A stretch of 64,000 bases of DNA from contig JANTQA010000070.1 in the NCBI GenBank assembly GCA_027625915.1, positions 749,001 to 813,000 on the forward strand, read 5' to 3'. Source of the stretch: Anaeramoeba flamelloides. Taxonomy: Eukaryota > Metamonada > Anaeramoebidae. Positions 1-64,000 of this stretch are shown in pieces. The notes beneath the pieces were generated by a model. It was not told where the DNA came from and searched no databases. It saw only the letters and a program-made list of their open reading frames with translations. Position 1 is the stretch's first letter. Each line of letters begins with the position of its first letter. The translations under genes were made by a program, and so were the position numbers.

Positions 1-479
1 AGCTTTAATGATCTGAAAAAATGAATAAAAAAACTTTTTCTGAATTTTTTTTTATTTTTTTAAAAAATTATTTTTTTTTCTTAAAGATCTTCACCACTTC
101 AACGAAATATAACTCACGCAATTTGACTCATTGTTTCGAAAATGAGAAATATATTTTTCAATCTATGTGCTATAAATATCACCCTATTTTGAAAAATATA
201 TTACGTATTTTATCAAATTCATAAAAATAACTACATTTGTTAACTTTTAAGAGTACAACCCTTACAATGAAATTTTTCTTTTTGCAATCTTAAAAAAATT
301 ATCCCTAATTATGAGTATTTAATTCTCAAATAAAAAATAAACCATCATACGTTGTATGATAGATTTTAAAAAATTAACAATGGAAATTCAGAAGATTTTT
401 TTGAAAAAAGTAATAGTCTCAACATTCAATTTTAAATTTCAATTTAAATCGTTTGTTAATTTAAATTTTGAATCCAATC

Positions 480-1130
480 TTGTAAGTTTTCGAATTGTTC
501 ACTTTTTGAGATTTCAAAGAAGATTTTTTTTTCTTTCATTTTTTAAAATGAGTCAACTTTACAAAAAGAATCTAACAAACACCATACTAGATAAACATTA
601 AGAATTATATAACAACCCCTGAGTGAATTGAATTAATTTTGTTTTGAAAGAAAACAATTCGTTTCAAATTGAAGAAATTTAAGTATAAGGAAATATAAAA
701 CACAAAAAAGATTAATTTTTTTTTTTCTATATTTCATTTGGATTTTTGAATTTGAGATCCTTTGAATCTTTGTCCATACATTTCTTTTTATTTTGAAAAT
801 CTGTGAATTTTTTTTTTTTTTTTGATTTTTTGTCAATTAAGATCCTATTAAACTTTTTTTTTTTTATTTGAATTTTTGAAATTGAATATCCTTTGAATCT
901 TTGTCCATAAATTTCTTTTTATTTTGAAAATCTTTAATTTTTTTTATTTGTTTTTTGATTTTTTATCAATTAAGATATCTGTAAAAACTTTTTTTTGTTA
1001 TTTGGATTTTCAATATTGAAATAAGTTGAATCTTTACCTATATTTCATTTTATTTTTTCCAGCCAAAAGAAGAGCATTTTTACTAGTTATTTTTTAGTCT
1101 GAAGTTGCGCACCGATTACATGGAAAATCC
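480..1130 (+). repeat. dispersed repeat, first of three copies
   Basis: This segment resembles 30050-30450 and, more loosely, 39240-39640 in the same orientation. Shared landmarks in order are a 'cactttttgag' block, a 'gaattgaatt' block followed by a degenerate AAATTTAAG stretch, and an ending 'ccaaaagaag' then 'ttatttttag'. This copy is longer because its middle is expanded into a tandem repeat of about 130 bp. The type of element is unknown; no coding frame is seen. Confidence 0.55.
736..1062 (+). repeat. tandem repeat, unit about 130 bp, roughly 2.5 copies
   Basis: Units start at 736, 866 and 1000 with ATTTGgATTTTT. Each of the first two continues through 'ctttgaatctttgtccata', 'tttctttttattttgaaaatct', a T tract and 'tcaattaagat'; the third is partial. 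The single-unit version seems to occur near 30340-30400. Confidence 0.75.
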
Positions 1131-2177
1131 ACGGTGATAATTTGATCCCCAATTAATCAAGCAAATTTTAATTTCACTTTTTTACCTCTTACCGTCTCGT
1201 AAAAATGGCGATTAAAAATTTATTTAAAATCTTGTATTTTTATCACTAATTTTTAATTGAAAAATTGTATAATTATATTTAAATGTATTCACATGTATTT
1301 TTACTTTAATTCTTCGAATAGATCATGGCCTTTCGTTTCAAATCAAATATAACAATGAATCAATTACCTTGGTTGCCTTTTCAAAACAACAAAAAAAGAA
1401 TTGGATATCTGGAATCAAGAAACAAATTTCAAAATTGAAAAATTCCAAAACTAAAATCCAAGCAAGAAAAAAAAAAAAAAAATAATTAAAAATGAAATTC
1501 TCAAAAAAAACAAAATTATTAAATTTTGTTCGAAAATAATATTAATATTTTTTATTTATTTTTTTTTTTTTTGATTAGAATAAAATCTTATGTATAAAAA
1601 TTATTAATAAAATTATTAATAAAAATATTTTTTATTTTATTTTTTTTTATTTGAAATCAAATTTCCAAAATTAATTTGATTTGTGTATGTCTATATATAT
1701 ACCTTAATGTATGGGGATAGTGTTTTTTTTTATTTTAAGAATTTTTTTTAATGAATATAAACATCTAAATTTGATTAGACTATTGTTAAAACTAACCCAA
1801 CTTATGATTCACTATTTTGGTTCAACAAATCCCCAGAATGCTTTGTTAAAAATTGAAAAAAAATAAAAATATTTTCATCTTTTTCGTTATTTTTTAGTCA
1901 TTAAAATCAAAATTAATTTAAAGATCAGTCAAAAGTGTGACGAAGAGAAGTTGCTTGTTTTTCTCTGGTATTTGTATAAATAAAGAAAACCTAATTGTAA
2001 TTTTTTTCTTTAAAAAAATACAACTCCCTTTTTTTCTTTACCAAGTGGAACAAACTACCAAAACAAAACAGTTTTTAAACCAAAATCGAAATTTAAACTA
2101 TTCTTTGTATGCGTTGATAAATGGTATTTCACTTTTTTTGTTATTTAGTTCAACCAACTAAAGATATAATCCAACTA

Positions 2178-2374
2178 CTACTGCCATTTCCACTATAAGG
2201 CAAGACTCCAAGGAAATTTTAGCCACAAAATAATCTCAAATTTAGGAACAAAATTCAAATTCTAGCTAAATAATTTGTTCAAAAAAAATTCCAAATTTTA
2301 TGCCTTAATTTAAGATTTTTTTGTACCTTAAATTTCATTTAAAGTTTGTTCCTTAAATTTAAAACTGACTGTAC
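2178..2374. repeat. palindromic MITE-like element, copy 1
   Basis: This is a roughly 200-bp imperfect palindrome with ends resembling CAGTCAGTTCCACTTTTAAG and its complement. Internal blocks 'tctcaaattt' and 'cttaatttaagatt' are complementary across a short AT loop. It shares its ends and layout with 3592-3793 and 52510-52718. There is no coding capacity, so it looks like a non-autonomous DNA element. It is the most diverged of the three copies. Confidence 0.7.
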
Positions 2375-3591
2375 CAAATTTTCAACTTACAAATGGTTTT
2401 ATTTTGGAAATTTATTTGTAATATTTCAAACCCACTTTGTAATAAATAATCTCAAAAAGTAAATCCCATTAATGAAAATGAGTATCAAATATAAACTCTT
2501 TTACAAAAATTGTGACTAACCTGAAATAATAAATTGAAAAAAAAAAAATTATCCTTTAGTATTCAAGAACAATTAATAACTAAATATGATTTGTAATTCA
2601 CTTTTAAGTCATTCTAAATATATAAAAGCCTGATATACTAAAAATTAAAAAAAAATAAAACCAAAAACTAAAAAAAAGTGAGTCACAATTTTTGAAATTA
2701 AATTTACGGATTTTTTATTACTAGACTTTTACTGAAAAAAAGTTGAACAACAAGATTTTTTATGAATAATTAAATCCATTTTCAAAAACATTACATAGTC
2801 GAAATTTTCTTAGTATTTATTTATCTTTTCGAAGATCTCTTTTTTTTTCCCACATGATCTTTTTTTTAAAAAAAAAAAAAAAAACAAGAAAAACAAAAAT
2901 TTGAAAAAGCAAAACTAAAAATTGCAAAATTAGAAAAAATGAGTCTGATCCAAAAATTAGAAAATATTTTTTGTTAAAAATACGGGTATAAACCCCAAAA
3001 CGACTCCCATTAACCTTATAAAGTGAGTCCAAATTTTGGAAAAATAGTTTAGATGTCTATTAAAGATTTAATTATTGGATTTAAATTCTTACTTCAAAAA
3101 AAGCTTGTAAATACCGTTTTCCAGTCTTTATTTCAACTAAATAAAGTCCCCCCCACCCCCAGAATTTGAAATAGATGCTTTCCAAAAAATTATTAATATA
3201 AAAATAAATGTCTATTTATTTTTCAAAAAAACAAGTATTTCAAGTCGATTCGTTTTTCAAAATTAATCGATTTTGGATCAACTTCTTATAATCAAAAAAC
3301 AGAGTATCTAAACTTTTTTAAACTTTTCAAATCTAAATTTCAACAAGGGACTATCATTTACTTCCAAATTAATAGCTTTTAATTATGTTTTCACGATTAT
3401 AGATTAGCAAAAAATATTTCAGTTTATTATCCTTGAATTTTTTTGAATATTTTATTGATTAACAATTCCAATTCATTTTTTAATATTCACAGAAGAGTCA
3501 ATATTATTTTTGGTATTGATTACTGGAAATTAGAAAAAAAAAAAAAATACTGAAATTGTGGAGAAAGTCATATATTGAAACACAAAAATAT

Positions 3592-3793
3592 TGACAATCA
3601 GTTTCAAATTTAAGGCACGAACTTTCAAGGAAATTTAAGGCAAATAAAAATCTCAAATTAAGGCACAAAATTTAGAATTATTTTTATTTCAACTTATTTT
3701 ACTAGAATCTGAATTTTGTGCCTTAATTTGAGATTTTTATTGCACCATATTATTCGCGGAAGTTTATACCTTAAAAGTGGAACTGACTGTAAT
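3592..3793. repeat. palindromic MITE-like element, copy 2
   Basis: Same family as 2178-2374 and 52510-52718. The left end reads 'caatcagtttcaaatttaag' and the right end 'cttaaaagtggaactgactg'. The inner stem pairs 'tctcaaattaaggcacaaaa' with its complement near 3713-3735. It has a short loop and no ORF. Confidence 0.75.
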
Positions 3794-4559
3794 GTTTTTT
3801 TTTTTTTTTTGTAATTGAATAGAGGTTAATCAACAAAATTACCCACTTTTTTACTGTTAGAGTTTTTTTAGTCCAAAAAATAAAATGAATATTTCTGTGT
3901 TTTTTATATTGAATTTTAGAAATTAAAAAAAAAAAATCGGTCAACTTTTCAAGAATTTAAAAGAATTGATTAAAATATTACCTTTTTCTCTATTCTTTTA
4001 AATTCTAGGCACTCTACGATATATGACGGCACTCTCAAAAACTAAATTTATTTAGAGTTTACTGTCATAATTAAAAGGTAGTCAAGATGATTACTCACAA
4101 AATTACTTTTCTTTAAAAAAAATGAAAAGAAAATCTTTTAAATTTTTAAATAAAGACAAGAAAAATAGAAAGAAAAGTCAGAAATTAAATAGAGAAAAAA
4201 AAAAAAAAACTAAAATAAACCAAAAACGTCATTTATTATTTTTTTTTTGTAATCCAAATATTGAATGTGCTGTAGATCTTTTCTTTTTGTTGAAAATTTC
4301 TGTGCAACCATAATTTGTTTTAATAAAAAAGTTTAACTATATAACCAACTATTGATCAAATGTAATAAGTTTACTTTATTAAGTTATAAATAAGAACGTT
4401 ATAAATATGGTTAAATTCATAAATTTCTGAGTTTTTAAGACTAAGAATTTGTTTTAGAAATCTTCCATTTGAGTTGCTTTTTTCCTTTATTGTTATTTTT
4501 GCAAAATCCTAGTCTTGTTTCGGCAAAATCCTAGTATGATATATTTACTCGACGACATT

Positions 4560-4900
4560 AACCCATCACAATTAAGACCCACTGAATTGCACGGAAACTT
4601 CAATTTAGTGCACCCCAGCTGACTTCAGTTTACTTTTGTTGGATTCAGTTTGCTACAGTTACTTACATCGAGTTCAATTCGTTGAAGATCAGATCAAGTT
4701 AGTTTCTTTAAGATCTAATCATGAACAAGTCTACTTTGCTAAAGACCAAATTTTTAACAAGAATTCAAATTCTGATAAAGATTTTTTATCTCTTTTTCCT
4801 CCCCAAATACCTAAAAAAACAAAAAGAGGAGGAACCCAAACAACTAATAAATGGAAATTTGTATAAATTAAAAAGTCATAAACATAAAAAATTCGAATAT
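4560..4900 (-). repeat. dispersed repeat, inverted relative to 21040-21280
   Basis: The reverse complement of this segment aligns with 21040-21280. Shared blocks include 'cctctttttgttttt', 'tagacttgtt', 'gattagat', 'tgatcagatcttc' (with one change) and 'aaactgaatccaaca'. Two short plus-strand ORFs in this stretch (4636-4866 and 4721-4948) fall inside the repeat and are unlikely to be genes. Confidence 0.65.
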
Positions 4901-5285
4901 TTTCCGTTTTCCAGTATCTTGGACTTTTTTATCTTTTTCACGGGTTGATAATGCAAATATTAAAGCTGAACTAAACTTCAAAACAATTCAATAAAACTTG
5001 CAATTCAATTTTTGATTTCTATTTTACAAAATAAATACAATAAAATTTGTAATAAAAATGGAATTCTCCAACTAATTTATTTATTTTTTTTAATGAATTA
5101 TTAAATTAAAAAATAGATTTCTTTGAAAAACTTTATTTTAATCAAAGAAAACATTGAAAAAATTATTTTAAAAAAGAAAGCAAGGAAAAAAAAAAATATA
5201 CAACCTAAAAACAATTTCAAAAAAGGATCTTGGAATCTAAAATTAATAAAAAAAAAAAATGTAATTAAATCTAATCTAATTGAAA

Positions 5286-6887
5286 TTAATTTAATTGACT
5301 TGAGGGCTGCGAAAGTTTCTTTATTGCACTAATTAATTTATTTGAATATTGCTTTGTTATTGGGGTATATTTGGGATCTTTATTTTCCCAAACTTGTAAC
5401 AAATAAGGAACATCAAACCAAAAAACTTGGTCAACTTCACCATCTAAAAATTTGAATTGATCTGTTTCAGTCTTGTCCCAAGGCAAAATAAAAATATGAA
5501 TAAATTCACGAACATATTTTTTAGTAGTTTTATAGATGAGATGGTCGGTAAAAACAGGGATTAATTGTCTTTTTTTAACAGAGATGCCAAGTTCCTCTTT
5601 TAGTTCTCTGACCGCGCCCGTGGTTGGGATTTCTCCTTGAGAAACATGGCCTGAACAGGAAACATCTAATATGCCCGGATAGCTTTTATTGGGGGCACGC
5701 TTTTGTAAAAGTAGCTGATTCTTCTCAAAATTATAGAGCCAAACATCACAAACAGAATGCCAAATGCCTTTCGAATGCACAACTGATCTTGGTAATGAAT
5801 AATCCAGCGAGATTCTGTTCTCATCAAGAACATCAAAATGTTCTTCTAAGGTTAAAATATAAATTTCTATTAAATGATTTTTTTTTAAAGTGAACATTCC
5901 TGTTTCTCGATCGTTTTTTTTTATTATTTTTTGTCCCTGTTCATGTTTCAGTGTCTGTACCTGTTTCTGTTCTTGCCCCTGTTCTTTTATTTGTTTATTT
6001 TCTAATTGTACCGATATTTTCTTCAATAATCGAATTTTAAAACCCAATGTTTTGGCATGCTTTACGAAATCTAATTCGATGAATTGCTTCTCGTAATTTC
6101 TTTTGCTTTTCGAAAAAGTAATTAATATTTTCCCGCTTCCATCCAAACTTAAAACTTTTTTACAGAGTTCGATGAGTTTTATTTGTTTTTTTTGTTTTAA
6201 AGATTCAATTTGCCCAGATAGCAAGATAGTATCAAATTTTTTGGTTAATTTTTTCTTAAATTTTTTTTTTAAATCTTGATAAAGTATTTTTTTGTTCTTT
6301 TTGAATTTCTTCTTTGATAATAACAATTGTTCAATTAGTTTGTCCTCAATTTTATTATTATTATTATTATTTCTCTCCTTTTTCTCTTTTAATTTCCTAA
6401 AAAACGATTCGGCAACAAAAATATTATCATCATTTAAATTCGGAAAAAATGTTTGGATCGTTTCTTTGAGAAATGGTCGGCTTTGTTCCTGTTTTTGGTT
6501 CTTGTTTTTTGTAAACGAACTGAACTCTTTGTGATTCTTGGATCTTCTTTTACAAAGCCCAAGATTCGAAATTATTTTTTCTTCAAAGGCAACAACAACA
6601 TTACAATGTTTTTGTTTGGCAATTAGAGATGGCAGTGGGTGGAAGGTTTGCAATTGCAAAACATTCTCAAATTGGATGCGATCAAATTGTGATCCAAATT
6701 TACCATCGATTAAGTCACTGATAATTAAAGAACGAACTAAGCAATCTTCAGTATCAACTATTTCATTTGAATCAATTTCTTGCAAAAAATTCGTGAATTG
6801 TTGACTTTGCTTTTGAAACTTGTTTTGTTCGACTACAAAATGGTTTTGGCCATTGGTGTTTTGAATGAAATAATTTTTGTTTTTCAT
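5286..6887 (-). CDS. Nudix hydrolase with degenerate methyltransferase-like N-terminus
   Basis: A 533-residue single-exon frame with an ATG start at 6887. The C-terminal part (about 370-515) is a Nudix domain of the isopentenyl-diphosphate isomerase-like group. The Nudix box at residues 413-435 is complete: G-x5-E-x7-REL-x-EELGI, with the REL and EEL glutamates that bind metal. The preceding 'LLLQKRAPNKSYPG' stretch is typical of the group. Such enzymes cleave nucleoside-diphosphate-type or prenyl-diphosphate substrates; the substrate here is unknown. The N-terminal 330 residues hold 'NVLQLQTFHPLPSLIA' and, after a Lys-rich linker, 'FDTILLSG' and 'GKILITF'. This layout recalls a class I methyltransferase fold that has lost its glycine loop, which is a weak inference. 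Two low-complexity linkers (poly-Asn near residue 175, Gln/Glu near 310) separate the parts. The Nudix call is firm; the N-terminal call is tentative. Confidence 0.85.
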   Translation of the reverse strand: MKNKNYFIQNTNGQNHFVVEQNKFQKQSQQFTNFLQEIDSNEIVDTEDCLVRSLIISDLIDGKFGSQFDRIQFENVLQLQTFHPLPSLIAKQKHCNVVVAFEEKIISNLGLCKRRSKNHKEFSSFTKNKNQKQEQSRPFLKETIQTFFPNLNDDNIFVAESFFRKLKEKKERNNNNNNKIEDKLIEQLLLSKKKFKKNKKILYQDLKKKFKKKLTKKFDTILLSGQIESLKQKKQIKLIELCKKVLSLDGSGKILITFSKSKRNYEKQFIELDFVKHAKTLGFKIRLLKKISVQLENKQIKEQGQEQKQVQTLKHEQGQKIIKKNDRETGMFTLKKNHLIEIYILTLEEHFDVLDENRISLDYSLPRSVVHSKGIWHSVCDVWLYNFEKNQLLLQKRAPNKSYPGILDVSCSGHVSQGEIPTTGAVRELKEELGISVKKRQLIPVFTDHLIYKTTKKYVREFIHIFILPWDKTETDQFKFLDGEVDQVFWFDVPYLLQVWENKDPKYTPITKQYSNKLISAIKKLSQPSSQLN

Positions 6888-9090
6888 AATCGCTCATTCA
6901 AGACCTGTGGTTGAGAAAAGTTGCTGAAAAAATTAGAAAAAAAATGTATTTTATTTTGGGGCTTTCAATACTTTTTGCTTGTAAATAATTATTTTAATTT
7001 TAAATACAAATCTAATAGATCAATTGTTTCAAGTATTTACTTTTAATTATAGTTTCCCTCAGTTAACAAATATTGTTTTTTTTTTGTTGCTCGATTGGCT
7101 TTAGGTATGAATTTTTAAAATAATTGTGCAAATTTCAAAGAGATTCATGTTTTTGAAAAAAATTGTTTCAAAATATAAAATTTGATCATTTAAAAATTGA
7201 AAAAACATAAATTAACAATAACAAGACTGATAGTACTTCATTGTAAATAACACAAATAAATTCGTTGACTTGTAAGAAAGGTAAGTCTTAAGGGGGTTAG
7301 TACATTTTACAAATTTTGAGTTCCACAATTTATACGAAATTGAATCCTTTAAATCATTTATTTATCCAAACACATTAATATTTTCATCAATATGAGAGTA
7401 TAATATGTCATAGTATCATATATTTACCTACCAATTAAAAAAATAGAAATCAAAAAAATGAAAAAATTGATCAAGAAAAAATAAATAAAAATAATTTATT
7501 TCTTGAAATTATCTGTAAAATTTGATACAACTACTTATTTTTAACTTCAGTTTTATCTTTCATGCTTCAGGGAAAAAAGTTTTTAATCGAAAATTTTTGA
7601 TTTACAAATTACATCCTATTTCCTAAATATTTCCGAAATGAATTTAAAAATCGTCTTTTCATTGAATTCATCTAATTCTAGTTTTTGGTTCAGAAAATAG
7701 GATATTTTTTCAATTCTTTTTTGAAATTAAAAGTTTATTGGATGGATTTGTTTGATTTGATCATTGGTTTATTTTCAATTAAATTAAAAAGTAAAAATAA
7801 TTGTGAATCTGATTTGAATTTTTTCTTAATTTTTCTTTTTCTATAGGTTGAATCTTTTGTAAGTGTTTTTTGATTAGGAGAATCCAATTACTTTTTTTTT
7901 TAATCTTAAAAACGTTTTTTTTGTTTTTGGCTTTGTTTTATAAAAATATTTGAAACAAGAATTTTGAAAACTAATTTGCAATAAAGTGTTTCTTTAAATA
8001 ATAATAAATAGTAGTTTGGAAGAAATTCAAGGTAATTAAATTTTTTGGATTCATCCAAATTAAGAAGATATAGAACACAAATAATTGAAAATGAACATTT
8101 ATCGGTTGAATTATTTTTCTTTATTCTTGATTTAAGCAAATTTATCTGGAAAGGTGATTTTTCATTTTTTGATGTTCAAAAAGAAAAGATATGTTTCAAA
8201 TATACTCCAATATATGTCAATTTTTTTGGTTTATTAAAGTGATAATTTCTGACATTCATCATAAACACATTTCTAGATCCAAAACTAAATAAAATTAAAC
8301 TATAAATTTAATAAAAATCAAAAAAAAATGATGAAAAAATCTAAAAATGAAAGATTCTACTTTGATTTACTTTGTGTTTTATTTCTTTCCACAAATAGAG
8401 CCGCGAATGGTATTTTGGCTTCAAAATTTCAATATCTCATAACACTCAAAAAATATTTTTTTTTCAGCAAGGTTGTATTAATTATAGTTTCTCAAAATCG
8501 TAAAATGTCCCTACTTTTTTAATAGTGAAAAAAAAAATTATGTTTTCTCAATGATCATGAGCAGAATAGATCGAAGAAAATTTTCACTTCACTTCATTTT
8601 CAAGATAGCTACAATAAATTTGAAGTAATATATTGGAATTTGTACCTCTTTTTGTTTGTAACTTTTTTATATCCTGTATATTGTATTTATTTGGAGAATT
8701 AAAAATGCAAGAAGAAGGGAATTTTGTAAGATCTAAAAAAGAATAATTAACAAAATTTATTAACTATTATATTTTAAATACTTCATCAAAAATTTAAATA
8801 TTGTAAAAGTTTTTTCATGTTTTTAAAGTGTTTCGAAGTTGAAAAAGAAAGGATAGTAAAAAAAACCTAAAACAAGAAAAAGGGACATATATGAGCAAAT
8901 CTAAAGGTAGTATTTTTGTTATTTTCCAAAGTTCATTCTATCTCTTTCTTTGTGTTAATTCAAACAAAAACACAATGATAGGTGGAAATTTTATGTTGAA
9001 AAGGGTTCTGGACAAACAAATAGTAACCATTTCCATTTTCTTCATTTTTTTTTTTTTTTAATTCAAGAATGAGTACTCAAAGTACACCTG
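6888..9090. other. intergenic, no feature recognised
   Basis: AT-rich DNA between the Nudix gene and a module array. Short open frames at 7906-8522 have no recognisable domain, no convincing splice partners and the same composition as the surrounding non-coding DNA. Confidence 0.5.
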
Positions 9091-9099
9091 TTTACCTTT

Positions 9100-9483
9100 T
9101 GTTTTTTCCAGAATTAAAAAGAATTGAGTAAATTGTTGTATTTTTCTCTATTATTTTGAATTCTGGAAAAGCGCCTATACAATTTTCTGCTTTTACGTTT
9201 ATTTGGAAAATCAATAGATTTTCGTGAGATTTTTTTGAGTTTTCAATTTATTTGTGAAGTGTTCTAGGTTTTTTTGAGTTTTCTATTTATTTCAAAAAGT
9301 AAAAAAAACCTAGAACACTTCACAAATAAAACAGAAAACCTCAAAAAAACCTAGAACACTTCACAAATAAAACAAAAAACCCAGTGAAAACGTAGGTTCT
9401 TTATGGTACTATATTATACTTTCAAAAAACTGATGATTGTAAGAGGATCTTTGATTCTCTCTTCAATCATTTTTTTTTTTATA
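9100..9483. repeat. module array: F-hairpin plus B-type inverted modules
   Basis: It starts with the F hairpin (9104-9170), whose stem pairs 'ttttccagaattaaaaagaa' with 'ttgaattctggaaaa'. A B-type inverted set follows (about 9215-9390), built from 'atttgtgaagtgttctagg' and its complement, the latter present twice in tandem. The right edge is 'taagaggatctttgat' and 'tcttcaatca' before a T tract. The same modules recur at 11830, 12355, 17730-18345, 21715-22400 and 51670-52245. Confidence 0.7.
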
Positions 9484-9664
9484 GAAAAAATTCTAGTATT
9501 TTAAGTATTCTCTCACACTTTAAAGTAATTCAAATTTCTTCACACCTTGGGTAATCACAAATATATATATCTGGGGATTTCAAACATTAAATAGTCATTT
9601 CGAATTCTAAAATTTTAAGAAATGAAAAAACAAAAAAATTATTTTTTAAATTTTATTTATCAAA

Positions 9665-12600
9665 CTATTTTTCAAGACTTTTTTTTCTAATTTTCCTTAA
9701 TCTTACTTTTCTTACTTTTTTTTTAAAATATATTGATTTTTTATTTATAATATCATTTTTATGTTGAATTCTGATTATTTTTTTCTTTTTCCTTGGTGAA
9801 ATAATCCTTGGGCTTTTTTTTTTCATTTTATTTTGATGATTAATATTTTTATTTAATGCTTTTATTTCTATATTTTTTGTATTTTTTTCATTTTTTTTAT
9901 TTTTATTGGTATTATTATTATTATTAAGATTATTATCTTTAATATTATTATTTATCTTATTATTATTGCCATTGTCATTACCATTGCCAGTATTGTTATC
10001 ACCATCACCACCACCACCATCATTGGTATTCTCATTTTCTTTATTTTTATTTTGGTTTAAAGATTGATTATCTTTATTTAATAAATTAATATTTTTCTTT
10101 TCTGAAATTTTTTTTTTTTTTAAATTAACATTTTTTTCGTTATCATTTATAGCTTCTTTTTTATTATTATTTTCATTTTGATCAACATTCTGTTTTTGAA
10201 TTTTGCTTTCCATGATTAATGAAAGACTGGACACCCTTCTAATAGGAGATTGGAATGATCTAGAATGTAATTTATCATAAATTACTTTAGTTATTGAATA
10301 AATATTCCCAATTGCCAAAATTAAAAACAAAACACCAGTTATCGCACAAAAAATTGTTTTTGGTTCTTTAAAAAAATAATACTTGAGTAAATAAAAGCTT
10401 AAATATATTTGAAACGTGTGCGAGATGATTAAAAAAGGCAATAATACTTTGAACGAGAAAAAAAAATTGATTGTTGGGGAATCGGAATTCACGGTGTCTT
10501 CTAGATTGACGATTCCTAGTGCTCTCATTCGATAGAGTTGATTCATTTGATATAAATGTTGAAGGAATTGTGAAATGCAGCTATACACTGAAAAAACGTA
10601 ATATTGAAGCCCAAAAATTTGATCAAAGCTTTGAAAGTTCCAAAAGCAAATTGTACCAGACGTTAGAATTGAAAAATAATGATGCACAGTCCACCAAGTA
10701 TTAATATTAGACCCATTTGCCTTTAATACAGACTCTCGCATGGCCAACGAAAGATAATAGATTACAGGCAGTAGTTGATATGGAAGGATAATTAAATTAA
10801 TAACCGATTTGAAATTTAGTAAATGTAATAATAACATAAACACACTAAATCCTCCATAGAATAGCATAAAAAATTTTTTGAAATTCTCATATTCGCTTTT
10901 AACTCTAATTCGTTCAGATAAATCAGTCATATAAAAGGTTACATTGCCTACAAAAAATGAGAGAAGATTGCTATAATTTTTTTTTTTTTTTTTTTTTTTT
11001 AAATATCATTTAATAAAATAAAAAAAAAAATTAGAATTTATCATTTGAATTTAATTCAAAGATTGTTAATAAAAATTTATTCAAGTATAACTTGTGAAAA
11101 GATTTGATGATAAAATTTTTTAATGTTTTTTTTTTTATTGAAGAAGTATAAATTATACTGTAGAGGCTCTTGTACTTAAATGTATTTTCACAAATTTAAG
11201 TGTAAAATCATCTGATTTCACGATTATTAATTAATGAAAATCATCATTTAACTTACCAAAGTTTAAAATTATTTCTTAAAGTTTAATTCTTTTATTTTTT
11301 TTCTATTTTTTTGCTTGTTGAATATTTTTTCCCTTGTTGAATTTCCTTTTTATTGGGAAGAAGAGTTACTAAGGAGAAAAACCAAGTGATTACCTACTAA
11401 TACTTGAATGATAGAAACTAGTTGGTATGGGTAACTTGAAAATAAAAAGAAAAGGCAAAAACAAAAACTGGAACGATCAAAAAAGATTCGATCAAAAAGA
11501 AAAAAAATGGCAGCTACTAAAGAACTACCTCTCAACGAAGCATTCACGATTTCTTAGAAATAATTAAATGACAAAATTTTAAATAAAAGGATCGTGGTTG
11601 TTTTTTGAGTGTTCTTGATAAAAATTGACTGTTGTTTTTTTTTTTTAATTTTTTACCAACTGTCTTTGAAAAAGACTTTTTTTTGTTTTTAACTTGCTTT
11701 TTTTTTTTAATTTAATTTATTTTTCTTTTCAATTTCTTTTTGTTTTTTTAACCAATAAAAATTTGGAACTTGCTCGATTCCAAAATATTTTCTTTCTTTA
11801 TCATCTAAATTACTAATTTACCATTAGCAAGTGTCGTAGAGTGCCGTCAAGTTCCTAGCTTTTCCAAAATTCAAAAGAATTGAGTAAAATCCTTGATTTT
11901 TCTCCATTCTTTTAAATTCTGGAAAACCTAACGACAGTTTTTTTTAATTTGAGAAATAAATCGAAAATTTATTTAATTTTTGGTTTATTTCTCAAATTAA
12001 AAAAAACCTAACGGATGTAAGAGGATCTTTGATCACTTCCTTCAATCAATACAAAAAAAAAGTCTAATTCTTTTCATTTATTTAGAAATATGAATCTATC
12101 TTTGTGATAAGAAGTACATACCCATAACAAATGATCGGTATTTTCTATTATTTCCATCTGTTCATATTTTAAACAAAAATGACAAAATTTATTTGAGTTT
12201 TTTTATTTATTACATAATAATATCTATTTAAGCAGTTAGTAAAGGTTCTGAATTTTAGAATTGTTGAACTTGATGGATAACTTTAATATTGTTGATTAAT
12301 AAATAAAGTTTTAAGTTTTTTTTTATTATTTTAAAATATTTTTGAGGAGTGTAGTCAAATACCGAAGAGTGCCAAAGAGTGCCTAGGTTTTCTTGAGCTT
12401 TTCTGTTTTATTTGTGAAGTGTTCTAGGTTTTTTTTACTTTAGAAATAAACAGAAAATTTATTAAAATTTTCTGTTTATTTCTAAAGTAAAAAAAACCTA
12501 GAACACTTCACAAATAAAACAGAAAAGCTCAAGAAAACTTAAAGACACTCTCAACTCGTAGAATTCAACAACCACTTATATATTTCTTCTTCTTCTTCTT

Positions 12601-14395
12601 TTTTAAACAAGCTGTAAGTCTTCTGAGTTCCAATTAATTTCATTTTTTATTCGTTGGTTAAATTTTATTAATTTTTCAAGATAAGCTAGAGATAAATTTT
12701 TTAATTTATTTTTGAATTTATATTTTTTTTTATTTACCGAAATTATCATATTTTTGAATTATAAATTCTGTTTTGTAAATAAGAACTGGTGCGCTGCTGT
12801 TTATTTTGTATATTTCGGTAATACATTTATTAATCCAAAAATTTAAAGTTGTTATTTTATTATTATATATTTCGAACCCGTACGTTAATTGACAAAATTC
12901 TTAATGTTGTAAACAAATTAGTGATACTATTTTTCTCGATCTAATTTCCAGAATCATTCGTAAAAATAAAACCATTTTAAAATAGTGTTACACATGTTTG
13001 TAAAAGTGATCAAAAGAGTTACACAAATTATTGAGTTAACTCTTTGAAGCAGTTTGGGTAACACTTTTTAAAACTTTCTTTATTCAATTTTGGAAAAAAG
13101 CTGTAATAAAAAAGTAAATCAGTTTTATTTTTTTTATTGCATTCAAATTGGAATAGCAAAGTGAGTGTTTTGATAATAATTTTGTTAATTGAGTTTTAAC
13201 AAAGAAGTTATTTGCAATTTGTAGACCGGTGTTTGAATTACAAATGGAAATAAACTTTTAATCTCATCTTTTTTGTTTTTTGATCTAATAAACTGAGAAG
13301 ATTAAAATTGGAATTTGTGATCTATAAAAATCCTTTTTGAGTTTCTCTCTTTTTATTTATTTGTTTGGCCGAGATATTTTAACTTTTGTGACAAAGATCA
13401 CTTTCAAATAAAAAGAAGGTAATTTCTAACATTAGAATAAGAAATGGGAACAAATTTCCACTTCATTTTCCTTTTCCTTTTCATTTTCCTTTTCATTTTC
13501 CTATTCCTATTCCTTTTCCTTTTTTTTTATTTCCAATCGATTTCAAATTAATAGATTGTTATGTTTACTTTTGATTTATTTTTTATGTTCCCTTTTTGTT
13601 TATTTGTATAGATTGAAATATTTTCTTGTGAACTGAAAATTCTAAATGAAAGGATTCTTCAGCAAGAACTGGAAAAAAGGAAACGAGACGAGATTTTGTT
13701 ACTTTTGCCAACCAAATATCAAAAGACAAACACATTTTTTTTTAAAAGATTTGGTTCTGAAAAAATAAAAAAGTTATAATTTTTGATGGGGGGTGTGTGT
13801 TTGCTTATTAAAGAGAGAGAGAGGAAATACTTGTGTTACGAGAAAGAAAAATTTTTTTGTTCATTCTGATCTTAATTGCTTTGTTGGTATTAAAAAGTGG
13901 ACCAAAGAAGATTTGTGGAATAAAAAAAAAACTTTTTAATTTTTCAGAGTTGTAAAATAACAAGAATTTTTTTTTCAAAAATTCCTTCTTGTATGGTAAC
14001 AAAAAACGAAATTGGTAAAAAAAATGAACACCACCTTCCATTGGGGAGTGTGTTTGAAAAAAACAAATTTCAAGATCAAACCTTGTTTTGTTTGGTAACA
14101 TTGCTCGAAGCGTTCGTAAAAAAACACGTTGATTAATCAATTCAATTTTAAATTCATTATATTCCTCATTGGAAATTAGCTTTTGGCTTTCTAATCTTTT
14201 ACAGTGGTTATTCATTCGATGTAGCTCAGACCACATAAACCTTATTTTGTTTTCTGCTTTGTTTTGATAGATATGTGCGCCACTTAAGACAGTTCGATAA
14301 GATTGGATAGTTTTTTGTAATTGTCTTGTTTTAGAACGAAGACCTTCTAATTTTTGTTGAAATCCTTTTTTATGCTTTTCATGAAGAGGGTTCAT
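9665..14395 (-). CDS. TMEM120: TMEM120-family multi-pass membrane protein, 2 exons
   Basis: Proposed join: exon 1 14395-14065 and exon 2 10947-9665, giving about 537 residues. Exon 1 encodes the N-terminal coiled coil and ends in 'MLPNKTRFDLEI', matching the 'LPKKNGLYLSL' region of animal TMEM120. Exon 2 opens with NVT after a TTTTTTGTAG acceptor and an 'SEYENFK' motif equivalent to 'DEYEKFK'. It then carries the family signature 'WWTVHHY', 'QFLQHLYQ' and 'YRMRALG' with about six membrane segments. The junction is phase 1. Ending exon 1 at 14065 (intron GTTTTT) keeps the spacing closest to the family; 14035 or 14032 are alternatives. The family sits in ER/nuclear envelope membranes and has been linked to fat metabolism and, disputably, mechanosensing. 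Unlike the animal proteins, the C-terminus adds about 200 residues of Asn/Lys-rich sequence with a short Gly/Asp run. The intron is about 3.1 kb and full of repeats. Confidence 0.85.
11285..12065. repeat. about 780-bp insertion inside LINE-like copy 1, ending in a module array
   Basis: This block is absent from the paralogous copy at 51.4 kb. It is flanked by similar sequences, 'gtttaattcttttattt' near 11281 and 'gtctaattcttttcattt' near 12061, which may be an imperfect target duplication. Its right part (11830-12050) contains an F hairpin (11859-11926), an A hairpin (11939-12007) and the terminal 'taagaggatctttgatc' hairpin followed by 'caatac' and an A run, a retroposon-like end. Confidence 0.55.
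11427..11567 (+). CDS. small basic ORF, 46 residues, unassigned
   Basis: An ATG-to-TAA frame, opposite in strand to the TMEM120 gene and inside its intron. It has an in-frame stop just upstream. Base composition is less AT-rich than the surrounding DNA, and the product is rich in Lys, Asn, Gln and Trp ('KNKNWNDQKRF', 'KKWQLLKNYL', 'HSRFLRNN'). A 'tactaata' branch-point-like string and an AG precede it, so it could be a terminal exon. I recognise no family. It lies inside the 780-bp insertion, so it may belong to a mobile element. Confidence 0.15.
   Translation: MGNLKIKRKGKNKNWNDQKRFDQKEKKWQLLKNYLSTKHSRFLRNN
12355..12550. repeat. module array (A hairpin nested in B stem)
   Basis: A long nested palindrome. 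The outer stem pairs 'cttgagcttttctg' with 'cagaaaagctcaag', the next pairs 'atttgtgaagtgttctagg' with its complement, and the inner A stem pairs 'tttagaaataaacagaaaat' with 'attttctgtttatttctaaa'. The left entry is 'agagtgcctaggtttt'. At the equivalent place in the copy at 51.7-52.2 kb the array is about three times longer. Confidence 0.75.
12970..13076. repeat. about 105-bp element with terminal inverted repeats
   Basis: The ends 'ttttaaaatagtgttac' and 'gtaacactttttaaaa' are complementary with few mismatches around an 80-bp centre that includes a 'gagttaactc' palindrome. It may be a miniature element. There is no second clear copy in the window. Confidence 0.4.
13461..13531 (+). repeat. 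CCTTTT/CATTTT simple repeat
   Basis: Imperfect hexamer repeat (ttttcc, ttttca, tattcc) in the TMEM120 intron. Low-complexity DNA without other content. Confidence 0.8.
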
Positions 14396-17300
14396 ACAGA
14401 AGATCTTTAATCAAAAAAAAAAAAATTGTTTTGATAAAGAACAAAGCAAAAAAGAAAATATTTTTGTTGAGAGAATAAAAAAACAAAAAATGAAATCTTC
14501 TTGTGGTGTTTTGGGAAATCTCCTTTTGAATTTAGGAAAGCGAAAAGTAAGACTATTCATCTCATCCTTGTTTTTAAGTCATAGAAGAAAAAGTTTTGAT
14601 TTGAAATCCTCTGATGTAATGTTTTTTTAGACAATACCCCAACCAGAGAACAGAACAGTTTTTAGAAGATACCTTTGATTTAGAAATCTGAGAAAAGTTC
14701 TCCTTTTTTCGTTAAGGAAAAAACCTTTACCGATTGAATAAAATATTTTTTTGTCAGACTATCTTTTTTATCAGAGAACATAGACAATAGTGTACAAATC
14801 ACTATCTATATTTTTTTTTACAAGAAACGCTTACACATTAAATTATCAAAGAAACTTTCAATAAACAATACTTAGATCTGAGATAAGTTTCTAAAAGTTC
14901 GACTAATCAAGAAGAAATATTAAAAATGAAAGGATCAAATGTGAAATTTTTCTTGTGGAAGATAGCTGATTTTTAAAAAAACTACCAAAAAATATGAAAA
15001 ATTTTTTACTAAATCTCCTTTCTAAATTAAAATATCTCTAAAACAACAAGGAATTTACCTTCAAAATTCAATTCATCCAATAATTACTCTTAAATACTAA
15101 ATTAGATATTGTATTGGATAAGAAGATGAAGAAAAACAAGGGGTTAGTAAAAACACACATTTTATACTCTGAAAATGGACTTTTTGATCATGGTAGTTAC
15201 AGAATATTTTCATTCAAGCTCTTTTCGTTTTGATAAATTTATTCTCTTGGAATATCCTGCTTTTTTTTTTTTTTTATTTTTTTAGTAAATCTCACTTTAT
15301 TAATTCCCAAAAAAATTAAGTGCTCATCATTAATGAAAATTATCAACTTTTTATCAATATTGTATACATAAACAAGTTAACAAAAATTCAAATTAAAGTA
15401 TTTGTTCTTGAAAGACTTCAGAGTGATTAAAAATACCCAAGTATAAATTGATTGATAAAGTAACATTTAGCTGTTCAAAAAAGTACCTCCAGTTATTTTG
15501 AGAAAGTTTCTACATTCTTGTATTTAAAATAACTTTTTTTTTTGTTAAAAATGATTATAAATTTTTAAAATTGTATCATTAAAAGAACGAATTGTAAACG
15601 CCTTTTCAAATAAAAGGGCACAGAAATTTTCAAGAATTATTCATAATTGAATCAAATTAAATTAATTGTAGTATCATTCTAAAATATAAGAAACGCTTTA
15701 AAACATAAAAAAAAAAACACCGAAATGAATATTTAAAACCCATTAAAAACAAAACAATAAAAATTAAAATTAAATATTTTAAAAATTGAAGTGCCCTTTT
15801 TATTTGAAATGAGAAATTTCGTTTTGTAAATTGTAAAGGAAAAAAAAATATAAAACCAATATAAAAACTTTGAACAGGACGGGTTGTTAAAAATTTTTTT
15901 GCATTTTATTGATAATTCTTTACACGTCAAACTTTTGTTCTTTAAAGTCTCACTTTTCGAGTAAAGCCACAATTCATTAGGGTATTTTGTTGAGATTGTT
16001 TTTTTTTTTTTTATTTTCTCTTTTCTTTGTTCTCTACACCAATCCAATAATCGTCTTTCTTAATTTCTATATCCAGTTCATTCGAAATCAAACTTAAACT
16101 GTTTCCATTTTTATAATGTTAGGTTATTTCCAAAATAATTTCTTATTATCTTGTTTTTTTCATTTTCCAACTTTTCAATATCCGAAAATAAAAAAACAAA
16201 AAAATATGAAAAAATGAATAATTAAAATCAAAATCACAAATAAATAATTATCTCATTAAAAATTAAATTCAATAGTATTGCTGATTTTGGATGTGTCCTT
16301 TTGTTAGAAAAAAAGTTAATTAATGATAGTTTTTTTTTGTTATTAACCTATTTTGTTGAAAAAAAAATAATTTTAAGTGAGATTGAAGATAAACCCTATT
16401 TCAAAATCCTTTGCCAATTAAAAATCAAATTTTAAAGAAAAATATTTTAAATAATTGAAGTTATATATTCTAATAAATAAAAATTTCTATTTAAATATTC
16501 AGTTCTATACTCTAGAGATATTTATTTTTCCTCTAAAAATAAAATAAAAAAAAGTAAAAAAAAAAATGAATTAAAAAAAATTGGGATATTTATTTTGAAA
16601 TAAACATTACATAAAAAATATAAATTTTAAAAAAGTAATAAAACACATTTATCAATTCTCCTTTCATTCGAATAACTAAACATAATCTCTTTTTCATCTT
16701 TGAAACCCTTTTTCATTAATTCATCAGTTACTTCTTTCCAAATTTTCATTTTTATTTTCCATTTTAACAAAATACTGTAAAAAAAATAAATAAGAGAAAA
16801 ATGATTTATTGTCAAACTTTTCATTGTGAGAAGATAAACTTCAAAACCATACAAAAGCAATTCATTAATTCAAATGTAACATGGTACATTTATTATGAAA
16901 TTTAGTTTATTTATAAAATTTGAACAAATAATTTTTTAAAAAAAGTATAAATTAATAAATTAAATAGATATTGAATTTATTATAGCCAAAAGTATTGAAA
17001 ATTAATTAATAAAATAATATATTTTGAATACATGTAGGAAAATGGCGTCTCATTATTTTTATGATTTTTTGTTGAAAAAAATTCTTTATAATATTTTTTT
17101 TAATGATCACTTTTACAATTTCCTTTATTATTATTTTTATTCTAGTAAAAAAATTATCAAAAAAAAAAAAAAATGGAAATAAAACTCTAGGGAAAACTTT
17201 AAAAATTTTATTTGAAAAAAAATTCAAGATTTAAATGTTATTGAAACTAAGAATATTATTCTTTAACTGTGATTGATGATTTAATATATTATCAAAAAAA

Positions 17301-17725
17301 AAAAAAAAAATCAATAAAACATTTTGATAAAATATAATTTTCTAAATGTAACACACACAAAGAAAAGAATAAAGAAACCATATTTTTCGAGAACATATAA
17401 TAGATCATCCATAACATTTCGAATTTGTAATCTGAAGAACAATGGTTTGAACACCCCTTAGCAACATTATTCCTTGTTATTTATCTGTTATTTAAAAAAC
17501 ACAAAGATGTAATTTTATGAAAAATCTAACTACAGCATGAAATAACCTCTATTTTTTTGAATAAATCGTCCAGTCTATTTGAATATTTTTTAGACTATTA
17601 TAAAAATAGAATCTGAAAGAAATTTGAACAAAATCCCACCCAAGGAATTGAATGAATCTGATTTGTGAGAGAACAAATCAAGTTTTAACTTAGTTCAATA
17701 AAACTTCTAATTCAAATTATGGATT
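14396..17725. other. intergenic, no supported gene
   Basis: AT-rich DNA upstream of the TMEM120 gene. The only stretch with some protein character is 15733-16047 (separate entry). Other frames are short and low in complexity. Confidence 0.5.
15733..16047 (-). pseudogene. possible decayed CENP-B/pogo-type helix-turn-helix fragment
   Basis: A 104-residue open frame. Residues about 25-80 ('LWLYSKSETLKNKSLTCKEL' onwards, then 'SKFLYWFYIFF') follow the spacing of the second CENP-B/Tc5-type HTH seen in pogo/Tigger transposases, where a 'Wv..R..g..vt...l...A' helix is followed by 'gWl..F..R'. No DDE catalytic domain is visible nearby. The resemblance is weak and I would not be surprised if it is chance. 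Confidence 0.2.
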
Positions 17726-17729
17726 TATA

Positions 17730-18345
17730 AAGTGGTATCAAGTACTATAGAGTGTAAAGTTTTTTTTATTTTGGAAATTAAAAGATAATATAAGAAATTT
17801 CCTTGATCTTCTAAAATTTAAAATAAAACTAAATAAGCTTTTCAAAAATTCAAAAGAATTGAGAAGAATATAAAGTTTTACTAAATTCCATTGAATTATA
17901 GAAAACCTAACGAAAGTGTTCGTCAAGTACCATCTTATACATTAGAGTGTTTATATTTTCTTTAATTAAAGAAATAAAAAGAAAATTTAATAATTTTTTT
18001 TTAATTTATAAAATTTAAAATAATATAAGAAAGTTTTTTCTTGAGGTTTTCTGTTTTATCTGTTAAGTGTTCTAGGTTTTTTTGAGTTTTCTATTTATTT
18101 GTGAAGTGTTCTAGGTTTTTTTTACTTTTTGAAATAAACAGAAAATTTTAATAAATTTTCCGTTTATTTCAAAAAGTCAAAAAAACCTAACGAAAATCTA
18201 TTGATTTAACAAATAAATAAAAATTAAAAAAAAAAAAAAAATGGCGTTTTTCGATTGGGATTCTAGAATTCAAAAGAATAGAGCAGAATTAAAGATTTTA
18301 CTCAATTCTTTCAAATTCTGGAAAACCCAACGATAAATGGTTGAA
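17730..18345. repeat. compound module array (F, B, A, F)
   Basis: In order: 'agtactatagagtgtaaag' entry, an F hairpin (17838-17905), a diverged half A module, B modules with 'gaagtgttctagg' twice (18040-18115), an A hairpin (18113-18189) and another F hairpin (18261-18325) ending 'gaaaacccaacg'. The array lies just downstream of the RGS-DUF547 stop codon. Confidence 0.7.
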
Positions 18346-18581
18346 TTTTTAGTATCCAGTTTTCTATGAAAAAAAAAAAAAAAAAATACATAAAAAAATT
18401 GTTATTAATTGTTTTTTTTTAATTAAATTTGACATTTATTCACAATAATTTTATCAATAATATTTAAAGAGATATGATTGTCAAATATATATATATATTA
18501 TATTGATTTATATAACTATTCATACATATATCGATAGATTGACAACTATATAGCTTTAATAAGCTAATATAAAATTAAAAA

Positions 18582-21500
18582 CTAAATAATTTGTCCATAA
18601 AGAAACTTTCGAGAAAGTGTTCTTTTTAAATCTATCCAAATGATTGGTTTAATACTTTGATATTGAAGAAATTTTATTTGATGACTTTTCAATTTTAAAA
18701 ACTGGGTATGATTTAATTTTAAAAACATAGAAATCCATGTAACAATTTCATCCTCGTCGCCAAAATCTTTGTGGAATTTTTCAAACAATTTAGGGAGGAA
18801 AATCTTGTCATCCTGTATTGTAAAAAAGCTTGAAATGACTTTAAAGGTTACGTCTTCCAAGGTCTGGTTCAATTGTTTTAATCTATAAACCTTTATCAAG
18901 GTAAGGAACGAATGGCTGATTATTGAAAAATGGAATCTGACGTCAACTCTTTTTAAGGCAAATTTCGCTCTCGGGTCATCTAATTTAAAATAGTCATTAT
19001 GTTTTTTATCAAAATTGCCCCTCAAAATTCCATGGTAAATATCTAACAAGGAAAACTCAAATTTACCAATTAAATAGGCAGATTTTTTTAAGAACTTGTT
19101 AAATGAATTTATATCCCCTGGGACGCCATTGACGATAAAGCTATGCAAAGTTAGTACATTATACAAATTTAAAAAAAAACATGTCCTTTGTTGGAATGTC
19201 ATCAAGTCTAAATCAATTGCCTGCAATGCCGATGTGTGTTGTACAAACCTTCTAAACGGGATCGATTTTGAAATTGTTTTCATATTGATTGATTTTGTTG
19301 ATACAGCATAATTTGCATCCAATAAATTGATTAGATTAACCATTAATTTTTCACTAATTTCATACGAAACATATTTTTCGAAATTTGCTTGATATTCCAC
19401 ATTTAAATATTCCGTTTGATTCTTTTGATGTATTAGCTTTAATCTTTTCAAGTTTGGACGGAAACTAAAATTGGGATCGTGTTCTAATTTATTTAACAAT
19501 TTCTGATATAAAATGGATTGTTGAAAAGATTGCCATGAATTTAAATTCATGTGATCAATAACTGCCTTCTGTGCCTCATCGAACATCATAATCGAATAAC
19601 TTTTTTCTTTAAATTGATTAATTATTTTTTTTCTCATTTCAGAAATGATGTTGATTTCAAAAATGGATCCTGGCTCAATAAATGTTTTAAAAATATGTTT
19701 TGAAGTTTTGATAAGTTGCTATTTTTTATTTTTTTTTTTATTTTTTTTTTATTTTTTATTAATTTTTTTATTTGTTAATATTGATAACATATCAAGAATA
19801 ATTTAATTAATTATTAATATACAGCAGCAAACCAAAAATTAGTAAATTTCAATTTTGGATTTAATATTTATTTTTCTTATTAATTATCCAAATATGAACA
19901 TTTAAGGAATAAATTTTATTTTAAAAGGTTAAAAAAGAAATAATAAACGATGAATAAGTAAAAAAAAAAAATAATTACAAAAATGAAAAAATAATTGACT
20001 TATGAATTGTGAAAGAATTTACACTGATAATTTTCAAAACAACAAATATGAAATAGTTTATTCCCTTTATACAAGGATTAAAATTGTGAATATAAGGTAT
20101 TTCCGAAAAAGTGTGGCATTTTTTTTTTACATTTCATAAAAAATCATCTTTTTCAGTGGTGATATTCGTTAATAGACAATAACAAATTAAGTTAAATATT
20201 AATACTGATTGGATCAATAACTATGATATTTATTTCAAAATATGTTCTTTGAAATAATTCTCAAGAATTAAAAAAAAAAATAGCACTTTTTTTGGAAAAA
20301 AGAATGTAGAACCAATTTCAATAAAAAACCGGAATTATGATAAGGGTGCAAATTATTTTTTAAATTAATAAAATACAGTTATATATTTTTCATTCTATTG
20401 GATAATTTATTGAGATTTAAGAAGTTATTAAAACGATTTTTTCGATCAAAAAGAAAATAATAAACACCAATTTTCACCCCTGAAAAAAATATCAGATAAA
20501 ATCGAGATCATAAAATTTAATATTTTTTATTTATCTAATAACATACTAACAAAGAAATTGAATTATTATTAAGAATCAATGAATGGGGTTTAATGATTTT
20601 TTATATATAATGAGTTTTATTGGCGATTACGTTTAATAAAGCTATATTTAAAATAAATCTTCCCCATTTTTTTTGGAAATAGTTCATGTTTAAATTTAAA
20701 CTAGAGAAAACTATTCAATTGTTATGCTTAAATTGCTTAACTGTTGTGAAACAAAAGTGAAAACTGAAAAAAAAAGTTTGATTTTTTTTTTTTTTGAATT
20801 TTAAAAATTTTATTGAAAACATTACTGAAACTGATCAATTTCGCATTTTTTTTTCTTTTGAAGATAATAAGAATCCAAATAGTGATTAAAACCTTATAAG
20901 AAGTATAATATCTCATATTAGATTTTCTTAATTTTGGCTTGATCAAGTGGATTGTCTTAAAAATCAAATACTTTATTTTTGATTGGAAAATATAAACAAA
21001 AATGAGTAAAAAGTGAATTTTTGATTTTTTATACTTTTTACTTTTTCCAAATTTCCCTTTTTATGTTTTTTGAGTTACTTAGGTTACTTAGGTTACTTAG
21101 GTTCCTTATGTCCCCCCTCTTTTTGTTTTTTAGGAGTTTGGGGATAAAGTAAAAGGAATAATAAATCATTATAAGAATTTATAGACTTGTTAACGATTAG
21201 ATTTTAAACTAATTTGATCAGATCTTCGACAAATAAAACTGGGTTGGTGTAACTGAATAAACTGAATCCAACAAATGCAAAGAAAATTTCGAAAAAAAAT
21301 TCTTATTCTTAAAAAACAGAACTTTATTGATTTAACCCAGATCTAAAGTTCTAAATTAAAACTTAATAAATTAACCTATTTCATTTGATCTATAGTTGTT
21401 CGAATATTTAGATCTCTTTATTAAAACAAATTATGACGATCCAAAAAAAAATTGACATTAAAGGAAACGATTAACAACCTATTCAACATAAGGGGTGCGA

Positions 21501-24500
21501 AAAAATTTTTTAAATCAAGTTTTTACTTTTTTTTATTATATTTTTACTCTTTCATTTCTTGCTTTTCTTAATCTTCTTTTTTCTTATCTTTGTTTAGAAA
21601 TAATTTTTTTCTTTTTATTTTTTAAAGAAAAGATGTCATTTGAGTTATAATCTTTCCTACTTTATATCGAGGATAAAAAAACTCTCTTAATAAATTTATA
21701 TAGTTTCTGAAAATTCTGTCAAGTGCCGTAAAGTGTCGTAGAGTACCTAGGTTTTTTTTTAATATTCGAAATGAAAAGAAAATTAAACAAATTTTCTTTA
21801 CATTTCGAAAAGTCAAAAAAACCTAAAGGTACTTTTCCAGGATTCAAAAGAATAGAGAAGAATCTATGTTTTTACTAAATTCTTTTAATATATAAAAAAC
21901 CTAACGAAAAGTGTCCGTAGAGTGACGTAGAGTGCCTAGGTTTTCCAGAATTCAAAAGAATAGAGTAAAATCGAGGATTTAACTCAATTCTTATAAATTA
22001 TGGAAAACCTAACGGCGGTTTTCTTGAGGTTTTCTGTTTTATTTGTTAAATCTATCGATTTTCGTTAGGTTTTTTTTACTTTTTGAAATAAACCGAAAAT
22101 TTAATAAAATTTTCTGTTTATTTCAAAAAGTAAAAAAAAACCCAGAACACTTCCAAATAAACAGAAAACTCAAGAAAACCTAACGGAGCTTTTCCAGAAT
22201 CCAAAAGAAGAGAGAAAAATTAAATTTTTTTTAATATTTTTTTTAAATTCTGGAAAAGATAAGGAAAAGTGCCGAGGTTTTTTTTAATTTAAGAAATAAA
22301 GCGAAAATTAAATAAATTTTCGGTTTGTTTCTTGAATTAAAAAAACCTAAGTGCAAAAAGGAGATAATTTTGTTAAATCTCCTTTCTTCAATAAGAAAAA
22401 AAAAAAATAAATAAAAAGTAAATTTTTCAGGGAAATTCATATCTGTAAATTATGACTTTTGAAAATATCCTTAATATTTAATCATAATTATTTTGTAAAC
22501 ACTTGGGAAAAACTCGATTCTTATGAAGATAAACAAATTGTGAAAATGATCAATTTTGGAATTTGCCATTTTTAATCGAAATCTTATTTAATAAATTTAT
22601 TTTTTAAAAAATTTCATTAAATAACGAGGTTAAGGATGAAAGACCTGAAAGAATCGAAATAAAATTATAGGAACTAAACCCATAAATCACTTATTTTTAA
22701 AATAATGTTTAAAATGAAAGTGATAAAAAATTGTGATTATTCTTCATTTTCAGGTTCAACTAAGAATTAATATTACTGTAATTTTTCAATTAATAATAAA
22801 TGAAATTATTTGTTTCAAATTCCCAAATATTTTGTTGATTTTTTGTTGAAAAAATGCAAGATCTTCTCAAAATCATTTGAAAAGTAAAAATTTTAAGAGA
22901 TTTAATTTATCTCTTCCTTGTTGAATTTTTGAGACAAAATTTAATTTTTTTGATTTTTGGCAATAACAATACACAAGCAGAAACATGATTTCTCAATTTT
23001 TAGAGTTTTTTTTTTTGATAAAAATTGAAATTTAGAAAAAACCACTAATGTAATATCCTGTGTTAAGATTTTGATAAAAAACTTCAATTAAGAACGGATA
23101 TTTTGTGTGAGTTTCGTCAGAATTAATGAAAGAATCACTCTGACAAAACATATTTTAAATATCATTTTTATTATGTTTTTCAAAATCTATTTTTTACTCG
23201 GGCATAGTTATTCTTTAATTAAAACTGATGAGACTCACTCAAACGATCCGTTTTTAAGGAATACGTTTTCACCCTGGAGAGTGTTAAGTTAATGGGTTAT
23301 TTTACATTCAGTTTTCAAAAAGAATTTTTATCCTGAAGAAATTGGACAAAAAATATACAAATTTCAAAGCTTAAAAACACTACAAAAAATTAAAAAAATT
23401 TATAAATTTCATCAGATTCAAGTAATGAATTTTTTAAGAAAAAATGATTTGAAGGGAATTTAAAGTAAAAGATCAAATTTTGAAACATTTCAAACTTGTA
23501 AAAGCAAATGTAAAAAAATATTTAGAACAGTTTGAGAAGTGTTTTATGTGTATTGATTTGAAATAGAAATTATGAAATGTTTAAAATCAAATTTTGAGCT
23601 GATCTAAGAAAGGGATGAAATTGTGAAAATTATGAAAATTTCCTATTTTTTTTTATAAAAGAAATTCTTGGTTAGTAAATGTGACTGATGAAATAGAGTT
23701 CTATCAAGAGTGTTTTTATCAACAATTTCACTGTTTTCATCTGAAAATGTGGCCCTTAATTGAATTTTTTTATCGTGCTTTACAGGCGATAATACAAAAG
23801 TGGTTTCTTCTAAATTTCAATTTTAAAAAAAAAAAAACTCTAAAAATGTCCTATACATACAAATTCACCTTGATCTGAGAACTTTTAGTTTTTTCTTATT
23901 CATTTATTTTTGGATTCTTTATCGACCCTTTATTATTATGTTTTTTGACAAAAACTACTTTAAGTTTAAAATACTTTTAATGACTGTGTCTCGTTCTAGA
24001 CACTTTTTGAATTCGAATTAACAAATGAAGTCACTTCAAAATTCTCTCATTTACCAGACTGAGTGTTGTTTTAACATTTAAAGATTATCTAAAATAAAGA
24101 CACCATGAGCGGTGTCTAGTTCAAAGCATTGCTGAAATATAACCTTTGCCTCTTTAGATACAGAAGAACTAATAAAATTTGGAATTTTTTAGGAATTTAA
24201 AAAATTTTACTGATTATATTTACAATTGAAAGTTGGTACTGAAAACCATAACCAAACCCTTTTTTGATATAACTCGGGTTTTTAAAAGGTTTTTTATGGA
24301 AACTAGATAATAATTTCCTTAGAACAAAAAGGGTTTGGTTATGGTTTTCAGTACCAACTTTCAATTGTAAATATAATCAGTAAAATTTTTTAAATTCCTA
24401 AAAAATTCCAAATTTTATTAGTCCTTCAAGATCTCCAGAGATAAAGGTCATATTACCAGATTTTTTTGAACCATACCCCCCTAATAATGGTGTCTTTATT

Positions 24501-25215
24501 TTAGATAATCCTGAACCCTTAACAAGAAACCCAAAAACTCTAAAAATGGAGACACGATGTTTACATTGGTGTATTGTTTTTGAAAATAGTAGACGTATCT
24601 CTTTTTGTTTGAATTGGTATACTTGCTGGATTTATTATCTTTTATTCTTTTTTCAATTCTCTTAAGGGACTAGTCTCTATTATTTTTTTTTTTTTGACCA
24701 ATTTCTTAATAAGGATTGCTTATCTAGAATTATGATTAATACTGAAAATAAACAGGGTTTTTCAAATCTAAGTAATTGGCAAAAAATGTTCTCAATCTCT
24801 ATTAAAATTAGGTAAAAAAATTTAATAAAGATTAGTCCCTTAAGAAAAAAAAGATTATTAAAAAGCTGGTGTAACCCCTCTCTATTACCCCGAAGACCTT
24901 CAAAAAAAAAAAAAAAGAAAAGAAAAAAAATCATAATTAACCCATATTTAGAAGATGGCTGTACTTACCCTTTCTGATTTACAATTTTGTTTAAAAGACT
25001 TGACTTCAAGGAAAAACATAATATTTTCTTGATTTAATTGTTGGCACAAAAATTCTTTAAAATACTGGACAGCAATTTCGACAGTTAACAATTCTTCAAG
25101 TGATTTAAATTCAATTTTTTCCGTGTTTTTGTCAAGGAAATTTATTTGTTTTTCTTTTTCATTTTTGGTACTTTTCTCGTTTTCCTTTTCGTTTTCCTTT
25201 TCGTTTTCGTTTTCC

Positions 25216-25246
<31 letters not shown>

Positions 25247-26459
25247 GTTTTTTTTCCTTTTCGTTTAAATTTTCATTTTCTTTCTCATTCACTTTTTCAT
25301 TTTCATTTTCCTTTTCGCTTTCTTTTTCGTTTTCTTTTTCATTTGTATTTTCATTTTCATTTTCGTTTGTAATTTCTTTTTGGTTGACTTTGACTTTTTC
25401 TTTTTCGTCAAAAAAGAGATCAGAATTTTGTGTTTCGGAAAAATCTGTTTCGCGATCTGACTGTGTAATTACAGAGTTTGAGTCATTTGAAAAGAGATCC
25501 AATTGCGAATTTTTGTTGTAACTCGAATCCAATTCAGAATTTGCTTCGAGCAGTGATTGCAGTTTTTGTATTTGTGATCTTCTTACACCATTTAGCAATT
25601 TACTTGATTTGATCTCTTTGTTGATATCTTTGAGCCTTTGTTTGATTTTTAAAAAGTTTGATTTCACATCTGAAATATTGCCTAAATCAAAAGAGATTTT
25701 TTTCTTTCTTCTTTTGATTGCTTTATATTGCTCTGAAAAGGTGTTTAACAATTTATTCTCGATTAACATCAGTTCATAACCCGCCTTGTTTTGTTTGTTA
25801 CCATCCAAATATTGGCTTAGTTCTTGATTTGTTTTGACTCGCATTATTTTTAAGGTATTCAAATTTTTTAATAAGTCGTTTGTTTGCAAGGTATATCTTT
25901 TTAATTTTTTGGTTTTTTTGACGATTCTTGTCTCAATTTTTTCACCGCTTTGAAGGTACTTGATGTTTTTAATCTTGTCTTCCAAATTTGAAATTTCCTT
26001 TTGTTTCAGTGTTTTCATTTTCTCAATTTTCTCAGAGTATTCGTCGTTATTCCTTACATTTTTCAAGAGCTCCATTTGCTGGGTTTCAAATTTCAGCTTG
26101 TCCAATTTCTTTTTGTTTTGTTTGAGCTCTTTTTTTTTTGTTTTGGATCTATTTTTCACGCTGTTGACCCTTTCAAAGCTCTTTTTTCTTGTCACTTGAT
26201 TTTTTAATTGAAATTTCCTTTTTTGAAGATACTGAAGTATTTCCTTCAGTTTTTGGATTTCCTTCAGTTTTTGGGTTTCCTTGTTATCTGTTTCCTCTCT
26301 GGTTGGCTCAACAACTTTTTCAGTGGATATTTCTTGTGTTTTTTTTGTTAAAAATTTTCGAGTAATTGTGGGTGATAGTTTTTTCGCATTGAATTTTGTT
26401 GAAAAGAGGAACATCTTTTTTTTTTTGGATGTACGTGGTGACGTTTGTTGTTCGATCAT
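18582..26459 (-). CDS. RGS-DUF547 signalling protein with coiled-coil N-terminus, 2 exons
   Basis: Proposed join: exon 1 26459-24969 (497 codons) and exon 2 19718-18582, giving about 875 residues. Exon 1 encodes a Lys/Glu-rich coiled coil (residues about 60-300), a Glu/Asn repeat tract (about 370-445) and the first half of an RGS domain ('FKEFLCQQLNQENIMFFLEV'). It stops at AGG|GTAAGT, a canonical donor. Exon 2 starts after AAAAAATAG in phase 0 with 'QLIKTSKHIFKTFIEPGS' and completes the RGS fold ('INIISE', 'FDEAQKAV', 'FQQSILYQKLL'). A DUF547 domain follows (residues about 654-815: 'FFLNLYNVLTLHSF', 'RFHFSI', 'LPKLFEKFHKDFG'). RGS domains speed GTP hydrolysis by G-alpha subunits; the role of DUF547 is not established. 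The conserved Cys-Gly of many DUF547 proteins is replaced by 'SHSF'. The 5.25-kb intron cuts the RGS domain in two. Confidence 0.85.
21040..21280 (+). repeat. dispersed repeat, partner of 4560-4900
   Basis: Aligns with the reverse complement of 4560-4900. It includes a local 10-bp tandem 'ttacttaggt' (about 21074-21108, three to four units), which the other copy lacks. It lies within the RGS-DUF547 intron. Confidence 0.65.
21715..22405. repeat. largest module array in the window
   Basis: The order is 'gtcaagtgccgtaaagtg' entry, A hairpin (21751-21822), F (21832-21900), 'gtccgtagagtgacgtag', F (21939-22012), B/A/B nested stem (22015-22185), F (22189-22258), A (22277-22349), and a terminal hairpin 'ggagataattt' / 'aaatctccttt' followed by 'cttcaataag' and an A tract. 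Nearly every junction is CCTAGG- or AAAACCTAACG-like. It sits in the RGS-DUF547 intron. Confidence 0.75.
23300..23800 (+). repeat. dispersed repeat, partner of 31920-32440
   Basis: Direct copy of 31920-32440 with substitutions and small gaps. Shared blocks include 'ctgaagaa', 'aaaatga..t..agggaatt', 'atgaaattgt', 'tcaacaattt' and 'ctgttttca'. There is no clear reading frame, and it is intronic here. Confidence 0.6.
24083..24510. repeat. 428-bp palindromic element with long matching arms
   Basis: The ends are GATTATCTAAAATAAAGACACC and its exact complement. The inner arms, about 85 bp from 'aataaaatttggaatttttt' to 'aaccataaccaaaccc', look identical to their complements at 24324-24412. Intervening parts of the arms are diverged. 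The loop is about 70 bp. No target duplication is obvious. It looks like a foldback or MITE-type element in the RGS-DUF547 intron. Confidence 0.75.
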
Positions 26460-27768
26460 GATCCTAAAAAACGGTTGTTTTTGTTTTAATTTTGATTAAT
26501 CCACGATTACGGATTAAAGTTTAAATTAAAAAAATGTTTTCGGAAGGACTTTGAATAAAATAGTTCAGTTTGAGTATTCTTCTATCAGTGTTATAATTTT
26601 TTCACAGAGTTTTGAAAAATTTTTTGTTTTTGTTCTGAGTCGGGTAAAAAATAATATTCTTTTTTTGCAAATCAGAGGTTTTTGCAAATGTCAACAAACA
26701 AAAAGCTTTTTAAATTTTTTGAATGCTATGAAATTACTGTTCAAATTATCCATATTTCAATCACATCAAAACTCTAGCTTGCTCAGGGTTCAATTAAAAC
26801 TGAAAATAATTAAAAAACAAAATAATAATAAGAAATTGACAATTTCTCAATTCTTTCCATCTTAAAGTTAATAAAATTTGTGATTTTCGAAAAAAAACTT
26901 GAGGGATTTTTTTTACTACACATTTATTAAGACAAGTGAATCAACAAAAATACCAATATTTTGTTTGAAATCTAAATTTCATTTGGGTTTTTTTATTCTA
27001 GAGATCTGAAAACAAGATTAGAACTTATTTGAAAGTTTTTGTTTAAAAATTTAATATTTAAACAAAGAAAATAAAAAGCAAAATAATGTACGAGAATAAA
27101 AAATAAGAAAAAAAAAGCAAAAAAAAAAGGCAAAAACTTAATTTAAAAGTTATATTTTACACAACAAGTCTTGAATAGTTGGAGGTTATGTTGGGTTTTA
27201 TGTTGGTTCTGTTGAAAAAACCTGAATTACGATCATATTATTAGTTTAGAAATAAATGGAACAAAATTTACATTAAGATTTCACAAAAAAAGAGTTCCAA
27301 AAAAGATTTATATAATTTAAAATTTTTAATTTTGTTTAGAAAATAAAATTGGGTACTAATTGACCTTTTTTGAATTGGTACTACTTTGGCGGATTAATAG
27401 ACTTCTTGAGTTGTGGTTTTTTTGGAAAACTTATTGTTATTTTGGAATCTGTTGTGCTGTTCTTTACAATAATATCACACTTTTGTGTTATGTTATAGTT
27501 GATAGAATTTCTACAAGCAATTGGAAGAAATACACTTGCAAAATTAATCAGAGTTTTTCGTAAATTAATTTTGGTTCTTGATTGAAAATCCACATTCCTC
27601 ACATTTAAATCTCAATACCTTTTATTACTCTTAAATATTAATCAATCTCAATTTATAATTGTAACTTTGGAACTAAAAAAAATAGATCTCATACAATACC
27701 TTTTCAATTTGATATATATTAATAAAAATCGGACTAATATTTGGGAAAATAAAAAACTGATCTAAGTT
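26460..27768. other. intergenic, nothing recognised
   Basis: Upstream region of the RGS-DUF547 gene. Short frames on both strands (26551-26865, 27360-27602) have no recognised domain. The promoter of the minus-strand gene presumably lies just above 26460, but no motif stands out. Confidence 0.45.
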
Positions 27769-27773
27769 TGGTC

Positions 27774-28202
27774 TAAGGTTTACAATCCCTGAAATAGGAA
27801 AAAAGATTATCTTGGGTTGGGTGTAGTGACTCATTAATTTGGTTCTCATCTGATCGATCTTGTGCTTGGTATGGGTTTTTATGGTGGTTCAAAAAAGCAA
27901 TTTTTTACAATTTATTTTTAATTTTTTTAAAAGCTCCAAATAAAACCAAACCTAATTAAAAATTCCAATCAACAACCCACAAACCACATTTTTTTATAAC
28001 TTAAGTTCCAGTCAATTAATCTTACACTCTTCAATTTGAGTTTCGAAATAAAATTAAAAATAAATTGTAAAAAATTGCTTTTTTGAACCACCATAAAAAC
28101 CCATACCAAGCACAAGATCGATCAGATGAGAACCAAATTAATGAGTCACTACACCCAACCCAAGATAATCTTTTTTCCTATTTCAGGGATTGTAAACCTT
28201 AA
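27774..28202. repeat. near-perfect 150-bp-arm palindrome flanked by GGTCTA
   Basis: Left arm about 27774-27926, right arm about 28050-28202, loop about 120 bp. The arms run from 'aaggtttacaatccctg' inward and appear essentially identical over their length. GGTCTA occurs at 27770-27775 and 28204-28209, next to the two ends, and may be a target-site duplication. The 28126-28401 ORF starts inside the right arm and is an artefact. The lack of arm divergence suggests a young element or arm-to-arm conversion. Confidence 0.8.
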
Positions 28203-29070
28203 GGGTCTAGTAAACTTTAAAAAAAATCTTCAAGTAAATCCAATAGCAAAATCCAACAAAAATACATCTTGTCTTGATATTGAAAAAAATAGTAAAAATA
28301 TGATTACTACAAAATTAAACATGCTTTTAATACTATTTTCAGAAATGAATTATTATTTTTTTAAAAGTTTTGATCAATTTTTCTCATTTTCAAAAAGTTA
28401 AAAATTCAATATATTTCTGAAATAACTAAATAAAAATTATACCATTTGATTGAAAGAAGAAAGAAATCTAATTATTTCGAAAGGGGGGGATGTAGAAAAA
28501 TTCACCTCTAAAAATAAAACAACCAAGTCCTATAATAATCCAGTATAAAAAATCTAAGATAAATTTCAAAAATAGGGGTAGATTTTTTATCAGAAAAAAA
28601 ATTGTTTAATTGTTTTTTTTTTTGAATAAGAATGTATTTTACTAAAGTTTTAAGAGATAATAACCAATATAGATAAATAAATAAAAAGATTGTGTAGTCA
28701 ATTTATTTTTTGAAAGACAAATGAAAAAAGAAAAAAATAATAATAAAGAAATTTGCCCCTAATTTTGAAATTTAGCTTATTTAATATCAAAAAAAAATAT
28801 AATAATTATTTTAAACTTTTTAAAAATATAATTTTTGTATTCCAAGAACCGTTCAAATCACTTTCCCCCCCCGGTTGAATAAAAAAATATGGGAATATAA
28901 ATCAATCAACCAATCCTATTCAAAATTACCCCAAAATACTTTTTTAAAACCTGGAAAATTCAACTTATAATCAAAAGAAATACTTGTTAATTTGATTCTT
29001 TTTAACCAAGAATCAACTACCAAATCTTAATTTTTTTCAGTGGGTTATCAACTACCCAAAGATTAAAATA
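28201..29070 (+). repeat. dispersed repeat, partner of 63338-64000
   Basis: Collinear with 63338-64000. Blocks are 'aaggg.c.agt.aac', 'ttttcagaaatgaatt', 'ttccaagaac', 'ggaaaattcaac' and 'tttcagtg.gttat.aac.acccaa'. Identity is moderate, with several length changes in A/T runs. No reading frame persists. Homology begins at the edge of the neighbouring palindrome, as expected if that palindrome inserted at the repeat end. Confidence 0.65.
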
Positions 29071-29569
29071 TCAATAGACTTTACAATTATTTCTCAATTT
29101 TTTAAAGATTTTCAAACAAATAAAATGAATTAAAAGTAATATTTCCAATTAAAAAAAAAAGAGAGAGATATTATGAAATAACTGATTTTAATACAAACAG
29201 TCCATTTTTTATACTCTGAATATTTGAAAAAGACTATTTTCAAATCTTTTAAATTTCAAGAATTTGATAAATATTTGCGAATAAAGTAGATTATCAATTT
29301 TTTTCGATCTTCAAGGTATCAATATTTGATTTATTTTTATTGTGTTTTTAAAATAAGATTAAAGTTTCAATGTTATTTGTTCATACGGACTCACAAAAAT
29401 TACTAAAAGTGAGATTTCTTCAAAATAAAAATTTTTCTAAATTTTATTTTTTCTAAAAAGATCCAAAAACCCAAACAAAAAATGGTCAGGATCTTTTGAC
29501 TGAAAATTTCATTGGGAAAAATAAATTCCTATTAAAAATGATAACTCATCTCTCTAAAGTTGACAAATG

Positions 29570-29700
29570 AAGTGGCGTAATGGGTTTAATTGTATCCTTG
29601 TGTAAATAACCACTCGATTCTTTTAAATTAAAAAAAAAACCTAACAACAAATAAGAGGAAATTTAAACTCCTCCCTCAAATTACAATAAAAAAAAAATTA
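29570..29700 (+). repeat. short module-family copy with A-tailed 3' hairpin
   Basis: Contains 'attcttttaaatt', the junction 'aaaacctaac', then 'aagaggaaatttaaactcct' and 'ccctcaaatta' followed by an A run. The end organisation equals those near 9440, 12020 and 22360, so this looks like a minimal member of the array family. Confidence 0.5.
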
Positions 29701-30049
29701 ACTATTTTTTATATCTCTCAAATAAGTAATTGGATTATAAGAAAGGAGATTTAAATTGTTGGTTTGATTGATAATAATAAAATGGATTGTTCTTTAAAAT
29801 AAAATTGTTTCTTCTTTGAATTGGTTTTACATTTTACATTTTCCCTTTCTATTAAAGTTTTCAATTAAAAATCGTGTTGAAATATTTTTAAAAAATGATT
29901 ATAAAAGCTTTATTCGGCCAGATAGATTTCGAAAAAACCACAATGATACACTAGGACGTTTTTCAAATGGGTGACAAAATTTATAAAATTTCCAATATAA
30001 ATTATTTATCAATTATTATTGTAGAATACAACCAAGGCAATTTTAGAGT

Positions 30050-30450
30050 GTCTATTGACTTTTGCACTTTTTGAGTTCTTGTAAAATTTTTTTTTCATTT
30101 TGTTTATTTTTCATATCAAGTATTTTTCTCCAAAGCATCTAACAAAATCATTACTTTGGTAAAATGTTACATCTAAAGTGTTACGGAACGACTGTCAATT
30201 GAATTGAATTGATTTGGTTTTGTACTGGAAGAAAAACATTAAATCCAAATTGGATAAATTTAAGAATTTGATAAATATAAAATACTAATTTCAATTTTAT
30301 TAATCTTTGGAAATTGATAATTTTTTTTTTTTACTAAAATTTCCTTTTCTTTTGGAAATCTGTAAATTTTTTGTTGTTATTTGAATTTTTCAACCAAAAG
30401 AAGCTTACTTTCAGACAATTATTTTTAGTGATTAAGCTACTTCTGTAGGA
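30050..30450 (+). repeat. dispersed repeat, second of three copies
   Basis: Resembles 480-1130 without the tandem expansion. Landmarks are 'cactttttgagtt', 'gaattgaattgattt', 'ttttggaaatctgtaaattt' and the end 'aaccaaaagaag'. It abuts the 3' side of the actin gene. Confidence 0.55.
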
Positions 30451-30483
30451 TGAAAAAAAAATGACTGTAGGTTGGCTTGAGTC

Positions 30484-31824
30484 TTAACATTTTTTATGTA
30501 CTATTGCTGCCCCGGATTCGTTGTATTCTTTTTTTAGTATCCACCTATCTTCGAAAGTGGAGAGGGAGGTAAGGATGGATGCCCCAATCCAAGCTGCGTA
30601 TTTTCTTTCTTCTGAGGAAGCAACTTTTACAGATACTGTATTTGGTGCAAGTTTCTGGATTTCCTGTTGTAGTCGCTCTTTCATTCCATCAAACAGGGTT
30701 GATCCCCCAGATAAAATGATATTGTGGTAAAGTGTTTCTTGGAAGTCTACATGGCTTTCGTTTATTGTGTTGTAAACAATTTCATGGATTCCATCCATTT
30801 TGGTATCAAGGGGCGAAGGTTGGAAAAGAACCTCTGGGCATCTGAATCTTTCGTCACCGATGGTGATCACTTGTCCATCGGGGAGTTCATAGTTCATATC
30901 AACCTCTGATGACGACTGAGAGGCAAGGATCATTTCTTGATCAAAGTCAAGAGCAACATAACATAATTTTTCTTTGATGTCTCTGACAATTTCTCTCTCG
31001 GCAGTCGTGGTAAAGGAGTATCCTCTTTCGGCAAGGATTTTTAACAAGTAGTCTGTCAAATCGTTTCCCGCCAGTTCCTGTTGTGCTCTTACTTCCTGTA
31101 TTATGTTTCCCTCCATAAAGGCGTCGATCGTTGTAAAACTATGTCCGATATCAAGAACAACCCCTGTGGTTCTGCCATACGTATGAAGTGAAAGAGGCTC
31201 TGGAAGCGAGAAATGGAACGCTGGTATATTAAATTTTTCAAACATGATTTCAGTCATTTTCTCTGGATAAGATTTTTGTGTTGAATCATATTTCAATGTC
31301 AAAAAGATTTCATGTTCCTCAGCATCGACACCCAATTCTTCCTTAAACGTGTATCCCCAGATCCTTTCCATATCGCCCCAATCTGAAACCATACCGTTTA
31401 CAAGTGTTCTCTTTAAATTATAAAGCCCTCTTTTTGATCGTGGTTCTTTTCCAACATAGCAATCCTTTTGCCCCATGCCCACCATTACACCCATGTGTTT
31501 TGGCTTTTGGACAATAGACGGGAAAACAGCAATTGGCGCGCTGTCTCCAGAATAGCCCACTTTTAACATTCCTGATCCATGATCAATAATTATTGCTATT
31601 AATTTTTTTGAAAAGTGATCATATAAAAAGAGATTAGGCTTGTTGTTACCTTTCAGAAATCATGAAAAAAATTAGCTTTACAAACCTGAGCTTTTTTTAG
31701 GCTCAATTTCATTTGTTTCTTCTTTTTCCATTTTTCTATTTTGGTTTTCTTTAGGCTTTTCACTTTTCTCATTTTTATTTGTTTGTGTGTTTTTTTTTTT
31801 TTTGTTTGTTATTTTTCGCCACAT
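30484..31824 (-). CDS. divergent actin lacking ATPase residues, 2 exons
   Basis: Proposed join: exon 1 31824-31686 and exon 2 31595-30484, 416 residues, with a 90-bp intron (GTTTGT..AATAG, phase 1). Exon 2 is actin from 'AIIIDHGSGM' to the C-terminal 'GAAIVHKKC', without the final Phe. Many stretches are near-identical to conventional actin ('GVMVGMGQKD', 'YGRTTGVVLD', 'LSGGSTLFDGM'). Counterparts of Gln137 and His161, which position the attacking water, are Pro and Thr; Asp157 is His and Gly158 Ser in the second phosphate loop ('LDIGHSF'). Asp11, Lys18 and Asp154 counterparts are kept, so nucleotide binding may persist without normal hydrolysis. The site of His73 is Asn. Exon 1 adds a charged 46-residue N-terminal extension; an inner in-frame ATG would shorten it to about 16. 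The coding sequence is clearly richer in GC than its surroundings. It is probably an actin paralogue with a specialised role rather than the main cytoskeletal actin. Confidence 0.9.
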
Positions 31825-31919
31825 TAGTGGTGAAGATTAAAGAGTATTTGGATAAAATCTTGTAATTGGGAAAAAGAGAAAAAAAATGAAAAATTCCAAA
31901 ATTTTTTTTTTCAGAAAAG

Positions 31920-32440
31920 GAATTTGAAGGTTAAGGATGAAAATTCACATCCTGAAAGTTTTGAGTTGTTGTGTTATTTTTCGTTCTCTTCTCCTTAAAA
32001 AGTATTTTCATTCTGAAGAAGTACTGACAAAAAAATTTCTTTCAAAGTGAAAAAAGAGAAAAAAAATCAAAAGAAAAAAATTTTCAAAAAATATCTTTTC
32101 AATGAAAATTTAACAGAAAAAATGACTTTAAGGGATTTTCAAGTACATGTCTAAATGCTAACAACATTTCAAATTTGTTAGGGTATCTTTAAAAAGAATT
32201 TAGAAGAGATTGGGAAATTATTTTGTGTTTCTTGATTTGCAATTAAAATTATGAAATTGGAAAAATTCAATTTTAACTTGATTTGAGAAAGATAAAATTG
32301 ATGAAATTGTTGGAAAATTCACATTTTTTTGGACAATAAATTTTCAGTATGTAAATTTAACTTGGATCATGGTAATATTTCAAGAAATTTTTGGTCAACA
32401 ATTTTACCGTTTTCAGTGAAATGTCGTCCTTATGATATTA
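31920..32440 (+). repeat. dispersed repeat, partner of 23300-23800
   Basis: Direct copy of 23300-23800. It starts about 100 bp upstream of the actin start codon, so it may overlap the actin promoter region. Confidence 0.6.
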
Positions 32441-35400
32441 GTGTCATTATAGTTTTGTCGAAAATCAAATTATGTTGTAATTGGGTGTAAATGAAATAAG
32501 TGTTGAATGTTTTACATAGCTTCTAAAAAATCTATTCAGAATCTTATTGCATAATAAATTATTATATTTTTTACTAAAGATCACAATTAAATATTTTGAT
32601 TTTCTGATTTTTGTTTTATTATCAATTTCAAATCTAAAAACTGAAACACAAAACTGGAGATATTACTGGTATTTTAATAATTTGTATTTAAAAATTCAAA
32701 AAGTAATTATTTTTATAATTTTTTGATTTCAAAGATTAACTCAAGATTAATCAACACAAAAAGCCAAAGAATGTTTTGTTTAATTTTATTTTTGATTAAG
32801 CTAATTGTAATAAAAATATATTTCCCAGAGTTCAGACATAATTTGTCAAAAGAACTTATTCGTTTATTATTTAATTTTTTAAGAAAATTGAATTTTTTAG
32901 CGTTTAATCTACATTTTTTCCACAAATTTAAGAAAGATATTTTGTGAACTGGAGTCTGAATATTGATAATTTAACCTTTAAATTTATTGTGAAATGTAGA
33001 TTTTATACTGAATTTGTTGAGTTTTTTTAACTACCTACATCATTTTTAATTGATTTTATTGGTAAATTGTACAAATTTACTAATAGATTTATTTAGTGAT
33101 TTGAACCATCGATCACATATGTGGATTACCCCCAATAACAACTTACTTTAATCTTAGACTTTTCCCTGATAGATGCTACCCCATAAATAAAAGAAATTTT
33201 TTCACTGTTTTAAATGGTTTATTATTATATTCTACTCAAAACACCAAAGAGGTCAAATCTTATTAGTAAAAAAGATTTGGATCGATTTAAATTGTAAGGT
33301 GAATTTTAATTGTAGGATGGTAGTGAAAAGGAAAATTTTCCAAAAATTATTTTATTACTTATTTTTTTATGATCTTTTTAAAAATATTTCGAATATGAAA
33401 TTACTCAAACGGGATTAATATCCCCCATTAAAATTTCAAAGTCAATTTCACATGAATAGAAAAATCATTAACATCAAAAATTTTAAAAAAATTAATTTTT
33501 ACTAATATTTACAATTAAAATCCCAAATTTGGAAAATTGAAGATTTGTAAAGTTTGGTTTTATATGGTGTGATGAATACTATTTTGATTCTAAGAATCAA
33601 TCTAATTTTTAGATTTATTATTGTTATAAAAAGGATATATAAAATATTTGAAATTGAATATTTTTACAACTCTTTTACAATTAAAACCATTTTTTTTTTT
33701 TTATTTTATTTGATTATTTATTTCAGATAGAATTCATTGAAAAAAAAATAATTTTTTAAATTTTGAGTTGTGTCATGTTAGTAATTTATTATTTCAGACA
33801 ATTTTTGTGATTTTAGAATTTTTATGTTCTTTAAGTTTTGAAAAATATATTGTAAATAAAAATGATATAAAAGACATTTAATTAACAGAAATAAAAAATA
33901 TTACAATTTTTAGATATTTTTATGAATTTCAATAAAAAAAAATCCTTCTTTATCAAATATTTTCAGATTTTTTCTAACAAAATAAGTGCAAAAAAGAAAA
34001 ATGGGTTTTTTAAATGTTATATAAAGGAAATTTAATTTTAATTTCATGTCAGATAATAATACGGGTACTAAACTTAGGTATATGATGAAAGAAAGCGGAA
34101 TGACCTTTGAATAAGGAAATTTTGATTAATAAAACTTTACCAGGTAAATTTTTAAATGTGATTTTGAAAGAATTTTACTCAAATGGTATATTTTCTACAT
34201 TTCTAGTGCTTTTAAACATACTTTCTCGTTAATTCTGATGTTTACACAATCTTCAGGTATAAAATACATTATATAACAGACATCCAAAAATAGAATTATT
34301 TATTTAAATTTTAAATATCAGTATTCTTTTGAAGTAAAATTTACACTGAATGAGAATTCAGGAATCGAAATTCAAAAAAAAATGATTTTTTTATAAATGA
34401 AAAAGATCAAAAAATTTAGATAATTTATTTTAATAAAAATTGAATCAGAACAAAAAAAAATTAATTTTTTTTGGGTTCGTTATTTCTTTTTCAGAGTTTC
34501 CTAATCATTTCCATAATTTGTTAGCACATATCATTTTTTATTAAATTTCTTGTGTTCAATAAAGACTTCTTCATATGGGATATGGTAAAATAAATAAGGC
34601 ACCATTTTCTTAACTGTGCTATTTTAAAACTCTTTTCATATTTCTTGTAATTTTTTTTTTATTAAAATATCTTTCGTTTTTAGAGTTATCTTTTTTGGGG
34701 TTTAAAATTTGTCGAATTATCTTTAACTTGATTTAAGTTAACCATATTTACTAAAACTTCAATTTTGTATAAAAAACTTATCAAAAAAAAGAGTATGCGG
34801 TAGAAATTATTTAATATCTTTTCAATAAAATAAATAAATAAAATAACATATGTAATAATAAAATATGTAACATGTATTGTATAAAAAAATTTGAAAGAAA
34901 AATATTTGATTTCAAAAAAAGTAGGAATATTTTTGGATTTTGTTATAACATTTTCTGTTTAATATTAGATGCATTAAATCAAAAAAAGAGTTTTTATTTC
35001 AAAATAATTATTTTTTATTCAGTAATATAAATTACGAAAAAAGTCTATTTATTATAGGGATTTATGTTGATAAAAGTTTAATAATTATTTTTTATTATTA
35101 TTTTTTCCATTTACTTTTGCATGAATTGCATTTTTTTTCTAAAAAGAAATATTATTGTTTTTTTATTTAAAAATAGCCAAGAAGAAAAATAATCAAATGT
35201 GTGATTCTAATTTGGTAAGAAAAGTAACAAAGAAGAGAAATTATTTTGGTAATTTATCTTCTCAATTATGATTCTAGTGCCAAACATAATTAAAGTACTT
35301 GAAATTGGAAATCTTAATTATTTTAATAAGAATGTTGTGACCATCATTATAATACAAATTTCTCGAGTTAACTCTTAATAAAGGTTTCAACTGCCTTAGA

Positions 35401-35825
35401 TATTCTTATTAAAATAAATAATAAATCAATTCAACACATATAAATTTTTTTGGGATACTCAATACATCTCAGAAGTATCAGACCCAATATTATTATTAAC
35501 AAGATTTATTACCTTTATTAGTTCTAATTGATAATAGTTAACACAGGATTGGATCTTGTGGAAATAGCTATTTACAATTTTAGGATAAAGTCATGGTATT
35601 AAAAAATCTACCTTAAATTTCAGAAAAAAAATACTTTATTTAGCATCCCCGAGTACGATAATAAAATTCCATTTATCAGTTCCAATATTCCACCTAAAGA
35701 ATCAAATCTAAAAAAGTTCAGATTCTGTTGTAATGAATTGTGAATGGAAGATAATCATTTTTCTAATACTTTTCCTTTCTAACTAAAAATCTGTAAAAAA
35801 AAACAAATTCATTGTAAATAAAATC
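32441..35825. other. gene-free AT-rich stretch
   Basis: Lies between the divergent actin and DUS3 genes, so it should hold both promoters. No ORF above 75 residues and no recognised repeat or RNA gene. Homopolymer runs are common. Confidence 0.5.
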
Positions 35826-37637
35826 ATGGGAGATAAACTATCAAAACCTTCCCAACAACAAAGCAATAGTAGTACCAAAAAACAAATCAACAAAAGAAAA
35901 AGAAAGCATAAAGAAATAAGTTCGAAAAAAAAATTTGTTAATAGAAATCAAAAAGCCAAACAAAAAAAAAATGAATTAAACAAAAACGAAAAAGAAAAAA
36001 AAGAAAAAGAAAAAGAAAAGAAAAAAGAAATAGTAAAAAAACAAGCTACAAAAACAGTCAACAAAAAAGTCACAACAAACGAAGATCCGAAACACCAACA
36101 AAAAAATAAAAATATAAAACCAAAACAAAAAGATATCCGACAAAAAAAAAAAAAAGCACGATCGAAAAGGCAACAACAAAGGAAATTCATTATGGATAAC
36201 AGAAAGGAATATTACGAGCAACAAAAGCAATTAAAAAGAACAAGATCTGAAACAACAACTACAAATAGCACCAATAATAATAATAATAATAATACCAGCA
36301 ATGAGCAGGGTAATGATCAAAATAATAATAACAAAAACAAAAGTAATACAAAGCCCAAGGAGCAAGGAGGCTATAAAGGGATCCCCAAAGACGAAGGTAA
36401 TATTCTCGATTTTACCTTAATCAGGAAGCTAAGAAAAAAGCAAATTGATTTCCAAAACACCGAGTATGTCATCAGTAGATTAAACTCGACATTTTCAGGT
36501 GTCATTTCTGCAACAAAACGAAACCAGAGTCAAATACCTATCAAAAGAGAAGATAAAAGGAAAATTGATCTCAAAGGGAAGCTAATCCTTGCCCCGTTAA
36601 CAACATTGGGAAACTTGCCGTTTCGCCGTCTGTGTGTTGGCGAAGGTGCCGAAGTAACGGTCTCTGAAATGGTTCTCGGCAATAAAATCCTACTAGGCAA
36701 GGGTGCAGAGTTCTCCTTAGTGCGCCGCCACGAGAGCGAAAAATACTTTGGAGTCCAAATTGCTGCATCTTCGCATTGGATCGCATCAAAGACAACGGAA
36801 TTGCTGACAAATGAGTTTTGCTGTGGCGAGAAGGGCGGTATCGATTTCTTTGACTTGAATAGCTCATGCCCCATCGACTTTGCGGTCAAAAAGAAAATGG
36901 GTGCATATTTACTTGAAGAGCCAAAAAGGCTCTCGTCGTTAGTCAAGTCCATGAGCCTTGTGACTCATTTGCCCGTGACTTTGAAAATCAGAACTGGGTT
37001 CCGCAAGAACAAAATCGTTGCCAACAAAATTGCGGCGCTTGGCCAGGATTCAGGCGCGTCCGCAATTTTTATCCACGGCAGGACACAGCAGCAAAGATAC
37101 TCTCTTCATGCAGATTGGAATGTGATCTATGACGTTGCCAAATCGGTAAGCGTGCCAGTGATCGGGTCTGGGGATGTTTTCTCACAGACGGAATACTGGA
37201 ACCATTTCGACCAATGCGACAACCTTGGCGGAATTGCAATTGGAAGGGGCGCACTGATCAAGCCTTGGATCTTTCGGGAAATCAAGGAAAGGCAAGTATT
37301 GGACCCCTCTGCATCAGAAAGATTGGACCTCATGAAGAAATATGTCAAATATGGTCTTGAGCATTGGGGATCAGATCAAAGGGGAATATCGAGAACAAGA
37401 AGGTTCCTTTTAGAATGGCTCTCCTTTACTTGGAGATATGTCCCAACAGGATGCCTTGAAAGAGCACAGGTTCTTGTTGGTAACATCCCACAATTTGTGC
37501 CTAGAAACGACTTGGAAGCCTTGCTTTCAAGTAATCGAACAGAAGATTGGTTGAAAATTTCTTCATTATTACTCGGAGAAACAGAATCCGAATTTAAATT
37601 TACTCCAACACATATTAGTAGATCTTGGAGAAAATAA
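35826..37637 (+). CDS. DUS3: tRNA-dihydrouridine synthase 3-like (DUS3)
   Basis: A 603-residue single-exon frame and the only plus-strand gene supported. Residues about 250-590 form a DUS catalytic domain: the FMN-binding TIM barrel opens with 'LILAPLTTLGNLPFRRLC' and continues with 'FGVQIAAS'. The active-site motif is 'LNSSCPID' (Cys348), the general acid that protonates the uracil ring. 'TLKIRTGF', 'AIFIHGRTQQQRYS', 'VPVIGSGDV' and 'GIAIGRGALIKPWIF' follow. The Dus3 subfamily is indicated by 'CPID' and the C-terminal 'ERAQVLVGNIPQFVPRNDLE' region; these enzymes reduce U47 in the tRNA variable loop using NADPH. Where Dus3 usually carries CCCH zinc fingers, this protein has about 200 residues of Lys/Gln/Asn-rich sequence with no Cys. 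That basic tail could replace RNA binding, by inference. The catalytic part is notably GC-richer than the flanking DNA. Confidence 0.92.
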   Translation: MGDKLSKPSQQQSNSSTKKQINKRKRKHKEISSKKKFVNRNQKAKQKKNELNKNEKEKKEKEKEKKKEIVKKQATKTVNKKVTTNEDPKHQQKNKNIKPKQKDIRQKKKKARSKRQQQRKFIMDNRKEYYEQQKQLKRTRSETTTTNSTNNNNNNNTSNEQGNDQNNNNKNKSNTKPKEQGGYKGIPKDEGNILDFTLIRKLRKKQIDFQNTEYVISRLNSTFSGVISATKRNQSQIPIKREDKRKIDLKGKLILAPLTTLGNLPFRRLCVGEGAEVTVSEMVLGNKILLGKGAEFSLVRRHESEKYFGVQIAASSHWIASKTTELLTNEFCCGEKGGIDFFDLNSSCPIDFAVKKKMGAYLLEEPKRLSSLVKSMSLVTHLPVTLKIRTGFRKNKIVANKIAALGQDSGASAIFIHGRTQQQRYSLHADWNVIYDVAKSVSVPVIGSGDVFSQTEYWNHFDQCDNLGGIAIGRGALIKPWIFREIKERQVLDPSASERLDLMKKYVKYGLEHWGSDQRGISRTRRFLLEWLSFTWRYVPTGCLERAQVLVGNIPQFVPRNDLEALLSSNRTEDWLKISSLLLGETESEFKFTPTHISRSWRK

Positions 37638-38802
37638 ATGATTTATTATTATTATTATTATTATTATGGCCATGGTTATGATTATGATGGTTTAAATTTC
37701 GTTTCATTTTGTTTCGTTTAATTTTTAAGAATGCAATATGGTGGATTAAAAATAAATTACATATTTTTTCTCTTTTTTTAGGTTTTTGAATTCAATTTCA
37801 TATTTTTATTTTGTGATCTTAATTTTCTACATAGCGTTGTTTGTAATATTTAAAGAACGGATCTTTAAAAAGTTTTGATTAAACCTATAGTTAAAAATGG
37901 AAAATAAACTATTTTTCAAAAATTTTGACTCACTTAAAAATGTTCTTGGAAGTGGTTTTGTTAGGGTTCTATCTTAGATTCTTATCAATTTTTTTTTTTC
38001 ATTTTTTAAGATAAAATCATTTTTTTTTTGCATTCTTATTTAGTCTAATCAAATTTTTGTTTTTCTTTTTCTTTTTTTTTTATACGTTTTATTTTGTAAA
38101 AGATCATGTCGAAAAAAGAGGGATCTTAGAAAAAATCCATCAATAATAAGAAAATTGAGGCTATACAATGCTTTTTTGAAATATATATATTTATTAGAAA
38201 AAAATCGTCTTGTTGAACACTTTTTATTGAAAATTCAGTAATAAATAATAGTTAATATTAGTTGAAATAAACTGTGACACATTTTTTTTTAGTTTTTGGT
38301 TTTATTTTTTTTAATTTATAAAATTCTAATTATTGTAAACTCTGTTTCTGTCAAAGGTAACTGAATTTTTTTTTCAAATATCAATTATTTGTTATAATTA
38401 ATCCTTAAAACACAAATATATAATTAATAGTAAATACTCATTAGAGAATTATTGGTATTTGTTCAAAATAAAATGAATTAATCAAAATATTTTCTTAAAA
38501 ATTGAAAACCAAAATTCTTTGAGAAACAACTTTAGGAAAAAAAAGATAGTTTCGGTTGATCTAATTTTTAAAGATCAAAAAAAAATTCCAATAGAAATGA
38601 ATATTAATTCTCTACTATCATTTTTGTTGTTTTCAATAACATTGAAATAACATTCACTTACCAAATTATTATTAATCTGGAAATAAAATTAAAAAATTGT
38701 AAATGAATTCTGTGTCAATCAAAAAGAATAAGATAAAAGTTAAAATGTGAAAAAATGATTTCAATTTTGAAATTTTCACAATAAAATTTTTCTTTTAAAA
38801 TC

Positions 38803-39028
38803 CAACCAGGCCCTTTAAACACATGTAATTCACTAATTTTTTAGGCTCATTTGACTGGAAAATTATTTTGTGATAAAATTTTCAATGAGCAAGTGGTGCC
38901 AAGTTTGTATTTCTTAAATAATTTCTTTGTTTAATAATTTTTTTTTTTGAAAAATAAATTTAGGTTTATAAAAAATTATGAATTAGGATTTATTTTAATT
39001 TGATTATTTAAGGGCCAGGTCCTGACTG
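38803..39028. repeat. possible 225-bp MITE
   Basis: The ends 'ccaggccctttaaa' and 'tttaagggccagg' are near-complementary and unusually GC-rich for the region. The centre is AT-rich with no ORF. Single copy in the window. Confidence 0.4.
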
Positions 39029-39239
39029 TGAAAAATAATTTTCTGAAATAGATCAAGAAAATTTTTGTAATTTATATGAGTGCCTAATAACAATTATAAA
39101 CTAACCAACATATGATGTATGAAGATTTATCCAAACATCAACAATTAAAAAATGAGCATTTTAAGAAAAAAGTGCCAAAGAGTGAAGATCAATTAAATAT
39201 TTAAATAATTAGAATATATAATTTTGAAAACAACTTTGT

Positions 39240-39640
39240 CAATTTTAATTTTGAAGTATCACTCTATAGCACTTTTTGAGATTTCGAAGATTTTTTTTTT
39301 TTGTTCATTTCTCAAACAAGTTATTTTTATTAGTAAAATGTTAAAAAAAATTCTAATCTTTGAATTTAGAGGGTTGTAAAATAACCATAAATTAGTTTAA
39401 TTCGAATTAAATTGATTTTACACTGAAGGAAAAAAAACTGTTTTAAATTAAAGAAATTTAACCCTTTGGCAATTTTATAATCAGAAACAATTACTTTTTT
39501 TTTTGAAATTGGTTTTTTTGAGAATTGAAATTCTTTGAAACTTTTTTTTTTATTTAAAAGACAGATAGTCACTTGATAAAAATATGTTATTCTGAGGTTA
39601 CTAAAACGGTGAAAATTATTGTAGATAAATAATGTTTCCA
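39240..39640 (+). repeat. dispersed repeat, third copy (diverged)
   Basis: Shares 'cactttttgagatttcgaag', 'gaattaaattgatttt', 'aaattaaagaaattta' and following T-rich blocks with 480-1130. It is more diverged and lacks the 3' end of the unit. Confidence 0.4.
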
Positions 39641-40119
39641 TTAATTGAAATTATTTTCGATCTTCAACGGGAGATCAAAAAGAACCTTGTTGTTTTTACT
39701 AATTAGTTCTCAAAGAATTTGGATTTTTCATTTTTCAAGAAAATCTATTATTTATTAGTTTTATTCCTAATGGATATTGACTTTCCTTTGATTTGTATCA
39801 TTCTACTTGTTTCTTATTTTTTCTTCAAAGATCAATTCTAAAAAATAATTGATAATTGAAAAAAAAAAAAATTGGACAACTTTGATGAAGCAAAGTTTGG
39901 TTCATGGTTATTAAAGCTCAATTCAAAAAAGATAAATGTGTCAATAAAACCGGAAAGAAAATATATTAATATGATTTTAATAGTAATTTAAGTTCTTTTT
40001 TCTAAAATAAATCTTTTATTCAAGTTTTTATTAGTACTCTAAAAAAATCATTTTTATTTAATAAATTTTTATGAAATTAGACCTAAATATACAACCTTTC
40101 CATGGCTACAATGAATTTT

Positions 40120-41310
40120 TTTCTTGATAAAAACATTTTTTGATAATGAATTTGAAAATAATTACAATCGGGATTCCCAAAATGATTCCATTTTTGGAAT
40201 ATTTTGAATCAAAATAATTTAAATTTGAAATCATAATATGAAAATGATTCCAATTGGAATCAATTTTTATCAAACATTTTACATTCTTTAAAGTCCCTTT
40301 AAAGTCTAATTTTTCAAAAACCTCAAAATTATTTTATTCTGATTCCTTGGGAACAAAAAAAAGAATATTTTATTTGGTGACAAAACTCTATTTAAAAAAA
40401 CAAAAAAATTCTTTGGATCCATTTCAAAGTAAAATAATTTTATTATCACTAATAACAAAACACAAAAATATTAGAATTGGCTCAAAGTTAATTAAAACTA
40501 AAATTCCAAGAATAAAAACCTTAAATATTTATTTTTTTTTGATAGATATTTGATTTTTCTTGTAAAAATTTTTAAAAAAAAAATCAAAGACCCATTCCAA
40601 AAATTTTGATACATCAGAAAATCAAAAATAGGTAAAAAAAAAAACTCATTTTTTTTATATCATTCCAAACCTAATATAAAATCACATTTAAGTAACATAA
40701 TATTAATGTTTTTATAAGTAATCATTTTCATCCAAATAAAAGAAAAAAAATATTAAATAAAAAAAACCAAAAACTGGGGTTCGCAAAATAATGAAACGAG
40801 CTGAACGAAAAATGTATTGGTAAATTTGTTGAAATTTCACCAAAAATTGTTGATCGATCAAATGATAAGACACCATCAGCCAATTGTATGTAATTTTTAA
40901 CAAATTTAAAAAACTCAACACTAAGCTTCTATCAACCATCGAAAAAAAATTCCCAGATCTAACCAAAGAGATTAGGTAACTGGAAAAAAAAGGGAATGAA
41001 AACAAAGCAAAATAGACAAAAAATGAAAAAAGTTTGTTAAAACCAAAATTATTTCCAAATTGAATGTAAAATGTGGTATTGTTATTCTTTCAACTGTTTA
41101 AACTGGGTCAAAATTTTTGGAATTTAGTTTATATTTAATAGATTTTGATAATATTTTGATTCTATGAAAAACCAAATTTAAACAAGAAATAATTTGAAAA
41201 TTATAATTAAAATAAAAAAAGAATCATTTGATTCCCTAGAATCAAAAAAAGAATTATTTAGAGTTTTTTTCGAAAAAGAATCAAAATGTGAACTCTGATT
41301 AAAATAAGAA
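40120..41310. repeat. segment bounded by GATTC-rich ends
   Basis: Both ends are rich in GATTC/GAATC words ('gggattcccaaaatgattcc' on the left, 'gattccctagaatc' on the right), partly complementary to one another. Two open frames lie inside (99 and 97 residues, opposite strands) without recognisable domains. It could be an old transposon but the evidence is thin. Confidence 0.25.
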
Positions 41311-41865
41311 CAAGAGAGCGACCTATTAAAAAAAAAACATTAAACAAAGTTGATTATTTAAGGAATAAAAGTTTTTGATTTTTTTTTTCTTTTATTTAAC
41401 TGAATGAATTGATTTTATTTAAAAATTTTTTTTGATATTTTTTTTTTTATGTAATTTTTAGGGTAAATGAAAGAATGGTATTAAAATAATAAAAAAAAAA
41501 AAAAAACAAATAAAAAAAAAAGGGTTTAAAAGAAAAAAGAAAAAAAAGATAAATCTTCTTGAAATTATGAAAAAAAAGTCGAAACGTTTGATAAAATTAT
41601 AAATAGTAATATAATTTAAATGAAAATATTTTCAATTATTTTAATTTATCAGATCCAAACATATTATAATTGATCATTGGGAAATATTATTTTAAAGATT
41701 AAAAATCAGAATAATAATAATACAAAGCAAAATAATTTGAAAAATTTAAATTATTACAAGATGATAAATTTAAAAGATTGAAGCACAAATGATGAGAAAT
41801 GGAGATAGATAATAAAAAAAAATTAAACCAATCGAAATAAATTCAAATCTTGGTTGGGACTTCAA

Positions 41866-41903
<38 letters not shown>

Positions 41904-42047
41904 AATATATTATGAATTTTTTTAAAAATAAAAAAAAAATAAAGTTTTGAGAAAGAATAATGATAAAAAAGAAAAAATAAAATAAAAAAAAAAAAAAAAA
42001 AAGGGTATCTAGAGTAACTAAATCTTAAAATTAAAAATAGAAATGTT

Positions 42048-45000
42048 TTACATATTTCCTCCTTTGTATCCCCCTGTTCCATATGAAGATTTGTTCTCGA
42101 CATATCCGCCACTATAGGTTGAAAAATTCTTTTTGTTCATTACTTGTTGTTGTTGTGTTTGTGGTTGTTGTTGTTGCTGTTGGCTTGTTGTTTGTTGTTG
42201 TTGTTGTGGTTGAGAAAAAGAGGAATTATAATTTTTGTAGTTTGAGCTATAATTGGAAGATGTATTTTGTTGGTTATCAAAGTTTTTGCTTTGATAGTCA
42301 TAGCGATTACTATTGCTTTGATAACTATTTTGCTTATCATATGGCTTGCTGCTCGTGGAATAGGTGTTTTGGCTATACCCACCCCCACTTTTTCCATAGC
42401 TCTCGCTATTGTAAGTATTTTTTCTATACCCACTATCTCTATTATCATTTTGGTACCCTCCACGTTGATAATAACTGCTTTGGTTATTGTATCCTTCCTG
42501 TTGGTTATAATTATTGTATCCTCTGCCTCTGCCTCTGCCTCTGCCTCCACCTCTTCCATAACTGCCCCCATAACTACTTCCATAACTACTTCCATAACCG
42601 CTCCCATAACTGCTTCCATAACTGCTTCCTCTTCCTCTTCCTCTGCCTCTACCTCTTCCTCTTCCTCCTCCTCTTCCTCTGCCATAGCCCCTATTATAGG
42701 TACTTTTACCCTTTGCAAGGTTAACACGGAGCCTTCTTGATCCTAAAAGTTCGTCATTTGTGTTATCAATTGCTTTCTGTGCATCATCGGAGTTTGTATA
42801 TTTAATAAAACCAAACCCCTTTGGTCTATTTGTTTCACGATCTTTAACAATTCTAAGAAATGTAATCTCACCAAATTTCGAAAATTTATCTGAAAGCTGA
42901 TTCTCAGTAATTTCATAATCAATATTGCTAATGAAGAGTTCACAGACTTCATATTCTGATTGATCTTCATTATAATAATTATTACGAGTTTGCTGATTTG
43001 AATTATTTTTATCTTGGTAATTTGAATTCGTATTTGTTTGGGAATATGAAGAATCTTTTATTATATTTAATTTTTTTTTGTTTTTCAGTATTAAAATTTA
43101 TTTAATTTTTAAAAGTGATGGAACAATTTTTGAGACAAAAAGAATTTTTAAGATAAGGAACAATAAAAACAAATTTATGGTTATTTTTAAATAGTGAAAT
43201 AAATATGTTTAAAAAAAAAAAAACTATTTCTTTTGAGTGTCTAAATTTAAAGCAATGCTGAGGAAATAAATACAAAAATAACTAAGTTTTTTTAAATATT
43301 TCTTTTTTGGGTTGAAATATTTCTTTTTTGAGTTAAAAAATTACTTTTTAATTGTGACTCTATTCAATTTTTAGAAAGGTATATATTGAGTTGGCTGTTG
43401 CTATATTGAATACAAGTCTGAAATATTTATTTGATTGAAAAAAGAAAAGTATGTGGTGAAAAAAAAAAAAAAAAAATGAAAAAAGTTTTGAACAGCCATT
43501 ACGACCTTATTTTAATTCTTCAGTTTTGCTTTAAACTTTTAGGTAAAGTTTTTTTTTCAATAACAAAATTTTTAATTTACCAACAATAAATTTAAAACTT
43601 TTTCTATAAAAGTTTTTTAAAACATTTTTTTTAAATCAAAAAATTTAAGTTCGTTATAAAAGTCATTTTAAAAAAGTTTTTAAATAGAATCCTAAAAAGT
43701 GGTTTATTGTCAATTTAAAAGATACTTTTTGATGACTTTTTTATTCGCAATTTTTGAAAATTACACTCTAAAAAAAAAAATATAAAGTGAGATTGGAAAA
43801 TTAATCACAAAATTAAATAATGTATCTTTGAATATATTGTATTAAATGAAAATTCTAATGAATTGAACAATATTTGTGAAAATTTTTGATTTAATTGGTT
43901 AGTAACATTATTTTGCAATGGTGATTTTTGGGGTATATGATGTTTTTAAATTTTTTGATACCTGTAATTTTAAAAAGTTAATAATATTCATTCGATTCAA
44001 GAAAATAACTTTTGAAAATCGGAAAAAATAGGGCTTTTTTTATAAATATCTTTTTTTACAAAGAATAACCAAAAAAGAAACCAAAATAATTTCAGAAAAT
44101 GCGTTTTCCTTTTAAATCATAATAAATCTGAACTAAATTTAGGAAATACTTGTATTTATTTGTAGAAATTATGTTGTTAACTAAAAGCTTTTTTTTGTAA
44201 TTTGTTTTATACATTTTAATTCTCCAAATAAAAGTTCACAAAATAAATTTTTTTTTCAATCAAAAAAAAAAAAAAAAAAAAAAAAAATATCAAAAACCAG
44301 GTAACTGTGTTTCGTTAGGCTATTATAAAAACTTTACAATCCCAAAAAAAAAATAAAAATAAAAGACCAGAGGAATTGGTTTCCTGAATCCTTGTTGAAA
44401 AAAATGGTTAATTTAAGTGATCTTTTGACTTTTTTTTTTTTATTAACAATTTTATACTTTGAAGGTGTCAAGAAATTGGGTGGCACTTTTATATTTATAA
44501 ATTATGTGTAGATGGAATTTTTATTAATAAAAGACACATAGACTTTAAAATATGTTCATATTCTCTTGGGGAAATTATTATTAAAATTTGAATCTATTTG
44601 GTAATTTTTTTAAGTTTCTGAAATATTTGTATAATGAAAAAAAAAAAAATACAGATTTTGAAAATATAAAGAATTATTATATTTTTAATTTTTGAAAGGA
44701 ATCTTAAAAGTGTTTATTGTTTTTATTCATAAATAATTACTGTTTGAAAATTTAATTTTTTAATTTTTAAAAATTTTTTGTAATGATTAAAATTTTCAAG
44801 TATTGTATAAAAATATTTTTGATCAAAATTATATCCTAATTTTTCTTATTTTAATTCTCAATATTTTAAAAAAAGTATAAATTACTTGTAAAAATAAATG
44901 TAAAAAACATTGGTAAATTAAAATTTAAATCTTTTAATTTTGACTGTTCCTTAAAATGAAATTATTTTGTCACTAAAAAAGTTTACTCACATTCAAATTT

Positions 45001-45594
45001 TATTCAAAATTTATTCAAAAAAAAAATGATTAAAAAAGAAATGAAGGATACAAAATAAATTAAAAAAAAAACATTATGAATTAAATTTCCTAATCAAGAA
45101 AAATGATAAATGAAATTCAGCCTTAATTGAATAAAAGTAAACATTTTAAAATTAATCATCGATTTGTTGTTTTGTTTATTTATAAATAACAATTTTCAGA
45201 TTTCATAGCTTATAAAATTTTTACAATTTATTTAAATTTTTAATTTAACAAAATGAAAACTTTTAATCTCCAAAAACTCAATTTTTAATTCAATAAGAAT
45301 AAGTGGATTTCAATTATAAATCGGGATAAAATTTTTCGATTGGTTTTATTGTACTGTTATATTTCAATTAAAATGAGAATTATTTTTTAATTTTTTTTAT
45401 TTTTTACATTAAAAGAAGAGTATAAAACTAATAATTTTTTCATTTCTTTTTTTTTTTGAATTAAAACTCATATTGTTCATTTAATGTTTAGGTTGCTGAT
45501 TAAGGTTGTTTTTTAAATTATTATTGTTTTGATAATTAAATTTATAAATTTATGTAACATTATTAAGTTTATGAAAACCTGTTTAGTTCAACAC

Positions 45595-45625
<31 letters not shown>

Positions 45626-46836
45626 AATAAGAAGGAATATCTTTTTCTCGTTTTTTTAAAAAATTTTAAAATATTCATAACTGTTGTGAATAAAAAGTGA
45701 AACACCAAAAAAAAAAAGTTTTAAATTTTTTTTTTTTTTCACAACAGTAACATTAATTTTAACACAATATTTACAAGGTTTGAATTCAATTTAATTGAAG
45801 AATATGAATCAAAATCAAAATTTACTTTTGTCTTTACAAAAAAAAAAAATGATAAGAATTGAATAAATCACCAATAATCACTGTTCTATAAGGAAAATAC
45901 ATAATATAACCTAAATTTAAGATTTTAACTTTTACCCACATAACCTTTGAAACAATTTGATTGGAAAGAGAAATAAAAATTTTGTTAAAAATATTTTTCC
46001 GCAAATAGTATTAAAACCTGAAAAAAAAATTATTTAATGGGTAAATGGACAGAATAAGAAATTTTCACATTTGGATAATTCATGGTAGTCATAAAACTCT
46101 GATTAGTAGAGTTTATTCATCTTCTAATCAAATGAGATATCAAATAATTTTGATGGAATTTTTGATTACAAAAAGGTAAAGGTTCTGAATCAATACAAAC
46201 TTAAAAAACAAAGAATGGAATGAACTGTAGTGAAGTGAAATACAATTAAATGAAGTTGTCCTTGTTTTTTCTCTTTTAGAAAACTATGGAGTGAAATAAA
46301 GGTGAATTTTAATCTTTATGGAATAGTAAAAATTGAAATTAGAATTGTTCTTTTAGGAAAATAAAACAAAAATTGTCAAATTGTTTGAATAAATTTCCTT
46401 TTGACAATTAATTTTTGTTTGTAAAGATAAAAAAAAAAAGTAAAATATTTTTTTTTTTTGTTTTTTTTTGTTTTTTTTGTTTTTTTTTTTTAATTTTATT
46501 TTTGAAAAATACCTTGGCGATAAGAACCTTGTTTTTGCTGATATTGATCTGATTCATAATTTTGGAAAGAATTACTTGTATTTCCAACAGTTATTGGAAG
46601 TTGTGAGGTTAAACTTTTGTTAGTTTGAGGTTGGTAACTACTCATATCCTGTGGCTGAAATCCTTTTTTTTTTTAATTTTATTTAATGTTTTTAGAAGAG
46701 GTTTTAAGTGTGAAAGAAAGATCGATCAAATTAATGAATACAACAGCTCGATTTTTAAGTGAGTGAAAATAAAGATTTAAATAAGAAAGAAACAAAGTTG
46801 TTGTTGGGAAGAAATACCAGTATTGTTATTTGTCAT
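42048..46836 (-). CDS. RRM protein with RGG/SYG repeats and Gln-rich tail, 3 exons
   Basis: Proposed join: exon 1 46836-46818, exon 2 46662-46513, exon 3 43054-42048, giving 391 residues. Both introns are phase 1 with GTATTT donors and AAAAG acceptors (155 bp and 3.46 kb). One RRM spans residues about 93-172, with RNP2 'LFISNI' (96-101) and RNP1 'KGFGFIKY' (135-142), so it should bind single-stranded RNA. Then come Arg-Gly repeats, about six 'GSSYGS'-type repeats, a second RG block, a Tyr/Ser/Asn-rich stretch, a Gln tract and a 'GTGGYKGGNM' end. The N-terminal 90 residues are Gln/Asn/Ser-rich. Such disordered tails favour condensate formation, which is inference here. A strong GTAAGT donor at 47433 on this strand may mark a 5' UTR exon. 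The first coding exon is only 19 bases, so the start is less certain than the rest. Confidence 0.82.
44249..45622. repeat. long A tracts in the RRM gene intron
   Basis: Runs of about 28-30 A occur near 44258-44287 and 45594-45622 on the plus strand, with other runs above 15. A small hairpin pairing 'ctgttgtgaa' with 'ttcacaacag' sits at 45679-45749. The rest of the 3.46-kb intron shows no recognisable feature. Confidence 0.5.
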
Positions 46837-49800
46837 CGAATAATAAAAAAAATTAACTAGTTAAAAAATTAAAAAAATGATAATTTTGAAAGGCTGTAGA
46901 GTTTCTGAGGGTTTGTTATTTGGTTCAATATAAAAATGTCTTTTGATGTTCTAGAGTTTTTTTTTTATTGGAAAAAATTGATACGGTTCAAAACACAAGT
47001 AAAACGTTAAAATTCTTTTTAATTTTCTTATTTTTATTTTGTTATTAAAATGATTCATTATCTTTAAAAAGTAGTAACACAGAAATACTTATTTTTTAAA
47101 GGGGAATTGATTTATGAAATCTTACCCCTCATAGTGTGATAAAAAGTCTGAGAAAGTTTTTTTTTTTCTTACCAAAAAATCAAAAACAATCAACAAGAAT
47201 AGGTTGAAAAAACATAACACACAACAAATGTGGTTTTTTCACCACAGATCAAATTAAACCAAAGTTATCAAATTAAACTCTTCTATTTTATGAATTAAGG
47301 ATAATTACACAAAATTTTTACTCAATTATTTTTTGCTTTACTTGGTCACCAGATTTTTGAAATTAAAGTTTTCTTTGTAAACAACAGAGAACCTTTGTAC
47401 ACACAAAATACCCTTTAATTACAATATACTTACTGACGGCTAAGGCTAAGAAATAAAAAAAAAAATTGTTGGAAGTATTTCTAATTGTAAGCTTTAAGGA
47501 CCAACTTTGCAATTGAACATTTAAATATCAAGTTTTTAAAAGAGTGTCTGGCTGTTTTTAAAAATCAATAATATTTATTCAGAGAGATCTAGAAGGAAAA
47601 AATGACCTTTTTTGATACAAAATTTGTCTGTGCTTGTAAAAAAAAAATGAAAAAGAAGATCAGTAAAAAACAGCTTTTTGAGAGAATTTTCCTTAATCAC
47701 AATTTTAAAAAACTTAAACATTGCTTATAATTTACAATTTTTTCGTTTTGGTCTGTTGGTTAAGTTGATAGGGTTCTAACAATTGTTTTTATACATCAAA
47801 ATGGAGAAAAATGAAATTTTTAGGAATTTTTTATTGGAATTTTTATGGTTGGTTAAAATATGATAAAAGCTTGTGAAAGTCCGAGTATTGAATGGAATTC
47901 ATCAAATAACCATTTTCTAAAATAATTTCATTTTTTATTAACTTTGATTTTTTTTTAAAATAACAAAAACTTTTTCTTGTTTTTCCTATTTTTATTTTCA
48001 GTAGATCCTTTCATAAAATTTTTTCAAACCCCTTCCAACAACACCTCAGTCCAATTTATCTTCAAACAAATAATTGTGTTTTTCAAGAAATAATCAAAAC
48101 AAAACAAAATTGTCAAAACAACAATAATAAACCAAAATTTCAGGGTGTTATGTTAAGAGGGGTTGTATACAAAAAATCAAAGTGAGTAAATACTATCCTT
48201 ATAGGAGATCTTTGGGGACTTCAATCCAAGAAAAAACAGAAAGAATATAACAAACCAAAAAAAAAAAAAAAAAAAGAGAGAAAATCACAATTTTTTTCGA
48301 AGGATTTTTTTTATTTGTGAAGAAAAAGGAGCACTCAAGCATTCAATGGCTAAAACTCTTAGATGTGTTATCTTCGAAAGATAGAGTTGTTTATGAGAAT
48401 GTGTAAGAAATCATTGTAATTTTTTTTTGCATGAAAATCATGATTATTATTCATTTTCATTACAGGATTTCTTAAGAAGGGTGTTCATGTTTATACATCT
48501 CAAAATTTTTTGTTAATCTTTAAGGGAAAATACCCACAAAAGTTTTTTTTGTTCCAAATTTTGGAATATTTCAATTTATATTCTTTTAAAATTTAAATGA
48601 GATAGGTTCAAAACATGTTTTGACAAATATTAAATTGCAAACATGGTTCTATATAAATTTAAAGTTGTCTAAGTACTCTGACTAATTGTAAATAGAAAAA
48701 GATCTGAAAACGAGTGAGATAAAAAACCAAACTTTGATAATACACCCTTCTGGTTTTAATATTTAAATAGAACAGAATTTTTGATAATTAAATTTTTTTC
48801 AATTATTCCTTTCATTTAGAAAACTTTTGTGTCCCCTTTATTTATAAATATATCAATATGATTTAATATATGGATCAAAAAAATGTCGAGATATCGTAAA
48901 TAAAAATATTTTTCTTGAAACCCAATTTTTACAGTTATATACAAAGTATATACAAGAAACAAGGCTATTAATAGAGATCATAAATTAACTTGGCCACGGT
49001 CACAATTCATTGATTGTTTTAAAAATAAGTCAGGTTTGCACAAAAAAAGTTTACCAATAATACAACCTATAACCTTACAACAATTTTCAAGTAAGAAAAC
49101 AATAGTGTCTCATTATTAAATGGTTTTTTTCTTATTAATTGTAATTTTCGATTTGTGATCCACTTATGAAAAAAAAATTTCTTAATTCTTCATGTTTTTT
49201 TGTTATATTGTTATATTTATAATTAACAGTGAGGGTTTTATTCTAGTGGTAAGAGAGAGGAAACTTGAATATATGTGGTTAAGTTGTAAATGTAAATAAA
49301 ATTCCATTTACAAAACTATTATAGAACTTGGGGTTTGTTTGAATTTCCAAACAATATTTATGAGTACCTTTCTATGTTTTGAATCTAAATCATTTCATTC
49401 CCATTTTAAATATAATTGAATGTCACTAAATACATCAACTGCATTGTAAAGTTCTTGAACCTTGCAATCAGGTAATATAAGTATCACGATTAATGAAAAA
49501 TCACAATTTTACGAAAAAAAACATTTGAAAATTCAGAAATCATTTTTGTACAAGTATATGAGCTTTTTGTACTTAAGTTGCAGAAAAAAAACTTATTTGT
49601 TTTTAAATTAAAATTTTCTTTTCAATTATTAAAGAAGACGAACCTAATTGAAAATTTATAATTTCTTGATGGTTATTTCAATCTATGAAAAAAATAAAGA
49701 AAGAAAAATAACTTATTATTAATACACAAAGTATGAGAAATTAAATAAGTTATTTCATAATTTCACTTTTAAATGATTATTCATAAAATTTCAACAAAAT

Positions 49801-51249
49801 TCCAATCAAAATTTACCCACTTTTATTTTCCAAATTGTATTATTTTATTTAATTATTAATTAATCTAAAAAATAACTCTAAAGTTTTACAATTTTTTTGA
49901 TTTTTCCCTTTTTTTTTTTCACTCATTATTTTCCTTATACTTGAAAAAATCCAATTAAAATTAAATTACACATTGGTTTGGGTTTCAAACAAGAACAGGT
50001 ACTCTATACACTAAATGAATTGCTAAACCAAAAAAGAACAATTAAAAATTGAATAACTATATCACCCATTTTTTTATTAGTTGATTTAAAAATCAAAAGT
50101 GATCCAAACAGTTCTTATTTGTAAAATGTACGTTTAAATAACACTCCAAACAAAAAATAAAAAACAATAAAAAAAATAGCTGTTTTAATACGTATGATTT
50201 GAAAACAATCACTGTGGCTTTTTTTATTTTGCCTAAGAAGAGTGAAAAAAAAAAATAATATTGTAAGAAATGAGATAAGATCTTATTAATTGTACTATTT
50301 AGAACTCCTTGTATTCATATAAAAACGAGATTAACATCATTTTTTGAGTTTTTAAGATAATTCAAAACATAATTATTATAAAAGGTGATTGTTGAACAAA
50401 TCAAACAATGATAGTTACTTTTTATTTTTTTTAAACTTGAGAATTTTTGAGAATACATCAAGTAATAAACAAGAAACCAAATAAATACCAATCAAATAAT
50501 TATTTATTTTGTAATGATATAACCAGTATCAAATCTAAGGAAAAAAGTGTGAAAATAAATTATAGATACAAAACATTTTAATTTAAAAATAAAATGTAAT
50601 ACCCAGTGAAAATAAAGCACTAAAAAAGATTTCCAAAAAATCTTTATTCATTTGAAAATTTTTATGTCTTAAATTCCATCCAAAATTTATTTCAGAGATG
50701 ATATTGAATGCGCTGTGGTGAAAAATTTCTTCAAAGGTATGGTTCTTTGAGCGGAATGATCAAAAAAATTGAAGTCAACTTTTAAATTTGGTATTTTCTA
50801 TACAAAACTTGATTAAAATTCTTCATAGACAAAATAAAACCCATTTAACTCAAAAGTACCCCGCAAAAAATGAAGTATTCATTTTTTTAACAATTCATAA
50901 ACATACTATCGTTTCGAAATTAGAGAAAGTAAATTTTAAAATTAAAGCCGATATTCAGAAAACAAATGTCCGAACAAATTATGAATTTAAAAAAAAAAAA
51001 ATAAACTTTTCAGAAGAATTTTGTATCCCTTTCATTGAAACATCTTGTAAAAAATTTCTCAATTTCTTTTGTAAATTAAATTTGTTGATAATATGGTTTT
51101 TTAATAGTAAACTCATTGATTTAATAAGAAAATACAAATCCTCACTTTTCATAATGATAATTTTGAGTTGCAAAAAAAATTTTTTTCAAATTGATTTTTT
51201 TTAATTTTTTTTTCTTCTTTTCTTTTTAATTGTTTTTTTTTCAAAAAAT
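46837..51249. other. gene-free AT-rich stretch
   Basis: Upstream of the RRM gene. Apart from a possible 5' UTR exon donor at 47433 (minus strand, GTCA|GTAAGTAT) I see nothing to annotate. The 138-residue frame at 50788-51204 has no secure family match. Confidence 0.45.
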
Positions 51250-51669
51250 TGTTATCGAAAGAATTTAAATTACACTCTAATAACCTAACACTTAAATATA
51301 ACTTCAGAAATTTAAACACAAAATCATAGATTTTACGATTATTATTCAATAAAAATAAATCCAAATTATCACAGTTTAAAATTAATTCAATAAGATTTAT
51401 TTGTTTTAATTTGTTATGAAAAAATAATTTATTATTTTAACATGGAGAGAATACCCATAAAAATGATCATTTTTTCTATTATTTCCGATTTTTCATACTT
51501 TAAACCTTAATGATAATTTTTTTTTTACCATATAATAATCTCTATTTAAATAATTATTAAATATCCAGAATTTTAGTATTGTTGAACTTGAATGATACTT
51601 AAATATCTTTTGTTTTTAAATAAATAATTCCGATATTTCATTATTATGAAATATTTTTTAACGTTTCGT

Positions 51670-52245
51670 CAAGTGTTGAAGAGTTGTTTGTTTTTTATAA
51701 GATATAATTTTTAAATTTGTTCAATTTTCTAATTAATTCATAAAAATACAAAAAATCTAGATGAGTTTTTTATATTTTAGAAAATAATGGAACTTTAAAG
51801 AAAATTTCTTTTAATTTCTAATACTAAAAAAAAAAAAAACAATAAAAATTTGATAAAAATAAAAAGAATAGAGAAAAATAAAATATTTGACTCAATTCTT
51901 TTAAATTACGGAAAATATAAAAGTGTGTTTCTTATGATTTTCTTTTTTATCTGTAAAATGTTCTCTCTTGTCATTGTTTTTTTTTTTTTAATTTTAGAAA
52001 TCAAAAGAAAATTTTTGAAATTTTCTACAAATTTCAGAAAGTCTAACGAAAATGAAAGGTTATCCGTTTTACAGAATTCAAGAGAATTGAACAAAATCTC
52101 TTTAATTTTATTCCCATCTTTTGAATTATGGAAAACTTGGGGTCAATACTGTCAAGTGTCTACGTTTTCCTGAATTTAAAAAATTAGATACAATCAAAGA
52201 TATTACTCAATTATTTTAAATTTTAAGAAATCTAATGGCATTCTC
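51670..52245. repeat. module array, decayed
   Basis: Contains a diverged A hairpin (about 51968-52045) and two F hairpins (52067-52136 and 52163-52232) with 'gtctaacgaaaatg' and 'aaatctaatgg' junctions; the part before 51960 is too diverged to parse. It occupies the same place in the LINE-like repeat as the 12355-12550 array. Confidence 0.55.
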
Positions 52246-52509
52246 AAATCTCGAAATTCAACATTTCATTATATATGTACTTATACATTTCCTATTTTCA
52301 TTAAATTAAATCTTCTGAATAGAAGTTGATTTTCTTGTTTTTCTTTGATCGTATTTTTTTAATTTTTCATAATAATGAAGAGATATTTATTTTTTGATTT
52401 TTTTTGAGTTTAATGTAAGGACTTTTTATTTACAGAAATTATCATATTGTCAATTTTTAATTCTGTTTTGTAAATAAGAATTGGTTAATTTCAGTTTATT
52501 TTGCCTATT

Positions 52510-52718
52510 TCAGTACATTCGGTTCCACTTTTAAGACACAATCTTTGAAGGAAATTTAAAACACAGAAAAATTTCAAATTAAAGCACATTAATTTGAAAT
52601 TTCTTTTTTAAACAAATTTTTTTACTAGAATTTGATTTTTATGCTTTAATTTGAGATTTTTTTGATATATTAAATTTCGTTGAAAGTTTGTGTCTTAAAA
52701 GTGGAACTGACTGTAATA
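52510..52718. repeat. palindromic MITE-like element, copy 3 (filled site)
   Basis: Ends 'cagtacattcggttccactt' and 'aagtggaactgactgtaata'. It interrupts the LINE-like repeat at a point where the other copy (near 12829) reads straight through from 'tatttcggta' to 'atacatttattaatcc'. Same family as 2178-2374 and 3592-3793. Confidence 0.8.
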
Positions 52719-52879
52719 CACGAATTAATTCAAGAATTTAAATAATTTAAAGTTTTTTTTTTGATAATTATATATTTCTAAACCAATATATTAAGTTGAC
52801 TTCATTTAAAAGATTTAAATAATCATATTTTCAATTTTTTATTAAGAGAATTGTAAAGATATAATTTTTTACAGTGTAA

Positions 52880-53690
52880 TATGTCTCATATGATTTTTTA
52901 CAATTATAAACTATATGTAAAATTTTCTCTAAATATTCTTTCAATATTTACTTTTTTAAAAATTCTTTCGAAACAACTATTTTGATCTTTATTAGTTTTT
53001 TGTCCAAATTAAATAATATTTTTATAATTTGAATTTAATTTTTGATCTTTAGTAATTTTTAATTTCCTTTTAATAATTCGGATTGAGCCATCTACATACA
53101 TTTAACAATGATTTGTTAATGATATAATTTTTAATGAAAGAAAATGTGAAATAAGAGCAAATATAATTGGTGACAGAGGATATCATTGGGATATATCAAG
53201 CCCTCTTCATTAATAATACATTGATAAATATTTTTTTTAATAATTTTATAAATAAAAAATTTTTTAATTGTTTTTCTAATTATTTTAAAACTAATCGAAT
53301 CAAAAAATTTTGCTATATCAATCGGTATAATATCTGTTCCACCGTTTTCCTTTTCATAATGTGATTAGATATCATTATAAATATTTAAGAAGTTTAGACT
53401 GCAAAAAGAGTATCCAGATTTTATTCTAAAAACCAAATAGAAATTTATGAATAAATTCCCTATAATGATCAATTAGTTTACATAACATTTTTAAAAATAA
53501 TCTTGGTAAACTTTGATTAATTGAAATAGTTCTATAATTCAAAGCTACCTCTTCATTTCCTTTTTTATGGATAGATAAAATTGATCTTTTTTTAATATCT
53601 TCATTATTATTCTTATTAGGGTTAATCAACCAATTATTAAATATATTCTGAATTGTAATAAAGATATTTTTTATCATTTAGATTTTCAAT
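52880..53690 (-). mobile_element. decayed LINE (non-LTR) reverse-transcriptase fragment
   Basis: Read on the minus strand, pieces of a non-LTR reverse transcriptase appear in the right order. First comes 'SIHKKGNEEVALNYRTISI', equivalent to the LINE 'PIFKKGD..NYRPIS' block, then 'HKFLFGF', equivalent to 'HQFGFR'. Motif A follows as 'PIDIAKFFDSI' (expected D..AFD), then 'LYLLLFHIFF', equivalent to 'SPLLFNIFI', and a possible catalytic box 'MYVDG' in place of 'YADD'. Stops after 'FLFGF' and a frame change before motif A break it, and no endonuclease or 5' part is seen. It is an old, 5'-truncated copy immediately 3' of the Furry-like gene. Confidence 0.75.
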
Positions 53691-53940
53691 TGTTTCAAAA
53701 TTAAAAAAAGTTATTTCATATTGGGAAACATTGTTTATTTTATAAAGTTAAGTAACGAAAAATCAATGATTTTTGATAATCATTAATTCCTATTTAGAAA
53801 TTATATTTCTAAAAAAAAAAAAAAAATTAAAAATAAAGAAAAATAAAAATCAAAAAAAGTTATAGTAATCTAAAAAGAAAAAGAAAAAGAAAAAGAAAAA
53901 GAAGATGAAAATAAATAAAAATAAAATAAAAAACAAAAAA

Positions 53941-56900
53941 TTATTTAATTAAAAAAGTAAATAAATTTTTAAAAGCGTTTTTAAAAACTTGTTGGTTTTT
54001 ATATTTCATTTCTTGAATATCAGCTAATAAGAAAACGCTTATTTGTGAGTTATCAACCTTCTTTGTAGATTTTCTCAAATGCTTTATATTTGGTATACTG
54101 GTAACAAAGTTTGAGAAGTTCTTTGAATTAATATCATTAGCGAAGATGACTAATAGGGAGTAGCATTTGTTAGCAATTTTGCTTAGCTCTGCGTCTTTTG
54201 AGTAACCATAAAATTTACAGGTGTTTAGCATATTCAAGAATTCGGCGCTTGACCATATGAGTTCATAATTGGAGAGGAGCCAAATTAACATTTTGAACCA
54301 GATAGTTTTTAATTTAGGACTATCTGTTTGCGAGAATTTCAACAAATTGAGTAGGGAGTTGGTTCCGAATGAGAATTGGAGTTCGCCTGCAAATATTTTG
54401 CTGTATGCGTGGAAGAATTGTTTCAAGAATTGTGTTTCGTCTTTGAATGCAAATACCTTTTTAAAAGTGGCTATTGTTTGCTTGGTGATATTCAATTTGA
54501 GATTTAATAATCGAGCTAATAATTGGCTAACTTCCTTTTGCTCTTTAGGATCCATTGTTAAATGCTTGGAGGCCATGATCAAGAGAATAGACGAAACTAA
54601 GAAATTGTTTCCCGTTTTGAATTGATCGCTGAAGGACTCAATTAAATTGATTACTAATTCCAATGTAGGCTTGACCAAATTCTCTAAAGTGAATCCTTTG
54701 AAAATGGTTCTGATGATTTGGAGATCGATTGGCAAAGTGCTTCCTCCAAATTTAATGGGTGGCAATTCATCTACTTGTATTAAAGGTATTACCTTTGGTG
54801 ACGATGGTTTTATTCTTTTAATGATTTCCATTGGCTCTTCTTCTTCTTCTTTTTTCTTTCGTTTCCCTTTTTTCGTTTTTTTCTTTTTTTTCTTGCCCCT
54901 TTTCCTTGTTTTTTTTTTCTTTTTCTTTTCCTTTTCGGAATCGCTATCTTCTTCGCTATCTTCGTCTTTATCTTGATCTTCTTGCTCGGATTTTTCTTTT
55001 TCTTCCGATTTTTCATCTTCTTCCGATTTATCATCATCATCATCATCATCGTTATCTTTATCTTCATCATCTTCTTTGTCATCTTCTTCATCATCGTCGT
55101 CATCTTCATTTTGCTTTTTATTAATATTAATAATCTGTTCAGGCGTTAAATTAATTTCCTTATCCTTTCTTGCATCTTTCAGGATTGAATTGTCTTGTTT
55201 AGTAATTTGGTATTGCCAAACTTCCGTCATTGCGTTAGCAATTTGCTTTTTTTTGGATTTATTATTTTTAAAAATTAAATTCAAAAATTGAAGTCCCTTT
55301 TCGAAAATTTCGCTCTGGTTGATAAACAATAACGAGGAACTAAAATTAGCCAAAATGATCCATTCATCAAGACCCTTAAATGTATTTGACTTCAACTTGA
55401 TGATCTTTTCAATAATGTTGATTAGCACACCATAGATCTGGATATTTTGATCTAGACTAGTAATGGTGATTGTTGTCAAATTTTTGATTAAATCAGTGTT
55501 ATATTCCTGTTGAACGGTATAAAAGGCCTTAAAGGAATTAATAGCAATATTTTCATAGGATGTTTTAATTGCACAGTTTAAGGCAATTTGGCCCCATTGA
55601 TCAAATAAATCTTTGTTAAAGTTGATCAAGATTTTGGATATATTATTAACCCTATGTTCAAATGGATATTTGATTTTATCAAATTCATCTATTTCCATTT
55701 CCATTTCCATTTCCATGTCTGTTTCTGGGAGAGGGATGTTGAGATCAGTTTCAGGCAAGGGTAATGGGATGGATTCGGTGTCAATTTCTGGCATTGGGAT
55801 ATCTGGTAATGGTAGGGACTGTGGATCAAGATCGGGCAAATTATCGAGATCTGGTATTGAAATATCACTTTTATGGCTTTTCCCATTTTTTAATGGTAAA
55901 TTTGTGATTGCTTTGACTTTTTTAACCCTTTCAAAGGAATCGGTGCTTATAAATTTTAATTTTGGATTTTCCTTTAATACCAATTGCGTACATGGATCAA
56001 TATAGTTTCTATATAAAACCTGTGCTGACTCAAGGAATATTTCTTCGTTTGTTGAATATCTGACACCTAACGAATTGATTAAAAATGACAATAATTTTTC
56101 TTTTGTTTCTTTTAAGATTGCAACATTTAAATCATATACAATCAAGTGTTGAATTAAAATTGGCAAATGAGGAATGATTTCTTTATCATTTTCATAAACG
56201 ATTTCATCTAATACAAATAATGAGGCGTTGTGATATGGTTTGATTTCGTCGTTTTTAGTATTTATCCATTGGAGATATTCGTGCATATTCTTTGGTGACT
56301 CTGGGAATTGGGTCAAGTTATTAATTAAGAATTCAACAGTGAATTTTGGATTATTTCTTGAAAGAATTAAAAAGATTAATTTAATATGATCAAGTAAATC
56401 ATAGCTAATTTTTTTAGCAGCCGTCTTTTTTTTAAGATTTTTGTTGCTTTTTTTTTTTTTCTTTTTTTTTTCTTTTTTAGATTTTTTATCTGTTTTGTCT
56501 TTTTTCTCTGTTTTCTCTTTTTTATCTGATTTTGGTGATTTATCTTTTTTATCTGTCTTGTCTGTTTTATCTGTCTTGTCTGTCTTGTCTGTTTTGTCGG
56601 GCTTTGGTGATTTATTTTTTTTGTCTTTCTTTTTTTTCTTTTTGCTTTTCTTCTTCTTTTTTTTATCTTTCTTTTCTTCATCTTTTTTAGTTTCTTTTTC
56701 ATTTTCTTTCTCCTTTTTTTTGTTTTCCTCTTCTTTTTCTTTTTCTTTTTCTTCTTCTTCCTTTTCAGAATTAGAGTCTGATGATGATTTTTCTTTATCC
56801 TCTTCTGATGAAGATACTGCTGAAGGGAGTTCAACATCTAAGGGAATTTCTGCACTTGATTCAGAATCTGAATCTGATCCTGAGCTTGATGATGATTTTT

Positions 56901-59900
56901 CCGATTTTTTTTCCGATTTTTCCGATTTTTCTGATTGTTCTGATTTTTCTTCAGAATCTGATCCTGATCCTGATCCAGAGGACTTTTCTGAATTATCACT
57001 TGAACTTCCTGACTTTTCTATTCTGTCAGAATCCTCAGAATCCGTCTTATTTACCGTATTTGAGGTTAGATCAACGCTAGGTTGTGATCTGATGCTTTCA
57101 ATTGTTTCACTTTTTGAAATTTGTTTAGTCTCGTTTTTTTCCTGTTCTGGTATCTGAATTTCTTTCGACAATTTCTCAAGCAAAAATTTATAAACAAGAC
57201 TTAAAATATTAGCTTTCTTTGTCGTTACATCTTCTTTATTATTTCCCTTCACATTTAAGATTCCATTCCAAAAATCAATCAAGTCATTATATAATAGCTC
57301 ATGCTTAAAGCATTGCTTGGAGATTGAAAACATTACTTCAAAAAAGTTATTTATTCCCTCATTACCAATGGTTTTGCTTAAGTGTTCAAAATGCTTATTA
57401 AAATATTTACAAATATTCAAAAAGACTGCTTTCGTTTTAAGTTCAAATTTCTCCATAAAGATTCTGATTAAATTTAAGACTGGCATCGTGAATTCAGAAA
57501 AGTTATTGGAAATCCCCTCAATGTATTTTAAAGAATTGATCGTATACACCCTATATTGCAAATTTGATGTTATATTAATGGTCTTTTTAAAATCGTTTCC
57601 AGGGTGTAGTGGTTTGTTCTTCCTTTGGGACAATTTGAATAATAGTTCATAAACAAGATTACGGTCTTCGTGCTTATCCGAGCTTAGATGAAGAATAATT
57701 AAGAAAAATAGTTTATAGAGTGGTAATTTATTTTGGATTATCCACCTTTCGCAATCCTTTGAAATTACTCGAACTAATACATTTAAAAGTACTGTTGCCT
57801 GTGTTTCCAAATCTGGTTCATCTAATTCACAAGGTATCAATACAAATTCTTCTTCTTCTTCTTCTAGTTTTTCTTCATCCTTATTTTCCTTTTCTTTCTT
57901 TTTTTTTGCTTTTTTTTTTGGTACAATTTTCCTTTTATTTCGATATCTTTGGACCCTGACTGCATTTTTATATCTCGATGTCAAAAATGTTCCATTCAAG
58001 AAATTATCAAAATTATTTGGGTTATTAACTAATAAAGTTTGAAGGCATTTGACAATATTAGGTTGTAGAAATAGTCCTCGTGATAATAAATCATTGAAAA
58101 AGGCAAATATTTTTGTTTCGTATTCTGGGGCATTGATCTTTCTTATTTTTAAGATTTGGTTTAATATAATTGTGCTTCGATAATAAATAAGGGATCTTGA
58201 GATTGTTTTTTTTTTTAATGATTTTTCTCCCATCAAAATATCACTTCTTTTTGGATCTTCGTCTCGACTTTTTTTACTCTTTTTCATTCTTTTGGCCCTT
58301 ATTTCGAATTCATTATTCTCCTCTTTCATTATTTTTGATAGCAATAATATTAAAGAATTGATTGTATCATTTCTGCATCCTGGCTTTAGTAAAGTGAAAT
58401 TATTAAATTTAACGATTTTTTTCTTTGGTTGCTTTTTTTTCTTTTTTTTGTCCTTCTTTTTATTTTTTTTCTTTTTTTTCTTCTTCTTTTTATCATTTTC
58501 TTCATCTTCATCTTCATCACTATTATCGTTTTCTTCCTCTTCTTCTTCTTCATTTTCACCAAAATCGTTTTGTACATCTTTTTTTTTGGGATAATTCAAA
58601 TTATGGAAAATTTCCAAATATTTTCTTATTGTATCGATTGCAATAATTTGGAAATTGTTTCGTTGCTTTTCTAATACTCTAAATTCAGGATTAGTCCAAA
58701 CAGCAAAAATGTTTGTAATTAGGGAATGTAATAATTGATTTTCCATGATGAACTTCATTGGATATTTTGTAATTATTTGATAAATGAAGCTAATATAAAT
58801 TGGGTTTGTATAATATCTAGGAATAAGAATATTCTTTTTCTTTTTGGTGTTATTTGGATCATTCAATTCTTCTTTTTCATTTTCCATATCAATTTCAAAT
58901 AATAATTTAATAAATTTGGGTAAATTTATTAAATTCATTTTTGTTAATGAATTTAAAATTAAAACCTTGATTGTATCATTTTGCTTTAAAAAGTAAAAAA
59001 TGGTTTTATAAAAATTTGAAAGTAAAACATGGTGATATTTTTTGTCAAATGGCGTAAATTCAATTTCCATTTCTTCCTTGTCTCCATCTTTTTTTTTTTT
59101 CTTTTTATTAGCAAATACTTTGGATAAGGTCTTTGGGGTAAATCGTCCCTTTGATTTATTCTCTCCCTCGTCGCTATTGCTTTTTTCATCCTTTTCCAAT
59201 AGTCGTATATCTAAAGTTTCTGGTATTAATTCCATTGTTTTTGGTATTCGGTTAATTGAGCACAGCAGGGAGATAAAGTTAAAATATAACTTGTTAAAAG
59301 TGTGATCTTTGTTCTTTCTGTTTTCGTCCCTTTCCTTGGCCCTATCTTTATCCTTTTCATCGTTTATTTCAGTGTTCAATCCGACAATTGCTTTTTTTAT
59401 TTGATCGTTAATTAATGTTTGTGACAATAAATTCGAAATCCAAATAAAGTTATGTGTTGAAGTTTTATAGCTGTCCCAAATCCATTGGCTATATAATAAG
59501 AACCAATCGTGTTGCTTCTTGCTTTCTTTATGATCTTTTTCATCTTCTGATGTGGACAAATTATTTGATTGCAAAAATGTATTTAATTTGTTAATCAAGA
59601 TCGTTGTGTTAATTTTATCATTAATTTCTTCATCGGACGAGATTCCAGATTCATCTTCGCTGGACGAAGTTTTGACTTTCTTCCTTCTACGTTTTTTTTT
59701 TTTTTCCTTTTCTTTCTGCCTTTGCTTTTTTTTTTTTTTTTCCTTTCTTTTGAAATCCTGTTTTTTTTTTTTCTTATACAAGTCATCAGACAATTTCTTA
59801 AAATGCTCATTTGGCATGATGTGTAAAATTTCCTTAATTATTTGGTGCAGGTCATTGTTTTCATAGCTCAGCCAAATCATACAACAACTTTCAAGTCTAA

Positions 59901-62645
59901 TTTTGAAATCACCCCAGGTTTTGTAATCAAATTCACAGGAGAAGCTTTTCTTCTCATTTTTCAAAAATGTGAAAAAGGTATTAATTATTAATTTTAATAA
60001 TTTGAACATTTTGAAGACGAAGGCCTTCTTGTCTTCTACACTTTCTTTACTTGTATAAAAATATGTTAAATTTTCTATTCTTGAGAGTAAGGGGAAAACA
60101 CAATACACGAAAAAGGTGCCATCATTTTCTTCAGACGAATCCAATAATAGATATCTTTCGATTGCCTTAAATGACCCTTCAGATATTTTTTCGTTTTTGG
60201 ATAATGCAAAGGAGACCAGCCTCTTGATGAATATTTCCTCACTTTCGACATCCTCGCCAATGATTATAGGGAAGGTCCTAATAAGGGCAATGGTTTGGTG
60301 GGCCCATGCCTCCTTGGCTATTTCAGACGAAAAGTTCCCCTCGTGCATCAAAATCTTTTCAATGATTGGATGCAAGATTTGATTGTATTCAATCACGTCG
60401 TCTTCTTCGATTTCAATACAGATCTTTTCCAAGGCCTTACTGAGCGCGATTTTGTAATCAGATCTCAATTTTTCTTCTTTCATATTTTCAGAAATGCGAT
60501 CAATTCCAAACCCTAGATTCTTCACTGCAACGGTAACAAAAATTTCTGCAATGATATCAATTTCTTGAAAGACTAAGGCCTGCGCCTTCTTTGTATGATC
60601 TATTAACACCAATGGTAATATTTCTTTGATGTGGTTTAAAAACGATGACTCGTGTAATTTGATCGACTTTGGATGGTAATTCTTGATCAGCTTGTTTAAT
60701 AACTTTAACGATTCGATTCGTGTCTCTTTGTTCTTTATGCCGCCCTGAAGAAATGAAACAATCTCATCTATTCGCTTGTGGTTTTCATAAGAAAAGAATT
60801 CATGATCGCAATATTGTAAAAACTTGATTAACAATTTCCAACAGGCAATATGCGACTTCGATTTCTTGGACCATTTTTTGACAATCTCATAAGTTGTTTC
60901 AAACGAGGTCACTAATGTGTTGTGCAATTTGGTTTCTTTTTTTTTTAATCGCTTGATCAGTTGGCTTTTTTCATTCTCGATTTCGTCCTTTCTCAGCTTT
61001 GTCGACTTGGGGTATATTCTTTTGAAGACTACCACTAAGGTTTTGCACACTTCTTCCCTTCGAACCTCCGAAGAAATCTTTTTGAGTAAATAGGTATAAT
61101 TGTCCAAAAATTTGATCGTGATCTCGGCTGGAACAGGCCGCAATAGTGTCCAATTGAGTTTTTGGATTGTTTCTTCGTGGAGCGCCAATTGCGTGATTTG
61201 CGATTTTTTGAATTTTTTACCTAAAAATTCGCTAAATAAATGAGTAATCGTTTCAAAATGGCGATCATATCTCGACAAATGTATTAAACACTGTGATGAA
61301 GTAAATCTTATTGCTATTTTTATTTTGGTTTTGTTTTGTTAGTTTGTTTTGGGTTTTTTTAGTATATTTGTTTGTTTTTTGTTTGTTGTTTGTTTGTTGT
61401 TTTTTGAGGTAAAATTGATTTTGTTTTAATTTTTCAAAGGAAAATTGTTTTTTAATTCAAAATTAGAAGAAAATATATAAAAAAAATTCAGAAAAGACTG
61501 TGAAAAAAATTTTTGGTTGTGTGATTTAAATAACCATTTTGGGTGAAAAAAAATCATCAAATTTTTGGATAACAAAAAGTAATTTTTACAAAAAAAAAAA
61601 AGTAAAACAATTTTGTTGATTTTTTTTTTGTTTTTTTCTGAATGTTTTTTTCAGTTAAAAAAATTTAAAAGAGATTGTTTTCGATTTTGAGTTTGTAAAG
61701 AATTTAAATTTTCTTTGTCTTTTCTCCAAAAAAAAAAAATAAAATAACAAAAAAGATGAAGATCTTGATAGTTTGTAAAGTTTTTCGGATAATTAAGTCG
61801 CTAGTGTGAACTTTGAAAAAGTTCGGATCCGAAGAGTCAAGTGCTAAAAATAAATAAAGAATAAATCGGAAAAAAAAAAAAAAAAAAGAAAATTCCTTAC
61901 CAGGACTATGATCAAAGTTTAAAAAATTGAAAATCACTTCTACTAATCTCTTTGGAACAGACTTAAATTTGGAAATTAGCTTCCTTTGGTTAATATATTC
62001 AAAGCAATAATAATAAGTTTTTAACACAAAAAATTGAATTGACTGTTCTTCAAATTTCTCAAAAGAGCCAAAAATCTGTGTGTCCGTTTTAATAGGCTTG
62101 ATTAAATTCCTTTTTTTTTTTTTTTTGGTTGGTTGATCGTATTTTGTGATGTCAATTAAAAATACATTGTTCAGAAATTCTAAAATTTCACTAAGATGTG
62201 TAACACTCAATAAAACTATTTTCTTTTGGAGTGAGTTTAATTGTTCATTCACTTTTTCATTTGACAAATCAGCTTCTTTTATCTTTTGGGGTTGTTTTTT
62301 TTTTGAGAAATTATTTTGATAGGAACAAAAAGAAGAAAAATATTTATAGGTTTTATTTATAAACAGAAGAATAAAAAATAAGGAAAAATTGTTTTTTTTT
62401 TTTTTCTTTTCCTTTATTCGTAAAAATTGTTTGTTTGTTTTTTTTTTTTTTGTTTTTTGTTTCCAAAAGAAAATTACTTGTTGTGCATTAACAACATAAT
62501 TTTTATCTTCTTCTGATACACGTGCTTTTTCGACATCATGAAGTTGAGATCCCCGAAGAAGACAGTCACGATAATAAAGCAAAGTTCCAATTTGCTCGAT
62601 TAAATTTTCAACCATTAGTTCAGATGTAGTTGAAGATTCACTCAT
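53941..62645 (-). CDS. FRY: Furry/Mor2/Tao3-like giant HEAT-repeat scaffold, 4 exons
   Basis: Proposed join: 62645-62478, 62282-61901, 61843-61749 and 61290-53941, giving about 2664 residues. The first two introns (195 and 57 bp) are clear, with GTAATT and GTAAGG donors and AAAAG and TTTTTAG acceptors in matching phase. The third (458 bp, GTTATT..CACAG, phase 0) is the best of several choices. The long frame has no ATG at its 5' end, which supports upstream exons. The N-terminal part follows the Furry pattern: 'VEVIFNFLNF', 'CLIHLSRYDRHFETI', 'EVRREEVCKTLVVVFKRI' and 'ACWKLLIKFL'. The central and C-terminal blocks, such as 'WGQIALNCAIKTSYENIAIN' followed by 'IQIYGVLINIIEKI', match Furry 'CRSFQIFRAL...IQGYVMEIL'. 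Furry-family scaffolds act with NDR/LATS kinases and Mob proteins in polarity and cell shape. Many Lys/Glu/Asp/Ser insertions, including TDK repeats, interrupt the HEAT-like helices. Whether the C-terminus is complete is unclear. Confidence 0.75.
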
Positions 62646-62849
62646 CTTGTTAGTTGATAAAATTGAAATTTTTTTGTTGTAAAAAAATAAAAATTAAAAA
62701 ATAAGTGGTTAAAGAACAAGTAAAAATAAAACAAGGAGTGGAAATAATTAATTTTTAATTATTTCAAGATTAACGTAAAAATGAATTAACAAGAAAAAAA
62801 AAATAAAAAGTAAATTTTTGTTGTTTTGTGGTTTTATTTTTTGTAATAT

Positions 62850-63100
62850 TCAACTTTGTTTCGAATGATGTTTCCCATTAGTTGGTTGACCATAATTTTC
62901 TTTTGTAAAGAAAAAATTTTGGAATGAAAATTCATAAAAAATTTCTCCATACTGTTTTAACTCATGTAATTGAATTGTTTTGGAACGATATACGTATTTA
63001 AGTTCTTCAATCACAGGTTTAAAATAAATAGAAATTAACTTTGATTTTTTTCTGTCCAAATTCATTCGAAAGAAATTGATTTTTTTTTTAAATAAAAATA
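62850..63100 (-). CDS. possible terminal exon of an unidentified gene
   Basis: An open frame ending 'NGKHHSKQS'. The segment with 'LISIYFKPVIEELKYVYRS' and 'IQLHELKQYGEIFYEF' has protein-like composition, and an AG in 'atttggacag' could serve as acceptor. I recognise no family and no upstream exon. It lies about 200 bp upstream of the Furry-like start codon on the same strand. Confidence 0.2.
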
Positions 63101-63337
63101 ATAAGTTCATAAAAAAGGAGAAATATGAGTTTTTTTTAAAAGTCGAGCAAACCACACAAACAACCCACCCAAAAACTACACCTAACATTTTTTAATCAAC
63201 TATTCAATTTGAGAAAATTATAGAAAGGAAATTTGCCTAAATTACCAGAGAAAAATTTATAGGAATTGAAATATGAATGTGTAGTCTTGTAAATTATTGA
63301 AAAAACAAAAATTTGTGAAAAAAGTAACATTTTTTCT

Positions 63338-64000
63338 TTTAAGGGACGAGTCAACCTAAAAAAACTCTTGAAGTAAATTAATATAGTTAAATTCAAAAAA
63401 ATTTTACCGCATCTTGGAATTGAAAAATGGTGTAAAAATCTGATTAATACCAAATAAAACTTACATTTAATAGCAATTTTCAGAAATGAATCATTGTTTT
63501 AAAAGTTTGATCCATTTTTCGCATTTTGGTAAAGTTTAAAATCCAACCTATTTTCTGAATTATTTTTTAAAAAAGTATTTTCTTTGAAAGAAAACCGGAA
63601 TCTTATTGTATGTAAAGGAAGTGTAGACATAGCCACTTTGAAAATGAAAATACAAAGTTGTTAAGTAAACCGATCTAAAAAAATCTACTTAATTCCAAAA
63701 CAAAATTATAATAATTATTTTAAACTTGATAAAATATATTTTTTTTTGATTCCAAGAACAGTTCTAAGATACATTTTTTTTCAATTATTGACTAAAAAAT
63801 GCGTGAAAAAAAAAAACAAAACAATTAAATTAAACACTATACCAAAATACTTTTTTAGAACCAGGAAAATTCAACATATAATCCAAAAAAAAAAAAACAC
63901 ATTTTTATTGTATATTTATTATCAAGGATCAACGACCTAATATTAATCATTTCAGTGAGTTATTAACAACCCAACCATTAAATACAACAATATATTTTCA
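63338..64000 (+). repeat. dispersed repeat, partner of 28201-29070 (cut by window edge)
   Basis: Collinear with 28201-29070, from 'aagggacgagtcaacc' to 'tttcagtgagttattaacaa'. The copy runs off the window end. Confidence 0.65.

Follow-up and report, generated by a model that had tools for sequence, protein, structure and literature searches.

The window analysed here, a 64,000-nucleotide stretch of contig JANTQA010000070.1, comes from a 254-Mb genome in 76 contigs (Anaeramoeba flamelloides) and varies in G+C content from 18 to 37% along its length. It contains ordinary eukaryotic genes in the standard code: an actin-family gene with a putative GT-AG intron of about 36 nt (31650-31685, minus strand), genes for Dus, NUDIX and RRM proteins, and a single ORF that fuses a partial RGS domain with DUF547 (18585-19718, minus strand). 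Neither Rfam at its gathering threshold nor a tRNA scan returned a match in the window. Retroelement remnants include a degraded LINE reverse-transcriptase fragment at 53161-53548 (minus strand) and, at 29648-29695, a copy of a LINE 3' tail that is 96% like the tail in locus L028.

The window also carries arrays of short hairpins (Table 1). Their building blocks are the hairpins A, F and B, a leader of units of about 10 bp that ends in AGTGCCTAGG, and a tail, CCTAACG. The locus at 21.7-22.4 kb is a copy of the dispersed repeat R4 with an array placed ahead of a LINE-like 3' hairpin and A-tail. The predicted fold of 21722-22349 reaches -213 kcal/mol, compared with -112 (sd 6.7) in 20 shuffles (z -15.2); one other 628-nt stretch nearby, 20900-21527, gave a z of -0.34. 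All five places named in a preliminary description of this DNA exist, and the degenerate F in the first row of Table 1 is additional.

Table 1. Hairpin arrays, their parts and adjoining repeats in the window.
Feature	Position	Strand	Basis
Degenerate F, adjoining an R4-like stretch on the minus strand	3946..4009	-	sequence match, nhmmer
Array F, A, B; no host repeat recognised	9104..9396	-	module search, script reading
Array L-F-A at the 3' end of repeat R7	11850..12010	+	R7 flank common to L070 and L077; plus strand from the leader at 11830-11857, against minus by script
LINE-like 3' hairpin and A-tail after the R7 array	12012-12060	+	sequence
LINE C-terminal fragment (zinc-finger part)	12047..12294	-	tblastn
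Array L-B(A)-B, inserted antisense at LINE site 1	12368..12543	+	flank, reverse complement GACTACACTCCTCAAAAATATTT, shared with site 1 of L026
Array A-F ... B(A)-F; no host repeat recognised	17759..18331	+	module search, script reading
R4 dispersed repeat, 3' part carrying the array	21450..21721	+	72-78% similar to flanks in L045, L005 and L075
Leader (AGTGCCGTAAAGTGTCGTAGAGTACCTAGG) of ~10-bp units	21722..21752	+	sequence; repeated at 21915-21944
A hairpin 1	21751..21823	+	nhmmer, fold
F hairpin 1 (degenerate)	21833..21901	+	nhmmer
Second leader	21915..21944	+	repeat of first leader
F hairpin 2	21940..22009	+	nhmmer, fold
B hairpin centred on A (22068-22141); left arm of AAATCTATCGATTTTC type, right arm of GAACACTTC type	22017..22184	+	sequence, module search, script reading, fold
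F hairpin 3 (loop side degenerate)	22190..22257	+	nhmmer
A hairpin 3, end CCTAAG	22276..22347	+	nhmmer
LINE-like 3' hairpin (AAAAAGGAGAT..ATCTCCTTT) and A-rich tail	22349..22405	+	sequence; resembles L044 tail
Degenerate array, antisense, probably in LINE site 1	51765..52235	+	left flank matches L003 LINE DNA, minus strand

The arrays are abundant and variable. In the window and 44 loci nhmmer recovered 76 F modules and 71 A modules, with 68 of either kind full-length, a count that leaves out L001, the window's own copy. Script reading yielded 55 distinct module strings among 105 arrays or array pieces, many of which end at a locus boundary. The three modules occur in variable order and number, as the preliminary description had proposed; one fixed consensus with deletions was not seen. 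The description was also right about the CCTAGG / CCTAACG junction that the modules share, and about the nesting of A in B: by eye, B palindromes have A at their very centre (GTTC^GAAC, TTTC^GAAA), and high-copy short palindromes do lie inside one another here. F stems keep conserved mismatches, C.A and A.A. The leader AGTGCCGTAGAGTGCCTAGGTTTT has 5,260 matches in the genome at up to three mismatches, its reversed control none, and module matches were found in 11 of 20 10-kb places taken at set steps on five contigs, some of them single degenerate modules only. Arrays lie on a 15-Mb contig whose genes are of nuclear type, as well as on many others, and not in an organellar setting.

The claim that the stem arms co-vary holds for A and hardly for F. 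In A, 89.6% of cells are paired, with 121 double changes compared with 51.7 in shuffles, and none of 500 shuffles reached any of the five measures, although this co-variation is inflated by relatedness and rests partly on subfamilies; a separate arm-shuffle count put 2040 of 2289 cells in pairs, where shuffles gave 1928 (sd 11). In F, 88.5% of cells are paired against 88.1% in shuffles, the covariation score equals that of the shuffles, and shuffles were as high on the five measures in 19, 71, 29, 79 and 221 of 500 cases, the first of these being the paired fraction; the separate count gave 1816 of 2049 cells against 1801 (sd 5.5). Co-variation was counted on preset named structures because RNAalifold, run on A1 and A2, predicted no pairs. 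Since A co-varies and F hardly does, the arms of A appear to be renewed together, as hairpin copying would do, and those of F to decay singly.

What the preliminary description missed is that the arrays are for the most part inserted at a handful of precise retroelement sites that also exist empty. In L026 four arrays lie within one LINE ORF: after SPSWK (site 1), before RYLKWKGST (site 2), between W/N and CPAY of the zinc finger (site 3), and five codons ahead of the stop (site 4). Ten copies were read at site 1 (L003, L004, L016, L026, L036, L043, L047, L050, L055 and the window at 12.37 kb), and each has its array in antisense; the arrays at sites 2-4 are sense in the copies read. When the L026 flanks were used as a query with two arrays taken out, nearly all of its 417 bases were matched at 94-97% in each of 40 scored LINE copies, the best 40 of 3,562 first-look candidates; alignment with three of the 40 shows empty sites, and one, L029, has an array of one A module at site 2. 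The flanks of sites 2 and 3 fit together seamlessly as the empty site, with no target duplication. At site 1 one extra base and altered flank bases are common to all filled copies read, and at site 4 one G can be assigned to either side. Most filled sites seen are occupied by whole arrays rather than single units.

Both states coexist in the genome. Site 3 was counted 743 times empty (at most two mismatches), with 134 filled right ends (at most two) and 192 filled left ends (at most three); site 1 was found filled 321 times and empty 626 times, and site 2 empty 339 times. All controls gave zero, and since the patterns fit mainly two LINE families these counts are not genome totals. Sites 2 to 4 are in use across LINE families that differ by as much as about 45% (L059). 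The left junction at site 3 reads GTGATCG in four of four fam1-type copies and in none of three fam3 copies, none of the seven having been chosen for site 3. The carrier's enzymes were read in a relative, L085, which has an intact 972-aa ORF with all array sites empty, a reverse transcriptase (RVT_1, 6.8e-31) and a probable APE-like endonuclease (Exo_endo_phos, 3.4e-4, below the curated cut-off). LINE-frame stops interrupt 17 of 18 readable site-3 arrays (25 loci were tried, seven of them without a readable left junction), and in the sole stop-free array, in L042, the script had placed the end too early. These stops rule out translation through the arrays.

The LINE ORF is not the only place where arrays recur. 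Twenty zero-mismatch leaders were hand-picked from the matches listed, all on contigs C1 to C17, and for 14 of them the outer flank is a recurrent dispersed repeat (LINE site 4 three times, sites 2 and 3 once each, R5 five times, R4 and R7 twice each). The other six are preceded by other modules; four (L074, L076, L079, L080) have no usable outer edge in view, so that 14 of 16 visible outer edges lie at recurrent places. The edge in L082 borders DNA without a match among the loci compared and that in L083 another dispersed repeat; in both the array is cut inside a module, as in truncated copies, and they may be new insertion places. By eye, a LINE-like 3' hairpin with an A-tail comes after the array in R4 and R7. 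One empty copy of R5 was seen, in L018. A separate repeat (AAGGCACAAA / TTTGTGCCTTAA) occurs in both orientations in L018 and L010 and adjoins arrays in L018. The LINE in L037 carries a further insert at about 920-1050 of the minus-strand view, with inverted ends (CAGCTGTTTTAGAAAAGTGTG .. CACTTTTTTAAAACAGCTA) and unrelated to A, F and B.

At sites 2 and 3 the content of the arrays reassorts against LINE lineage. At site 3 the distance between terminal F modules shows little relation to LINE distance (Mantel r 0.135, p 0.22) in 14 of 22 copies tried, one having been dropped with no junction in view and seven with no pattern-recognised terminal F; the selection of 12 of the 14 used the LINE flank together with a few bases of the array end, L026 was part of the stepped sample, and L040 was reached by way of its site-2 array. 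The LINEs of L026 and L055 are 24% apart and their terminal F modules 1%, whereas the LINEs of L026 and L050 are 2% apart and their terminal F modules 19%. At site 2 the test gave r 0.06 (p 0.36) for 11 copies chosen through a site-2 array, a set that is biased towards like arrays and whose member L006 ends in A rather than F; here the LINEs of L026 and L038 are 30% apart and their F modules 1%. On the Mantel tests and the discordant pairs, the idea that array content at these two sites was inherited vertically along with its LINE is rejected.

Filled sites also occur together. Of 15 copies with a filled site 3, 8 also have site 1 filled, compared with none of 31 with an empty site 3; leaving out five hand-added rows gives 6 of 13 against 0 of 31 (p 0.0002). 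This comparison used 32 zero-mismatch filled and the first 100 listed empty rows for site 3, of which 17 and 69, respectively, gave no site-1 state, and 41 zero-mismatch filled, the first 100 listed empty and the five one-mismatch hand-added rows for site 1. By eye, two loci hold fused arrays that have lost the intervening piece of the ORF, running from a site-2 start to a site-3 end in L056 and from site 3 to site 4 in L042, and the site-2 A modules of L041 and L050 are chimaeric, beginning as the site-3 type. F modules keep to their own LINE site (22.9 of 34 nearest neighbours compared with 12.0 when shuffled, p 0.0005, in a test biased towards site 2 by the choice of loci); A modules are not site-bound (13.5 of 40 compared with 11.9, p 0.33).

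The arrays thus sit mostly at a few exact retrotransposon positions, and many copies are cleanly without them; therefore they look like tiny passengers. We lean, without great assurance, towards the explanation that they are non-coding hairpin passengers of retroelements, copied by their hosts and reshuffled by template switching or gene conversion. A small unit consisting of a leader (AGTGCC..CCTAGG), one palindrome and the tail CCTAACG would have entered a handful of exact positions, four at the ORF end in a group of LINEs, one near the 3' end of R4 and R7, and one in R5. Later copying would have proceeded mainly through the hosts' retrotransposition, leaving filled and empty versions of each site to coexist. 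Content would be swapped between copies and between LINE families when the reverse transcriptase switches templates at hairpins, or by gene conversion, and the same exchange step would reshuffle, duplicate and nest the modules. Judging from the sequences, reverse transcription may be the step at which exchange occurs, and filled copies would be moved in trans by intact LINEs. Several observations count against passengers of this kind: junctions at sites 1 and 3 are common to families 20-25% apart, a pattern that repeated site-specific insertion would produce as well; F modules stay with their own LINE site beyond chance; the outer array edges of L082 and L083 lie away from the recurrent sites; and the window arrays at 9.1 and 17.8 kb have no recognised host. 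The preliminary description had offered two origins and is partly borne out overall. Palindromic elements inserting into each other would account for A in B, but not for the fixed LINE sites, and growth by hairpin-mediated duplication fits the turnover of modules and the chimaeric modules of L041 and L050.

It is doubtful, though to be taken seriously, that the arrays instead move actively as site-specific elements, homing seamlessly into retroelement targets that are conserved and refilling the same site across families, by a single-strand route that is REP/IS200-like or by an RNA-guided one. Seamless junctions without duplication, the use of sites 2-4 in strongly diverged families, near-identical F modules with sharp ends in LINEs 24-30% apart, the exact centring of A in B and the conserved mismatches of F would all be expected. 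However, no enzyme candidate was seen in a survey short of a genome-wide search, the visible outer edges cluster at recurrent places, filled sites co-occur on the same copies, and the left junction bases at site 3 vary by LINE group. The fuller form of this idea we consider unlikely: a protein-less hairpin element of the nucleus, RNA- or single-strand-guided and unlike group I or II introns, inteins and MITEs, that homes seamlessly and site-specifically into the retrotransposon genes of diverged LINE families and grows nested arrays in place.

The remaining explanations are much less probable. If the arrays were functional parts of the LINE RNA, with their structure under selection and lost in young empty families, the strong co-variation of the A stem and the thousands of structured copies would make sense; yet sites 3 and 4 stand empty in the most alike LINE copies, the best 40 of 3,562, compensation in F is slight, the arrays bring stops into the ORF, and their order varies, which makes this very improbable. 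Nested MITEs, that is, cut-and-paste DNA transposons with inverted repeats, would share the inverted-repeat modules, the nesting and ends of the form GTCGT...ACGAC, but sites 2 and 3 lack the target duplication that defines them, insertion mostly falls on the same few sites, and most sites seen hold whole arrays rather than single units; an origin of this kind is, to our judgement, highly improbable. Least credible are spliceosomal introner-like elements, symmetrical introns inserted seamlessly in LINE ORFs and removed from the mRNA. They too are seamless (as are sites 2 and 3), symmetrical (as is the fold) and nested, fam1 sites 2-4 have CTAAC with an AG 8-10 nt further on, and the intron proposed for the host's actin-family gene is GT-AG. 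However, the array at site 1 is antisense wherever read, a GT-AG excision at site 3 would take the CPA out of the zinc finger, site 3 of L061 has no acceptor AG nearby, and by inspection the phase varies from site 2 to site 3 and from one family to another. By inspection, orientation, phase and acceptor speak against spliced introns, and removal would not restore the frame.

Clean empty and filled pairs at several positions of one ORF allow the gain, loss and exchange of palindromes to be counted in hundreds to thousands of copies. If exchange occurs by template switching, then the LINEs of this genome recombine far more than is generally supposed of non-LTR elements; if homing were true, it would be a new mode of mobility. 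We know of no LINE with internal hairpin arrays, and a literature search that covered few subscription journals turned up no account of arrays like these within LINE ORFs.

The carriers themselves are non-LTR retrotransposons (LINEs), with a reverse transcriptase and, in the relative L085, the APE-like endonuclease. Among small palindromes, the bacterial REP elements resemble the arrays in being small, clustered and tagged at one end; unlike the arrays, and to the extent that the portion of PMC3733652 used here describes them, they are bacterial and mostly intergenic, and some are linked to RAYT transposases. The nearest known kinds are the nested organellar palindromes of Volvox and symmetrical introner-like elements. 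The organelle genomes of Volvox carteri contain short AT-rich palindromes, with hairpins within hairpins and mutual insertion, in runs whose composition varies (PMC2670323, in part). Those palindromes are described there from organellar non-coding DNA and introns, whereas the arrays lie on nuclear-type contigs, possess leader and tail modules, and occupy exact sites in LINE ORFs with empty counterparts. Fungal introner-like elements and symmetrical stwintrons (PMC8469720), and introners (PMC9860276), are likewise symmetrical, nested, potentially hairpin-forming as RNA and seamless without duplication, as far as the sections of these accounts drawn on here go; they are, however, spliced introns of host genes, whereas the arrays lie antisense or out of frame in retroelements and appear to carry no sign of splicing.
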